This document shows positions 1-64,000 of a DNA stretch of 64,000 nucleotides, piece after piece. Within the stretch, counting starts at the first letter, position 1; every line of letters begins with the position of its first letter. A program made the translations under genes and the position numbers. The notes beneath the pieces were generated by a model that worked only from the letters and a program-made list of their open reading frames with translations, had not been told where the DNA came from and did not search any database. Origin of the DNA: Chloropicon primus (Eukaryota; Chlorophyta; Chloropicophyceae; Chloropicales; Chloropicaceae); assembly GCA_023205875.1 (NCBI GenBank), contig CP060755.1:1178001-1242000 (forward strand). The letters are read 5' to 3'.

Positions 1-958
1 GGTTTTGACCGAGGAGACGAGCGACGAGGGAGACGTCGCTCAGGCTGACCCGTGCGCCCCCGCGTTCGCTGCGCTGAGGGAGACGTCAAAGGTTGTGGGA
101 AACGTTCCCGCATCGGCCCTCCCCTTCCCTCACCTCGTTCTGGACGACGTGTTTCCGGAAGACTATTACCAGCTTATGCTTGAAAACGTCATCGACACCG
201 AGTTGGCGACTTCCGAGCTCTTCACTCGGCGCAGCGCTGTGAAGCCCAGGTACACGCTCATTCTGCGAGAGAACGTGACGGAGTACTCGAAACACGAGCT
301 GAAAGCGATCAAGAAGAAGGTCAAGTTTTGGAAATGCCACTACCTGGCGTTTGGTTCGCCGGAGTTCACAGCAGCCCTGCTCAAGCCCTTCAGGTCGATC
401 GTGGAGCGACGCTACAATGGCACCGTGAAGTACAACGCCAAGAAGTTCCACCAGTACTTGACTCTGGTCCAGGATCGCTCCGAGTACTTCATTACGCCGC
501 ACACCGATGTGTACACTAAGTTCGTCACGAACTTGTTTTATATCTGCGACGAGAGGGACGCCGAGTCCCTGCGAACGTCCGGAACTTTGATCCTGGAGCC
601 CGTGGCCCGAAACCCAAGCAGGAGGAGGAGGAAGAAGAAAAGGAAGAAAAGGAAGACGCGGTCGTTGCTGGAGACGAAGGTAAGCGATCTTCCTACCAAA
701 ACCCCTCCCGAGGGGAAGGTGACGACTCTGGAAAACTTTGATCCGACGAAAGAATTTTTGGAGAACCAGGGAGTTGTATACAAGTTCACACAAATGGAGT
801 TCCGGCCCAACAGGCTCGTGGCCTTTGCCCCGTGCCAGCAGAGCTGGCACGCCGTTCCCCTGCAGATGTACACAGGCAAGGTTGTCAGGAACACGGTCCA
901 GGGTTTTGTCTCCTTCGATGGCGAGACCCCTGACAAGGAGAGCTGCACTCCATTCTGA
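1..958 (+). CDS. 2-oxoglutarate/Fe(II) oxygenase-like protein, 5' partial
   Basis: The reading frame is open from the left edge of the window and has no ATG near it, so the gene starts upstream. Numbering from base 5, the protein has the prolyl-hydroxylase-like double-stranded beta-helix marks: an FPHLVLDDVF opening, an HxD motif at H166/D168 (PHTD), a distal histidine in WHAV at H282, and R295 where the 2-oxoglutarate-binding basic residue is expected. These fit an iron-dependent hydroxylase; the substrate is unknown. A very basic run (about residues 206-219) sits in a loop between strands and could be a nuclear signal. TGA is followed by AATAAA at 994-999. The family call is from motifs only, so I am confident of the fold and not of the substrate. 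Confidence 0.7.
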   Translation, partial: VLTEETSDEGDVAQADPCAPAFAALRETSKVVGNVPASALPFPHLVLDDVFPEDYYQLMLENVIDTELATSELFTRRSAVKPRYTLILRENVTEYSKHELKAIKKKVKFWKCHYLAFGSPEFTAALLKPFRSIVERRYNGTVKYNAKKFHQYLTLVQDRSEYFITPHTDVYTKFVTNLFYICDERDAESLRTSGTLILEPVARNPSRRRRKKKRKKRKTRSLLETKVSDLPTKTPPEGKVTTLENFDPTKEFLENQGVVYKFTQMEFRPNRLVAFAPCQQSWHAVPLQMYTGKVVRNTVQGFVSFDGETPDKESCTPF

Positions 959-1319
959 AGAACCCAACCTCACCACCTATTTTTTAAATATTCAATAAAC
1001 AACACCGAAAAAAGAAATTCATTTTTGCGACCGAGGGGGACGAGATTGACCCGCCCCTTCCTTCTGGCACCTCCCCAAGGGCTCTCTTGCTCCCCTCCCA
1101 AAGTATCAGGATACTAGAGTTTTCGGTCGGCAAAGTGCAGTCATGATCCGAGAACTGGGAGACTAGGTTTTTGGTCTGTTTTAAGGAAGAGAGAGAGAGA
1201 GAGAGAAGAGGGGACGGAGAGGGAGAGGGAGAGGGGAAAGCCTGGGCCAAGGTGGCGCCTTTGAAGGGAAGAGAGCAAGCAGCGGAGTGGGAGAAGGTGT
1301 CAACTCGTTGAGAGCCAGG
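959..1319. other. intergenic region before gamma-adaptin
   Basis: Holds the AATAAA signal of the upstream gene (994-999) and GA-rich simple sequence at about 1191-1236, the probable 5' leader of the gamma-adaptin gene. No open frame of note. Confidence 0.6.
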
Positions 1320-3788
1320 ATGACGACGAGAGTAAGGGAGTTTATCAAGCAGGTGAGGGACTGCAAGACCGCGGCGGAGGAGAGGGCTGTAATAGCGAAG
1401 GAGTCCGCAGCACTGCGGACGCTCTTCAAGCAGAGCGACGGCAAGAGCAAGGCCGCGAGCATTGCCAAGCTGGTGTACCTGCATATGCTCGGGTACCCGA
1501 CGCACTTCGGGCAGATGGAGTGCCTCAAGCTCATCGCGGGGAACCAGAACTCGTACGCCGAGAAGAGAATTGGGTACCTCGGTCTCATGTCCCTCCTGGA
1601 CGAGACCCAGGAGATCCTCATGTTGCTCACGAACTCGCTCAAGGTGGACCTGAACGCGAAGAACGACTTTGTGGTGAGGGTGGCCCTCGGGGCCCTTGGC
1701 AACCTTTGCAGCACGGAGATGGCGAGGGACCTCTCCACGGACGTGCGGAAGCTGATGCTGTCCAAGTCCCACCCCATCCAGGAGAAGGCCGTGGTGTGCG
1801 CCATACGACTCATACAGAAGTGCCCGGAGCTCGCGATCGAGTTCAAAGACGAGGCCCTCGCCCTCCTGGACCTTAAGAACAACTGCATCGTAAGCCTTCA
1901 CGGAACGATGCTCCTCGCGGTGGAGATTTGCAGGCACGAGCCGGAGGCCGTGTCCTGGTACGCTGCGAAGCTTGATGTCACGGTCAGAATCCTCAGGAAG
2001 TGCATCATGCAGCCCGTCGCCAGGACTTGCTTCATCCAGCAGAAGATTCTGTACCTGATGAGAGTCATCGGGAAGGGGAACACGGAGCTCACAGATCGCA
2101 TGTCGGACGTCCTGGCAGAGGTCGCATCCAAGACAGACCCCACGAGGACCGCAGGAAGCTCCGTGCTTTACGAGTGCGTCCTCACCATCATCGAGACAGG
2201 GAGCGTCGGGGGGCTCAGGGTTCTCGCCGTGAACATTCTGGGAAAGTTCCTGGGAAGCAGGGACAGCAACCTGCGCTTCGCTGCCTTGCAGACGCTCAAG
2301 AAGGTGGTTGACCTCGACGCCAATGCCGTGCTGAGGCACAAGGCCGTGATCATGATGTGCATAAAGGACACGGACATCTCGATCAGGAGGAAAGCCTTGG
2401 AGCTGGCCTTCGAGCTCGTGAGCGAGAAGAATGTGGAGGTCTTCATGTCAGACTTCTTGGGCTTCTTGGACGAGGACGACCCCCAGTTCAAGACGGAGCT
2501 CGTGGGCAAGATCTGCCTCGTGGTGGAGACCTTCGCTCCCACGCCAACGTGGTATATTGACATCATGACGGAGGTCCTTCTGAGGGCGGGAAAGTACGTC
2601 AACGAGTCGGCCTTCAGAAGCTTTGCGGCCCTGATAAGCACGGCCACGAGCGATCAGGGCTATGCCGTGAAGAAGCTGTTCAGCATCATCTCCTACGAGC
2701 CGGAGAAGTCCAACGAGGTCCTTCTCATCCTGTCCCTGTGGTGCATTGGGGAGTTCGCTCTCGAGCTGACGGTAGGGGAGGACAGCGTTACCAGCACGGA
2801 GATCGTATCCGTCTTCGAGAGGGTCATGAGGACCAGCTTTGCCACCAAGGTTGTCATCGAGTATGCCCTCACCGCCCTCGTCAAGCTGAGCGACAGGTAC
2901 CCGGCGGAGGCGGACAGGATCAAGGGCCTGATCCTGGCCTACAATTCTTCCACGCATCTCGAGATTCAGCAGCGCTCTTGCGAATTCAACAAACTGTTTA
3001 ACCATGGCAAGATCCTGCCCCAGGTTCTGGAGTCCATGCCCCCTATCCTGAACGGGGTCGGCGACGAGGATGGCCTCGAGCAGTCCGGGGGTGCCGTGGC
3101 GGCAGCCGCGTTGGATTCCCCAGCCCCCGGCGCTGCGTTGGGATCCGCGCCCGCGGACCCCATGGGAGACCTCCTCAACATGGATGTGGGCGGGCCCTCC
3201 GCCAGCGGCTCTGGGGACGTCCTCGCCGACTTGCTCGGCGGCGGTGGATCTGATCCGGCACCCCCTGCCGCGGCCGCCCCTGCCCAGCCCCAGGCCTCAG
3301 ATCCCCTGATGGATCTCCTCGGGGGAGGGGGCATGGGAGGCGCGCCGGCGACCCCCGGGCAGGCGGGTGACATGCTCGCCGACATGCTCAGCGGGCCCGC
3401 GTCCACGGCAGCGCCCGCAGCCCCGGCTTTCCCGAGCATCACGCCCTACCAGAAGGACGGCATCGCGGTGGAGTTCTCCTTCGAGAAGGACCCCAACCAG
3501 ACCTCCTCGACGGTGATCCAGGGCAAGTACTCGAACGCGGGACCGGCCCCTGTGTCCAACTTTGTCGTCCAGTGCGCCGTGCCCAAGTACCTGCAGCTGA
3601 GGATGGAGCCAGCATCGGGCAATGCTCTCGCCCCTCAGAACGCCACGCCAGTCAGCCAGAGGATCACGGTCAACAACACCCTGCACGGACAGAAGCCTCT
3701 GATGATGAGACTGAAGCTGGACTTCAGCCTGAACGGGGTGCAGAAATCCGAGATGGTCGAAGTCAGGGACTTTCCTTCGGGCCTCTGA
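1320..3788 (+). CDS. AP-1 complex subunit gamma (gamma-adaptin)
   Basis: Large subunit of the AP-1 clathrin adaptor, which sorts cargo at the trans-Golgi network and endosomes. The 822-residue single-exon protein has the full adaptin layout: an N-terminal alpha-solenoid trunk opening with the family signature CKTAAEERAVI; a Pro/Ala/Gly-rich hinge (about 590-700) with repeated DLLNMD, DLLGG and DLLGG acidic-dileucine, clathrin-box-like motifs; and a C-terminal gamma-ear (about 710-822). Length matches plant gamma-adaptins. The start was placed at the ATG at 1320, which gives an N-terminus of family length; the frame runs 11 codons further only through a GTG. A TGTAA word lies at 3900-3904, about 110 nt after the stop. 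Confidence 0.96.
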   Translation: MTTRVREFIKQVRDCKTAAEERAVIAKESAALRTLFKQSDGKSKAASIAKLVYLHMLGYPTHFGQMECLKLIAGNQNSYAEKRIGYLGLMSLLDETQEILMLLTNSLKVDLNAKNDFVVRVALGALGNLCSTEMARDLSTDVRKLMLSKSHPIQEKAVVCAIRLIQKCPELAIEFKDEALALLDLKNNCIVSLHGTMLLAVEICRHEPEAVSWYAAKLDVTVRILRKCIMQPVARTCFIQQKILYLMRVIGKGNTELTDRMSDVLAEVASKTDPTRTAGSSVLYECVLTIIETGSVGGLRVLAVNILGKFLGSRDSNLRFAALQTLKKVVDLDANAVLRHKAVIMMCIKDTDISIRRKALELAFELVSEKNVEVFMSDFLGFLDEDDPQFKTELVGKICLVVETFAPTPTWYIDIMTEVLLRAGKYVNESAFRSFAALISTATSDQGYAVKKLFSIISYEPEKSNEVLLILSLWCIGEFALELTVGEDSVTSTEIVSVFERVMRTSFATKVVIEYALTALVKLSDRYPAEADRIKGLILAYNSSTHLEIQQRSCEFNKLFNHGKILPQVLESMPPILNGVGDEDGLEQSGGAVAAAALDSPAPGAALGSAPADPMGDLLNMDVGGPSASGSGDVLADLLGGGGSDPAPPAAAAPAQPQASDPLMDLLGGGGMGGAPATPGQAGDMLADMLSGPASTAAPAAPAFPSITPYQKDGIAVEFSFEKDPNQTSSTVIQGKYSNAGPAPVSNFVVQCAVPKYLQLRMEPASGNALAPQNATPVSQRITVNNTLHGQKPLMMRLKLDFSLNGVQKSEMVEVRDFPSGL

Positions 3789-4040
3789 GTTTCTCACAGA
3801 CCTCAGAGCTGGCTGGCTTGGAGGGGGGAACGAAGGGGTCTGGGGGCCAGGCACCACACGATTGGCAAATGGCACTCGACAAACCTTTACCACCTTGATT
3901 GTAATTTTATAAAGCCAATTATTGATTGTCACGACGACACAAAGTCCCTTGTCCTTGTCCTTCCTCCTGTGGATCTTCTCTTCTTGAGGATCAGAGCGAG
4001 CCACAAAGCCCAGCGGCCGGGCCGGAGAGCGAAGGCAAAA

Positions 4041-5201
4041 ATGAATGCCGAACGAGCGTGGACGAGGAAGGAGGTGAAGAGGGTTGTCGGTGGGGCCGTT
4101 CGGCGGTCTGCACAGCAGGTTCGCGCGAGCACGACGGCCGCGTACACGCCGCTCACTCGCCAGCTGGGCGAGAGCGACCTGAGAGTCCCCGAGGTTTGCC
4201 TCGGCACGATGACGTGGGGGCAACAGAACACCGAGGCCGAGGCGCACGCTCAGATGTCCTACGCGCTCGATCGGGGCGTCAACTTCATGGACGCCGCGGA
4301 GATGTACCCCGTCCCGGCCAAGCAGGGGACACAAGGATTGACGGAGAAGTACATCGGCACCTGGCTGAAGCACCAGAAAAGGGACCAGATAATCATCGCG
4401 TCTAAGGTGGCGGGCAAGTCTGAAAGGATGACCTACCTTCGCGACAACGGTATCGTTCGAGTAACGAAGGCGGACATCCAGGAGGGCGTGGACAAGATCC
4501 TTCGGAGACTAGGCACGGATTACGTCGACCTGCTGCAGGTGCACTGGCCGGACCGCTACGTCTCGCTGTTCGGGGCCAAGCAGTACGACGAGGCGGAGGC
4601 GTGGGAGGCCGTGCCGTTCGAGGAGCAGCTGGAGGGGATGAAGGCCGTGATTGACGCCGGAAAGGTGAGGCACGTCGGCGTGTCCAACGAAACGTCTTTC
4701 GGCGTCATGGAATTCATACGGTGCTCGGAGCAGTACGGGCTTCCGCGGATGATCAGCATCCAGAACGGGTACTCCATGATCAACAGAGGCCAATTCGAGA
4801 CAAACTTGTCGGAGTGTTGCGCGAAGCGCAACTGCAACGTGGGTTTGCTTGCTTACTCCCCCCTCGCCGGAGGAGCTCTCACGGGCAAGTACAACGAGGG
4901 GGATGTCGAGGGAGCGAGGCTTTCGCTCTTCCCGGGCTACATGTCGAGGTTCAGGACGTCCCTCGCGTTGGACGCTGTCAAGGAGTACACCGCCATTGCC
5001 CAAAGGCACGGGCTCACCCCCACGCAGCTCGCCCTGGCCTGGTGCAAGTCGAGGTGGTTCGTCACGAGCACGATCATTGGCGCGACCACCATGGACCAGC
5101 TGGAGGAGAACATCGACGCCTTTGGCGTGGAGCTCGACGAAGAGATCTTCCAAGAGATCGACGCGGTGAACAAGAAGTACCGCGACCCCGCGATGTTCTG
5201 A
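4041..5201 (+). CDS. aldo-keto reductase 1 (Tas-like), probably organellar
   Basis: NADPH-dependent oxidoreductase with a TIM-barrel fold. The 386-residue product has the catalytic tetrad D84, Y89, K122 and H168 (in DAAEMYP, SKVAG and VHWPDR), a cofactor-binding STIIGATT near the C-terminus, and family-typical length after the leader. The first ~35 residues are rich in Arg, Lys, Ala and Ser with almost no acids, as in a plastid or mitochondrial transit peptide. The ATG at 4041 is the first in frame. It is clearly paralogous to the gene at 31248 (shared VCLGTMT, YPVP, TEKYIGTWL and LHWPDRYV-type blocks); the closest well-known relatives are bacterial Tas-type reductases. Substrate unknown. It converges on the SPF27 gene, whose stop is 57 nt away. 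Confidence 0.92.
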   Translation: MNAERAWTRKEVKRVVGGAVRRSAQQVRASTTAAYTPLTRQLGESDLRVPEVCLGTMTWGQQNTEAEAHAQMSYALDRGVNFMDAAEMYPVPAKQGTQGLTEKYIGTWLKHQKRDQIIIASKVAGKSERMTYLRDNGIVRVTKADIQEGVDKILRRLGTDYVDLLQVHWPDRYVSLFGAKQYDEAEAWEAVPFEEQLEGMKAVIDAGKVRHVGVSNETSFGVMEFIRCSEQYGLPRMISIQNGYSMINRGQFETNLSECCAKRNCNVGLLAYSPLAGGALTGKYNEGDVEGARLSLFPGYMSRFRTSLALDAVKEYTAIAQRHGLTPTQLALAWCKSRWFVTSTIIGATTMDQLEENIDAFGVELDEEIFQEIDAVNKKYRDPAMF

Positions 5202-5258
5202 AGGGCAAAGAGATTTAGTTACACATGCTTTTCATTTTTTACACACACGCCGTTGTTC

Positions 5259-5807
5259 TCAAGAGCGAGAGCCGCCACCAGCGGCAGCCGCTGCGTTCAA
5301 AGCCTCGATCTCAAAGTTCTTGTAGACGCTGTGGTAGTACTCCCCCTCGAGCCTCCCCAGCTGCTGCTGCTGCTGCTGCTGCAGCAGCTTTCTCTCCCTA
5401 TTCAGCGTCTCGACCTGCTCCTCGAGCTCCGCCGTCTCCCTCTCCACGCTGCTGCAGAGGCCCTCCAGCTGCTTGTTGGCCGCCCTCCACACCAGGGCCC
5501 CCGACTTGAGCATGAGCTCCAGGTTCTCCACCCTCACGGACTGGTGCTCCAGCTGACTCGAGGCGTTGTTCACCGCGCCGAGCCACGGCTCCGCCTTCTT
5601 CCCGCTCGGCTCCCCGAGGTCGTACCTCGAGAGGTCGAGGCTCCGGGACGGGGTCGGCGGTGGACCGCAGGGCGAAGCCTGCTGAGGCTTGGGGACACGC
5701 CGGGCCTCCTCCTCGATGAGCGCCTCCGCCTGCCGCCTGTACTCCGGGCTGAGCACGTCCGCGTAAGGCAGGGAGTCTATCAGGACCTCCTCTTCCCTCC
5801 CGTCCAT
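5259..5807 (-). CDS. BCAS2: pre-mRNA-splicing factor SPF27 (BCAS2/MOS4)
   Basis: Core subunit of the Prp19 (NineTeen) complex that activates the spliceosome. The 182-residue product opens with the family signature: an acidic stretch, LIDSLPYAD and a paired EYRRQAEALIEEE helix. It then has a Pro-rich segment and a C-terminal coiled coil (about 95-165) containing a seven-Gln run. It is shorter than the human (225) and Arabidopsis (about 250) proteins, mostly at the C-terminus. The start is the ATG at 5807; the frame extends upstream only through pyrimidine-rich leader sequence. No introns are seen. Confidence 0.9.
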   Translation of the reverse strand: MDGREEEVLIDSLPYADVLSPEYRRQAEALIEEEARRVPKPQQASPCGPPPTPSRSLDLSRYDLGEPSGKKAEPWLGAVNNASSQLEHQSVRVENLELMLKSGALVWRAANKQLEGLCSSVERETAELEEQVETLNRERKLLQQQQQQQLGRLEGEYYHSVYKNFEIEALNAAAAAGGGSRS

Positions 5808-6047
5808 CTTGCGCGCGTGCGCACTCCAAACCAAACCAACAACAACAAGCACCTCGTGTTCGGGGGCCGCCGAAGCCGAAGAGTGAGTGAGTGCGAGAGA
5901 GATGCGAGAGAGAAAAAAAGTAATGAGAGGGGGGGGAGGGGGGCGCGATCGATCGATCTCACTCGCGTTTTTTTCCTTCTCGACAAAAAATGATAACAGT
6001 AGTGTTACAAGAGAAAGACGGGATCGAGCTTGGGGCACGAGCGACGC

Positions 6048-7229
6048 TCACTTGGTGCAGAGGGAGTCCACGCAGCCGAAGACGTCCTTGTAGGCCTTGA
6101 CGCGGACGCCGGGCTGGCTCCAGGACCCCCCGTGGAGGACCGCGTCATGGTTCCCCACGTGGTCCCTCGCCTTGATCCCGGTGCACTCGTCGAAGGGCCA
6201 GTAGGCCACCAGGCCCTCCTCCGTGCCGGAGAGCCTCAGGTGCATGGTGGAGTGGATCTGCTCCGGCGTCCGCTCCACGTCCCAGAACCGGATCTCGTCC
6301 AGCTCCCCGTCGAAAAAATCGATTGGCGCCCCCTTCTCGTACATGGCCCCGAAGAGGACGGGCGTCTCGTTGTTGTTGTCCTGGGCCCCCTCGGCCTGGC
6401 TCTTGACCAGCGTGCCGTTGAGGTAGATCTTGGCCTCCTTCCCCCCGTACACGGCGGCGACGTGGGAGAAGACGTGGAGGGGGAGCTCGTGGTCGCTCTC
6501 CTGGCCCCAGGGCGCGACCTCCCGGTGGAAGAACACGCCCCCCGAGGGAACCAGCTTGAGGAAGTACTGGCCCCACTTGCCCCTGTTGTACTTGGAGACG
6601 ATCGCGAGGTGGTTCTCGCCCGTCACGGGCTTCACCCACACCTCGATCGTGAAGGGGGAGTCGCCCCGGAACTGGAGGTTCCCGCTCGCCGCGACCTCCG
6701 CGTACTCCTTGCGGAGGGACTCGAGCTTCACCGCGCACCCGGTTGAGAAGCTCGCGGGGGGGGACCCCGGGGAGGAGGGCGAGAGCGCGGCGGACTGGCC
6801 GCTCTCGCCCTCCGCGAACTGGAGGGCGTGGACCACCGCGCGCAGCATCTTGCTCTTGCCGTCGCCGCCCGAGCCGAACTTGATCAGGAAGGAGGCGTTC
6901 TCCTGCAGGGTGACCCGCCCGTCCCTGTTCTCGTCCACGAGGGAGCTCAGGATCGCAACCTGCTCCCTCGTCACGTTCCGGTCCGCGTACTCCAGGAACA
7001 GGGACAACGCGTAGTCCTCCCACGCCACGTTCTGGGAGTAGAAGAAGTGCTTGGACCAGAACGCGCCGCTCTCCTCGCTCGCGTAACGACGCCGAGAGCT
7101 CCGGGAGGAAAAGGAGAAGAGCGGCGCGTTCAGCAGCAGGGACAACGCGTAGACCAGGAACAGGAAGACCGAGGCGACCCCGACCCGCCACGCCGCCTTG
7201 GACCGCCGACCTTGGTGGTGCTTCCCCAT
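6048..7229 (-). CDS. single-pass membrane protein with EF-hand-like and LamG-type domain
   Basis: The 393-residue protein has a basic N-terminus, one hydrophobic segment (about 15-33) suggesting a type II signal anchor, an EF-hand-like acidic loop (99-110, DENRDGRVTLQE), and a concanavalin/laminin-G-like domain (about 170-375). That domain has the usual blocks FTIEVWVKP, AIVSKYN, KIYLNGTLV, GELDEIRFWDV and GLVAYWPFDE. Such domains bind glycans or act as extracellular adhesion modules; here it would face the Golgi/ER lumen or cell surface. Exact function is not known. The start is the ATG at 7229; the frame continues upstream only through a (GTC)n-derived threonine run. Its stop lies 240 nt from the SPF27 start. 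Confidence 0.8.
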   Translation of the reverse strand: MGKHHQGRRSKAAWRVGVASVFLFLVYALSLLLNAPLFSFSSRSSRRRYASEESGAFWSKHFFYSQNVAWEDYALSLFLEYADRNVTREQVAILSSLVDENRDGRVTLQENASFLIKFGSGGDGKSKMLRAVVHALQFAEGESGQSAALSPSSPGSPPASFSTGCAVKLESLRKEYAEVAASGNLQFRGDSPFTIEVWVKPVTGENHLAIVSKYNRGKWGQYFLKLVPSGGVFFHREVAPWGQESDHELPLHVFSHVAAVYGGKEAKIYLNGTLVKSQAEGAQDNNNETPVLFGAMYEKGAPIDFFDGELDEIRFWDVERTPEQIHSTMHLRLSGTEEGLVAYWPFDECTGIKARDHVGNHDAVLHGGSWSQPGVRVKAYKDVFGCVDSLCTK

Positions 7230-7520
7230 CCTCCTCCTCCTCCTCGTCGTCGTCGTCGTCGTCGTCGTCACAGCAGCAGCAGCAGCGGTCGAGCGAGGTG
7301 GCGGCGGCGGCTTCGAAGGCTCGCGGGATCCGGCATCAGAGGAGGAGGGAAAAAAAAAAAAAAAAGGAGCGAAGACTGGACCTGCGCGCGCGCGCGGCCG
7401 CGAGACCCGACCCTAGGACTAATTCTGCGTCCTCGGCTTCCCTTCGAGCACAGATCAGATTGACGCCTATCACCGAACATATCGTAGAGTCTGGATCGAG
7501 GATCAGCGCGAGGATCTACT

Positions 7521-7607
7521 TGCAGAGTAACCAGATACGTAGCGACATATTAGCGTATGATGCCTACGTGTGCCTACGTATGCCTACGTATGCCTGGTTA
7601 CTCTGCA
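7521..7607. repeat. hairpin-forming inverted repeat with internal TGCCTACGT repeats
   Basis: Perfect 14-bp arms TGCAGAGTAACCAG and its reverse complement close the structure. After a 2-nt bulge a further 8 bp (ATACGTAG) can pair, giving about 22 bp of stem. The 3' half contains three near-identical TGCCTACGT(G/A) units from 7561 to 7590. Function is unknown; candidates are a miniature DNA-transposon-like relic, a structured RNA or a small-RNA precursor. Confidence 0.65.
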
Positions 7608-8461
7608 GCGCGAGGAGGAAGCACGACGACGGACGACGACGGGAATTGCTGGAGTGATTCCGAGGACGCGATGTGAATGCAATTCCTCGCCAAGGCGATT
7701 CACTTCACTTGCATTGCCTTTCGCACCAACCCTTGGAAGTGGAGCGAAGGAGAACTCGTTAGAAGAAAGAGATCCTCGATCAAACAATCAACAGGTTAAT
7801 GGATCATTCTTGTTGTGTGTCATGTTTTGCAATGTGTCTTTCCTCTCTCTCTGGTCTCTGCTCTGGTCATTCCCCCTCTGCATCGGCGGAAGGGGTGTGC
7901 ATCGGAAGGGGTGTAGCTTCCAATGTGTTAGCTTCTCGAGCTAGATGAGTCGTGGCTCTCTGCGGGCTTGCTCTCAGGTTCAGCTAGGTCGCCGAGTTCC
8001 GATTGAATTCTGTTACAAGCTCCCTCGATCGATTACTTCCTGGCCATGACGGCACGGACCCCCTGTCGTACATGGAATCGGCGTCAATTTCAGAACTGTC
8101 TTGTGGCTTGGAGCTCGATGCCAATGCCATCGAGGCAGTTCCTAAGGTAGGTACTCCTTTGTGGAGGCGTTGATGGGTATCTCTAGTAACTAAATCTCTC
8201 GATCCAGGCTGAAGAGGCCGAGAGCTGACCTCAGTCGTGTGATCGCCGTCCGTTCCTGCTGCTGAAGAGAGAAAGGTGGGAGAATGAGGGAGATGTTACG
8301 AAGGAAGGAATGACGGGAATTGCCAGTGAAGAACTCCCCTGGAATCACCGGCACGGTAGTGGATAGGAAATTGGCGTTGGCACTGGCCTTACCCGTGAGT
8401 CACGGGCCGTGACGGAGGGCGAACGAGGGAGGAGGAAGGAGCGGTGGATCGATCGAAAAGA

Positions 8462-8950
8462 CTACGACCCGACCCGACTTTTGATCTCGGTGGCATCACC
8501 TTGTCCACGTCGAGTGGAAGGCTGCATTTGCTCCCGTTGTTGTCGGCTCCTCCAGGAACACCGTTTCTGCTGCTTCTGTTGGTGCCTAAACAGGAATGAC
8601 GTTGGTGGTGAGGGCGATGGTGAGGGCAATACAGTCGTCGCTGCTAGCGCTGACCAGCAAAAAACACGAAGTATGCATGTACAGGTTCCGGTTCCTCTCA
8701 TGTGCGGAGTGTGTATTTTCCGCGGCTGGTGTCTGGTCTGGTTCGGCGAGTGTCCATTCTTCGAGGTCGGGTTAGAGTGATTTTGATCCTTCGACTTTTC
8801 GACAGCGCCTTGGACCTCACCCAAATCTTTGGTGGTCGCGCTTAGGATGTTCTGTCCCATGTCCGTTGTGCTCTGACAGTTCGACTCTTCCATGCCAAGT
8901 ACCTCGTTCAACACTCCTCCTGCCTTCACAACGAATTCGTCTTGGACCAG
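8462..8950 (-). other. weak open frame of unknown status
   Basis: About 160 codons without a stop. The upstream third looks protein-like (LAELVQDEFVVKAGG, VLGMEESN, ILSATTKDLGEVQ); the rest is Gln/Arg/Ser-rich and may be noise. The first in-frame ATG is near 8894. It lies immediately downstream of the tRNA-Leu terminator. I do not recognise it; codon bias is weaker than in real neighbours. Confidence 0.2.
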
Positions 8951-8970
8951 CTCTGCAAGTCCCTCAAATT

Positions 8971-8980
8971 AAAAAAAAAA
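8971..8980 (-). terminator. Pol III oligo-T terminator of tRNA-Leu
   Basis: Ten consecutive A on the plus strand, i.e. T10 on the tRNA strand, immediately after the discriminator base. Confidence 0.9.
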
Positions 8981-9095
8981 TGTCAGAGACGAGATTCGAA
9001 CTCGCGCAGACAGAAGTCTATGGCAAACCCCAATTTTTCGGGCAAGATTTCGAGATCTTGAGTGCCACCCCTTAGACCAGCTCGGGCACTCTGAC
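8981..9095 (-). tRNA. tRNA-Leu(CAA) with a 30-nt intron
   Basis: Decodes UUG. Read on the minus strand, the seven acceptor pairs are perfect (GTCAGAG with CTCTGAC) and the discriminator is A at 8981. The D arm has CCCG and GGGG; the anticodon stem is perfect (TGGCA with TGCCA); the anticodon CAA lies at 9060-9058; a long class II variable arm (AGAC-TTC-GTCT) follows; and the T arm is GCGAG TTCGAAT CTCGT. A 30-nt intron (9056-9027) begins one base after the anticodon. Its ATCTTG can pair with CAAGAT at the anticodon, the normal pre-tRNA intron fold. Mature length is 85 nt. Ten T residues (minus strand, 8980-8971) follow at once as a Pol III terminator. Confidence 0.96.
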
Positions 9096-9259
9096 TGTAG
9101 AAAACGCACATTACTTTTTTTTGGCATTTTTTACTTTATATACCTCGGCATCGAGGGGGGCGAGCTGCTCGCTGAGGGCTGCGGACGGGACGGGCGCACA
9201 CACACGGCGGGGACTGGTTCTACGCGCACACACCCTGCCTGCCCTCCTGCCCTCCTGCC

Positions 9260-10354
9260 ATGGTCGTCGTCGCGAACTCGACGTTCTCCGTCGATGACTC
9301 GAACTCGAACTCGCCTCGTCCTCCTTCTCCGCGACTCGTGCTCCGGGCGTCCCACCTCCTGGAGCGCCTGGAGGACCTCGGGGGCCTGGACGGCGGCCTG
9401 ACCGAGGAGGACCTCCTGGTGTCCCGCGAGGTGAGGGAGCCGTTCCGGACGCTGTGCGGGTCGCTGTGCTCCAGGGTGAGGGGGCTTTCCGCGGGGGGGC
9501 CGGAGAAGAGGCTCCGGGGGGCGCTCCACGCGGTGGAGAGGACCATCGGGAGCGAGGACGCGTCGGGCGGGGGGAGGCTGGACCGCTCGCTGACGAGGGT
9601 CGCGAAGGCCCTGAACGGGGCCTCCGCTTGCCGGGACCGGATCGACGTCCTGGAGGAGATCGTGCAGTACGTCCAGGCCTCGTCGCTCCTGCGGGCGGCG
9701 ACGGCGATGGAGGTGGACGACCCCGTTGCCGACCCCGTCGCCCTCTCGGCCTCGGTCCGCGAGCTGGCGGGCGTCCTCACCCCCTCCTCGGCGTCCTCCT
9801 CGGCGTCCTCCTGCCTCTCCTCCTGCAGGGCGGCCCTGGCCTCCCTCGTGGCCGCGGGCGCCGCCGACCACGCGTCGCCCCTGCCGCCCGTGCTGGACAG
9901 GTCCAAGTTCAGCGACTCCCAGCTGGGGCTGCTGGAGAGGGTCAACGCCGCGATGCACGCCGAGTACAAGGTCAGGAGGCAGACCCTGAGCAAGAGGGCG
10001 GCGGTCACCCTGCAGAGCTTGCAGCACTCGAGCCGGATTCGAAAGGACCAGGGCGAGGAGGTCAGGAGAATCATAGAGGGCGGGATCGCCAAGATGGGGG
10101 ACGAGCCCCGCGTGAACTTCCAAAGCCTGTTCGCCGTGAGGGAGGTGGACCTGCAGGACCTGCAGTCCAAGATCACGCACGGGGGCCTGAGGAACTTCAA
10201 GTCCTCGGTGAAGGGCGTGATCATCGGCAAGGTGCCGGACCGGGGAGGCAGGGTCAGCGACAAGAGGTCGTCGAACTCGATGCCGGAGTGGGCCCCGAGG
10301 AGGTCGAACAACAACAGCAAAGGCAACAACAAGAGGAAGCAGCAAAAGCAGTGA
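9260..10354 (+). CDS. FAM98 family protein
   Basis: FAM98 proteins are subunits of the animal tRNA-ligase complex with RTCB, DDX1 and others, and also associate with RNA granules. The 364-residue product has the family core: a calponin-like helical N-terminal half, the block EYKVRRQTLSKR followed by VTLQSLQHSSR (235-259; human FAM98A has a very similar stretch), a conserved segment near 290-325, and the diagnostic VPDRGGR (325-331). The C-terminus is short and basic/Gln-Asn-rich rather than the long Gly-Arg tail of animals. It is a single exon starting at the ATG at 9260, with a TATA-like TTTATATACC at 9135-9144. It is divergent from tRNA-Leu, 164 bp away. Confidence 0.85.
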   Translation: MVVVANSTFSVDDSNSNSPRPPSPRLVLRASHLLERLEDLGGLDGGLTEEDLLVSREVREPFRTLCGSLCSRVRGLSAGGPEKRLRGALHAVERTIGSEDASGGGRLDRSLTRVAKALNGASACRDRIDVLEEIVQYVQASSLLRAATAMEVDDPVADPVALSASVRELAGVLTPSSASSSASSCLSSCRAALASLVAAGAADHASPLPPVLDRSKFSDSQLGLLERVNAAMHAEYKVRRQTLSKRAAVTLQSLQHSSRIRKDQGEEVRRIIEGGIAKMGDEPRVNFQSLFAVREVDLQDLQSKITHGGLRNFKSSVKGVIIGKVPDRGGRVSDKRSSNSMPEWAPRRSNNNSKGNNKRKQQKQ

Positions 10355-10437
10355 CGTGCGCGACAAGAACAGATGTTCCTTGTCCCACGTTTTTCCTCAT
10401 CCATACTTGACTGTGAACTCAATATTTAAACCGCAAT

Positions 10438-10689
10438 TTAATAATCGTATCCGGTCAGGCTGAAGCCCCTTCCTATGTATTCTCCCACGCAGAACCAAGC
10501 GAAGACCTCCCCGGCGAACAGCAAACCCGTCGCGGCCTCGTTCGAGCTGAGCTCTCTCCAACCGCTAAGCTGCGCTTTCGTCAGCTGCCACTCCCTGGTA
10601 GCTTTGGCCCAGTTCGCTGGCAACCTAGGACAGGGCAACGAACGAGCGAGGTGAAACGGTCAGCCTCCAAGGTCGGCGCACGCGCACGA

Positions 10690-10727
<38 letters not shown>

Positions 10728-10963
10728 TCCACTCTTTCACTCTTTCACTCTCTTTTGTTCTCAATTCCCACTTACTCTGCAAGATGCGTGAAGATGTACT
10801 GCTTGGGCATGTCCACGAGCTTGGACTTGTCCTCGAGGACATACTTGGCGTTCGCCTCCATGACCTTCTTGTACTGGCTCTGAGCGTTGGAGCAAACAGT
10901 CTTGGACGCGACCTCGGCCAGCGACCTCGTGCTCTTCACCATACTACGCAGCGCACCCGACAT
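10438..10963 (-). CDS. mitochondrial ATP synthase subunit g
   Basis: Small membrane subunit of the F1Fo-ATP synthase dimer interface (Atp20 family). Two exons, 10963-10776 and 10624-10438, joined in phase 2 across a 151-nt GT-AG intron (GTAAGT donor, TCCTAG acceptor), encode 124 residues. The C-terminal half shows the family hallmark: a membrane helix containing GEVFAWFCVGEYIGRG and ending in LTGYDY. The splice restores E-LPANW across the junction. The intron contains a long (GA)n run on the coding strand, seen as CT on the plus strand at 10692-10721. The stop lies 83 nt from the FAM98 stop, so the two genes converge. Confidence 0.9.
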
Positions 10964-11376
10964 GATGAATATGTATCTACTTTCGCGCCGTGGCAAGGCA
11001 GAGGGGGTCAAGTCAGGTCAGTATGCGTAATACGCGCGCGTGGCCTGCCTCCCTCCAAGAGACAGAGAGAGACAGAGACAGAGACAGAGACAGAGAAAGG
11101 GGATCTCTCCTAAACTTCGGCGGCTCCGGGGAAAAACAGAACAGAACTTCGAGCGACGAAAGAATTCCGCCGGCGGACGGAAGCGACGAGGCGCGCGCGC
11201 GCCCGCGCGGGGACCCACCTACCTCTCCCCTTGGAACCAACACCAACACGACTCCACACCTTCTCCGATCGACGAAACCCTGATTTCCCACCACCAGGAG
11301 CGGCGCGACCCAAGCCCAATGGAAAAATGTCGAGTTTTCAGAATCCCGGCATTATATCTATATCTATATATAATCT
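10964..11376. other. intergenic region between ATP synthase g and TBC tail
   Basis: Contains the ATP synthase g upstream region and a GACAGA-type simple repeat (about 11058-11098). No convincing coding frame. Confidence 0.6.
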
Positions 11377-11535
11377 TTATATAATCTCAGGGTCAAGGTC
11401 ATTCTTCAGCTTCTGGTACACCCTCCTCTCCGCGTCGTCCTTGCTCTCCGACGCCTTTATCGTCTCCAGGTGCAGCATGTTGTTCTCCAGCACAACCCTC
11501 TCGTGCTCCTTGGTCAGTGCATCAAGCTTGTCCAT
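11377..11535 (-). CDS. coiled-coil tail of the TBC protein, out of frame with it
   Basis: This 52-residue frame begins with ATG exactly where the TBC frame ends and reads as a charged coiled coil (MDKLDALTKEHERV, then VLENNMLHLE). It is preceded by a tandem TGATG TGATG; with only one copy the TBC frame would run into this tail without a break. Coiled coils after the TBC domain are common in this family. It is therefore probably the true C-terminus of the TBC gene, detached by a 5-bp duplication, a sequencing error or an unrecognised splice, rather than an independent gene. Confidence 0.55.
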   Translation of the reverse strand: MDKLDALTKEHERVVLENNMLHLETIKASESKDDAERRVYQKLKNDLDPEII

Positions 11536-12764
11536 CACATCACATCATCACTTTGGTCATTCTCGCCGTCGTCCTTCCCCTGGCTCCTCCTCTCCCTCTT
11601 CTTCTGGGCGTACAAGTCGAGCATGGCCTCCACCTCGCTCTCGTACCTTATGGCGTACTTGATGATGACCTTGGACCGCATGGACCCGATCCCGTGGAAG
11701 GCCCTCCTCATGACCTGCTCGTTGTTGACGCAGGACCTGACCTCCTCCTTCATGAAGGTGATGAGGTCCCCGAGGTTGTCGCACTGCAGAATCTTGTCGT
11801 GGAGCAACCGGATGAACCCGAGGGACACCCTGTAAAAGATCTTGAAGCCCTCGAAGAGGAGGGAGTCCCATATCCTCGCGACCGTCTCCGACGGGAAGCT
11901 CCTCGAGAAGAGGCAGAGGAGCCACTCCGAGGTCACCAGGGACAGCTCGCACCCGAGGGACTCAAAGTGCTTGAAGACCTTTGGAAACTTGTTCTGCACC
12001 AGCCGGTCGAATATCTTTTGGCCCACGTGGCACCCCTTGAGGTCCTCTCCGTACGTGTTGGGGTACATCCTCTTCTGCACGATCGCCGTGAGCATCCAGA
12101 AGATGTCGTCCTCCGCCTTGCAGCCGCACACCAAGATCAGCATCCCCGCCACGAAGTTGAGGCCCTGGGCGTACCCAACGTCCGGGTGGACCAGGGCGAA
12201 GACGGACAGGACGTTCTTCAGGACCTCCGTCCCCTTGGGGCTCTGGAAGACTTCGTGGGCCGGGAAGGTCCTGTTTATGTCCCCCTCGATCTGCCTGGCG
12301 ACTTTCTCGTCGAGGTCCTTGGCGACCTTGGCCAGGAGGGCCGAGTAGGTGACCGGGCTCTTCCTCTTCTCCTCCGCCGCCCCGCACAAAACGAACCAGG
12401 CCCTCGGGCGCTCGCTGAAGGGGATTCCTCTCCTGCAAAGGTCTTTGATGAACCTCCACTCCTTCTTCGATATCGTCTCCTTCTCCCTGTCCACGAACTT
12501 GCCGAGAATGCGGTGTATGCGCTCCCTGTGAGCCTCCCAAGTGTTGCTGGACTCGTTGTAGCTCGCCAAGGTCGACTGGTAGGCCCTCTCCCTCTCGCTC
12601 CTCTCGTTCGCCTTGAAGACCACCTCGTGGGAGTAGTAATCGAGCTTAGCCCCTCCCGTGCCCCCGCCGTTCTCCTGGTCCCTGCTCCCGTGGACCGAAC
12701 TGGTGTGAGCCTCGGGAGGGCTTCCCGCAGTGGGCTCTGCCTCCTGGCTGGCCCCTCCACTCAT
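11535..12764 (-). CDS. TBC-domain Rab GTPase-activating protein
   Basis: Accelerates GTP hydrolysis by a Rab GTPase in membrane traffic. The 409-residue protein has a disordered N-terminus (1-70) and then a full TBC domain with RGIP at 112-115. The catalytic arginine finger is in the IxxDxxR motif (I159, D162, R165, followed by TFP), the glutamine finger is Q200 in GYAQG, and the later conserved SEWLLCLFSRSFP block is present, so the GAP should be active. The start is the ATG at 12764. The frame stops after a short acidic-basic tail; the next frame over (11377-11535) looks like the missing coiled-coil C-terminus. It is divergent from MRG15. Confidence 0.9.
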   Translation of the reverse strand: MSGGASQEAEPTAGSPPEAHTSSVHGSRDQENGGGTGGAKLDYYSHEVVFKANERSERERAYQSTLASYNESSNTWEAHRERIHRILGKFVDREKETISKKEWRFIKDLCRRGIPFSERPRAWFVLCGAAEEKRKSPVTYSALLAKVAKDLDEKVARQIEGDINRTFPAHEVFQSPKGTEVLKNVLSVFALVHPDVGYAQGLNFVAGMLILVCGCKAEDDIFWMLTAIVQKRMYPNTYGEDLKGCHVGQKIFDRLVQNKFPKVFKHFESLGCELSLVTSEWLLCLFSRSFPSETVARIWDSLLFEGFKIFYRVSLGFIRLLHDKILQCDNLGDLITFMKEEVRSCVNNEQVMRRAFHGIGSMRSKVIIKYAIRYESEVEAMLDLYAQKKRERRSQGKDDGENDQSDDVM

Positions 12765-13365
12765 GATCGCGGGCGCAATCTCTGTCCCCGTCCTCAGCGG
12801 CGCGCACCAAATCACGCGTATCTTGGTCCGAACGCCAACACCTCCCGACGCACAACAACGCAAAGGGGGAACCACCAGGGCCAAATCACAAACACGACGT
12901 CGAGAGAGAATGCGGAGAGGTCTCGTTCGACTTGGCCACTGTCTGAACCAAGACCAGCTCCTCAGCCAGTCTCAATTCCCCCCGGCGAACCTCCAAGGCA
13001 CCCTCTTGCCGTCCCCTCGGCACTCACGGACCCTCTGCCCCACCAGGTGACCTAGCCTCTACCTTAATCCTAATCTATGTCCTGCCAATTACTTTCCCGC
13101 CGAAGCGGAGGAGGAGAAGCTCTTGGCGCGCGATCGCGATCGATCAGAGGACGGACGGGGGAACGGAGAGCGGAAGCGGAAGCGGGGAGAGGTGCTGGAG
13201 GAGTTTCGCGAGGTCGGAGCCACGTCTCGCGACGCTTTCGATCGGTGTCTCGGCTCGGTCGAAGAGTGCTGCGACGGACGGAGGGGTCGGAGAGCGGAGT
13301 GGGGAGAGAGAGAGACAGGGGGGGTCTTTGTGGTCTGTTTGTGTTGAGAGGACAGTCCCGTCGCC
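12765..13365. other. divergent promoter region of TBC and MRG15 genes
   Basis: 600 bp between two divergent start codons. It is GC-rich with open frames on both strands but no recognisable protein; probably both promoters and 5' leaders. Confidence 0.55.
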
Positions 13366-14442
13366 ATGGCAGAAGCAATAGTCGCGGGCGGAGGGGATGT
13401 CGCGATGGGCGAAGCGGGCGAGAACCCGTACGCAGAGGGGGACAGGGTTCTCATTCCCCAGCAGAACTTGGTATACGAGGCCAAGGTAAGGTGGAGACAC
13501 ATCTGAATCGAACGCAGGGGGCGGCGACGGTCCCCCACGGCTCTCCCGCGCCTGTCTTTGCAACTCGGACGGGAGATACTGAGTGTTTTCTCTGTTTTTC
13601 TCTGGGAACGGACTTACGAACGAACTTACGAACTTACGAACGCTCCCAGATCGAGAAGGTCGCGTACGACGCGAAGTCCGGCTTCAAGTACTTCGTTCAC
13701 TACATGGTAAGCGATCTGAACGTGAACAGGGAGCGAAAGTGCGGGAAGAGACTGACGGCTGACTCCTCTCGCTCCTCTGCGGCGACGCCAGGGCTGGAAC
13801 AAAAAGTACGACGAGTGGCTTTCCTACGCCTCGTTGAAGAAGTTCGACGAGAGCGTGAAACTCGCAAAGCCTTCTTTCAAAAAGGGAGGCAAGAAGGTTG
13901 AGGACGAGGACTACGAGAATATGGTAAGAGACAGCGCAAGATCGATAACTTGACTTTCCACCGCCGTAGCTCTAACGCCCAACTGCTGCTTCCGACAGGC
14001 GAAGATACCTCTTCCCAACGTCCTTAAAAACACCCTCGTCTCGGAGTGGGATGCCGTTGTCAGGGATAACAAGCTCATTCCTCTGCCGAAGAAGAAGCAC
14101 ACGGTAGCCCAGATTCTCGACCAGTACTGCGACTTGGTCGAGAGGAGAGAGCCGTGGCCAGAGATCGTCGACGGCCTGAAAGGGTACTTTGACAAGACGC
14201 TGCAGGCCATGCTGCTTTACCCCCAGGAGGTCAAGCAGGCTCAAGATCTTTTGAGGGATGGAAAGTCCGCCAGCGATGTTTACGGGGTGGAGCACCTCGT
14301 GCGTCTCTTTGTGAAGCTGCCGGAGATCCTCCCCTACACCAACTTGGACGAGGAGGGCCTGACTCAGCTTATCGCGAGGCTTCAAGCCGTTCTCAACTTC
14401 ATCAAGGAAAACGCCGATGTGTTCTACAGCCCTCTGAAATAA
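13366..14442 (+). CDS. MRG15/MORF4L1-like chromatin protein
   Basis: Chromo-barrel plus MRG-domain protein, a subunit of NuA4-type acetyltransferase and Sin3/Rpd3 deacetylase complexes that reads H3K36 methylation. Four exons (13366-13485, 13650-13706, 13792-13923, 13999-14442) are all joined in phase 0 and give 250 residues. The chromo barrel spans about 22-85 and shows the aromatic-cage-type residues in LVYEAKI, FVHYMGWNKKYDEWL. The MRG domain fills 105-250 (IPLPNVLKNTLVSEWD, TVAQILDQY, a GLKGYFDKTLQAMLLYPQE block, and LPEILPYTNLDEE). Introns are 164, 85 and 75 nt. The start context is gccATGG. TGTAA lies at 14494-14498, 52 nt after the stop. Confidence 0.95.
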
Positions 14443-14979
14443 GCGATGTGTCCACGACGCGCGCGCGCACACACACACGCACATATGTGACCATGTAATA
14501 CCACCGAGAAGCTTTGCCGCGAGGCCAGCCCCACCCTTTGTCTGTTGCCCAAAAATTTACTTTCTACCCCCACCCATCAAAATCGTCGATCATACCCTAC
14601 TTACGACTGGCTCGACGCCTCCCGACGGCGCCATCGAACATTGATATTGGTGGGGCAGGGAGAGAACGGCAGGAAAGATCGTCTTCATCTTCCTTGGAGG
14701 ACATCCCTTCCCCCAAAGTTCCCGCCTCCGGAAAAATATATATTTTTTTTTGGATTGGAGCTGGACTGCGGGGTTGGCGGGAGAGGGAGGATTCAAAGTG
14801 CGAGTGAGAGGAGAGACGAAGGGGAAGGTCCTGGCACGACACGAGGTGGAGGTGCGGGAGGGCAGGCAGGTGCAGCGCCGCGGAAGGGGGGTGGGCCTTT
14901 GGAGAGGAGGGGAGAGGAAGAAAGAGGAGATCTTGGAGTCTGACCGCTTTGCCAGCGGCGGGGAACCTGAAGGAACAAG
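14443..14979. other. intergenic region MRG15 to CC2D2A
   Basis: Contains the MRG15 TGTAA signal, a short CA repeat (about 14468-14480) and the presumed CC2D2A promoter and leader. No coding frame or RNA gene could be supported. Confidence 0.55.
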
Positions 14980-17900
14980 ATGTCCTTAGCAGAGGGAATA
15001 ATACCAGTGCCCGGTAAGGAGAAGCAACGCCTCCTCGACTCGACTCGCTTGCCAGCAACCCAAGTTTCCTCCGAGGCTTTTTTGGCTGGAGCTCGGGGTC
15101 TGACTTTTCTTTTCCTTTCTTGTTCGGCAACGCAGAGGAGGGAGACCAAGAAGGAGGGCAAGGACAAGAGAGAGACCAGGAGGCAGAGGTGGCAACCACC
15201 ACCGCCACGGCAACTGAAGCGGACAGCGACGCTCAGGCGGACAACGAACTGGTGTTCTCCGCCGCAAAAGGAACCTCCAGGTCTTGGACGAGCTTGTTCT
15301 ACGGCACCGAGGCGGAGGCCAAAGTCCTCCGGAGCGGCGGCAGCGAGAACGACTCGGAAGAGGTCATACGGAACAGGGAGGATGAGGGGCTCTTCGTTCC
15401 GTCCGTTCCTACCGGAAGTAGCAAAAGGGTCAGGGACGAGATACTTGCGTCAAATGGGAAGACGTCGGCGTTATCTTGGTCGCACACGACCGCTCCTGTA
15501 GCCCTGCAACGCTTCGGGCCGTCGGAGGATCCAGCCTGTGTTTCTCGTCCGATGAGGAAGTTTGTGCCCAACAGCGAGCAGCTCAAAGTATACCACTCAA
15601 ACCCTCACACGGTGGTGGACGGAAGCATCGATGACCAGAGCTTCCAGCTTGACGTCCACGTCGGAAACGTGGAGTTCGGCTCCCACCCGCTGATGACTCA
15701 GGAGATGTACTTGACGGCCCAGTTGAAGAGGTTCTACAGAGACTACAAGAGGAGGGAGAGGGCAAACATGCTTGAGTTCTACAACAGGAAAATAATGACT
15801 CTCGAAGAGAATATCCTTGGGGCACGGGACGCCGCCCTCGGGGGGTGGGAGGATAGGCTGCCGCAAGAGAACGCGTCGTCTCTGTCGAATCTGAAACAGC
15901 TGGAGCTGAGCTTGATTGGTGCGAAGGAAAAGTTGATCCGGGAAAAGGACGAACTTAAGGGCATCTTCCAGAAGTTGGTGGACACGTACGAGAGGCTCTG
16001 CTCTGTGAGGAAAGGCAGCGGCTCCATAAACACGAACATTGAGCTGCAAGTTGTGGACGACCCCCCAGACCTGCGACAGGCGGAAGCAAGATTCAAGCTC
16101 GACTGCCGCTTGCTCGCAGCCGAAAAGGAGGACATTGTGGGCCTGGACAAGTTCTCAGACCTCTCGGGGGTGTCCTGCTCAATGAGGAAGCTCGATTGCA
16201 CTGCTATCTCTTACTTGAACCTGAAGCAGCAGTACGCTTCTCAAGTCGAAGAACTGAAGGAGTCTATCGCGGATGAGAACCAGCCTTCGCTGTCGAGAGC
16301 AGAGAGAAACGACATTGAGAGGAGGATCATCCTTGCCGAGCAGAAGATGGTGGAGCTTGGGGAATTTCCACAAAGAGTCAGCGTGAGCGACGAGATGTTC
16401 GTGGAGAGGGCGAGAGCTGCAGAGAGTGAGGCAAAGACTTTGTACGAGACGGTGCACACGCTTCCCAAGCAGAAGGTTATCCTTTTCGCGAGGAGTGACT
16501 CGCAGGAAACGCAGCAACCAGCGGAGAGCATCCTTACATTTGACCCCAGGAGCATGCAGAGGCTCAGGCTCAGTGCGAGGCTGCTGATCAATGACAAGGA
16601 GGTCGGGCAAACGGAGGAGCTCACCATGAATCCTGACTTTACGGTGGATTTCAACTGGTCTTTCAGTCTGCAGCTCTACAGGTGGCCAGAGAAGGCCAGG
16701 CTGCAAATTTACGAGCGTCAATCGATTCTTCAATCGAAGCACCTGATATCCGAGATAAAGCTTGGCATCCCCCTCGGGGACGGTGAGAACTTTGAGGACC
16801 TTCACCCTCTATCGTACGATTTCTCGGCCACCGTGCCGTACTCTCCGAATTGGTCGGTGGGTGACCAAACCCTGTACACGCACGGAGAAGTGTTTGTTCA
16901 TTGCAGGTGGGCGAATAAGATGGATAGGCTGCTCGCTGACAGGGACGATCTCGAAGGCGGCCTGCCCTTCGATGCGTCGATCAATCCTCTGTCTCACAAG
17001 GTGGCTCCCAAGCCCCCTCAGTATGTTACTGAGACCATGTCGAGATCATTGGAATTCAGGCAGAGCATTAAGAAGAACAAGGCGAGGTTGAGGGAGTGGC
17101 TGAAAAGCAACAAGATCGATCCCAATGACCCCAAGAACTTTGACTTTCTCTATTTGATTGACGCGGATGTCGATAGGCTCAACATCAGGGAAGGCAGCGG
17201 GTTCTACTCCGTGTCTCTGCCAGACGATGTGAAGCTTGAGCTGGACCCCCTCGTGGGAAGGAAGCGGCAAGTCTTGCTGCGCTCCCGCTGGGACAAGAGG
17301 CTCCCGAGGCTGAACGAGTCCTCAGATCCCTCGGGTCCTGTCCCCCTCGACGAGAGGGCCATAGCAATGCCAAACTCAGCGATCAACCAAGATCTCGCGA
17401 GCGCGGATCGCGCTTACAGCAAGAGGCGGTTCCAGGCCTCCAAGGTGGCTTCATCAAAGGAGGCGCTGGAGATCATAGAAAGGAGGAACACTAGAATTCA
17501 CAAGTTTCTCTTGAAGACGAAGAAGAAGATCAAGATGGCCAGGCTCGCGACACAGAAAATGAAGGAAATAAGGGTCGAGGACACGGTGAAAGAGGTGATC
17601 CTTCCAGAGATCAAGCTGGACCTCCGTTTCCTTAAAAATCTATTTGCTCCGAACAGAAAGCTGCGCCCAAAGCGCCGAGCTTTCAAGGACATTGCCATCG
17701 CTCCAGATGACGTTGAGATCGTAGTCGGGATAGAGAAAGGCATGCACCTTCCATCGAGGACCCAGGAAGCGGCGACCGACGCAACTGCGACGCCTAGCAA
17801 GACTTTACAGCCAAAGGTGAATATGAAGGTTGCGGCCGACCACAAATTGCTTCGGCCATACGTGGAGGTCATCTTCCAGGGCAAACGCAGTTACAGCCAC

Positions 17901-19433
17901 ATATCCGAGGGAATGAATCCTATATGGAATCACGAAGTCAGGTTTCCCTTCAGTTCCGTGTCGGGAAAGATAACCCCCTCGGTGCTGCTGAACAGCAAAG
18001 ACAGGGTGACTCTGAATATTTTTGATCTCAGTGACGAAGACTTGGGCAGTGAAGCCGAAGGTGGCTTGGAGTCAGGAAACGAAAAGAAGGCTCCAGGGAC
18101 TTTCATAGGTACAACCTCGGTGCCAGTGTCCTCGATTTACCGTGGCAGAATCTGCCAAGGCAATTTTCACCTGGATGTTCCAGTTGTGCTTCTGGGGTAC
18201 GACAGGGCCAAGAGTGACTGCGCCCTGTCTCTGTACTGCACTTTGCAGCCGAGCGTGTCTCCTCCAGAGGAGCCAAAGACCTCTCTGCTTTCGAGGGAGT
18301 CTGATGAGATCATGTCTCAGTCCGAGGTGTGGGTGGCGTACCTCAAGAGCCTGCGCCAGTGCAAGTACAGGGACTTCAAGCCCCTCGTGCCAAATTCTGA
18401 GAATATTCTGAATTTGATCACGAGGTACGTAAGCCCGCTCCCACTTCCTCCGGGATACGCTGCCGAGTCCACTCCGGACATGATGAGGGTCGCAAAGCTG
18501 GTGTCCTTGATTCCCCATGTCGACGCGCAGGAGGAGTTTGAGGACATCTCTGAAATTTGGCTCGGTTGCAGCGACTTCCTGTCCATGTGTGCCGGAGACA
18601 GCAAAGTCCACGCCATCACCCTGTGCAACTACTTCCTCACCTGCGGGCATGATGCCTACGTCGTTGTAGGCAAAAGCCATGCTCAGGCAAATGCATACTT
18701 TGTGTTGACCACGAATACGCCACAGGGTGAGGAGGAGAAGGCATCAAAGAGGTTCAAGTTTTGGAGCCCCTACACCGGGAGGTTCTACGCGAGCGATGAC
18801 TCGGGGAATGAGCTCGTGGCTGTCTCCATGATATTCAACTCCAAGAACATCTGGGCAAACATCCAGAGCCACGACGAGCCTTGGTACATGGAGTGGGGCG
18901 ACATGGAGAACGCGTCGGAGTGGCTACCATTCTTCAACGCCACGTTCACTGCAAAGGACGTGATCGCCACGAACCAGAAGATTCCAAAGTACTTCAAGTT
19001 CAACAGCATGTTCTTCATTGAGCTTGAAGCTTCCATCGAGCGCGAGATCATGAATGCGATAACGTCTGCCAGGACTTTCGAGTACACCCACTTCAATCGC
19101 CGGTGCAGCCGCATGATGAAGTCTTTGCTGCAGGATCTTTCTCAGACGGACTTGAGCGGCAGCATCACCAACGACGTGCTGGAATCCATAAAGAAGAAGC
19201 ATGATGAGGAGCTCTCGTCCATCGAGAGAATGTACCGCATTCATGGACAGCCGCTTTGCTTTCCCTTGACGTACATGAGCGAGATGCAGCAAGCCGTCCT
19301 GAACACTGGCGTCCACAAGGACTTTAGGAACGACGTCGAGATGGCGGTCGGCGTTCACGTTCAGTACACGGAAGTGAATTACATCTGCGCAATCTGGATC
19401 TACGTGGCGCGACTGAAGAAGTTGTGGAAGTGA
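14980..19433 (+). CDS. CC2D2A: CC2D2A-like ciliary transition-zone protein
   Basis: Component of the MKS module of the ciliary transition zone; human mutations cause Joubert/Meckel syndromes. Exon 1 (14980-15013) codes for MSLAEGIIPVP plus one base; a 122-nt intron is followed by exon 2 (15136-19433), for 1,443 residues. The protein has a disordered acidic N-terminus, coiled-coil segments (about 195-300 and 370-420), a first C2-like region (about 470-600), a canonical C2 domain (about 865-1030, containing LLRPYVEVIFQGKR and MNPIWNHEVRF) and a C-terminal transglutaminase/peptidase-like domain (about 1120-1330) typical of CC2D2A. The short upstream exon is inferred from the consensus donor and frame match; the frame otherwise begins only at a TTG. 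Confidence 0.9.
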
Positions 19434-19476
19434 TGAGAACAAAATAAAATAAAACAAAACAAAAGTGAATCGTATC

Positions 19477-20371
19477 TTACTTGTGGTCGATACCTCTTTT
19501 GAGATCCTGCCAAGGATTGATTTCTTTGAACTCGTCGTTGTTCACCGAGAAGGTTTTCACCATTATGGTCGCCTCCTGCTGCTCGTGCATGGACCAAGGG
19601 CAGTCGCAGTTGCACACCCAGGGGCTCTTGAATTTCGTGCAGCCGCAATTTCGTCTTTTGCACGCGTGGGTGTTCGGATCGTGATCAACCCCTTTGTGCT
19701 TGCACTGGCAGCGAAGAATCCAAGACCCTTCTGCCACGATGTAGAAGAAGCCCTTGCAAGGGCACCCATTTTCGTTGCACTTCCTGCAGAGGAAGAGGCG
19801 GAGCGAAGAAAAAAGGTGTCAGAACCTGCACCGCAGCCACCACCACCAAGGCACTCCCTCGCCTCTTCCACGCGCCAACCCGTTTTACCTTTTGCCCTTG
19901 TCGTTGTGATACTTTAACCGGTGGCCGCATATGCACCTGGACTCCTCGCGGATCTGCAAGCACGGCTTCTGACAGCCATTACAAAACCTGAGGAGAAGAA
20001 GCTTGAAAAGTCAGTCACCCAGTTGGTCGTTGCGAACTTGGACACCTCGACACTTCGCGTACCATTGCAAGACTTTCTTCTCCTTGTACTGCTCCACGAT
20101 CTGAGTGTTCGGCTGCAACTCGGCAAGCTGCCGTCCTTCTGTGCTCTGGGCCGTCTCCCTCTTCCGGACCTTGACGAGGTAAAACACGCAGTAGATGGCG
20201 AAGACAAGTTGAAAGAAGAAAAAGAAAAGGGAGAGAGAGAGAGAGAGGGACAAGGAAAGTTCGACCTTTTAGTAAACAAGGCCCTCCTTCAAGCCTCCCC
20301 CGCGGCCCCTCCCACTCCGACTCTCTGAGAAGACCTACCTTCAGCTTCCCAAGAGCGCTGGTGAGCTCCAT
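19477..20371 (-). CDS. FAM221 family Cys-rich protein
   Basis: Four exons on the minus strand (20371-20339, 20169-20054, 19987-19889, 19783-19477) are joined by GT-AG introns of 169, 66 and 105 nt and give 184 residues. The C-terminal half is the FAM221 Cys/His pattern: FCNGCQKPC, CICGHRLKYH, KCNENGCPCKGFFYI, CQCKHKGVDHD, CGCTKFKSPWVCNCDCPWSMHEQ, very likely metal-binding. Every junction restores an uninterrupted frame, and the exon 2 donor was chosen as GTGTCG because only that choice keeps the frame. The molecular role of FAM221 is not established. It converges on CC2D2A with 43 nt between stops. Confidence 0.88.
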
Positions 20372-20599
20372 CTTTGTGAAAAATTCTGCCTGTCACACCA
20401 TCAATTTGAAAACAAAGAGGAGGGGTCTGAGGCCAGGCCTGTGGAGCCGAGGGCGATGAGGACAACGCGGAGGGGGAGGAGGGGGTGAGGGATTCGCCTC
20501 GATGGTCGTGTTCTGATTCGGGCCGTCGCCGCCGTCGCCGTCGTCGTCGCCGTCGTTGTTCTTGTCCGGGTGGAGGGGGAGTTCAGGAGGGGAAGGACC

Positions 20600-21613
20600 A
20601 TGAGCAAAGGGTACCAACTCATGAACTTGCTGCACGAGCTCCCCCCGGTCTCGCACGCCGTGGCGTACGGATCGGGTGTCTTCAAGAGCTTCGGATCCGC
20701 TGCGGTCTCCAAGTCCACCAAGGTGGTGGACTACATTATCGCAGTCAGCAATGCCGAGGAGTGGCACGCGGAGAACCTGCAGGCGAATCCGGCTCACTAC
20801 GGTTGGACTAGCAGGTTTATTGGAGGGAAGCGCACCGCAAGGATAGCCGAGAGGGTCGGCCTGGGCATTCACTTCAACCCCTTTGTCAACGTCGGTGGCC
20901 AGCTCTGCAAGTACGGAGTCGTGAGCACTGAGACCCTGCTCAAGGACTTGGACGAGTGGGACCACCTCTACCTCGCAGGAAGGCTGCAGAAGCCTGTGAA
21001 ACCTCTCGTCACCAGCGACGAGGTCGATACGGCAGTGAAGAGGAACATCCGCGCGGCCTTGTGCGCGGCCTTGCTGCTGATGCCGGAGAACTTCACCAAA
21101 AGAGAGCTCTACCACAGAATTTGCAGTTTGTCCTACGACGGGGACATCCGGCTGGTTTTCGCCGCGGAGGACAGGTCCAAAGTGGACAACATCGTGTCTG
21201 GAAGCGAAAAGGAGCTGGATGTCCTGTATCTCGGCGAGCTTGCGGGCCAGTGCGGGGCCAAGGCGGGGCTATCTGGACCGGGGGAAGACGGTGCGTGGTC
21301 CCAAAGCGAGCACTCGCCGTCGTCCTCTCGGTCAGACTTGCTGGCGTGCATTCCGCAGTCGATTCTCAACGAAGTCTCGAGCAAACTTGGGTTGGGGGAC
21401 CTGAACTTCGACTGCCCGAACTCGCGAGGGTCTTCTGCTGCCGCGCTTGCCAGGGAGGGACGCTATCCGGAGGCTCTCAAGGACGTTATCGCCGCCCGAG
21501 TCCGCCAAGCAAGCATCAGGCAGGCCAAGTACGGGGTATTGTCGACTGACTTGAGCAAGAGCGTCTCTTACCTGGGGCAAAAACTGCACAAGGCTTTCCT
21601 GACGAGGAAGTAA
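20600..21613 (+). CDS. TAM41: TAM41 mitochondrial CDP-diacylglycerol synthase
   Basis: Makes CDP-diacylglycerol from phosphatidate and CTP on the matrix side of the mitochondrial inner membrane, the first step to cardiolipin. The 337-residue single-exon product shows the nucleotidyltransferase signature AYGSGVFKS (22-30), the metal-binding VDYIIAVSNAEEWH block (43-56), then GIHFNPFV, KYGVVS, LYLAGRLQKPV and the C-terminal ARVRQASIRQAKYG helix typical of Tam41/Mmp37. The start is the ATG at 20600; the upstream frame extends only by a GTG. It is divergent from FAM221 with 228 bp between starts. Confidence 0.95.
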   Translation: MSKGYQLMNLLHELPPVSHAVAYGSGVFKSFGSAAVSKSTKVVDYIIAVSNAEEWHAENLQANPAHYGWTSRFIGGKRTARIAERVGLGIHFNPFVNVGGQLCKYGVVSTETLLKDLDEWDHLYLAGRLQKPVKPLVTSDEVDTAVKRNIRAALCAALLLMPENFTKRELYHRICSLSYDGDIRLVFAAEDRSKVDNIVSGSEKELDVLYLGELAGQCGAKAGLSGPGEDGAWSQSEHSPSSSRSDLLACIPQSILNEVSSKLGLGDLNFDCPNSRGSSAAALAREGRYPEALKDVIAARVRQASIRQAKYGVLSTDLSKSVSYLGQKLHKAFLTRK

Positions 21614-21885
21614 AAGCCGTGTGTATATTTTTGTCATACGATAGATATAATTATCAGTTACAAAAATTCCGTTGTTCTACAAGCAAGAACCACTATATGC
21701 GTGTTCTCCGTTTCTTGCGCTCTGCCCACGCTAAATACTATAAAAAAATGGTAATAACTTGATCCTACCCCTTGGCGGGTCCTCTCACCCGCTCTCTTCG
21801 CGGCCACATAACATCTCTCCCCAGTAACAGCCCTCTGTCTACTCTGCCATCTCCCGCTCAGAAAAGCTTTTTCATGAAACAAGCC

Positions 21886-22580
21886 TTAGCTGGTCTCCTC
21901 GACTTTCTTCTTCTTCGCCGCCGCTTCGTCTCCGGACACGACCTCCCCGTCTTGATACTTCATGTTCTTATACTTTCCTTGGATCTGCTTTGAGAGGATG
22001 AGGTCGAAACTGTCGTTTCTCTGCGGGTTCAACAGGACAAGCAGAACCACGCCCCGGGTCAGACTCGGGGGGGGACAAAAACTGAAAGTTGTGAGGTGGG
22101 ACTTACTCTAAAGAAGTTTTCCTGGACTTGGTTCTTCCTCGGCGAGTCCTCCGAGCCGCTTGCCTCGTCCTTCTCCAGAGAGGCCTTGGGATCGATTTGA
22201 ACTTTGCTCATGACGTCCACGATTTCAAAAGCCTGGTTGTTGGCCTGTTTCAAGACATTGACTTCGCAGGCGCTTTGGCTCCTCCCGCGGACTTCCTCCG
22301 CGTTCCCGGATGCCAGGGCCGCCTGCTGGATGTCATTGAATGGCTCGGAGTTGATGCGCCTTCCCATCCTTTCTCTGCGCCTCTTCTCCAACGGTGACTC
22401 CTTTCCTCTCTCAAGGCCGTACTTGCTCCACAGCAAACCTTGCAAACCTCCTCCTGACCTCATCAGGACCTCCTGCGAGAAGTTGTCCTTTCCGCGGGGC
22501 GAGTCCGGGAAAGGGGAAGAGCGCGAGGAGGAAGTCGCCGAGGACGCTCCAAAAGAGTCCTTTTGGTCCTTCGAAGCCAT
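21886..22580 (-). CDS. unrecognised 202-residue protein
   Basis: Two exons (22580-22107 and 22020-21886) joined in phase 0 across an 86-nt intron with a consensus GTAAGT donor. I do not recognise the family. The N-terminus (1-30) is Ser-rich and polar; the middle has a basic RRRERMGRR stretch and a helical NDIQQAALASGNAEEV region; the C-terminus, after FFRRNDSFDLIL, is helical and basic with a KKKK run near the end. There are no membrane segments. The gene is divergent from the coiled-coil gene at 23199. It could be a cytoskeletal or ciliary accessory protein, but nothing here proves that. Confidence 0.7.
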
Positions 22581-23198
22581 CTTGCCGCGGTGTCTTGGCC
22601 CTCAATAAAAATAATCTGGGGGTGGGGGCTGATGAAATCCTCTTTTCCCCTTTTCGTGTTCACACGTGTGTTCTTGCAGCCTGCGCGCGCGGTGCGCCTC
22701 TGGAGTCAACCGAACGCCTTTGGGGTCAATGGGTACCTCAGCAGTGCTGACCAAGTTCGCTTTGGTTGGTCTCTCTTATCTACACTCTTGCTTGACGAGA
22801 AAACCTCCAAACTCCTTGACGAGATGAACGCCACGAACGATCCCCCCCGTGTACCTGTCCGCGTACGTAGAGCGGGAGAGACGGGATCAACGAGGGACGG
22901 GGGCAAGGGCAAGGGCAAGAGCAAACCCGTTCTCAGCCAGACAGGCCGAATCAACAGAGGCTCCATCGAATCGAATTACAAAGTCTTTTTCTTCGGAGAA
23001 CAGACAGAGAGAGAGAGAGAGAGAGAGAGGTTTCTCTTATTGAAGCCCATTATGCGCCCATTATGCGCCCGTCACATGATGCCGAGTCAGCTCTCTTTCT
23101 TTTTTGTCTCTTCTCGGGCTCTCCTCGTATTTTGGTATTTGGGATCAATCTCGAAAATGAAATGGTTCGCGCGCCTTGAAGGACAGCTTTAGAGAGAG
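22581..23198. other. divergent intergenic region
   Basis: 617 bp between two divergent starts. Contains a (GA)n tract (about 23004-23028) and a tandem CCCATTATGCG pair (about 23047-23068). No coding frame supported. Confidence 0.55.
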
Positions 23199-24880
23199 AT
23201 GGGCACGATGGTGGGCACCAGGACGGGGTTGGGGGCAGAGATAGAGAAGCTAAGGGCCAGGAGGGAGATGCTGGAGCTGGACTCCGCTTCCTACTCCGTC
23301 AGCACGGTCGCAAAGGTAAGCCCCTCTCCTCGTCTAGCTGGCTTGTGCTCAAACTTACTAACGAGCGCTTTCTCAGTGGAGAGCCAGGCTGAGCGAGCTC
23401 AAGAACCAGAGCGAGGCCGCGAGAGCTAGGAACGAAAGGTGGGTTCGACTGCTTCCAAAGCCTGCGCTATTCAACTCGCTCGCTCGTACTGAACACGAAG
23501 GGACGACGAATCCTTCTTTTTGCTTTTGTTTTGCTCTTGCGGTTTCTTTTCAGGCTCGTGGCCGAGACGAGCAAGGTCTCCAACGAATACCACGACAGCG
23601 CGAGGGTCGTGCAGCTGAGCGACAAGGCTTTTGGGTACGACGTTGCGGTCAGGGAGTACCTCAAGAAAGTGAAGAAGCTCTTGCCCACTTGGATCAAGCA
23701 GCAACAATGTCAGCACGAGGAGCAGAGCTTGGACAAGCCTGGGAGCTCGAGCCCGCGATCGCGGGCTGTGCCGGACCGCAGCAAACCACGCGCTAGCCCA
23801 CGGACTTCTGGTGAGTCCGTGAAAGGGAAGGTGGTCTTGGGAGGGCCCGACAAGGAGAGAATAAGGATACACCTGTCTCGCGAGGGAAGCTTCTCTGCCA
23901 GGAGTCCCTCAGGCGCAAGGGGGCGGGAGCCTGTCGGTGAGGAGGAGGAGGAGGAGGAGCGCCAGCTGTCGAGGAACCCAAGCCTGTCCCGCTCCCCGGC
24001 TTTCGCCCCCGTCCAGACGGCCTCCTTCACGAACATCGCAAAGATCGGAGATGCCAACAACAGCAGCAGCAGGAAGAGGACACCAGAACAGGCAGGCAGG
24101 TCCCAAGAGAGAGAAGCGAGCCCTGTTTCCTCTCAGGCGCCGACTCCACCGCTGCAGCAGCAGCCGCAGCAGCCGCAGTCCGAAAAGAGCAGAGAGAGCC
24201 GCGAATCCCACCTGGCTAGGACGACGCCGAAGTCTCGAGTCCCCGGCAGTGAGGTGAAGGTGACTCCGACAAGAGTTCGATTTTTGGGCGAAGACGTGGA
24301 CCTAGAGGACAGCGAAGATACCTTCGAGTCTTACGCAGACACGGGAGAGGAGCCGTCGCCAGTCGGAAAGAGTGACAGCCAAGTGTATTACACGGAATCA
24401 GAGAGGTCCGTGGAGAGCTTCCAGGGGGCATACCCAGCAAGCCCCCTCCTCGCCCAGGAGAAGAGTGACCAGAGCAGGGCGCCAACGCCAGTCCGGAAAG
24501 ATTCGCCTGCGATTCCCTCGGTGCGCCCCACTGAGCCTGCTTCTGCTGTTCCTGAAAGCCAGAGTGAGCAAGCGGCACGAGAAGTGTCGTCAACCTCGTC
24601 GAGCAGCGAAGAAACAAGCGGCCACGCGGAGGAACCGGAGGCTCCGCCCCCAAAGAAGTCTTCAACGCCCAAAGAGATCGTGGGGAACCAGGACGAGAGG
24701 AGCCTTGGTGATGACGAGGGCGATGAGGGCAATGGGGGTCCTTTCCAAGGAGATGCGGTGAAGACGTCAAATATTGCCAACAGAACGTTTGACACGGACA
24801 CGGAAGAGTCTGACGTGTTCTACCAAAGTTACCAAACGAAGCAACTCAGCAAGGAAAGCAGCGACGAGTTTGACTTTTGA
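23199..24880 (+). CDS. unrecognised coiled-coil protein with long disordered tail
   Basis: Three exons (23199-23315, 23377-23438, 23554-24880; introns 61 and 115 nt) give 501 residues. The first ~115 residues form a coiled coil (EIEKLRARREML, WRARLSELKNQ, LVAETSKVSNEY) ending in a helical VREYLKKVKKLLPTWIKQQQ segment. The remaining ~385 residues are low-complexity, rich in Ser, Pro, Glu and Lys, with many SP and TP sites and an acidic end. I do not recognise the family; a centrosomal or cytoskeletal scaffold with phospho-regulation is possible but unproven. Frame continuity across both splices supports the gene model. Confidence 0.75.
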
Positions 24881-25016
24881 TGGGGCTGGATTGGCTTACA
24901 CCAAGGTCAGGCGCCCCGTTCCTTTCTGCGCGCACACGTGTGAGGAAAATACGGCTCTTAAATCTCTTAATTCACTTAGTCTTATGCTTTGCTTGCTTTT
25001 TTAGGCCTCGTTTGGC

Positions 25017-25573
25017 TCAGACGAAGGCTCCCCCCGCGACCTCCAGAACGTGCCCGTTGACGTAGCTACAGAAAGGGGACGCCAGCATCAAAATGGTCCC
25101 AGCAGCTTCCTCGGGCTCCCCAAACCTTCCGAGGGGGACGATCTTGGTGAACTGTCCGACGATATGGCCAGGAATACCGAGCTTCACGTCCTTGGCACCA
25201 ACCTTCATGGATTCACCGTTCTTGCTGTCTCCGGTCAGCCTGGTCTTGATGAAACCAAAAGCTATGGCGTTGCAGCGAATGTTGAACTTGCCCCACTCCT
25301 TGGCCACAGTTTTCGTCAGACCGATGATCCCCGACTTGGCGGTCGCGTAGTTCGCCTGACCAGAGTTGCCGTGGACCCCCGTCGTGGACGAGATGTTCAG
25401 AACAACTCTTGGCCTGGCCTTTCCAGTCTCCTTGATCTCGGCCTTCGCCATGGCTCTCATGTGCTCCCCGGCAGCCTGGATCAGTTTGAAGGGCACCGTG
25501 CAGTGAATCTCCAGCATGGCCTGCCACTGCTGCTCGCTCGTCTTGTGAATGACGCCGTCCCACGTGTACCCAC

Positions 25574-25632
<59 letters not shown>

Positions 25633-26100
25633 CAGGCCTCCGCGCTGGGTAGAGCAAGGGAAGGGCGAATACTTACGCGTTGTTGACAAGTATGTCGATT
25701 GCGGAGAACTCCTTGATGGCGGTGTCCACAAGCCTCTGGATGACACCTGGCTTTGTCAAATCGCCGTGAACGCCGACGGCCTCCGCTCCCAGGCTTCTCA
25801 CTTCGTCGCAGACGGCGTCGCAGACGCTCCTGCGGGCAACCATCGAAGCAGTACGGGTCGTCAGAATTCAGAGGGTCCTCGCTCGAGCAGCGCGAGGACA
25901 GCAGGGGGTTGGTTTCCTCACCTGTCCAAGTCGTTGAGGACGAGCCTGGCCCCATTCTGGGCGAACATCATGGCGGCCTCCCTTCCAATGCCTCTTCCCG
26001 CTCCCGTAATGATGGTCACGGACCCATCGAACAAGGCACTCGTCTCCTCTCCGGTCCCGAGGTGCCTCTTCACCACCGCTATCCTCCTCGCGTGCGCCAT
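25017..26100 (-). CDS. short-chain dehydrogenase/reductase (FabG-like)
   Basis: NAD(P)-dependent oxidoreductase, 295 residues from three exons (26100-25922, 25829-25677, 25572-25017). It has the Rossmann TGAGRGIG (33-40), NNAG across the second splice junction, and the Ser-Tyr-Lys catalytic set in NISSTTGVHG and QANYATAKSG. The 3-oxoacyl-ACP-reductase-like ending (PEEAAGTILMLASPFCSYVNGHVLEV) is also present. It is the single SDR domain of a FabG or multifunctional-enzyme type reductase; the substrate cannot be told. No clear targeting peptide. The second intron (104 nt) has an extended CA/CT repeat that forms its pyrimidine tract. Confidence 0.9.
25579..25632. repeat. compound (GA)n(GT)n microsatellite in SDR intron 2
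   Basis: About 27 nt of GA followed by about 27 nt of GT. On the coding strand this is (CA)n(CT)n directly before the CCTCAG acceptor, so it serves as the pyrimidine tract. Confidence 0.9.
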
Positions 26101-26693
26101 ACCTTCCCTCGATCGATCGATTCAGAACCCAAACCACAACCAGCCACGCCAACTCGGCCTCTCTTCTCCCAGCTTCTCCTCCTCCGGAGCGCGCGAACGA
26201 TTTAGGATTGATCTGTCTGGACAATTAACTTCGCTCACCTCACCGCCTTGGGCCGGCGCTCGCCTCTCAGGAGGGGGAGGGGAGTAGGTTTTCCGTCTTG
26301 TTGCTGTGAGTTTGTCGTATTCTTGGAATCGCTGTGGTCGTGCTGTGGTTTTGGAAATTTCCCCCTCGCCCTCGCCCTCGAAGAAGGTGTCCGTTAAACG
26401 AGAAAAAAAAAACCTGCAGAGGGGAACAAAGGGGCAGAGCAAGGCGACGAGAGAGAGAGACGACGACGACGACGACGACGACGAGGAGAGGCGAGAACGA
26501 GGACAGAAGGAAGCACCGAAGGACTTGACGGAGGGCGAGGAGGTTAGGCGGGGACTGAGGCTTCTTGAGAGGAAGGGACCGCGTGGTGGAGTGCTTAGGG
26601 ACGCGGATTGTTTTTGGAAAAGTTTTTCTTCTTCTTCTTCTTCTTCGCTTTTGGAGGGTCGCCGCGAACCGTTGCTAGAACAGGGCGAGGAGA
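26101..26693. other. divergent intergenic region SDR/URM1
   Basis: Holds both promoters. It contains (CGA)n at about 26461-26483 and a TTC repeat at about 26627-26646. No protein or RNA gene recognised. Confidence 0.55.
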
Positions 26694-27289
26694 ATGGTGT
26701 GGGTTTACCTTCAGTTCAGGTGAGCACATCAGTCTCTCCTGCTCCTCGGCGAGGCCACGAGTTTTTTTGGCGAACATCTTTTGGGGAAGGCCTAACTAAC
26801 CTCCGGGACGTTCTGTCTCTGCTTCCTCTCTGTGTCCCTCTCTCTCTCGCTGTTCCTCGGCAGTGGGGGCCTTGAGACGCTCTTCGACAATGTGAAGTCC
26901 CACAAGGTGGACATTCCGTCCAAGAAGCCGGACAGGACGACCGTCAAGTCGGTTGTCAGCTACATTCAGAAGAAGATGCTGAAGAAGAATCCCGAGATGT
27001 TCCTGAAAGGTGAGCCCTCTCCCAGGTGGCGGGGGTGGGGGTAGGGAGGCGGGATCCCGCCCTGCCACTCCCCGAGTGCGGCTCGGAGACTCTCGCTCGG
27101 TGGCCCCCGGAACTGACGGCTTCGACTCGCTTTCCTTCCCTTTTGTCTCCTCGTCCCGCAGGCAAAGAGCTTCGTCCCGGCATCCTCGTGCTCATCAACG
27201 ACATTGACTGGGAGCTCGGCGGAAAGGAGGAGTGCATCGTCGAGAGCAACGACGTTGTCCTCTTCTTGTCGACTCTGCACGGAGGGTGA
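26694..27289 (+). CDS. URM1: ubiquitin-related modifier URM1
   Basis: Ubiquitin-like sulfur carrier for 2-thiolation of the wobble uridine of Lys, Glu and Gln tRNAs, also used as a protein modifier. Three exons (26694-26719, 26864-27009, 27162-27289; introns 144 and 152 nt) give 99 residues, normal for the family. Diagnostic blocks are [32 protein letters not shown] and the C-terminal FLSTLHGG, whose final Gly-Gly is the thiocarboxylation and conjugation site. The protein needs no processing because the Gly-Gly is immediately followed by TGA. TGTAA lies at 27411-27415, about 120 nt downstream. Confidence 0.97.
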
Positions 27290-27800
27290 GAACCGGCGTG
27301 GAAGGCGTCGGCGGAGACGCTCTCTCATTCCACGATCGTGCGCGGAGGCTTTCTTCTTTTCCCTCGAGCCTTAGGGGATACGAATCGCTTATTATTGTAG
27401 TATCTTTAGGTGTAATGCATCGTAGGACGAGAAGGAAGGAGGAAAAGAAAAAAAGAACTCGGGACTCGTGGTGCCGTACACCTTCCTTTATCTCGGCAGC
27501 GAGGACCGGGAGAGAAATCCAATGCTGAACTGCTGCTTTCAGAGGGTTCGAGCCAGGACTCTTTCGAAGGAGGGAAAACGCGTCCCTCCCTCCCTCCCTG
27601 GCCCCCGCCCCAAGCTCCCGCCCCAAGCTCCCGCCCCAAGCTCACCATCCATCCATCATCTTTGTGATGCTCCATTCAAAAGACGAGACAGTTTTGAGGT
27701 CCCAATTTGGGACCCAGGAAGGAGGGGAGAGCTCGAAGAAAGGCGACGGAGGAGAGAGAGAGAGAGAGAGAGAAGGAAGGCGAAGGCGAAGGCGATAAGG
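27290..27800. other. intergenic region URM1 to UDP-glucose dehydrogenase
   Basis: Contains the URM1 TGTAA, three tandem 13-nt CCCGCCCCAAGCT units (about 27604-27643), and a GA repeat (about 27751-27771) in the leader of the dehydrogenase gene. Confidence 0.6.
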
Positions 27801-29249
27801 ATGAAGATAGCTTGCATCGGTGCGGGGTACGTGGGCGGGCCCACCATGGCGATGATCGCCCACAAGTGCGAGGGCGTAGAGGTGACGGTTTTGGACATCA
27901 ACGAGGAGAGGATAGCGGCTTGGAACAGCGACAAGCTTCCGATCTACGAGCCGGGACTGGAGGAGGTCGTGAGCGCGGCGAGGGGCAAGACGCTGTTCTT
28001 CTCGACGGAATGCGAGAAGCACGTCGCGGAGGCCGACATCGTGTTCATAAGCGTGAACACGCCCACCAAGACGAGGGGCGTGGGCGCGGGGTACGCTGCC
28101 GACATGACCTACTGGGAGAGCGCCGCGAGGATGATCGCGAGGGTGTCCCACTCGCCCAAGATCATCGTGGAGAAGTCCACCGTTCCGGTCAAGACCGCGC
28201 AGGCCGTCGAGAGGGTCCTCAGCAACAACGTGCTGAACCCCGGGGCGCGGTTCGACATCCTGTCGAACCCCGAGTTCCTGGCGGAGGGGACGGCCATCAA
28301 GGACCTCGAGAAGCCGGACAGGGTCATCATCGGAGGGAGGCAGACCCCCAGCGGGCTCAAGGCCATCGACACCCTGAAGAAGGTCTACGCCCAGTGGATC
28401 CCGGAGGACCAGATCCTCACCAGCAACTTGTGGTCCTCCGAGCTCGCCAAGTTGGCGGCGAACGCGTTCCTTGCCCAGAGGATCTCCTCCATCAACGCCG
28501 TGTCCGCCTTGTGCGAGAAGACGGGAGCGGACGTCTCGGAGATCTCGAAGTGCATCGGGGCCGACTCGAGGATCGGCCCGAAGTTCCTGAACGCCAGCGT
28601 CGGCTTTGGGGGCTCCTGCTTCCAGAAAGACATCCTCAACATGGTGTACATCTGCAGGGGGCTGGGCCTGGAGGAGGTCGCCAATTACTGGGAGTCGGTG
28701 ATCACCATCAACAACTACCAGAAGAGGAGGTTCGTCGACGTCGTGATCTCGAGCTTGTTCAACACCGTCAGGGCCAAGAGGATAGCGATTCTGGGATTCG
28801 CCTTCAAGAAGGACACGGGCGACACGCGCGAGACCCCAGCCATAGACGTCTGCAACGGCCTGCTAGAGGAAGGGGCCAAGCTTGCCGTGTACGACCCGCA
28901 AGTCACCGAGGAGAGAATGAAGATGGACCTCAGCATGGACAAGTTCGAGTGGGACCACCCTTACTCAGAAAGGAAGGCCAAGGAAGTGAGCGACCTCATA
29001 GAGTGCTCCGAGTCTGTCTACAAGGCTTGTGAGGGGGCGCACGCTCTCTGCGTGCTCACGGAATGGGATGAATTCAAGGAATTGGATCTGAGAAGGATCT
29101 ACGACTCGATGGTGAAGCCTGCCTTCATATTCGACGGGAGGAATGTCATAGACGGCAAGGCCGCGAAGGAGATTGGTTTTGTATTTTTCGGAGTCGGCAA
29201 GCCTCTGGACCCTTTTTTGACGGACCCCGCTTCGCCGAACTCCCCCTGA
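27801..29249 (+). CDS. UGD: UDP-glucose 6-dehydrogenase (plant type)
   Basis: Oxidises UDP-glucose to UDP-glucuronate with two NAD+, feeding cell-wall and glycan precursors; cytosolic. The 482-residue single-exon protein matches plant UGDs in length and has the N-terminal Rossmann motif GAGYVGG (7-13), NTPTK, the catalytic lysine K217 in [14 protein letters not shown], the thioester cysteine C273 in [10 protein letters not shown], and the C-terminal [14 protein letters not shown] block. The start is the ATG at 27801; the frame is open upstream through repetitive leader sequence, but homology begins at this Met. Confidence 0.97.
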
Positions 29250-29357
29250 AGACTCAGGTGCGGTAGCCACGCCACGCCTTTTACCTAAAACGAAAGAAGT
29301 AAACCGCGTTGTTTAACTATAGGTTAGAGGTTTTCCCCCTTTTGTTCTTTCCTTCCT

Positions 29358-29848
29358 CTAGTCCTCCGGTACAGCTCTCATGTACAGCACGTTGTTACAC
29401 CGAATCAGCACTTCTCCCAAGTTGCCCGTGAGCTGACCGTCAACGAACTCCTCCGTGTTCGCCAGCTGAAGATTCATGTAGCTGTCCACAGAAACCAGAA
29501 GGCCTTTGTACTCCATTCCCCACTTGAGCTTCACCAGCACTGCTTTTCCAGTGAGGTCCTTCACAAAAGGTTTTGGGTTCATAGGCCCGGACTGCGTGGC
29601 GCAGAAAACAAAAGCAGACCAAGGCGGCGAATCAGGGGAAGGCGTAGTCAGTAACCCGTGCACCTTGCGGGCTCACGCCGCGGGAGTGTGCCCCTCGCCT
29701 GCCCCCTGGGCGAGATCTGCCCAAATTGGAGCAAAACGAGTTGGGAGGGAAAGTGGAAGCGCCCTCGAGGGCGCACGATCCCCCGTCCCGTCGTGTGCTG
29801 GGGCACGCCCCCGAGTTCTCCGAGCGTCTCGCTCTGGAGCCTTACCAT
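29358..29848 (-). CDS. SNRPF: small nuclear ribonucleoprotein SmF
   Basis: Sm-ring subunit of U1, U2, U4 and U5 snRNPs. Exon 2 (29591-29358) carries the whole Sm fold: [43 protein letters not shown] and [10 protein letters not shown]. The preferred model adds a first coding exon consisting only of ATG (29848-29846), followed by a 254-nt intron with a GTAAGG donor and CACGCAG acceptor. This gives [10 protein letters not shown], which lines up with the human MSLPLNPKPF, and a 78-residue protein. The alternative is to start at the internal ATG at 29582 (74 residues). Both give the complete domain. Confidence 0.93.
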
Positions 29849-30098
29849 CTCCTCTCCGCACTCTCCCGTGTCCTCCTCCGTGAGTCGACCGCTTCGACCC
29901 TCTCCTCCTCTTTGGAGAATGAATGAATTTTGTTTATTTTTTTTGGTCCCGTCCCGGAGAAGAACTGAGGAGGGGCAAAGGAACCTCACACGAGGTCGAT
30001 CCAGTTTGGGAGGGACAATTGAGAGAGGCAGGCGGACGACGAGGGACACGGCTTCCCGATGGTAAATACACTATATGCTTTTAATAGGAATAAAGTTC

Positions 30099-30767
30099 TT
30101 AATCGAAGAGAGAGAATCCCATGTCGTCATCAGACTCCTCCTCCTCGGACTCCTCCTTCTTCTCCTCGGCGGCAGCTCCACCAGCAGCAGAGGCACCTCC
30201 GGCGGCAACGGCACCACCAGCAGGGACGGAAGCGAGCTTCTCGGAACCGGCAGCGATCACCTCGTTGACGTCCTTTCCGGAGAGCTGCTCCATGAGCTTG
30301 GTGAGCTTGTCGTTGTCAGCCTCAGCACCGACGGAGGCGAGGACCTTGGACACATCTCCGGCAGATGGGCTGGCGTTTCCTCCGAGAACGCACTGCGGGT
30401 CGAAAAGGGAGATCGGGAGCGAGCGAGCGAGAGAGAGGTGGTCAGTAACCCGCGTTCCTCCGCAGTCTTGGTGGTCCCCAAGGACTTGGTTTCTTTTCTT
30501 CGTTCTCTCCCAAACCCTGGCGAGAGAGGGGGCGGGACGGGGTTTGACCGCGAGGCTCGCCAGTCCCCCAAGAAACCTCGCCGCACCGCAACCCCTCGTC
30601 GCCCGCAATGAAACACACACACAAAAAAAAAAAAAAAGCAAAGAGGGTCTTCCCGAAGAGCGTGTGCGTGCGTCTCGGACGCCGAGCGCCCCGACTGACG
30701 CCACGCCCCGGTTCTCCCCTCGCCCTCGTCGTTCACGTACCAAGAGGTAAGCTGCGATATGCTTCAT
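30099..30767 (-). CDS. RPLP2: 60S acidic ribosomal protein P2
   Basis: Stalk protein of the large cytosolic ribosomal subunit that recruits elongation factors. Exon 1 (30767-30741) encodes MKHIAAYLL; a 348-nt intron follows; exon 2 (30392-30099) begins [14 protein letters not shown]. The 106-residue product has the N-terminal dimerisation helices, [12 protein letters not shown] hinge, acidic run and the conserved ending [11 protein letters not shown] that contacts translation factors. This is the longest intron I could define in the window. Confidence 0.97.
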
Positions 30768-31247
30768 GTCTTCTCCTTAACTACGTGAGGTACTCGTTTC
30801 GTCGGTCGATCGATCGCTCTTCGCTTCGTTTGTTTGGTCCCTCCTGGGTCCTGCTCGCCTCGCCTCGCCTCTCGCGGATTTCAGGCCCCTGTACCAATTC
30901 CATGTAATTCGGGAAACGGCGGCTCTGGCGGCGCTCGACGAGAGAAGAAATACCTCTTTCATATTTCATCTATTGAACTTCACATTTGAGTTTTTTGGAA
31001 ATTTCCTACCGGGGGAGAAGGAGAAGGAAGGAAGGCGAGGACGAGCTCAGCACTTGGCTTTGGCTTTGGCTTTGGCTTTTGATCACGACGCCGTTATTAA
31101 CCAGCAGATCGGCTCTCCCGTGTAGCACGCCGGTCCAATTGGTCTCCACGTCCTGCGCTATCGCAACCAGAAGCCCCTTGTCGTTATACTTGAGGCCCTT
31201 GGCATCTCCCTTTGTGTGGTGGTGGAGCACTGGAGTGAGGGGACGAG
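30768..31247. other. divergent intergenic region P2/aldo-keto reductase 2
   Basis: Holds both promoters and a (TTGGCT)n repeat (about 31053-31078). A 75-codon minus frame (31006-31230) with a HisI-like word also lies here; see findings. Confidence 0.5.
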
Positions 31248-32466
31248 ATGAAGTACCAGAAGCTAGGATGGAGCGACATGGAGGTGTCGAGGGTGTGCCT
31301 GGGGACGATGACGTTCGGGGTGCAGAACACCGAGGAGGAGGCTCACCAGCAGCTCGACTATGCGATCAAGGAGAGGGGGGTGAACTTTTTGGACACCGCG
31401 GAACTCTACCCGGTTCCGACGAGCAGGGAGACGCAGGGGCGCACGGAGAAGTACATCGGGACGTGGCTGGCGAAGAACCAGGACTTGAGGGACAAGGTGC
31501 ACGTGGCGACCAAGGTGATGGGGTACTCGAAGTCTTCCCACATCCCCTCTGGGCGAGACCCTTCGGCGCAGTACGCGGCTGCCAACTCGGACAAGAAGCA
31601 CGAGGCGCGCCTCGACGCCGCGAACATTGAGAAAGCCGTCGATGCCTCCCTGGCGCGCCTCCAGACCTCGTACATCGACCTTTACCAGCTGCACTGGCCG
31701 GATCGCTACGTGCCTTGCTTCGGGTCCACGGTGTACAACTACTCGAGGCACAGGGAAAAAAGCGTGAGCTTCGAGGAGACGCTCAAGGGCCTGAAGAAGA
31801 TACTGGACCAGGGGAAGATCAAGCACTGGGGCGTGTCCAACGAGAGCAGCTTCGGGGTCTGCCAGCTTTGCCACTGGTGCGACAAGCTCGGGGTGGTGAG
31901 TCTTCTTTCTCCTCAAACGATCGATCGAAGCGAACGTGAGTCTGACGCGCCCGTTCCCTTTCTTCTCTTGACTCCTCGCTCGTGGTCCTCCGCCACAGCC
32001 CTACCCCGTATCGATTCAAAACTCGTTTTCCTTGGTGCACCGACAGTTTGAGACGGAGCTGGCGGAGACTTGTGCGCCGTGGAACCTCAACATCGGCCTG
32101 TTGGCCTGGTCTCCGCTCGCGGGGGGCGCGCTCAGTGGAAAGTACATGAACGGCCAGAAACCACCCAACTCCCGCTTCACCATTTTCGAGCAGTACCAGG
32201 AGAGATTCTGCAGCTCTCGGTGCAGCGGCGCCATCGCGAAGTACTACGAGGTGGCAAAGAAGGAGGACACCTCCCTGGTCAAGATGTCGCTGAGTTGGAT
32301 CGCAGACAGGGACTACATGCAGTCTGGGTCCACAATCATCGGTTCCACCACTATGAAGCAGTTGGAAGAGTGCATCGACGCATTCGACGTGAAGCTGTCC
32401 AAGGAAGCGGAAGAGGCTATTGATCAGATTCACCTCGACTGCCGGGATCCATCCCAAGCGATCTAG
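31248..32466 (+). CDS. aldo-keto reductase 2 (Tas-like)
   Basis: Paralogue of the gene at 4041 but without a targeting leader: homology begins at the first residues (MKYQKLGWSDMEV). Two exons (31248-31895, 31999-32466) joined in phase 0 across a 103-nt intron give 371 residues. The tetrad is D49, Y54, K89 and H149; the cofactor-binding STIIGSTT is near the end. Compared with its paralogue it has an insertion around 97-122 (HIPSGRDPSAQ onward), as in E. coli Tas-type enzymes. Likely cytosolic; substrate unknown. Confidence 0.93.
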
Positions 32467-32606
32467 AGAGACGCGATGCAGCGGAACGAGGTCTTCTTGG
32501 AAGCCAGGACCCGTGGCGAGGGATTCGAGAGAAACGCTTTCGATTTTTTTTTCGTTATTCGGTTAATATACACAGCGTTTTCGGGAGGTGGGCACCCGCG
32601 TTGAAT

Positions 32607-33782
32607 TTACGCCCTCCTCCTCGCTTGCTCTTCTGTGATGAACTTTTTCGAACCCGTTTTCAGGATGCTTGTGCTCTGTGTATCCTCGGACATATCCTCC
32701 GACATTGATGTGCTTGGCTCCCACGATGGCCCCGTGTTATCGCGAACGTCTTCCCCAGAAGATTCGTTTGCTTGGCCCCGGACCTCTTCGTCAGCACCGC
32801 CGAGGTCGACATTTGTCAACCCAGACGTCTCGGTCTCGTCCACTTCGCCCGCGGCATCATTCTCCGGCGCCGGAGCACCCTCCCCCTTCTCCCCGCCCTC
32901 GAGACCGTCCTCGGTCTCCTCCGTCCGCTCCAGGGAGAAGCCCCCTAAGAGGAATGCGCTGAGAACTACGACGATCAAGCCGAGGAGCAGAACATTCATG
33001 GCTACTGTCAACGCGCAAGAGAGGGCCACGAAAGACGTTATCGGATAGTGGTACAAAAAGTGTTGCAGCAGGTTGAGCTTCACCAAGATGTGGGCCTCGG
33101 CCTGGTATATCTCGGGGGGGTCCCTGTCCTTCTGCGAGAGGATGGTCACCCTGAGCTGCGACACTTCGGTCGGTCCGACGTTTGTTATCTTCCCTTGCTC
33201 GAACTTGTCGACGACAGGAAAGTAGAGGGTCTCCTCCCCGTCCTGCAGAAAACCGAGCAGGTAGAGTGGGGCAAACACCGCGAGCTTTACGTGCCGAAGG
33301 AGGTAATTTTGCCTCTTCATCATGCACGTCTTCCTCGAGGAGAATACGCTCGAGGAGTTCAGAGCCAGGAGGTCCACCTGAACTTGAAACAGGGCCTCGT
33401 TCTTCACCGAGTAAGGCAACGAAAGCTTCAGCCACACATCGAAGTAGCTCCCTTCCCGCACCAGGAGGCCCGACGAGTCCTCCGGCTCGTGCAAGAGCTG
33501 CCCGCTCGTCAGAAACTTCTCCTCCAGCATGGGGACGTACGCCACAGGCTGAACCGCTTGGTAATCCGGGTGGAACTCCCTCTGATACGCGATGTCTTTG
33601 GGAAGCACGTAGTGCCTCACCCCCAAGTTCAGTGCGCACGAGAAGAGGAATATCTGCCCCTGTATGACCAGAGCGGCGGTGACGAAGAGTAGGGCGCTCT
33701 GCCACACCGGCGTCCCCTCATTCTCCCCCTCTCTCTCCTCCTCCGCCTCCCAACTCGTCCCTTCCTCCTCGTACTCCTCCAT
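32607..33782 (-). CDS. seipin (BSCL2/SEI family)
   Basis: ER membrane protein that forms oligomeric rings at lipid-droplet budding sites. The 391-residue single-exon protein has a short acidic cytosolic N-terminus, a first membrane helix (about 29-52), a lumenal beta-sandwich domain (about 75-255) with the family pattern around GSYFDVWLKLSLPYS and EALFQVQVDLLA, and a second membrane helix (about 260-292). A long acidic, disordered C-terminal tail ends in RRRA. The tail is longer than in minimal seipins and resembles plant or animal variable tails. The start is the ATG at 33782. It is divergent from the Ycf20-like gene. Confidence 0.9.
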   Translation of the reverse strand: MEEYEEEGTSWEAEEEREGENEGTPVWQSALLFVTAALVIQGQIFLFSCALNLGVRHYVLPKDIAYQREFHPDYQAVQPVAYVPMLEEKFLTSGQLLHEPEDSSGLLVREGSYFDVWLKLSLPYSVKNEALFQVQVDLLALNSSSVFSSRKTCMMKRQNYLLRHVKLAVFAPLYLLGFLQDGEETLYFPVVDKFEQGKITNVGPTEVSQLRVTILSQKDRDPPEIYQAEAHILVKLNLLQHFLYHYPITSFVALSCALTVAMNVLLLGLIVVVLSAFLLGGFSLERTEETEDGLEGGEKGEGAPAPENDAAGEVDETETSGLTNVDLGGADEEVRGQANESSGEDVRDNTGPSWEPSTSMSEDMSEDTQSTSILKTGSKKFITEEQARRRA

Positions 33783-33861
33783 GACTCCGGCAAGAACATG
33801 AAGAGCAGGAGATTCGCCCCTCGGCTGTCGCTGGAGCCGTGGGTGCGTGCTCGAGTCGAGG

Positions 33862-34407
33862 ATGCAGGCGAGGACGGTGGGACGAGGGGGGGTGAGGGGG
33901 GAGGGGAGGAGGGCGAGGGGAGGAGGAACGCCGTCGTCGTGCTCTTGCTCTCGTGTCAACGGGAGGGGGCCTCGGCCTGCGATTGCGGGAGGAAGGTCGG
34001 GGAGGGGGGGGAAGAAGTCATCGCCACTCAGGCTCTTCGCTGCGTCGAACGAGCCGGAGGTTCCGACGACGGAAGACGGAGCGAGCGGTCCGGGCCTGAT
34101 CAAAGCTCTGCTTAACGCCCAACCACTGGCGGAGCGGTATTTCGAGAGGAAGTGGTGGAGGAAGCCGATGTGGTACTTCATCATCTTTGGGTTTGCCTAT
34201 TTTGCCGCGAACACCATCTCCCTGTCCTTCGGCGCCAAGGCGGTGAACGACGTGGTCGCGTCGGTCCTCGTGGTCATCTTCTACGAAGCGTCTTCGAGGG
34301 TTGTGTACAAGGCGAAGAAGAGGACCGTCTGGCACTGGCTCCTGCACTATTTCAAGCTTGGAACGGTCGTGGGCTTCCTGATGGACTCTTACAAGCTCGG
34401 AGGCTGA
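33862..34407 (+). CDS. Ycf20-like (DUF565) membrane protein, probably plastid
   Basis: Green-lineage membrane protein; Ycf20-like proteins in land plants and algae affect non-photochemical quenching, but the molecular role is unclear. The 181-residue frame has an Arg/Gly/Ser-rich N-terminus with few acids (transit-peptide-like, 1-65), and then LLNAQPLAERYF plus two or three hydrophobic segments (about 105-127, 133-150). It ends in VVGFLMDSYKLGG, the DUF565 pattern. The first in-frame ATG is at 33862, only 79 nt from the divergent seipin start; an ATG at 33798 in another frame could be used if there is an undetected small intron. Confidence 0.72.
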   Translation: MQARTVGRGGVRGEGRRARGGGTPSSCSCSRVNGRGPRPAIAGGRSGRGGKKSSPLRLFAASNEPEVPTTEDGASGPGLIKALLNAQPLAERYFERKWWRKPMWYFIIFGFAYFAANTISLSFGAKAVNDVVASVLVVIFYEASSRVVYKAKKRTVWHWLLHYFKLGTVVGFLMDSYKLGG

Positions 34408-34772
34408 GAGGAAAGCGGCTCACGAAAGGGGGAGCTGCTGTTTTTGATCCACCACGAAGAGTGGTGGCTGATTGTGTGTATTACTTTTGTACCAAAACAC
34501 CCGAAAGGTTGTGACGCCTCTCAAGTCGTCGTGGGGCCGGCTGCGATCGCTCTTCTCGGATGCGCGCGCGCCTCTCTGTGCCATAGTGATATCCCCGCAA
34601 CGCCGTGCTGTTTCAGAAAGACTTTCTCGGCGGGATGGGAAGGGCAAGCCCAAGCCTCTTTGAGGCTGTGTGGAGCTCCCTTTCCAAAAAAGGCATTGTG
34701 CATCAAATGAATAAATAACTTAGAGGAGATAGAAAGAGGTCTAGTTTCTTCGGCGAAGGTTTCTGTCCTTGA
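34408..34772. other. convergent intergenic region
   Basis: 3' regions of the Ycf20-like and AP2 genes. Nothing else could be supported. Confidence 0.55.
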
Positions 34773-36581
34773 TCAGATGAAGAACTGCAGCTGGTCCGCT
34801 CCCTTGTCATCGGGCTCACCTTTAACTGGTCCTTCAAACGCCGAAGCAAAAAAGTCTTTGCCCCCCTTCCCTGATGAATCGTATGGCCCTTGCTCCTCGA
34901 CCAGAAATGCGCATGCGGGGTCAGTCCTGGCGCGAGGGCTCTCCATCGCTGGAACATGCAGCTTCGGAATTAGATAATCATCTATCCCTTGCTCAACCAT
35001 GAACTTCCCCCTGTTGCCGAGCATCGGGCTCCTGATGGTTTTCCTCTCCTTCTGTTTCGTGGCCTGCCTCGACCCCCTCTTCCTCTTGCAGGACGACGTG
35101 CTGCTCTTGTCTGACACGGAGGATGTCGAACTGCTGTGGCTTGCTCCGCTCGCAATGAGAGCGGCCATCTCGTTGTCGTACTCGGAGATGTCGAAGTTCG
35201 TCACAGCGTTGAAGCCATGGTTCCTGATGGAGGTACGGTCGTAAGCCCGAGCTGCCTCCTCCTCAGAGTCAAATGTACCCAAGTAAATGTACTTTCTCTT
35301 GCCGAGGGCGGCGCTTCTCGCCTCCCACCTTCCGTTCTGGCTCCTTCTGGTCACGCCCCGGAACCGCGACGTTCCTCGAGCAAACCCACAGCTCTTCCTC
35401 CTGAGCGCGGACACGAGCTCGTCCTTGCTGGCGCATCGAATGTCCTCCACGATGTGTGTGTACGTCTCCAGCGGGAAGTTCAGCGCCTTCTCCGTCAGAT
35501 TCTTCTTCTTGCACTTCACGGCCACGAGGTCGTAAGCCCTGGCCGCCGCGGTGGAGGAGGAGAACCCCCCGAGGTAAACCTGCTTCCCCTGGTCCCAGAT
35601 GTGAGCCTCCCACCTCCCGGTGCACCTGTGCTTGGTCACCCCCTTAAACTTGTGCCCGCCGTACCTCAGGACCGTGGTGTTGCTCTTGTCCTCCGATTTC
35701 CCGCCGGAGGCATCGGCGTCGCCGTGGCTCTCGGACCTGCTGGTGCCCGCTGCGGCCACCCCGGCTCCGCCAGGCGGGCACTTCTCCTCGACCACGAAGC
35801 TCTTGATGATCCTCTCCAACCGCATGATCACCTCCCTCCTCCCCCGGCCCCCCGGCTGCCCGAACGTCTCGGACGACTTTGCCATGTTGTCGGGCGCCGC
35901 GCAGGTCGTGTGGGTCAGGGAAGTCTGGTAGCTCGCCGTGTCCGCGTTGAGATCGTGGAACCTCTTCACGGAGCTGTCCGAGTTCGCGGGCTTGTGGGCC
36001 AGGGCCTTGTCCGCGTCCAACGTCCCCAGCGTCGTGACGAACCTGTCGTGCAAGTGGCTTGACCACGGCATCTGGATCACCTGCGTCGTGGACGCGAAGG
36101 TCACCACGCGGTCCTTGGGCCGGGATATGACCTTAGCCACGTCTACCCTGCAGCCGTCGCTCAGCGGCGGCGGCGCCGAGTAAAAGTCGAGCTGATCGGG
36201 GCAAGGGAGCAAGGGGGGGGCGTTGTGCTGCCTCCCGTGAGCATGAAGGGCTTCCTCCTCCTGGGGCGGCGGGAAAGAGGGGAGGAGGTCGAAGAGCTTG
36301 AACCCGTCTCCATTGACCTCCCTCTCGCCGAAGCAGCCCTGATCGCCGTTCCCCTCGGCGTCGTCGTCGCCGCCGTCCAGGCGCTTGGCGGCCAGGAGGC
36401 TGTCGTCCCACGCAGAATGCTGGTGCAGGCCCTCCCCGATCTTGCCAAAGTCGGGGCTGGGGAGGTCATTCAGCAGCTCCTGCGTCAGGAGACCGATCAG
36501 CGGATCCTCCTCCTCCTCGTCGCCAGCCTCCCGCCGCAAACCCAGGGCGGTTTGGTCGTCGAAGCACGTCTCCTGCATCAT
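34773..36581 (-). CDS. double-AP2-domain transcription factor
   Basis: Nuclear regulator of the AP2/ERF superfamily, AP2/ANT-like class. The 602-residue single-exon protein has an acidic N-terminal region (1-170), a GARP-like helix (172-198, WSSHLHDRFV), two AP2 domains at 312-371 and 406-465 joined by a short linker, and a Ser-rich then basic tail with the probable nuclear signal CKRKRGSRQATKQKERK. Each AP2 domain has the core: YGGHKFKGV, RWEAHIW and YLGGF in the first; FRGVTRR, RWEARS and YLGTF in the second; and AARAYD in both. The start is the upstream of two adjacent ATGs. Targets are unknown. Confidence 0.92.
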   Translation of the reverse strand: MMQETCFDDQTALGLRREAGDEEEEDPLIGLLTQELLNDLPSPDFGKIGEGLHQHSAWDDSLLAAKRLDGGDDDAEGNGDQGCFGEREVNGDGFKLFDLLPSFPPPQEEEALHAHGRQHNAPPLLPCPDQLDFYSAPPPLSDGCRVDVAKVISRPKDRVVTFASTTQVIQMPWSSHLHDRFVTTLGTLDADKALAHKPANSDSSVKRFHDLNADTASYQTSLTHTTCAAPDNMAKSSETFGQPGGRGRREVIMRLERIIKSFVVEEKCPPGGAGVAAAGTSRSESHGDADASGGKSEDKSNTTVLRYGGHKFKGVTKHRCTGRWEAHIWDQGKQVYLGGFSSSTAAARAYDLVAVKCKKKNLTEKALNFPLETYTHIVEDIRCASKDELVSALRRKSCGFARGTSRFRGVTRRSQNGRWEARSAALGKRKYIYLGTFDSEEEAARAYDRTSIRNHGFNAVTNFDISEYDNEMAALIASGASHSSSTSSVSDKSSTSSCKRKRGSRQATKQKERKTIRSPMLGNRGKFMVEQGIDDYLIPKLHVPAMESPRARTDPACAFLVEEQGPYDSSGKGGKDFFASAFEGPVKGEPDDKGADQLQFFI

Positions 36582-37232
36582 CTTCTTGCGAGGACGATGA
36601 CGGCGAACCTGATCCGGCGCTCAAGATGGAGACGAGCTCCTGCCGACCCGCATCAATGCGCCCATCTCCCCGTCTTTCGACTCTACGAGGAGCTCCGCAG
36701 ATCATGGCCGTCAAGCCCGAAGCCGTTACTTTCTGAATCCCCCTGGAAAATGCCGGAAGCAAAAATCGAGAAGAGGGGAAAAGGAAAATTTCATTTGCCC
36801 CGACGAATGAATGATGAATTGAGGCGAGCGAGGAGGCGGGCAGGGGCCGCCGCGCTCTCGCGTCATGCCAAGCAGCATCAGCAGTCTCGTCCCTTGGCCT
36901 TTGCGAATTCCCTTCTCCCCCCTGCTCGAGTCGCAGGAGAAGAAGAACGCGCGATTCAAGGAGCTCAGCTTCGCATTGAGGAGGAGGAGGAGGAGGAGGA
37001 GGAATGGGTGTGGATGATAATGATACGGATGGATCTTGGTGGGTCCCTCTCTTTCTTTCCTTTTTTATTATCGTACAAAGTTGGTCGTGCTTTAACGCAG
37101 CGCCGTCGCCAGCCGTCGCCGCCGCCGTCGTCGTGAGTCTACCTCCTTTTCTCTTTCCTCCCACTCCTCCGTTCTCCTTCTCCAACCCCGTCGCTGTCCT
37201 CTCCGCTGCCCTCTTCGCCAAGTTCCACGACA
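36582..37232. other. intergenic region upstream of AP2 gene
   Basis: 650 bp with a (GGA)n tract (about 36976-37000). It must contain the AP2 promoter and the 3' end of the TTC4 gene. No gene recognised. Confidence 0.55.
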
Positions 37233-38399
37233 CTACCAGTCCCCGTTGTGGAACTTGGTGCGGTGGAAGTCGTTGTCCGCGAGGGCGTACACGGTGGGCA
37301 GCCCGGGGATCACGCAGTCCTCGCGGCCGAGCACGGACGCCAGCGTCGCCTTCCCCGCGTCGATCCTCTGGAAGGCCTCCTTCTTCCAAGTCCTCTCCTG
37401 CTCCCCGACGTGCCCCCCGTCGAGCCACTCGAGGAGGAGGTTCTGGGGCATGACCTTGCCGTAGCTCGAGCTGTAGTACAGGGTGACGCTCCCCCGGGTG
37501 TACTCGCCCCTCTCGTCCCAGGGGAGGGCGGACGCGTCCTCCTGGAACATCATGTCCAAGAACGGCTCGAAGGTGGAGTCCTCGGGGAAGTCCTCGATGA
37601 ACTCGATTTGGCCGGACTCCGGGTAGACCATGATGACCGGCCAGTGCATCACCCCGCCCTCGTCCAGGTAGGGCTTGTTCTGGATGTCCGGGAAGCTCGG
37701 GAGGCCGACCTTGACCTCCCTCTGCCTGAGGAGGATGGCGAACTGGACGGCCGTCCCGAGGGAGGCGTCCGCCTGCTGCGTCTCCAGCTTCCTCTCCTCG
37801 TCCACGTCCCTCGCCACCCGGTCCACCTGCTTCATCAGGTCGAGGTACTCCCTGTCCCCCTTGGCGTGGGTCAGGCCCCTCTTGCCGAGGTCCGCGGCCT
37901 TCTCCGCCTCCTTGAGCTCCAAGGCCGCCCTCACCCCGCGGAAGTAGGCCTTCAGGTTCGCGCCGTCCAGCCTGACGGCCTCCTCCGCGTCGTTCAGGGC
38001 GCTCCTGTAGTTCGTCAGCGTCAGGTTCATCTGCGCCCTGTTGTTGAAGCAGGTGCTGAGGAAGGCGTCCGGGGTCTCCTCGTCGAGCTGGCCCTTGGAT
38101 ATCGCCCTCGTGTAGAGCTCGACCGCCTCCCTGTAGTATCTGCGCTTCATGTGGGCGTACGCGGCCTTCCTCGCCATCCTCACCTTGTCGTTGCCCTGCT
38201 TCTTCCACGCCTCGGCCTCCTCGAACGGCGTGAACTCGTCCATGGCAGCCTGCATGGCGATGAAGTCGGGGTGGTTCTCGTAGTCCACCGGGTTCTCCGC
38301 GCCCCAGAAAAGGGACGACTCCGCGTTCGTCGCCGCGGTGTCGCCGCCCTCGCCCCCCGGGGGCAGATCCGGGCCCATAGTCTCCTCCTCGTTGCCCAT
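37233..38399 (-). CDS. TTC4: TTC4/Cns1-like TPR co-chaperone
   Basis: Hsp90/Hsp70 co-chaperone. The 388-residue protein has an N-terminal acidic segment, then the family block PDFIAMQAAMDEF and WKKQGNDKV, three TPR repeats (about 70-190; KRRYYREAVELYTRAI, NNRAQMNLTLTNYRSALNDAEEAV, KAYFRGVRAALELKE), a charged helix, and the C-terminal wheel domain (about 225-388; HWPVIMVYPESGQIEFIEDF, LYYSSS, VLGREDCVIPGLPTVYAL, FHRTKF). The start is the ATG at 38399; the frame is open further upstream, past an AG that could be a 3' splice site, so a 5' untranslated exon is possible. Confidence 0.94.
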   Translation of the reverse strand: MGNEEETMGPDLPPGGEGGDTAATNAESSLFWGAENPVDYENHPDFIAMQAAMDEFTPFEEAEAWKKQGNDKVRMARKAAYAHMKRRYYREAVELYTRAISKGQLDEETPDAFLSTCFNNRAQMNLTLTNYRSALNDAEEAVRLDGANLKAYFRGVRAALELKEAEKAADLGKRGLTHAKGDREYLDLMKQVDRVARDVDEERKLETQQADASLGTAVQFAILLRQREVKVGLPSFPDIQNKPYLDEGGVMHWPVIMVYPESGQIEFIEDFPEDSTFEPFLDMMFQEDASALPWDERGEYTRGSVTLYYSSSYGKVMPQNLLLEWLDGGHVGEQERTWKKEAFQRIDAGKATLASVLGREDCVIPGLPTVYALADNDFHRTKFHNGDW

Positions 38400-38627
38400 G
38401 ACGCGCTTCGCCGCCTCCAGCCAGCCCAAGCCTTTCCCTGCAGATCCAGGGGGAAAATGGCTCTCCTCTCGAGAATGAATGAGGGGGGTGAGGAGTGGTG
38501 GGGGACCAAAAGAAAGGAGGGTACTCAAGGTACTCTAACATACTACTAAAAATTTAAAGAGGAAATTGTCGTTCTTCAAACAAGCAACATCTTGTCCACG
38601 GACGCACCAGTCCAGCTGCTCGTATAT

Positions 38628-40002
38628 TTAGTAAGTGTATCCCTTCTCGTACATGCCCTCGCCGGCAGAGGCGGACTCTCCGTCTCCGGTGTACTGACCG
38701 AGCTGAGCCATGCTGTTGGCCTTGGCGCGTCCGATCAAGGCGGTCTGGGCGGCGTCAACATTGGCCTCGTCTCCCTGCCAGGTCTTCAAGACGGTGTTCT
38801 GGAGGGCCCTGGCGTAGGAGAAGGACACGTGCCATGGGTTTGGAGTCTGGTTCATGGCGTTGAGGTTGAGGGTGGACTCGAGCTCGGACTGTCCACCGGA
38901 GAGGAACATGATTCCTGGGACCGCTGGTGGGACTCTCCTGTTCAACATCTTCAAGGTGTACTCGGCGACGGTCTCTGGGGAGCACTTGGTGCCGCTGTCG
39001 GCGCCGGGGGTGACCATGCTTGGCTTGAGGAGGATGCCCTCGAACAGGACGTCCTGGTCGGCCAAGTACTTGAAGGTCTGGGCCCAGGTCCTGCTGGCGA
39101 CCTCGAGGGTGGTGTCGATGTCGTGTTCTCCGTCCAAAAGGATCTCTGGCTCGACGATGGGGACGAGTCCGTTGTCCTGGGCGATGGCGGCGTACCTGGC
39201 GAGCCCGTAGGCGCAGTCCTGGAGGGCCTTGTCGGTTGGTCCGGCGGTGATGTTGACGACGGACCTCCACTTGGCGAAGCGGGCTCCCTGCTTGTAGTAC
39301 TCAGCGCACCTCTCGGCGAGGCCGTCGAGTCCCTGGCACCAGGACTCACCGTTGGAGTTGGCCATTGGGACGAGTCCCTTGTCAACCTTGATGCCGGGGA
39401 CGATGCCCTGATCCTTCAAGCAGTCGACGAAAGGCTTTCCGGCCTTGGAGGACTGGTAGAGGGTCTCCTCGAACATGATCGCTCCGGAGATGTACTCGCC
39501 GAGGCCTGGGGTGGTCACCAGCAACTCCCTGTAGGCGCGTCTGTTGTCCTCGGTGTTCTCGACTCCGATGCTGTCGAGGCGCTTGCCGCAGGTTCCGTTG
39601 GACTCGTCCATGGCGAGGATGCCGCGTCCCTTGGAGGCGATGGTGTTCTGCGCTCGACAACGGAGGCCAGGAGGAGAAAGAGAAAGAGAAAAAAATTGGT
39701 CGTCGTCGTCGTCAGTTCTTCAAGGTCCTCCTCGTGCGTCGTCGTCGTTGTCGTCGTCGTCGACGATCTGGGCCGATCGCGCGAGCGAGTTTCTTGTCGT
39801 CCTCGTCAACGAGGAGGAGAAGAAGGGGGAGGGATCGTCGACGTCCTCATCGTCCTCGACTTACGGCAGTGGCAATGAGCTCCTCGTCGTAAGCTCCGGC
39901 CTTGACAGCGACGGTGCTGCGGCGATTCACGGCCACACGCGCAGCGCGCGCCTGCCTCGCAACCACGCGCTTTCCCATGAAGTTCCTGTTCGCGGCGGAC
40001 AT
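38628..40002 (-). CDS. FBA: class I fructose-bisphosphate aldolase, plastid-targeted
   Basis: Cleaves or forms fructose 1,6-bisphosphate and sedoheptulose 1,7-bisphosphate in the Calvin cycle and glycolysis. Exon 1 (40002-39865) carries a basic leader ([20 protein letters not shown]) and [13 protein letters not shown]; a 217-nt intron follows; exon 2 (39647-38628) encodes the barrel, for 385 residues in total. Class I Schiff-base chemistry is shown by the lysine in [11 protein letters not shown], with [16 protein letters not shown] and SGGQSE as further active-site blocks. It ends in GYTY, matching the GYxY of plant aldolases. The leader looks like a chloroplast transit peptide. Confidence 0.96.
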
Positions 40003-40736
40003 AGCTGGTGCCATCCTTGTTCTCGTCTTCGTTCTTGTCGTTCTCGTCTTCGTCTCGGTACTCTAACAGCACACACAGAGGGGCGCTCTCTCTCTCTTGA
40101 AACTGATCCTGTGATCAATCCTCTCTCCTCCTCCTTCTCTTTCCTCCAGCCTCGTCCGTTCGATGATCAGAATCCACACGTTTCCTCCAGCCTCGGCCGT
40201 CCAAATCCGTTCCGAATTATCCAAAGTTCACAAGGGGAAATCTACTGGGGGTCCTGGGGAAAAAAAAAAAAAAAGGTCGGATACATTACACTCAAACATA
40301 CAATACAGACACCGAAACAAACACCAAGGTCCTCCTCCTCTCGTCTCTCTCTCTCTCTCTCGAGGACAGAGCACAAGGGGTTGTGCGGTTTCGGTTTCGG
40401 TTTGTTGTTCGGCTTGCGTTCTTCTCTTTCTTTCTTCTGGGTTGATCTGGGTTCGGTCCGTCCTCCTCCTCGCTTCCTTCTGCTGCTGGCAGGGGCAAGG
40501 GCGCACCACCAGGGGAAGGAGAGGCCGAAGTCTCGTCTCGTCTCTGCTTTTGTGCTTTGTGCTTCTCCGTGGCGTCCAGTTGGTGGCGGAGCCGCGCGCC
40601 GTCCACCGACACTCGAGACTTCCGGGGCAACTCCTCGCTCAGCTTTCCTCCCAACCCCCCTCGAGGAGGTCAGAAGCACACCGTTTTAGGTAAATCATCC
40701 TAAACCTGCTCATCATAGAACACAGATAACAACAAC
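40003..40736. other. divergent intergenic region aldolase/TAF11
   Basis: 734 bp with the aldolase and TAF11 promoters. Contains a 41-bp-spaced duplication of TTTCCTCCAGCCTCG (40139 and 40180), a poly(A) run (about 40259-40274) and CT-rich sequence. No gene recognised. Confidence 0.55.
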
Positions 40737-41183
40737 ATGGCGGGACCACCACCTGCTGCTGCTGCGGGGGACAAAAACAGCAGGAGGGCGGGGCGCGGGG
40801 GTGGTGCCGCGGGGAGAAGTCGCCCCGCGTCGTCGTACTCGGTGTGGGACCTGGACAACCTCGACACGGAGGGCCTGCGGCAGCTCCAGGGGGAGCAGCT
40901 GGAGCGGTTCGAGGCGTACCGCCGGTCCGCGATCCCGAAGGCGACGATGAAGAAGCTCCTGCTCGCGGTGACAGGCCAGACCCCGGACGTGAACACGACG
41001 ATCGTGGCGTGCGGCCTGGCCAAGCTCCTGGTCGGGGAGATCGTGGAGGCGGCGAGGAAGGTCGCCGAGGAGAGGGGGGCGGGCGACGCGCCCCTCACGG
41101 TGGGGGACCTCCGCAGGGCCTACACCCTGACGCTCGAGGAGACCCAGCTCCCCCTGGCCAAGAAGAGGCCGAGACTCATGTGA
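40737..41183 (+). CDS. TAF11: TFIID subunit TAF11
   Basis: Histone-fold subunit of the general transcription factor TFIID, partner of TAF13. The 148-residue protein has a low-complexity basic N-terminus (1-50) and then the complete TAF11 fold: QLERFEAYRRSAIPKATMKKLL, VTGQTPDVNTTIVACGLAKLLVGEIVE and the C-terminal LTVGDLRRAYTL helix. The spacing matches human TAF11. The start is the ATG at 40737. Single exon. Confidence 0.92.
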   Translation: MAGPPPAAAAGDKNSRRAGRGGGAAGRSRPASSYSVWDLDNLDTEGLRQLQGEQLERFEAYRRSAIPKATMKKLLLAVTGQTPDVNTTIVACGLAKLLVGEIVEAARKVAEERGAGDAPLTVGDLRRAYTLTLEETQLPLAKKRPRLM

Positions 41184-41327
41184 GGAGTGCGCCCGGACTC
41201 TGCGACGACGACGAGGACGACGAGGACGACGCGCACACGTCCTGCAAGGGCGAAAAACGTGTATTACAAAGTTTACAAAGTTGAGAAAACAAAACCCGCC
41301 GACCGCCGCGAAGAGGAAGGCGCGCGC

Positions 41328-41330
<3 letters not shown>

Positions 41331-41360
<30 letters not shown>
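41331..41360. repeat. (GT)15 microsatellite
   Basis: Uninterrupted GT dinucleotide run downstream of TAF11. Confidence 0.95.
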
Positions 41361-41363
<3 letters not shown>

Positions 41364-41407
41364 AATCCACTCACTCACTCTTGTGAAGCGACCACACCTT
41401 TCCTCTT

Positions 41408-42214
41408 TCAACTCCTTCCGTTACGTGTGCGGCCCCTTGTACCCCACCTTCTACCAGATCTCGATCCACCACTCGAGTTCTTGGCCTGGGCTTGGGCCTC
41501 ACTCTCCAGCTCACAAAGCAACTCCCGAATACGGGATAAAGGAAGATCACAGGCCCCTCTTCCAGCAGGGGTTTCATTCGCAGCACGCGGTAATAAAGCA
41601 TTCCTGAGGCTCACCTTGCTACAAACAATGAGCTTGAGCTTCCTATATTCATCTCCCACGTAGGCACCAATCACCTCCGTGGGAAGGTGCCTAGATCGAG
41701 TGAGGAGCAGGAGGCTCTGCTGCTTGCAGATATAGTTCTCAAAGGCGCGGACATCCTGACCAGACTCCTGCTGCTCGCACGTCAGAAGCTTCCGAAGAGC
41801 CTTCATGCCCGGGTCACCTGTGCAGACTGACAAGATCTCCTTGCACAGGCCCCTCAGAGGGATGTGGCCTCGAGCCCCTTGTATCTCGCTCTGGGCGTAG
41901 CTCCTCACCCTGCCCTCCAAATCGGCATCAAGGCTCTGATAGCCAAGATCCCCTGGGAGGCAACGATTCCCACCCTCGACACGGGAGGCATAGAAGTAGA
42001 CCTGCTCCATCCAGGCAATCACAGCCTGTCCGGAGGAGCTCTGAACCTCCTCCATGGTGAGGAGGTCAGGCTTACTCATTTTGGGAACCCAGCTCGCGTT
42101 CGACCTGGGATCAGACAGCTTACCCAACTGGTTTACAAGCTGATTCACCAGCTGAGTAATACTCTTCTGGTTCCCTTGTTGCATACGCTGCATCAGATCC
42201 AGAATCGCGGCCAT
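41408..42214 (-). mobile_element. gag-like remnant of an LTR retrotransposon
   Basis: A minus-strand frame of about 268 residues reads as a retrotransposon gag: a Gln-rich N-terminus (LMQRMQQGNQ), a capsid-like helical region (AVIAWMEQVYFYASRV, RVRSYAQSEIQGARGH, LLTCEQQESGQDVRAFENYI), and a basic Arg/Gly/Ser end. Its codon use is less GC-biased than the neighbouring host genes. No protease, integrase or reverse transcriptase is seen nearby and no terminal repeats were found, so the element is not whole. The superfamily could not be settled. It may be a decayed copy or a gag frame kept by the host; age unknown. Confidence 0.6.
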
Positions 42215-42620
42215 GGTTGGGTCTACAGCCCCAGGCTGGGGAGCAGGAGGCGGCAATCCATGTTATAGTGTTCAGACATCAGATCAAAAACAGCACACAG
42301 AAAAAGTCACGAAAGGACGGCAAGATAAACAACTCGACGATCAACAACGCCGACAGGACTCCTTAGAAAACTCTCTTTCTTTTAAGCTCCCTTCTCACTA
42401 TGCCTTCTCAAAGAAACACCTCGTCTCGTCTCGTCTCGTCTCGTCTCTTCGACTTGCCCATGACTTGACAGACAGAGGCGCCACCCATTCCAATAGATTT
42501 GCCTTGTCCAGCAAGTGAGAACACGAGAAAAACGCTTAGTGGGTTGTCCTTTGGGTGTGACCAAACTGGTATACACTGGAACCCCACCAACACTGGAAAA
42601 ACCACCAACAGCAGAAGAGA
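42215..42620. other. spacer between gag-like remnant and membrane-protein gene
   Basis: AT-richer than its surroundings. Contains a (CTCGT)n pentanucleotide array at about 42418-42447. No other gene seen. Confidence 0.5.
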
Positions 42621-43259
42621 ATGATGCCGGTGCAGGTCGAGACCCACGGTCGGAGAGGTCTCGCGAGGAGGTGGGGCTCTTTGCCCGGGCGCCAGGCGCG
42701 TCGCTCGGGGAGGGAGGCCGCACCACGCGGCCCGGGTCCCCGAGCGGCCCGGGTCTCCGCGTCCTCCCCCTCCTCCTCGAGCGGGAACGGCCGGTCGTCC
42801 TCCAAGAGGGCCATCGCGTTGAGGAGGACCCTGTACTCCCCGGCCCTCGTGGCCTTCGGCTGCTGCGTGCTCAAGGCGGTGTCCTTCGGGTTCAAACCCC
42901 TCGGGGTCCTCATGACGTGCTCCGTCCTGGGCTTCACCGTGCCCTTCGGCCCTCACACGCTGTGGGACACGGTGCCCTGCTGCGCCATCGTGGGCCTGCT
43001 GCTCTACTTCACCTCCAGGATGGAGCTGGACTGGGTGGCCCAGGCCGGCATCCTCGCGGGGGGCCTGGGCACCATCCTCTTCTCCTGGAAGCTCCAGGGC
43101 CCGGTGCCCTCCCTGCCGAGGCGCGTGCCCCAGTACATCCAGGCCCGGCTCGAGCAGCAGTACGAGAGGGAGGACTTCAAGGAGAAGACGTCGTCCCAGT
43201 TCGGGAAGGGGAGGAGCGAGGTCTCCACGCGCAGCAAGCCGAGGGGAGCGGCGCGGTGA
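42621..43259 (+). CDS. unrecognised small membrane protein
   Basis: The 212-residue frame has an Arg/Gly/Ser-rich N-terminus (1-70) that could be a transit peptide. Three to four hydrophobic segments follow (about 74-90, 93-107, 116-132, 142-160), and the C-terminal tail is charged and helical (YIQARLEQQYEREDFKE). I do not recognise the family. The ATG at 42621 is the first in frame and is followed by another ATG. An undetected intron near the 5' end cannot be excluded. It converges on the dynein gene, 83 nt away. Confidence 0.6.
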   Translation: MMPVQVETHGRRGLARRWGSLPGRQARRSGREAAPRGPGPRAARVSASSPSSSSGNGRSSSKRAIALRRTLYSPALVAFGCCVLKAVSFGFKPLGVLMTCSVLGFTVPFGPHTLWDTVPCCAIVGLLLYFTSRMELDWVAQAGILAGGLGTILFSWKLQGPVPSLPRRVPQYIQARLEQQYEREDFKEKTSSQFGKGRSEVSTRSKPRGAAR

Positions 43260-43342
43260 GAGCTGAGGGCGGGGGACGGGCGAGCAATTCAAAAGTATAT
43301 CAGTTTAAAGTATTACAAAACAATTTTTGGCTTTTTTCCTCT

Positions 43343-46300
43343 TTACTCTGGAAGCGCCAAGAACATGGCTACACCACGCCTCGTCCAGTGACCGGCGTCG
43401 CAATCGGTTGGAACCCTAATGTCACAAACGAAGTTCGTCGAGTGCCCTGTTGTGGAGAGGATTCCCCTCCTGTCTGTTGTCTTGTACAGCGGGCAGGTGT
43501 AACTCTTGCTGGCCTTGATCTTATCAATCTCCGTGGGGAACATCCATATGACGGGGAACTGCGTGAACAGAACCTTTGGCTCCGACTCGCCCAAGACGTG
43601 GTTGTCCTCGTCCCATTTGCAGGCCTCGATGAAGATTCCCTTGCAGTACACCCCGTCTTTTGGAGGCTCCTTGAACTCCTCTTCGCCGTCCCTGACGACG
43701 AAGTCCAAGTCAATCTTGTCGATTTCCACCGTGTACCGCCTGGCGTAGTTCTGCTTGCTCGCCGTGAGGAAGGCCTGAGTGAAGAAGAACCCGGGAAGCC
43801 AGAAGACCACAGGCTCGCCGTCGTTGATCCAGTCGTTGAAGAACTGGATCCTCTCCTGAACCTCCTTCACGTACGAGCCCACGGGCTTGAGGGACGGGAA
43901 GCTCCTCTTCATCCATGGAGGTGGAATCTTTCCGTCGAACAGGGCCTTGCTCGTGGTGTCAAGCTCGTCGTTCATCAGAGCCAGACCCTTCAGGGCCTTG
44001 CCGAGGTTGGTCATCGTGGACCTGACCTTCGTGAGCAGCCTGTTGAACCTGCCGAGCTCCTGCACGAGCACGGTGTTCATACTGTTGTGGTAGTCCTGTG
44101 GGAACTTTTGGCCCGCGACCTCGATGTCAAACTCAGGGGAGAGCTTGTTCAAGATCTCCTCGGTGATGCTCTGGACCGTCTCCTCGTAGGAGGACCCGCC
44201 GCCCGACGAGTCGCTGCTCTGCGTAAGCATGAGGGACTCGAGCAGCAAGTTCGATTCTTGCAAGTCCTTCGAGATATCCGCGTTGTCGTGCAGTCCGAAG
44301 ACCTCGGGCTTGGCGAGGAGGGGGAAGGATTTGATGATGTCAAGATATCCCTCGTACGCCGTCTGCTTTGGTATCTTGTACATTCCGCTGGGAGACAGGG
44401 AGTGCCCCTCCTGCAAGCAATCCTCGCTGTAGAAGGAACTCAGAAGGGTCATCAGGGTGTGCCGGTCATGCCCGTCCGTGACCTTTCCGCCGTAGTTGCA
44501 CTCTCCGCAAGTGTAGGACAATGTGGGGAACGGGACATCGTCGTACTCGTCAAGGAACATCTTGAGCTGTCGAATCGAGATCCTGAGGTCGTTCTCGTTG
44601 AACTGGTACGGGATGTTGAACCCGACCGCACCGAACTTCTTGCGCTCCACGATGACGGAGTGGAAGAACGCGAGAGAGAACATGAGCTTCCGGAACTCGC
44701 CGTCCTTGACGCACGTGTCAAAGAAGTCACTCTCGCAGACTGGATCGAGGAGATACGTTCTCAGAAGACCAGCCTTCAGACCCTTGGGGGCCTCGTTTGT
44801 CATCTTGACAGCCTTCTCCAATATAGGAATTGGGAAGAGCGGCGATGGGTAAGACGTGAGCCAAAGCCTGAAGTTCTCGTGAACTTTCCCTGGAATGAGC
44901 CTCTTCTCGGCAACGGATTCCAGCGTGGGCAAGAAACTCTTCGCGAGGTGGCAGTTCTGCAAAACGACCCAGAAGCCGTCCTTGATTCCCTGCTCGATCC
45001 ACTTCATGGCGACGGGCCCCTGACCCTGCCCAAGAGACACAGACTCGACCTTCACCTTCTCTTGATCCGCAAACCTCAGCAGGTTGGCCATCGGGTCCGA
45101 ACCTGGCGAGAGGATGAAAAGAAGCGGCGTGTACGCATCAGAGTCCTGGAAGCACGGCTCCAAGTTGAAGGGGATCGGCGCAACGTACTTCTCCCCCATG
45201 ACGTGAGACACGTAGTTTGTCACCGCGGGGATGATTTTGTCTGGCCTGAAGCTCCTCAGGACGAGGAGTTTCTGGAACTGACTCAGCTTGTCCTCCCACT
45301 GGCTGGTCAGGCGCTCGGTAGAGGGATCGGACGCGTCGTAGATAGGCTTCCACAGATCAGGGTCATTGCTGATGTCCTCCTTCAGGCCCTCGTAGTCGCT
45401 GAACGCGGAGAGTCGACACATTTCGTCCCACATCTTCGTGGAGATCCAGCCCGGAGCAGGGTTCTCGTTGGGGTTCTCGCCAAGAGCCACTCCGCCGGTC
45501 AGCAAAAATCTCAGCTGACCCGCATCGATGTTTCCTTTCGCGATCTCGAGCTTTGAGGTGAGCTGGAAAGCGAACAAAAGCTTGTCCTTCTCGAACAACG
45601 ATCTGCACACGTTCACGTAGAGGAAGTAAGTGAAGTGGTCCGCCAAAAACTTCAGTCTCTGGCTCAAGTCTTCGCTCTTCTCGCTGTCCTGGATGGACCT
45701 GACGAACAGGCTCACAAACCACGCGAGAGAGTACTGGTACATGGGGTCTATGTTAGCCAAATCGGTGACGCAGAAGAAGAGGGTCGTGCAATGCTTCGCG
45801 ATGGGCTTGTAGCCCTTCCTGGCCTCATCGATCTTGAGCTCCGTCTCGTCAGCAATTTTCTGCTTTTCAGAAATATCGTCCGACGTCATCTTCGCCTTCT
45901 GCAAGATTTCCACTGCAGCTTGATCTTCGAGAATGTTGCCCTCACTCGTGCTCAGAACCCTCAAGATCTCATCCTCGATCTCCTTGAGCTTCTTCTTGTT
46001 CTCGGCACCACTGATGATCAGCCTGTTCTTCTCCTCTTCGAGGTCTGGCCTCTCCTTTGCCACGACGATTCCAAGCAGCTGGTCCTCGAGACCCTCTGGC
46101 GTCGTGACAAAATTCAAAAGGTTCACCTTCACGCAGATCTCAGGAGGATAGTGAGGGTTCCTCAGCTTCGTCGTCATGTAGAACTTGAAGTCCTTGCTGT
46201 ATTCCACCACGGCGTCTCCAAGCTTGATGCACATGACACCACCCTGCTTGAAGAGCTGCTTCTGCAGCAAACCCTCGAGCGTGGGGTCAAGGCTCTCCCC

Positions 46301-49300
46301 AACGTTCTCCAACAGCACGGGGTTTCCGTACTGAATGCAGGTCTCCAGAGTTCTCAGGTAGTCAGAGTCAGTCAGCTTCACCACGTAAAGCTTCCTGTCC
46401 TTCTCCATGTTCCTGATCCACTTGTTCGCAAGTCCCTGCGGGTCAATGCAAAGAGGCCACCTTCTGCCGATGGTGAGGGAGATGGCATTCTCCGTGGAGA
46501 AGTCATCCTTTGGAAGGCCCTGGATGTTCCAAGCACGGATTTTGACGGGATCTCCGAGGACCTTTACGAGACTGAACGAGGGGCTGCACTGGATTCCCTC
46601 CTCCTGGCACTTTGTGATCCACTGCTCCAGGACCTCGTCGCGATAGGTTTGGGTGAAAGGGCCAAGGTAAGCAATTTGGCCAGCTCCAAGGAGACAGTCA
46701 CCGGTGAGCGCCTGGTACTGCTCCCCGAGATCGACCGCCGCTTGAGTCCATCTGGCCTTCTCACCCCCCAGACCTGCAATCAATTTCTGAGCACGGTCAA
46801 GCTTCACCTTACACAACTCCACGTCCGCCTCGAGCTGCTCCTTCTTCGCCTTTTTCTGGGTAAGATCAGCATCGAGTGCAGCCAGCTTGTCCAAGACAAC
46901 TTGGAGCTCGTCTTGCTTGATTTTCAGGGCAGCCAAGACAACCTCAAGGTCCTTCTCAGCCTGAGCCAATGCCACCTTCTTGGGTGCCACGACTTTGGCG
47001 ACCCTGTCGTAGGACTCCATTGCCCTTACCCAGCAGCAAAGTCCGAAAGCGGCTTTGGACGCCGACTTCACCTTCTCAGGGTCGAAGTCGGGGTTCTGGA
47101 CGTAGACTCTGATCTTGGTGATAATGTTCGGTGGGATGTTGTCCTTGTCGTACTCTTTCAGACTCTGAAGGAAGTTTGCCTCAATAATCAGCTTCTTCGA
47201 CGTCTCCCAGTAGTCATCAACCATCTTGCCCGAGTCCTTGTCTTTCACACGGGCTGGCTTCTGGCCCTTGATCACGCAGACTGCTTCCATTACCAGTTTC
47301 ACAACAGCTGGAGGACTCTTCATTCCCTTCACCTCAGCAATGTCTCCCTTGGTCAGAGTGTCGAGAGCCTTCAGGGCTCCCTCAAGAAGGGGCAGAGCCT
47401 CCGCGAGGTCAGATTCGCACTCCGACTTGATCGCTTGGACCTTGGCAGCTTCCTTGCTGGCTGCGCTCTCCTCCTTCTCGACGACGCTCTTGACCTTGTC
47501 CGCCTCCACGGTCTCCTTGGCAATGATTTCCATGGCTTCCTCGGTCTCCTTGGTACTCTGCACCAGCTGCGGCTGCAAGGCCACCAGCTCCTCTTGCATG
47601 GCCTGCACAGAGGACTCCGTGAATTCCAGCTTTTCGAGCCCAACCTCGTATCTCTTCTTCACCGTCATGACGCTGCCCTGCCTGTCATTCAGGACTTCCT
47701 TGTAGAACGCCAAGAGCTCCAGGTACGACGTTGGTGTGACGTAATTGATTCTTCTCATTTCGTTCTTGAACTTCGTGGAGAGCTTGTGAATACTCGAGTG
47801 GAACAGCACGACCGTCTCTTGAACGGACTTGATCACCTTGTCGTCGGGGACTGGGAGGTCGTCCAGGAACTCCGTAGCGACAGACGCGAGCGCGTCCTGT
47901 GGCCAAGCGGTGAACCAGTCGATGGTGCAGCAATTCACGAGGGCAGGGAACTTCCTCAGCCTCTCCCTGAAGTCATCTCCAACGGGGGAGAAGGACAGAA
48001 TGATGTGGAAGTTCTTCTTGATCTCCTGCAAGAAGAAGTTGTAAAGCTGAGTCCTTGTTCCGTCCATTCCCGCTTGCTTGGCTTTGACCCTAATGTTTTC
48101 AAAGATGGTGGCAAGGTCTCCGCTCACGAAGAGGTTTGGCACCTCGTACGTGTTCAGGAGATTGGAAATGTCCTCCACCATGCCCTCTTCCTTAATCTGT
48201 GTGTCAGAGAAGAGGAAGACGACCTTCTTGTTGGCTTCACCGGCCAACTTCAGGACCTTCTTCAAATCCTCGTGCCACTCCACTTTGCCGTAGGACCTTG
48301 ACATCTCCACCTGGAAGATGGTGTACTCCTCGATGAAAGCAGCGAGCTTTGCGAGACTCTGTCGTCCACTTCCGCCCAAGCCCACGAGGAGGGCGTGCCC
48401 CCCAGACATGCTGATGACCCTGCAAATGCGAGAGATGTGCTCGAGGGCAAAGAGGAAAAGAACCAACTGCATGGGACTCTTTGAGGTGGCGTTGTAGTCG
48501 CCCAAGTACTCCTGCACGATGGTAAGCAAAGCATCTGGGCTCTCGACCTCGTCGTACTTCTTAGGATCTTGCCCTGGGATCATGAAGTTCGCGAAGAGCA
48601 CCTGCCTGACCGCTTCTTGGACCGCCAGGTCCGTGTTTCCCTTGCTCACCAGCTTGTGGAACTTCTCCTTGAAGATGTTGTCGACAGTCTCGTGACACAG
48701 CTCCAGCATCCAGGACCTGTCCTCGTCGCTGACCAGACGGTCGTAGTAGACTCTGAAGGTCTCGTGCGTCCACAACCTGACCAGCTTGCCCGAATCGCTC
48801 ACGGCGTCTTCGCTGGCAACGACACCCTGGAACACCTTAGACAGATCTCTCAGGTTGAATGTGTAGTGACTCTTCGTTGGAGTCGGCAAGAGCTCCTTCT
48901 GCGCTGTCTGGTAAATGTGGATTGAGGACTGAACGAGCGGGTTCTTGAAGCGCGCCAGGGAGTCTGAGATGCTGCACTTGCTCATCCACCAGTCGACGAT
49001 GTTCGAGAAGATCAGGGAGAGCGTTTCCGTGTCGAAGGCCGCGACATTCATGACGCTGAAATGCCTCGTGAACCTGTTCGTGATGGCGTTACGTCCACCT
49101 CCTGGTGGGCCCATCGCCGCGATGAACTGGATGTCGAGCAATGTCCTGAAAGTGAGCTCCTTGCGATCGTACCAGCCGCTGTGGTCCATCCACTGCCTCA
49201 AGATCTCGATAGGTGGCTGTGCACCGTACACCTCCACCTGGGGCATGTTCACGTCATCCACGAAGATCATCATCTTCTTCCCGATTGGAGGACCGAAGAT

Positions 49301-52300
49301 ACCCTTGCGCCTCTTGTCCAGTTTGCCGTCAATGATGTCTTGCGTCATGTTGGCACTGGTCTGCGCAGAAAAGTTGCAGAGCATGGAGCTGTACTTGGTG
49401 GCGTCCATCCCGTACTGGAGGTGTTTCTTGATGTACACACTCTTTCCCGTTCCCGTCGGACCGACAAGCATGCAGTGGTGCCCATGTCGAAGGAGGATGT
49501 CGACCAAGTAGGTGTACCTCACCGTGTCGACGGTCTGGACGATGATGTCAGTGAACTCCGCTTCGGGGTCGAGAGCCTGCTTCTCGACAGTGTCCAGCCA
49601 AGGCAACCACTTTCCTTTCTTCTTCTCGAAGGTGAAGTCAAAGACACTCTTGCTGTCCGGGAAAAGCTGCACGAGCTTGACGGACGGAGCCTTGACAAAC
49701 GGCTTGAGGTTGTTCGGCGTGTCGTTCAACAGTATCTTCCTCAAGTTCTTGTCAAAGATCTTCCTGCCCTCCTCGTTCACGGAGGAGCCCACACTCCACA
49801 CGAGGGAAAACAAGAAGAGACACTGGAGCCAGCAGAAGACGAGGTTCTCGTTCATCCCCTGGATCAGCTCGGGGTCCTGGAACTCGTCGAGAAGGGACTC
49901 GAGAAGGCGGGTCAAGGACATGATGAGATTGATTTCCTGCAGCGCGACAGGCATTTTGCACATCTTGGTCACAATTCTCAACGCCGGAGGAACGAGCCAG
50001 TCAAAGAGCGAGATGATGTGCTCCTTGTGGCTTTCCGTCAGTCCAGGTGGAAGCGTGTTCATCCAGGACTCCACAGGTGGCCGCCACCCAAGCAAGCTCG
50101 GCTGGACGTAGACCATGCCGCACCTACTCACTGTGGCGGGACTGGCGACTGCCAGGTCGGCGACCTCGAAGATCATGTTCATCAGGCCCGCCATCGCAAT
50201 AATCTCACCAGAGTTCAGGCAAAGCTTCTTGTTGTCGTCCAAGACAGTGTTCATGTTTTCGATCCAGATGGCATCGACGGGGCCGTCGAACATGAGCCAC
50301 TTTCTGTCCGGCGACGTGTCTCTCGCCGCGTTTCTGAAGAGGACGGCGAGGACTCCATCGGTCCACTCCTTGGAAACAGGGTCGTCCTGACCGTACAGCT
50401 GGCCCATAGTCACGCTCTTTGGGTTGAGAACGTAGTACTTTGTCTTCTGCTCCCCGAGCAAGCCCTTGGAGTTCAAATCCGTCAAGGCCGTCGCCAGCAC
50501 CTTGTAAGCGGCCGTCTTCATTCCAAAGCTCTCTCCGACAATCATAAGACCGTGGCGGACAATGATCATCTCGTACAGCTGGATGACCTTGGTGAAGAAG
50601 GTGTCGAGGGGCTGAAGGTTGTACTTCTTGCAACTCTCCACGAGCGCCTCCTTGAACTTCACGTAGTCCGCCTGCGGCATGGAGACGCCGGGGAAGAGAT
50701 CGCTCAGAATTCCTTCGAACAGGGGAACATCCTGGTCAAGGAACTTTGGAAGGTTGACATCAATGATGGCCTTCAACATCAGAGCATCTTCTGGCTCGTT
50801 CTTCAAGTCATCGCTTCTCTTCAAGTTTCCTGCTGCCCTCAGGACAGCCATGACCGCACGCATACCGTAATCGTAATGGTCCTGGCTACTCAGCTGCTCC
50901 GAGCACAGCTTGTACGTCTGCACGAGCTTCCTGGCCATCGGGCGAGCCTCGAGGTAGCCAAAGGAGTAAAGGATGATTTCCGCGATCAGTGCGTAGTCTG
51001 GAACCATCATAGCGACGTCTCGAAAGAGGGCCTTCAAGTTGTCCGGGAGCTCCGAACGCCCGGCGTAACCTGGGTTCATCGTAATGAAGACGTTGCAGGT
51101 GAGCACGAGCTTCAGTTCAGAGCCCTCAAACGTGAACCTCTTCAGGCCGGCGGCGACTGCTCTCTGGATCGTCAAGACCTGCTGGGCGACCACGGACAGC
51201 ACCTCGAGCTCAATACGGTTGAACTCATCGAAGCACGCCCAGGCTCCAGAGCAAGCCAGACCCTTGAAAAATTTGCCCATTGCCTTGTAATCAAGGCCGT
51301 CGGAGCAATTGAAGACAACGCACTGGATCGCAAGAGCCTTTGCGAGATCTTTCGTCGTCTCCGTCTTTCCTGTACCTGCAGGCCCGGCGGGGGCTCCTCC
51401 CAGGCACATGTGGATCGCTCCCATCAAGGTTCTGTAGCAACGATCCGTGAGTGGCGTGATAACCAGTCTTCCAGAGTTGCCATAGTACTCGTAGCCATAG
51501 TACGCCTCGGCGTTGATCATCCTGACCATGATCGTCTTCGCCTTGTACCTCTTGTCGTCGTGCTCCCAGTAGTACCTCAGCTGACTCTGCCACTTGAAGT
51601 CTTTCTCCTCGGAGACACTGTCATCCGCCATGCTTTGCACGACGTCCCTAGCGTGGACATCAATGACCACGAGAGCTCCGCAAGTCTTCCTCTCGAGGGA
51701 GGACAAGTCTCCCCTCACGAGGTCTACGATCTTGTTCAGCTCCTCCGTGCACTTGGTGGAATAGTCTTGCAGACCCTTCGCACCACCACTCCTGATGGCC
51801 TCGTTCACCTCAGAAGTCCAGTGCACTTGCGAGCAGTTCAGAACGAGCTGGCCTGGCCACTCCAGAATCCACTTGCTCCTCTCAGCCCCGGTGTACGCCT
51901 CGATTGCTTCGCCTGCCACCTTGTGCAGAGCAGCCCTCATCTGCTCCTCTACTTCGAGCAGCCACACCTCCACGGCCCTCGACTTTTCGGGGTCGACAGG
52001 TTCCGGGAACGGAACCGTTTCGCCTTCAACGGAGTTCATGGCAACGATCGTTCCATCGGAATCCTGGAACTGGAGATCCTTCATGGACTCGAAGCACTTC
52101 TTGACGAAAGGCTGGACGTTCAACGGGATCTTTCCTTCCGAGAGAATCTCAAGCAGCTCGTCGTTCGACAGGAAGTAGAACCTAGGGAACGCGACCTTCT
52201 TCGTCTCAAGGAAGTCGTTGAGGCCCTTCTCGACAACGTCCAGGCACTCGTTAGCGTTCGTCAGCTTGTCAAGAAGCCCCGGTATTTTAACGATGTTCAT

Positions 52301-55300
52301 CACGATGGGGTCTGCGTGGGCAATCTCCATGATGTCTCTCCAGGTCAAGTCCATGTCCCTGAAGGCCCCTCCCTCTTTCGGGATCTGCTTCATGATCTCC
52401 TCCGATCCGAAGATGGGCTCAAGGTAAATCCACTTGGATTGGCACTTCAACCACTGGTCCAGGATATCCTGCAACAGCAGCAGCGTCTTCTCCCAGGGGT
52501 CCAGCCTCTCCTTGAACGGAACAGCGAACGGACTACCCGTCATCGCTTGGGTCTTCACGATGTGGTCGTCAAGAAGGGTCTGGGCCTCGTCCACGGGACC
52601 TCCCTTCAGGATGTAGGTTCCGGTCTCCTTCCAATCGGCAGAATCAAGAGTGATGCCGTTCCACTCCTCGTCCATCTTGTCCAGGGTCTTCTCCAGAGTC
52701 CACTCCCTGCTCGCGAAGTCGCTCACCTCCTGGATCTTCTCGTAGTGCACCGCGATTTGGCGGTCCAGGAGCCTACTGAAGCTGGTCGTCTCATCCTTCT
52801 TCATCTCAAACCCAACGATCTCCGAGAGCTTGGCCCAGTGACGAGCGCGCAGGCCCTCGTTGCAGATTGCCGACATGAGCGGAAGGTTCTCCTGAAACTT
52901 TTTGATCTTATCGATCGTGGTGTTGGCGGCAAGCAGGGGCTTCTCCAATTCAGGCCCCCCGGCGGAGCCTCCGAAGATCTTGCACAGCTTGTACATTCTC
53001 CTGAACTGCTCTCCGACGTCGGCGGTGATCTCCTCCGGGTCCAGCTTGGAGAAGGGGCCGTTCATCCAGTCGGCATAGTTGTCGTAGAACTGCGCCGAGA
53101 TGTTCCACAAGTTGAGGAACGGATCAAGCTTTGTGATCAGCTGGTTGACCTTGGTGAATTTCGTGACAGGCCAGCCGAAAAGCTTCTCGAGCCTGTTGAT
53201 CTCCTCGGACTCTTCCACGGCAACCGAAAGCTTTTGGCTTATCGTCGACGCCTCCGTCGAGATCTGGTTCTTTCTCAGCATGTCCTTCTCGGAACCGAGC
53301 TCCTCGTACAGCAAGATCTCCTCCTCGTACTTCAGGAGAGTCTCGCTGAACTTGGAACGCCTGCCCTTTAGCTCATCCTCGAAAGATCTGTGCTCCTGAG
53401 TGGCCTTTTGGGTCGCCTTTCTCATGATCTCGACCATATTCTTGGGCCACTCGTACGTCTTCATCGCCAAGGAAAAGTCGCTCTCCTGGGTCGCGAATCG
53501 ATAGTTGAACAAAAACGATTCGTTGGACTTGTTCTCGGCGATCTGGCGCTGCAACTCGTCCTGCTCCCCGACGCTGCGCTTGATGTACGCTTTGAGGTCG
53601 AGCACGTCCTCGGCAGTCTTGGAGGACTTTGTGATCTCCGAGTAGATGGTGCTGTACGCGTCGCAGATCTGGAGGTTGCTCTCCCGAATCTTTGAGCAGA
53701 TCTGGTCCAGGAGCTTGTTCGCGATGTCCTTGGCTTTGTTCGAGAGGGACGTCTTCAGGCCCACGCAGTCGATGAGGTACAATCCTGTCCTCACTTCGTT
53801 CGTGCAAATGTTCTGAACCGTCTCTGAAGCGTCCATGTACTTGTCGATGGTTTCTCCGTATTCCTCGATCGAGTGCCCCTCCGAGTCGTACTCGACGAGG
53901 AACTTGTCCAGGTCCATGGAGAGAATGTACAGGTAGTCATCGAAGAGCTCAAGCAGCTTCTTTGGAGCGGTGGCGTTCCTCTGCAGGACCGTGGACACCT
54001 GGTCCAGGGCGTTTGACACGGCGTCCGACTCTAGCGACAGCGCGCTGATGTGAACGTTGCGTCGCGAGCCGGCGGCCATTCCCACCTTGGGAATTCCCAT
54101 GACCGCCTGAATGAAGCCCTCCATGATCTTGCAGACGCAGTCCTCGACTTCGGAGAACGAGGGTTCGTACACTGGGAGGCACTCGTCCTTGACGTGCAAC
54201 TTGAGCCTGAACAGGGGCGACCGCGCCCAGAGCAGCGTGTCTCCCGTCGGATCAATCTCGTCCACGGGCTCGTACGTTTCTAGGAACCTGACGTACTCCC
54301 TCATGCTTCCGAGGACCAGCCCATGCAACTGGTTCGACTGAAGAATCGAGATGGAACGGTAGTAAGCCTCCGCATCTCCGTTGATGCAGATGGGAATGAT
54401 GCGTCTGAAAACGTCTCCGTTCTTTGGCAGCCAACTCGTGTAGAGCAGGCCGCGCATGTGCTCGCAGCACCGAACCTCGAACTCCTGAAAGTCGTGGACG
54501 GTGAACGGAAGTTTGCTGAGGAAATCGGAGCTCGACACGTCCACCAGGAGCCTGTGCTCGAAGTGGATGTGCCAGATGTTCGAGAGCTCTATCGCGTTCC
54601 TCGACAGGGTCTGCAGAGTCCACGCGATCCTCTCCCTGGACTCGTCCACGTTGTCGTGCCACTCGTAGGGCAACTCACGCCAGACCACCTCCCTCGTTCT
54701 CGTCTTCTGCAGGTTCTCCAGGTGGGTGAGGGGCATCTCTAGAGGCTGAATGAACAGCCTGTCCCTCTCTATCCTGTCCTTGACCACGTAGTCCACGATC
54801 GCCTTCTTCGCGCTGTACCTGTAGTCCCTGTCAATATCCTCCAAGCTCTCACTGATCAGATTGTCGTAGTACTCCTGGGAGACGTTCCTCGGTGGAGAGG
54901 AAGGCACCAAGCTGAAGATCACCGTCTTCCAGAACTCTTGGTACGGTGCAAGGTACTCCTCACTGATGCCGTGCTCGATGTAGTAGTGGTACTTCATGAT
55001 GGCCTCTCTGATCGCATCCTTCTGATCCGTCTGCAGATCGCTCGTCGTGAGCTCCCATTTGTTGTCGGACTCGCCGTCCAGCGGCGAGTCGGGGGACTTG
55101 GACCTCCCCTTCACTCTCTTTGCTTTCTTTTGACCATTCGCGGACACTTTGACCTCCTCGAAAAGCTTGCCGGCAGCAAACTTTGACTTTGGAGACAGCT
55201 TCGTGCCAATCCTGTTGGACGGCGAGTGGTAAAACAAGTCGTTGATGTCGCCGAAGCACACGGTCTTGGTGAAGAGGGCCTGCTCGTTCAGGAGCGGAGG

Positions 55301-55480
55301 CAAGCTGTGGCTGACGTTTTTAAGCAAGTCCGCCAAAGCCTTCTCCTGGTTCTGAACGTACTTTGGCGGGTCCTCGTGATACCCATTCACGTTCGTCTTC
55401 ACGCTCGACAAGTCGAAGATGAGCTTCTCGGAGAGCTTATCCTCCTCCTTCGAGAACGGGTCTTCCATGGCGCGTTCCAT
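43343..55480 (-). CDS. axonemal inner-arm dynein heavy chain
   Basis: Motor subunit of a single-headed inner-arm axonemal dynein (DNAH3/7/12-like by length and the AAA2 loop). A single 12.1-kb exon encodes 4,045 residues. After the tail (1-1300) come six AAA modules with four P-loops: AAA1 GPAGTGKT (about 1365), AAA2 GESFGMKT (about 1650), AAA3 GPTGTGKS (about 2007) and AAA4 GLGGSGRQ (about 2370). CFDEFNRIELEVLSVVAQQ follows AAA1. The coiled-coil stalk and microtubule-binding domain lie near 2600-2900, and the C-terminal domain ends GVAMFLALPE. The start is the ATG at 55480 (MERAMEDP); the open frame upstream is leader sequence. TGTAA on this strand is at 43317-43313. Confidence 0.96.
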   Translation of the reverse strand: MERAMEDPFSKEEDKLSEKLIFDLSSVKTNVNGYHEDPPKYVQNQEKALADLLKNVSHSLPPLLNEQALFTKTVCFGDINDLFYHSPSNRIGTKLSPKSKFAAGKLFEEVKVSANGQKKAKRVKGRSKSPDSPLDGESDNKWELTTSDLQTDQKDAIREAIMKYHYYIEHGISEEYLAPYQEFWKTVIFSLVPSSPPRNVSQEYYDNLISESLEDIDRDYRYSAKKAIVDYVVKDRIERDRLFIQPLEMPLTHLENLQKTRTREVVWRELPYEWHDNVDESRERIAWTLQTLSRNAIELSNIWHIHFEHRLLVDVSSSDFLSKLPFTVHDFQEFEVRCCEHMRGLLYTSWLPKNGDVFRRIIPICINGDAEAYYRSISILQSNQLHGLVLGSMREYVRFLETYEPVDEIDPTGDTLLWARSPLFRLKLHVKDECLPVYEPSFSEVEDCVCKIMEGFIQAVMGIPKVGMAAGSRRNVHISALSLESDAVSNALDQVSTVLQRNATAPKKLLELFDDYLYILSMDLDKFLVEYDSEGHSIEEYGETIDKYMDASETVQNICTNEVRTGLYLIDCVGLKTSLSNKAKDIANKLLDQICSKIRESNLQICDAYSTIYSEITKSSKTAEDVLDLKAYIKRSVGEQDELQRQIAENKSNESFLFNYRFATQESDFSLAMKTYEWPKNMVEIMRKATQKATQEHRSFEDELKGRRSKFSETLLKYEEEILLYEELGSEKDMLRKNQISTEASTISQKLSVAVEESEEINRLEKLFGWPVTKFTKVNQLITKLDPFLNLWNISAQFYDNYADWMNGPFSKLDPEEITADVGEQFRRMYKLCKIFGGSAGGPELEKPLLAANTTIDKIKKFQENLPLMSAICNEGLRARHWAKLSEIVGFEMKKDETTSFSRLLDRQIAVHYEKIQEVSDFASREWTLEKTLDKMDEEWNGITLDSADWKETGTYILKGGPVDEAQTLLDDHIVKTQAMTGSPFAVPFKERLDPWEKTLLLLQDILDQWLKCQSKWIYLEPIFGSEEIMKQIPKEGGAFRDMDLTWRDIMEIAHADPIVMNIVKIPGLLDKLTNANECLDVVEKGLNDFLETKKVAFPRFYFLSNDELLEILSEGKIPLNVQPFVKKCFESMKDLQFQDSDGTIVAMNSVEGETVPFPEPVDPEKSRAVEVWLLEVEEQMRAALHKVAGEAIEAYTGAERSKWILEWPGQLVLNCSQVHWTSEVNEAIRSGGAKGLQDYSTKCTEELNKIVDLVRGDLSSLERKTCGALVVIDVHARDVVQSMADDSVSEEKDFKWQSQLRYYWEHDDKRYKAKTIMVRMINAEAYYGYEYYGNSGRLVITPLTDRCYRTLMGAIHMCLGGAPAGPAGTGKTETTKDLAKALAIQCVVFNCSDGLDYKAMGKFFKGLACSGAWACFDEFNRIELEVLSVVAQQVLTIQRAVAAGLKRFTFEGSELKLVLTCNVFITMNPGYAGRSELPDNLKALFRDVAMMVPDYALIAEIILYSFGYLEARPMARKLVQTYKLCSEQLSSQDHYDYGMRAVMAVLRAAGNLKRSDDLKNEPEDALMLKAIIDVNLPKFLDQDVPLFEGILSDLFPGVSMPQADYVKFKEALVESCKKYNLQPLDTFFTKVIQLYEMIIVRHGLMIVGESFGMKTAAYKVLATALTDLNSKGLLGEQKTKYYVLNPKSVTMGQLYGQDDPVSKEWTDGVLAVLFRNAARDTSPDRKWLMFDGPVDAIWIENMNTVLDDNKKLCLNSGEIIAMAGLMNMIFEVADLAVASPATVSRCGMVYVQPSLLGWRPPVESWMNTLPPGLTESHKEHIISLFDWLVPPALRIVTKMCKMPVALQEINLIMSLTRLLESLLDEFQDPELIQGMNENLVFCWLQCLFLFSLVWSVGSSVNEEGRKIFDKNLRKILLNDTPNNLKPFVKAPSVKLVQLFPDSKSVFDFTFEKKKGKWLPWLDTVEKQALDPEAEFTDIIVQTVDTVRYTYLVDILLRHGHHCMLVGPTGTGKSVYIKKHLQYGMDATKYSSMLCNFSAQTSANMTQDIIDGKLDKRRKGIFGPPIGKKMMIFVDDVNMPQVEVYGAQPPIEILRQWMDHSGWYDRKELTFRTLLDIQFIAAMGPPGGGRNAITNRFTRHFSVMNVAAFDTETLSLIFSNIVDWWMSKCSISDSLARFKNPLVQSSIHIYQTAQKELLPTPTKSHYTFNLRDLSKVFQGVVASEDAVSDSGKLVRLWTHETFRVYYDRLVSDEDRSWMLELCHETVDNIFKEKFHKLVSKGNTDLAVQEAVRQVLFANFMIPGQDPKKYDEVESPDALLTIVQEYLGDYNATSKSPMQLVLFLFALEHISRICRVISMSGGHALLVGLGGSGRQSLAKLAAFIEEYTIFQVEMSRSYGKVEWHEDLKKVLKLAGEANKKVVFLFSDTQIKEEGMVEDISNLLNTYEVPNLFVSGDLATIFENIRVKAKQAGMDGTRTQLYNFFLQEIKKNFHIILSFSPVGDDFRERLRKFPALVNCCTIDWFTAWPQDALASVATEFLDDLPVPDDKVIKSVQETVVLFHSSIHKLSTKFKNEMRRINYVTPTSYLELLAFYKEVLNDRQGSVMTVKKRYEVGLEKLEFTESSVQAMQEELVALQPQLVQSTKETEEAMEIIAKETVEADKVKSVVEKEESAASKEAAKVQAIKSECESDLAEALPLLEGALKALDTLTKGDIAEVKGMKSPPAVVKLVMEAVCVIKGQKPARVKDKDSGKMVDDYWETSKKLIIEANFLQSLKEYDKDNIPPNIITKIRVYVQNPDFDPEKVKSASKAAFGLCCWVRAMESYDRVAKVVAPKKVALAQAEKDLEVVLAALKIKQDELQVVLDKLAALDADLTQKKAKKEQLEADVELCKVKLDRAQKLIAGLGGEKARWTQAAVDLGEQYQALTGDCLLGAGQIAYLGPFTQTYRDEVLEQWITKCQEEGIQCSPSFSLVKVLGDPVKIRAWNIQGLPKDDFSTENAISLTIGRRWPLCIDPQGLANKWIRNMEKDRKLYVVKLTDSDYLRTLETCIQYGNPVLLENVGESLDPTLEGLLQKQLFKQGGVMCIKLGDAVVEYSKDFKFYMTTKLRNPHYPPEICVKVNLLNFVTTPEGLEDQLLGIVVAKERPDLEEEKNRLIISGAENKKKLKEIEDEILRVLSTSEGNILEDQAAVEILQKAKMTSDDISEKQKIADETELKIDEARKGYKPIAKHCTTLFFCVTDLANIDPMYQYSLAWFVSLFVRSIQDSEKSEDLSQRLKFLADHFTYFLYVNVCRSLFEKDKLLFAFQLTSKLEIAKGNIDAGQLRFLLTGGVALGENPNENPAPGWISTKMWDEMCRLSAFSDYEGLKEDISNDPDLWKPIYDASDPSTERLTSQWEDKLSQFQKLLVLRSFRPDKIIPAVTNYVSHVMGEKYVAPIPFNLEPCFQDSDAYTPLLFILSPGSDPMANLLRFADQEKVKVESVSLGQGQGPVAMKWIEQGIKDGFWVVLQNCHLAKSFLPTLESVAEKRLIPGKVHENFRLWLTSYPSPLFPIPILEKAVKMTNEAPKGLKAGLLRTYLLDPVCESDFFDTCVKDGEFRKLMFSLAFFHSVIVERKKFGAVGFNIPYQFNENDLRISIRQLKMFLDEYDDVPFPTLSYTCGECNYGGKVTDGHDRHTLMTLLSSFYSEDCLQEGHSLSPSGMYKIPKQTAYEGYLDIIKSFPLLAKPEVFGLHDNADISKDLQESNLLLESLMLTQSSDSSGGGSSYEETVQSITEEILNKLSPEFDIEVAGQKFPQDYHNSMNTVLVQELGRFNRLLTKVRSTMTNLGKALKGLALMNDELDTTSKALFDGKIPPPWMKRSFPSLKPVGSYVKEVQERIQFFNDWINDGEPVVFWLPGFFFTQAFLTASKQNYARRYTVEIDKIDLDFVVRDGEEEFKEPPKDGVYCKGIFIEACKWDEDNHVLGESEPKVLFTQFPVIWMFPTEIDKIKASKSYTCPLYKTTDRRGILSTTGHSTNFVCDIRVPTDCDAGHWTRRGVAMFLALPE

Positions 55481-56365
55481 GGTCCCTGCCTGTACTGTGG
55501 ACAAACACACGAAAAGAAGCGTCAATATCGATCTCGCTCCCCTCTCCGACGATCGAGGAAGCCTGGGCGTCCCAAGGCGCGCGCGCGCGCGCGTGTGTGT
55601 GTGTGTGGGCACACGCTCTACGACCTCGCGGGGCTCCACCTCGAGCCAAGCACAATTGGTCTGCGAAGGGAGGTCTTTCCCCGCGTCTTCCCTCTCTTGT
55701 CCCACGCGAGTTGTGTCCACCTTTCTTCCTCTTCTCACCTTCCAAACCGAGTGGTCACCCTCGCTCCAAACACACTCAATTCTGAAGACCTCCTCTCTCC
55801 GTACTCATCCCTGCGCCACAACACTGTGACCTCCTTCCCCAGCAGAGGCGTCCAGGTGTATCTCTCCTTCCCAAGGGTCAAGCTCCCTCCCCCAAAGGCA
55901 ACAAGTCTTGCTTCCCTCCCAGTGGAGTCTACTCCAGTCCAGTCTCTTTCTCTTTCTCTTTCTCTTTCTCTCCCAAAAGTGTCTCTCAACTTTTCCGTCC
56001 TCGTCCTCCTTAGTTTTGCCTTGCTGCGGTTGGACTTTTCCCCCAAAAGAACTCGACTCGTTCTAATTAAGAAAATACACCATTCATTTGGTACCAAAAC
56101 CAAGTGCGATTTCGATCGCATTTGAATCGGCTTTGTACAAAGTCAAAACAAAAACCAAGGGAGGAAGGTTTTGAAATGAATTGTTATATTGTGAGAGGGA
56201 GAGAGAGGAAGGGGAGGGGAGAGATTGGTCTTGACTTGGGGGGACACCGGAGAGGGGGCGGAGCAAGTGCCCAGCTTGGAAGGAGGAGGAGTGAGGGAGA
56301 GACTGACTGGGGGTACACTTGGTGGGGGATTGTGGAGACGAGAGAGTGAAGGAGGTCTTGACAAG
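55481..56365. other. bidirectional promoter region of dynein heavy chain and CFAP46
   Basis: 885 bp between the start codons of two axonemal genes read in opposite directions. Contains a CG/GT alternating tract (about 55578-55608) and a CTTT repeat (about 55941-55972). No coding frame supported; it should hold both promoters and leaders. Confidence 0.6.
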
Positions 56366-59300
56366 ATGCACCCGAGAGGAAATGCTTTGCACGAGAAGCT
56401 CAGGGCAGCTTTGGAGGGAAGGGACGCCAAGCTGCTCAGGGAGGCCTTCGGGGATATTTGCAGTGTGATGACTGAGCCGGAGATCTTCCAGCCCAAGTGC
56501 CTGCCCTACGGAACGCCCTCCTGCATCTCGGCCCTCGTCATATGCTCGGAGTGCGCCTTGAAGCTGGGAGACATAGACATTGCCGAGCACTGTAACGTCA
56601 AGTACTTCGAGCACTCGCACCAGTATGTTCAACAGGGTGAGGAAGGTTGCGTGAAACCGATAGCGATAGAGAACCAGTGGAAAATCAGAGCGCTTTACAT
56701 CGCGGGGATCCTGCAGTACGAGAAGAACAAGCACAAGAAGGGCCAGAAGCTGAGGGACAGCGTACTGAGCGCCCTCCAAAACATAGTCGATGGGATCACT
56801 GCAGCCAGGAAGAGCAACAGGTACAAGTTTTTGGTCTACAACGGCAGCATTCACTTCTGGCAGATAGGTCGCTGCCTCATGAAGGAGGGGGTCCGGTTCA
56901 TGCTTCAACCTCTGGGCAAGGTCGTCGTGGACGCGCTGGCTGATCTGCCGGAGGGAAAGGAGGACTGGAAAGCGAGCTGCCTCGTGAACTACTCTTTGTG
57001 CCTCCAGGAAATCGGGAAGCTGGACGAGGCCATCCAGGTCGTGACGGAGGCCTGCCAATGCGTCACGAAGAGCACGAACGTGGGTTTGAAGTCCCTCACA
57101 TTAGGGCTCAAGACCCACCTCCTGCAGAAGGCAGGGAAAATCAGCGACAAGGACAAGAAGACGGGGGACGAGGAGAGCGAAGCGTTGATCCTCTTGCAAG
57201 CGGTCAAGTCGTCGAAGCTTTCCCCCGAAGAGACTGAGAAGAGTCTGAACGAGCTGCTCGAGAAGGTTAAGGGCTCTGAAGCGGCGAACGACTTCGTGGC
57301 CAACATCGGTTGGGTTGCGTACACGCAAGGGGCCATGGGGATCGCCGAGTCGTCTGCGCTCGTTGCCAAGGAGAACGCAAAAGACCCGCTTGCGCGACTT
57401 CGGGCAGATCTTACCCTGCAAGCTCTTGAGCTGCACCAAGCGGACCCCGGGAAAGCTCACAGGAAGAATGTTGAGGCAATCTCAAAGTTTGACGAGACGC
57501 TGAGCTCTCTGATCAGGATAGGAGACGCGAGCGCGATTCAGGACTGCTGTATTCTCATATGGAACGCCGGCCTCGTGCTGCAAAAGCCGACTTCGAGGAA
57601 ATTCATCATGCACCCTTTCTCGAACGCCGTCTCGATCCTCGACAAAATGGGATCGCCGCTCGTGAAGCTCAGAGTGCAGTTTCACCTCGAGCTCACGAAA
57701 GGAAGCCTGGAGAACAACTACTTGTCGAACGCTGCAAAGCATGCTGACAAGGGATATCACTTGTATGAGACGTTCCTCAACAAGGGTCAGGGGGACAAGG
57801 GAAATGGGTCGCAGACGACGTTGGCCAAGACCATTACCGAGTTGAAAAAGATCGTGGACATGAAATCAAACAAGCAGGTGGACAAGATAGACCCGTACGC
57901 CGCGGACAAGGAACTCGATTACGGCAAGCTCGGGGATTGCGTGATCCAAGCGGTGGAAAATGCTTTGAACGCCAAGTCGCAAGTGGAGAAGGAGGAGATT
58001 CTCACGGAAGCTATGCATCTAGTGGACAACGCGACTCGTTCACAGGCCGAGGCGGAGGACGCGAAGCCTGAATCGAGCGAGGAAGCCGAGGAGGGCGAGG
58101 ACGCGGAGGGATCCCAGGAAGAGGCACAGGAGGAGAAGGAGCTCCAACCCGAGGAAATTGATCTCATGCAGAAACAGGTCGTGCTCTGGGGCCACATCGT
58201 CCAGTCTGCCTGGGCAGCGAAGCTTGACAAGATTGTCAGGAATGCCGCCATGCATGTCTTCCCTGAGTTCAGGTTTCAGAAGGAGACTCACCCCGAGGCC
58301 ATCAAGGTCCAAATCTCCGCCTCCTACGCGGACGCGGAATCTTGCATGTTCACGCTCCACAATAAGGGTCTGCGTCTCGACCCTCCTGTGGGCACCAACC
58401 CCATCGACGCAAATCCAGGCAAGCCGCCTGAAGAGATCGCTACGGATGACGACCTTCTCGTCCGGGCTTGCTCCCAGTTCATTCGCGGAGTGAAGCTTTC
58501 CATATCCCTGGGGAACTACACCCGAGCGTTGAACGGCGCGATTTACATCTGGAACGCGTTCTCGAGCTACATCGACATCACTTCTGGAGAGGAGTACGAC
58601 AAGATCGTCCCGATCATGTCCGTCCTCTTGAAGCAGCTTCTGAAGATTCCCAGGGACAAGCAGGACAAGGAGCTCCTTTGTAAGATATGCAACACTCTCG
58701 CTTGCGGACTTGAGCACAAAGTTCTGATCAGCTGGTCCACCAGCTCCAGCAGGAGTTACCAAGTCCTGCTGATCGAGCTTAGCAAGCACAAGACGCTCAA
58801 TCTCTCGGACCAGGACACCAAACTCGTCGAGGAAGCTTTGGAGTCCTGCGAATCGGTGATTTCCATGCTTGGCGAGGATTGTGACAGCCTCCTTTTCGCT
58901 ACTTGCGCGAGGCTCGTCCGGCTGTCAGGAAAGTCTCCGACAGTGAAGCCGGGGCAGGCGTTCGAGAGCACGAGGGAGAACATCTCGTTCGTCGTCCACG
59001 TGATCGAGCAGACTCAAAACAAGATCCTGGTGGGCAGAACACGGAAGGAGGCCCTCAAAGATGCGATCAAAGCGGTGACGAAGCTGAAGAAACCTTTCTA
59101 CGACCTTTTGGTTCAGATTGCGAGGGTGTCCTTGGAGATGAACGAGACGCACGCGGCGATCGAGTCCTCGGAGGAGTGCCTGAAAATGCTGGAGCTCGCC
59201 AACATCAAGGACGGGTCCGTGAAACAGACCGATCGGACAAAGTACGAGTGGTATATCGCGAGTGCCTGCGAGATGATGGGAGGGGAAGCCTCCCTGCAAG

Positions 59301-62300
59301 TCAGGCAACTGGACAAGCAGGAGAGGTCGGTCCAGCTCCACATTTACAAGATCGCTGGCGACAAGTTTCTCAAAGCTGTCAAGTACGCTTACTACGCCAA
59401 CCATCAGGACATGGTGCTCAGAGCAGGCAGGTTGTTCTGGAACTCCGTGCTGAGCTTGATGAACAACCCGGAAGAAAGGAGGTTGATTGTCGAGAGCCTC
59501 GAGGAGATGTTCTCCTACATCGACTCCTCGGCAATCTACTCGAAAGATCGAAACCTCTGCGTTTTGGTGGTGAGGGCTCTGCTGGAATCCTACACCGAGG
59601 AGGGAAGCTGGGACCAGGGCCTGAAGAGGCTGACAGCAGCTTTCAGGATCTTGCCTCAGAGCGAGCACCTCAGCCTGTGGAAGACAAGGACCTACCTCCT
59701 CATCAACGCGGGGCTGAATCCGATGAACGACGACGTGAAGGACCACTCCGAGGACATCAAAGCAGAGCTTTGGCTGATTGTGGCCAGGAACAGCTACAAC
59801 AGGGAGGATCAGTACTCGGCCTATCTGGAAGCGTGCAATTGCTTCCCGCAGGACCCGATCAAGAGCGCGAAATATTGGTTGACTCTGGCAGAGTGGCTGC
59901 TCGAGCAGAGCGTGCCTCAAGGCGACATCACCCACGTGCTGAACAAGGCCTCTTCGCTACTGCTTACGGCAACGAGCTCCAAGGCTGCGCCTAGTGCCGA
60001 CAAAATCATCTGCAGGACAGGGGAGCCGGACATCTTCCTGGAGGGCTGTTCGATCTGCCAGATCAGCGTTCTCCTCCACCTGTTTGTCTTGAAAATGCAA
60101 GTGGTAGCGACCTACAAGGAACGGCACTACATGGCCATGTGCGCCACGGCTTGCTGCAAGTACCTCATGCTGAACGGATTCCACGCCAGCTGCGTCAGGG
60201 GAAACTCCACGAGCGAGTCCACGTTCCCCCACAAGTGGGATGAGTGGGTAAAGACTTTCTTGGAGGAGGATGCCCCTCGCGATTGGATCGTGTGCGTGCA
60301 AGAGGAGCTTTTGTACAAGGGTTCCGCAATCTACAAAGACCTCAAGTCCCTGGCCGACGCCTTGTTCGAGATGAAAGACTATGGCTACGGCCTCAAGGTG
60401 TCCTGGCTCCTCGTGCTGGTCGAGGAGGCTCTCGGCGACGAGTGCGAGACGCTTGGGTACATCTACGCTTCCAAGATTTTCAAGGCCGCGGGCATGCCCG
60501 AGACTGTGAAGACGGTCGAAGGGCTCATCGAAAGAAAGCTGGAGGAGCTCAAGAACAGGAACTTGCCTGCAGCAGACTTGATCGCCCAAGAGGACGAGGG
60601 GATACAGTCGTGGTCTCCGGTTTTGACGTTTTTGGCTTACGTGGAGCACTACATGTCGAGGGACATGTTCAGCTTCGCGGCAAAGTTGCTGATGTTCGTC
60701 AAGGAGAAGTTCAACGTCGCGGACTCGGCCACTTCGGTGCAGTTGAAGTTCTACCTGCTCGCTGCAAAGATAGAAGTGTCCTTCAACAGGTTCGAGTCCG
60801 CGGCTCTGAACCTGGCCAAGGTCCGCGACGTGGGCAAAGTGAGGGGAAGCCTCAAGTTTTGGAAAGACTACATTGCTCTGTACATCGACGTGAAGCTCGG
60901 GCAGGGGCAGGTCTCGCAGCAGCTTCACACTGACCTAGAGAACGTGAGGTCCATACTGCAGATGGTCTCCGATAACAGGTCGAACACGATAGCCTCGTAC
61001 GAGACCAAGGAGACTCTCGCCCAGCTTTACAGGAGGGACGCTGAATTGTATTTCTTGGAGGCGAGCGAGATGGAAAAGTCCCGCAGATCAGCTGACAAGG
61101 CGAAGCAAAAGTATTTCGAGGCATTCTCGATGCTCGACTGTGCCTGCGAGGCACTGAAGGAGACGGGAAGTCCGCTGTACATCGAAGTGGAGCTGCTTCA
61201 CGTGAAGGCTCTCTGGAGAAAGGCGAAGGAGGACAAGTCAAAGGACATTCTCCAGCTGATCGTGGAGCTCCTTTCGAACTCGGAGAAGCAGCTGATTGAG
61301 ATCCTGCAGTGCAAGTTGGGCCACGCGGACAGCAAGGACGTCAATGGAGTGCACTCGAGGGCGAACGGCTTCATGCCATACTTTAGGAACTTGGGCGAGA
61401 TCCGAGCGATTCTGGGCGTCGCCAGGCTCCAGATCGACGTTCTCACCGAGAATTACAACGACGGCAAGTGGGACCACCTTCCCTCCTTCCCCAAAGTGGA
61501 CGGGAAAGACGCGGCTTGTGTGGAAGAGTTCCTTTCAGAAAACCTGGGCAGCGTGGCAGGCAGGGCCATCATGGCCACCAGCGAGCTTGCCGGGCTCCTG
61601 GCCGACGACAGTTACCAGCTGTGCGCCGAGATCACCAAGTACAGAGCCTTGGCTCTCAGTCTCTTTGGCCTCAGCATGGCACACAAAACGAAGGACGGGG
61701 AGTCGCCACTGGGGTCCCAAGCGATATCGGCGCTGCAAGCGAGCTTCAAGCTATCCATCAAAGCAAATGACATGGAAACTGCACTGAGTACCGCGGAGAG
61801 TCTCATGGGGTTGTACCTGAGGGCCGACAGAGCCATGGACGCGTCCCTGCAACTGTTCCTGATACAGAGCTGCAAGTTCAGCCTCCAAGTTCCTCGCATC
61901 GTCGAGAATGCTTGCGACTCTGCGGACAAGTACCGCCTCCTCCTGCAATCGAGGGAGAAAATGGTGAGAGACCTCTTGCTGCCCTACGAATCAGAGGTGT
62001 TCAAGAAGGTTGATAAGCAGCTCAACAGCATGGACGAAGTCGTCTCGCACCTGAACATGAACTTGCCAAGGGCAGAGATCACAAAGTCTCTTCCCGAGGA
62101 CACCGTCTTCGTGTCTTTCCACATCGGCAAAGGCATCCACGATCCCTTTGAAGACAGTCACTTGTACGTAGCGTGCATGAAGAAGGGCAAGGACGGAGGC
62201 GAGGATGTCGAGGCCCAAGTCGAGAGAATGGCTTACGAGAAGAAGGACTGGGATCGTTTCTTCGGAATGTTGTCATTGTGGAAAGCGAAGTCATCCAAGT

Positions 62301-63421
62301 TCCTGAAGGACAATCACGTGTACGTCGACAAGGAAATGCAGAAGCCAGCTCAAGAAGCCGGGTCAGGCTCGGGCTCAGAGAACGAGGCCCCCGAAGACCC
62401 AACCATCCCAAAGTCGTACCACGTCAACGCGAGGGAGATCCTCACGGAGGGCTGGAAGGAAGTCTTGAGCGAAGCAGGGGCCTTGCTGGAGCCCTTGATG
62501 GGCACCGTGAGAGCTGCACTGGGAATTAAGGGCAAGGGCGCGTCTGAAGCGGTGGAAGAGGAAGGCGGTGAAGAAGGCGGGGCCGACGCAAAGGAAGCCG
62601 AAGCTGACGCAGCTCCTGAGCAGATTCCGCTGAACATTTGCCTCTGCGTGGACGCCGCCCTGTCCATGATTCCTTTCGAGGCCCTGGATGAATTCAGCCA
62701 GTGCGTCTCCGTCAGCAGGAACCCGTGCCTGATCAGCTTCTGTCTCTTGAACCAGCAACTGGAGGCCTCCTCGCCGGGGGGGAAAGCGAGCGTGTGCTCC
62801 AAGGACTTCAACAAGCTCAAGTTCATTGTCGATCCCAAGGGGCAGTTCCCACAGGGCGGCAAGGAGGACGACGAGAAGGAGGGGGACATCTGCCACTTTT
62901 TCGAGAACAACCTGCAGAAGCAATTCAAGGAGTGGGAAGGCATCATTGGCAGGAGCTCGATGAATATTGGGGAGACTTACATCGAGCAAGTGTACGACAA
63001 CTGCGTCTCTTTGATGTGCATCACCCCTGGGCGCTTCTCGCACGTGTTCACTCCAAAGGCAATCAAGCACACCAACCTGAAGAACTGCAGGATGGGCTTC
63101 TTGTTCGACCAGTGCATCAGTGAGAATGCCTTCCTCGAGGAGAAGAATTTGAGGCAGAGGCAAGTCCTGGAGGATCACTACGATGTCTCCACCTTCCTGA
63201 TGCTTCAGGGCGTCAAGAGCGTCGTGGTGAACTCCATGACGACAACGAACCTGTCGTGCTGCAAATTCATTGAAGGATTCGTCGAGTCCCTCAACAGCGG
63301 CAAAGGCCTAGCAGCGTCTGTCAAAGAGTCTGGCTCCCTTCTTCAAGCGGTGCCGGACCTGCCTCCGCACATCCCTTTCACTCAGGTGGTCTACGGGCTC
63401 CCAAACTTGACGATAAAATAA
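56366..63421 (+). CDS. CFAP46: CFAP46 (FAP46), central-pair C1d projection protein
   Basis: Scaffold of the C1d projection of the ciliary central pair. A single 7.06-kb exon gives 2,351 residues, mostly TPR-like helical repeats throughout residues 1-1990, with acidic linkers (about 560-595 and 1995-2080). The N-terminus follows the family (MHPRGNALHEKLRAALEGRD, MTEPEIFQPKCLPYGTPS). The last ~260 residues form a separate alpha/beta domain that I read as a CHAT/separase-like fold (CLCVDAALSMIPFEAL, FLFDQCISENAF, MLQGVKSVVVNSM). The start is the ATG at 56366; GTG-based extension upstream was not accepted. The stop is 25 nt from the convergent NVL gene. Confidence 0.92.
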   Translation: MHPRGNALHEKLRAALEGRDAKLLREAFGDICSVMTEPEIFQPKCLPYGTPSCISALVICSECALKLGDIDIAEHCNVKYFEHSHQYVQQGEEGCVKPIAIENQWKIRALYIAGILQYEKNKHKKGQKLRDSVLSALQNIVDGITAARKSNRYKFLVYNGSIHFWQIGRCLMKEGVRFMLQPLGKVVVDALADLPEGKEDWKASCLVNYSLCLQEIGKLDEAIQVVTEACQCVTKSTNVGLKSLTLGLKTHLLQKAGKISDKDKKTGDEESEALILLQAVKSSKLSPEETEKSLNELLEKVKGSEAANDFVANIGWVAYTQGAMGIAESSALVAKENAKDPLARLRADLTLQALELHQADPGKAHRKNVEAISKFDETLSSLIRIGDASAIQDCCILIWNAGLVLQKPTSRKFIMHPFSNAVSILDKMGSPLVKLRVQFHLELTKGSLENNYLSNAAKHADKGYHLYETFLNKGQGDKGNGSQTTLAKTITELKKIVDMKSNKQVDKIDPYAADKELDYGKLGDCVIQAVENALNAKSQVEKEEILTEAMHLVDNATRSQAEAEDAKPESSEEAEEGEDAEGSQEEAQEEKELQPEEIDLMQKQVVLWGHIVQSAWAAKLDKIVRNAAMHVFPEFRFQKETHPEAIKVQISASYADAESCMFTLHNKGLRLDPPVGTNPIDANPGKPPEEIATDDDLLVRACSQFIRGVKLSISLGNYTRALNGAIYIWNAFSSYIDITSGEEYDKIVPIMSVLLKQLLKIPRDKQDKELLCKICNTLACGLEHKVLISWSTSSSRSYQVLLIELSKHKTLNLSDQDTKLVEEALESCESVISMLGEDCDSLLFATCARLVRLSGKSPTVKPGQAFESTRENISFVVHVIEQTQNKILVGRTRKEALKDAIKAVTKLKKPFYDLLVQIARVSLEMNETHAAIESSEECLKMLELANIKDGSVKQTDRTKYEWYIASACEMMGGEASLQVRQLDKQERSVQLHIYKIAGDKFLKAVKYAYYANHQDMVLRAGRLFWNSVLSLMNNPEERRLIVESLEEMFSYIDSSAIYSKDRNLCVLVVRALLESYTEEGSWDQGLKRLTAAFRILPQSEHLSLWKTRTYLLINAGLNPMNDDVKDHSEDIKAELWLIVARNSYNREDQYSAYLEACNCFPQDPIKSAKYWLTLAEWLLEQSVPQGDITHVLNKASSLLLTATSSKAAPSADKIICRTGEPDIFLEGCSICQISVLLHLFVLKMQVVATYKERHYMAMCATACCKYLMLNGFHASCVRGNSTSESTFPHKWDEWVKTFLEEDAPRDWIVCVQEELLYKGSAIYKDLKSLADALFEMKDYGYGLKVSWLLVLVEEALGDECETLGYIYASKIFKAAGMPETVKTVEGLIERKLEELKNRNLPAADLIAQEDEGIQSWSPVLTFLAYVEHYMSRDMFSFAAKLLMFVKEKFNVADSATSVQLKFYLLAAKIEVSFNRFESAALNLAKVRDVGKVRGSLKFWKDYIALYIDVKLGQGQVSQQLHTDLENVRSILQMVSDNRSNTIASYETKETLAQLYRRDAELYFLEASEMEKSRRSADKAKQKYFEAFSMLDCACEALKETGSPLYIEVELLHVKALWRKAKEDKSKDILQLIVELLSNSEKQLIEILQCKLGHADSKDVNGVHSRANGFMPYFRNLGEIRAILGVARLQIDVLTENYNDGKWDHLPSFPKVDGKDAACVEEFLSENLGSVAGRAIMATSELAGLLADDSYQLCAEITKYRALALSLFGLSMAHKTKDGESPLGSQAISALQASFKLSIKANDMETALSTAESLMGLYLRADRAMDASLQLFLIQSCKFSLQVPRIVENACDSADKYRLLLQSREKMVRDLLLPYESEVFKKVDKQLNSMDEVVSHLNMNLPRAEITKSLPEDTVFVSFHIGKGIHDPFEDSHLYVACMKKGKDGGEDVEAQVERMAYEKKDWDRFFGMLSLWKAKSSKFLKDNHVYVDKEMQKPAQEAGSGSGSENEAPEDPTIPKSYHVNAREILTEGWKEVLSEAGALLEPLMGTVRAALGIKGKGASEAVEEEGGEEGGADAKEAEADAAPEQIPLNICLCVDAALSMIPFEALDEFSQCVSVSRNPCLISFCLLNQQLEASSPGGKASVCSKDFNKLKFIVDPKGQFPQGGKEDDEKEGDICHFFENNLQKQFKEWEGIIGRSSMNIGETYIEQVYDNCVSLMCITPGRFSHVFTPKAIKHTNLKNCRMGFLFDQCISENAFLEEKNLRQRQVLEDHYDVSTFLMLQGVKSVVVNSMTTTNLSCCKFIEGFVESLNSGKGLAASVKESGSLLQAVPDLPPHIPFTQVVYGLPNLTIK

Positions 63422-63446
63422 AATAGTTGTACAACATTTTGTTTCT

Positions 63447-64000
63447 TTATTCTTCTTCTTTGGCGCTCCCGCTTCGGCTTCTCGAGTTCACTCCTCTGGC
63501 TCTCCTCAGCTTTCCTCTCAACTTCTCGTACAGCTGCTCATCCGTGCGGGACACGCTAGGCTTCACATTGGCGAGAGCAGTTTTCAGGTGGCCTTCTCCG
63601 ACGGCCAGGGCGTCGCTCTTGAGCGCAGCGACAGCGGATTCTCGCACCAAGGCCGCAATATCTGCTCCGCTAAAGCCGCTGCAAGCATCGCTCGCCAAGA
63701 CGCTCTTCCAGTCCAGACCTGGTTGCACAGGAACCTTTTGAAGGCACGTCTCCATGATGGAGACCCTTTCCCCTCCCTTTGGGAGGGGCACGTACAACAG
63801 CTTGTCCAGTCTCCCCGGGCGAAGCAAGGCGGGATCGATGATGTCAGGGCGATTCGTGGTGGCGATCAGGTAAACCTGCGACCTGCTATCTGTGCCGTCC
63901 ATCTCGGTCAACAGCATGTTGACCACCCTCTCTGACGCCGCATTCCCGCTGTCTCCTCCGCGCCGAGGAGCAAGGGCGTCGAGCTCATCGAAGAACAGCA
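63447..64000 (-). CDS. NVL/RIX7-type AAA ATPase, 3' end only
   Basis: Nuclear VCP-like ATPase that removes factors from maturing 60S ribosomal precursors. Only the C-terminal ~184 codons lie in the window; the gene continues past the right edge. Visible parts are the D2 Walker B (LFFDELDALAPRRGG), the second region of homology (NMLLTEMDG, ATTNRPDIIDPALLRPGRLD), the small helical domain (FSGADIAALVRESAVAAL) and the NVL-type tail (KPSVSRTDEQLYEKLRGKLRRARG-like). The tail favours NVL/CDC48C over CDC48 or FtsH. It ends in an acidic AKEEE. Confidence 0.88.
   Translation of the reverse strand, partial: LFFDELDALAPRRGGDSGNAASERVVNMLLTEMDGTDSRSQVYLIATTNRPDIIDPALLRPGRLDKLLYVPLPKGGERVSIMETCLQKVPVQPGLDWKSVLASDACSGFSGADIAALVRESAVAALKSDALAVGEGHLKTALANVKPSVSRTDEQLYEKLRGKLRRARGVNSRSRSGSAKEEE

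Follow-up and report, generated by a model that had tools for sequence, protein, structure and literature searches.

CFAP46 of Chloropicon primus ends in a separase-type protease domain that is predicted to be catalytically dead

The locus described here raises the question of what kind of domain closes a long structural protein of the ciliary central apparatus, and whether that domain, which resembles a protease, could still cut. The window, i.e. the whole stretch of DNA analysed, comprises 64,000 nucleotides of Chloropicon primus (assembly GCA_023205875.1, contig CP060755.1, positions 1,178,001 to 1,242,000). On the basis of its letters, an earlier note had proposed that the CFAP46 encoded there ends in an apparently catalytically dead CHAT/separase-like domain at residues about 2090-2345. 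Separase is the protease that enables chromosome separation.

The identity of the gene is clear. The open reading frame at 56366..63421 (+), a single open frame of 2351 aa including the stop codon, is CFAP46 (FAP46). The translated protein carries the TPR_CFAP46_N domain at residues 5-176 (56378..56893, +; Pfam PF25439, E 1.8e-18, 67.2 bits against a cut-off of 27), and several of its stretches match Chlamydomonas FAP46 (7n6g, E 8.5e-60, including residues 2027-2316) and mouse CFAP46 (9ijj, E 5.4e-19). The C-terminal 491 aa have one match in the genome of the alga (17.58 Mb, 20 contigs). A scan against NCBIfam gave no matches for the window protein or its homologue P0006, and one chance match for the homologue P0013.

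The surroundings of the gene can be described briefly. A dynein heavy chain gene at 43343-55480 (-), a single open frame of 4045 aa with DHC_N2, AAA_6, MT stalk and Dynein_C, stands head to head with CFAP46 (+) across a gap of 885 bases, as if a promoter region were shared. The 1436-aa ATG open reading frame antisense to it (49061-53371, +) has probably arisen simply because the codons in use are rich in GC. Downstream, an AAA-ATPase-like gene (LFFDELDALAPRRGG..., judged by eye) at 63447-64000 (-) is convergent with CFAP46, and its stop (63447-63449) lies 25 bases past that of CFAP46. Elsewhere, the genome encodes a separase of its own with both motifs intact (YFGHG and LMGCSS; L002, G000:C5:1034484-1035563), as well as CFAP54, a C1d partner (L003/L004, G000:C16:339474-340001).

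The nature of the C-terminal domain was approached through the family, since the scores of the window protein itself lie below the Pfam cut-offs: residues 1860-2351 matched Peptidase_C50 (PF03568) with E 0.0054 (16.4 bits, cut-off 27.8) and CHAT (PF12770) with E 0.016 (15.1 bits, cut-off 24), and a Pfam scan of the whole protein reported neither. Searches of the alga's genome behaved alike, C50 failing to list CFAP46's own C-terminus and PF12770 (E<=1) revealing no other CHAT protein and likewise leaving that C-terminus unlisted. A set of 40 proteins, including that of the window, was pooled from three homologue searches, which scored the 7986, 7987 and 7990 candidates sharing most words. Four of them (P0017, P0034, P0037 and P0040) were left out by eye, having no alignable C-terminal domain, and the counts below refer to the other 36 C-termini, which are not independent, as the birds, the fishes and P0001-P0004 are close kin.

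In this family the relationship to separase is readily found. A precomputed Pfam C50 label is present on 10 of the 40 homologues, which means that the similarity between CFAP46 and separase is detectable by routine means. P0006 matches C50 above the cut-off (E 4.1e-11, 43.1 bits) and CHAT with E 2.9e-5, and among 12 scanned C-termini C50 was matched by nine and CHAT by two (E<=0.01). A profile of these 12 C-termini, P0013 and P0014 among them, retrieved 13 distinct sequences from the PDB at E<=1, namely ten separases (E 2e-10 to 1e-6), two CFAP46 and one chance match; no chain named CHAT appeared within that limit. Moreover, hhalign against the alga's own separase gave E 5.6e-7 for the CFAP46 alignment without the two dyad-bearing rows, 1.2e-7 with them and 2.4e-8 for a dyad-less alignment of 34 rows. 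The real separase scored 70.7, its reversed sequence 16.3 and the best of 50 shuffled versions 25.3, and CFAP54, taken as a negative control, reached an hhalign probability of 0.3. A contrary result came from an ordinary HMM built from the 36 C-termini, which gave the alga's separase only 7.2 bits. The earlier note would have been refuted by the lack of a significant profile match to CHAT or C50; the family does match C50 significantly, the window sequence alone does not.

The predicted structure points in the same direction. The model of the window domain adopts a caspase-hemoglobinase fold, so that the second outcome by which the earlier note would have been refuted, a different predicted fold, did not occur, and structure comparison finds in it both the fold of the separase protease domain and the caspase-like fold seen in TPR-CHAT, with separase the closest. 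Foldseek recovered the solved CFAP46 chains (7n6g, E 4.6e-16; 9ijj, E 5.5e-14), and in both Foldseek lists separases rank above every CHAT chain; by structural Z, 13 of the 15 separase entries exceed the best CHAT row. The C-terminal domain has a separase-type fold, and of this there is hardly any doubt. A chance resemblance to separase was ruled out by the fold search, the profile search, the reversed and shuffled controls and CFAP54. A viral source was likewise rejected, BFVD holding no match at E<=0.001 (best E 4.5e-3). Viral contigs scanned with P0013 for its lineage gave no match.

The same comparisons bear on whether the domain belongs to the CHAT family and was acquired separately from bacteria, with no particular kinship to separase. 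The predominance of C50 among the C-termini, the ranking of separases in both Foldseek lists and in Z, the PDB profile search free of CHAT chains and a VVYG(L/I)P end like that of separases make such an origin very improbable. The kinship suggested by the earlier note stands, separase (C50) rather than CHAT being the closest to the domain in sequence as well as in fold. Its residue range lies within the domain, which is larger and spans residues about 1900-2351 (62063..63418, +; C50/CHAT type, clan CD). An acidic stretch of low confidence within it (residues 2058-2083, 187-212 of the model; 62537..62614, +; pLDDT <50) would be a disordered linker joining its two halves. The second, catalytic-type half (residues 2087-2351; 62624..63418, +) is the one aligned by hhalign with the alga's separase, over 236, 193 and 206 columns.

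All the motifs quoted in the earlier note are present in this C-terminus, and its observation that TPG replaces THG also holds. At the place of the separase YFGHG the window reads CITPG, so that Pro2221 (63026..63028, +) stands opposite the catalytic His, in the His column of P0013. A His at the catalytic site is absent from the window, and this absence at the site itself was the same across the alignments checked. When the alignment of the 36 C-termini is anchored on P0013, the column of the catalytic His holds H in two, M in 12, P in seven, T and F in three each, and L, G, A, S, Q or I in the other nine. The Cys column holds C in two, D in 29, G in two, and E, S and M once each. The two sites are 27 residues apart in 33 of the 36, a spacing found also in the Chaetomium separase (26 in the alga's own), and Chlamydomonas FAP46 and mouse CFAP46, in which the His is replaced by Val and Met, respectively, both have Asp at +27. 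The Cys site has thus likely been replaced by a conserved Asp, in the window Asp2248 (63107..63109, +). Many dyad-less CFAP46s share a DRAENxxSYRRQSKLDNxK-like stretch after this Asp, most of which has been lost in the window's group.

The register at the Cys site differs among methods: the P0013 anchor selects Asp2248, hhalign Gln2249 and the PDB profile alignment Cys2250 (63113..63115, +), two residues past the Asp. It may accordingly be asked whether the nucleophile was kept, Cys2250 being the Cys site and the His alone lost. When profile A4 is aligned with Chaetomium separase, the last position of the DRA/DQC triplet falls opposite the catalytic Cys, the strand in the window model extends to residue 2250, and this Cys is invariant in P0001-P0004, while Chlamydomonas FAP46 and P0008 also have a Cys in that position. 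The gap-free alignment to P0013 and its near-constant spacing nevertheless choose Asp2248, the corresponding Asp in the P0006 model comes directly after the strand, P0005 has no Cys at that place, and hhalign supports neither position. If three residues on either side of each site are allowed, a His is found around the His site in four of the 34 dyad-less C-termini and a Cys around the Cys site in eight, P0003 being the sole one with both. Retention of the nucleophile is therefore considered unlikely, and Asp2248 remains the preferred assignment; in the absence of the His, the usual catalysis would be precluded whichever register holds. As judged from its residues, the window domain is very probably catalytically dead.

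Further sites can be compared with those of separases. Glu2105 of the PFEAL motif (62678..62680, +), aligned with the glutamate of the separase PWES, is kept in 35 of the 36 C-termini. The C-terminal end reads QVVYGLP in the window (residues 2340-2346; 63383..63403, +), PVYYGLP in the alga's separase and VVYGIP in that of Chaetomium, and in the VVYGxP motif Gly is found in 35 and Pro in 33 of the 36. Residues were compared, out of an alignment of 40 rows, in 14 CFAP46 rows and two separases. In the column that we take to be that of Chaetomium D2151, placed by residue numbering, none of these 14 rows has Asp, and P0008 has Glu. An excerpt of a modelling paper (PMC4626109) assigns the PWES glutamate to anchoring of the P1-Arg, and D2151 is the Asp that reads the P1-Arg in the part of PMC9729208 consulted, where TPR-CHAT is also described as cleaving with no D2151 counterpart. 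The argument from D2151 is for this reason weak either way.

The His is absent from 34 of the 36 C-termini, the window included, but the loss described in the earlier note is not universal: two CFAP46s, P0013 and P0014, have kept both His and Cys. Each represents a cluster of sequences from ENA (18 and 135 members, respectively), and the two share 85% identity. They read YFGHG and LLAC, where separases read YFGHG and LMGC. One may ask whether the dyad of these proteins works, so that in some lineages CFAP46 would still be a protease cutting a putative axonemal or assembly partner. The His-Cys spacing of 27 equals that of Chaetomium separase, both pass the C50 cut-off (37.2 and 28.6 bits), and in BLASTP of P0013 against the Chloropicon separase both dyad residues fall opposite their counterparts, His on His and Cys on Cys (E 0.004, a single comparison). 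Moreover, they are CFAP46, with TPR_CFAP46_N and 200.6 and 182.3 bits against the profile of the 34 dyad-less C-termini. They have, however, neither the WDVTD motif nor an Asp in the presumed D2151 column, set by residue numbering, and the best tree nests them among dyad-less sequences. That tree of C-termini (n=27: 24 of the 36, FAP46 and two separases as root) places all CFAP46 rows in one clade (100/100), within which P0013 and P0014 share a group with P0007, the window group and Chlamydomonas FAP46 (81/88). In a quick full-length tree (29 of the 40 rows) their neighbours are likewise P0007 (83) and the window group (99). The dyad may thus be a regain or chance. Constraining the two to the separases was 3.55 log-likelihood units worse and was not rejected (p-AU 0.079), which leaves room for retention with repeated loss as well as for regain. 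Activity of the dyad seems improbable on balance. Similarly improbable is the further reading that P0013 and P0014 would be live separase-like proteases in the ciliary central apparatus and the last to keep an activity of the common ancestor of CFAP46, whereas elsewhere, in the window too, the domain would have frozen into a pseudoprotease whose Cys site carries Asp.

The reading preferred here, and held with good confidence, is that CFAP46, the product of this gene, is a long TPR solenoid of the C1d projection and ends in a separase-type clan-CD protease domain that would be unable to cut. We infer that CFAP46 and separase derive from a TPR-protease, whose protease part would have turned, in CFAP46, into a rigid end module. 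The dead domain may cap the solenoid and offer a surface docking CFAP46 to its C1d neighbours, a structural or docking role that is putative and reasonably probable. The remnant of the substrate cleft, with Glu2105 kept, could perhaps hold a partner peptide uncleaved, although binding through the old cleft is a doubtful proposition. CFAP46 is part of the C1d and this projection is missing from fap46 mutants, according to a section of PMC7999657, and contacts of mouse CFAP46 with SPAG6, LRRC43 and CFAP74 are given in a portion of PMC12297659.

Several known systems can be set beside this one. Separase (ESP1/ESPL1) shares with CFAP46 a TPR-like helical solenoid, described as such in an excerpt of PMC5921967, with a clan-CD protease domain in two parts behind it, the PFEAL/PWES motif, the sequence in which the His loop and the Cys strand come, and the VVYGxP end. 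It differs in that the window lacks the catalytic His and WDVTD and has Asp at the likely Cys site, and in that CFAP46 is a ciliary central-apparatus protein in a genome encoding a separate separase with intact motifs. At the place of the separase LWD, the window has NSM and mouse CFAP46 NQW, and Chlamydomonas FAP46 also lacks the W. TPR-CHAT/Csx29 of the CRISPR Craspase (PF12770), a bacterial defence protein, matches the domain less well than most separases, and its dyad H585/C627 is active, as stated in the part of PMC9729208 consulted, whereas the window has no His. The orthologues from Chlamydomonas and mouse (7n6g, 7sqc, 9ijj) contain this domain in their solved chains and resemble the window in lacking the His and carrying Asp 27 residues on. 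Finally, Trypanosoma brucei MCA4, a caspase-fold flagellar protein that a review tabulates among the pseudopeptidases (excerpt of PMC3499766), is likened here by its description; it is a metacaspase of the flagellar membrane and not of separase type, but shows that flagella can contain a protease-type protein listed as inactive.

In the literature searched, CFAP46 and "CHAT domain", or FAP46 and "separase", never occurred together, and an earlier mention elsewhere is possible. The main text of PMC9113940, which describes the C1d as predominantly helical, contains none of protease, caspase and CHAT, and that of PMC12297659 none of peptidase, separase and caspase. Dashes stand for FAP46 domains in the 2021 review table (PMC7999657) and in the row of PMC3499766, both known from excerpts. 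The latter is the one paper, among those listed, in which FAP46 and the word pseudopeptidase both occur, and there the word refers to MCA4.

The family of the chromosome-separation protease is thus tied to a structural flagellar protein. To our knowledge, Chloropicon is described as lacking flagella, and if this is indeed so, the retention of a flagellar gene set would be noteworthy. An automatic "Peptidase C50" label on a CFAP46 does not amount to separase activity, and the part of the C1d with no listed domain in the table excerpt of PMC7999657 is given the name of a fold.
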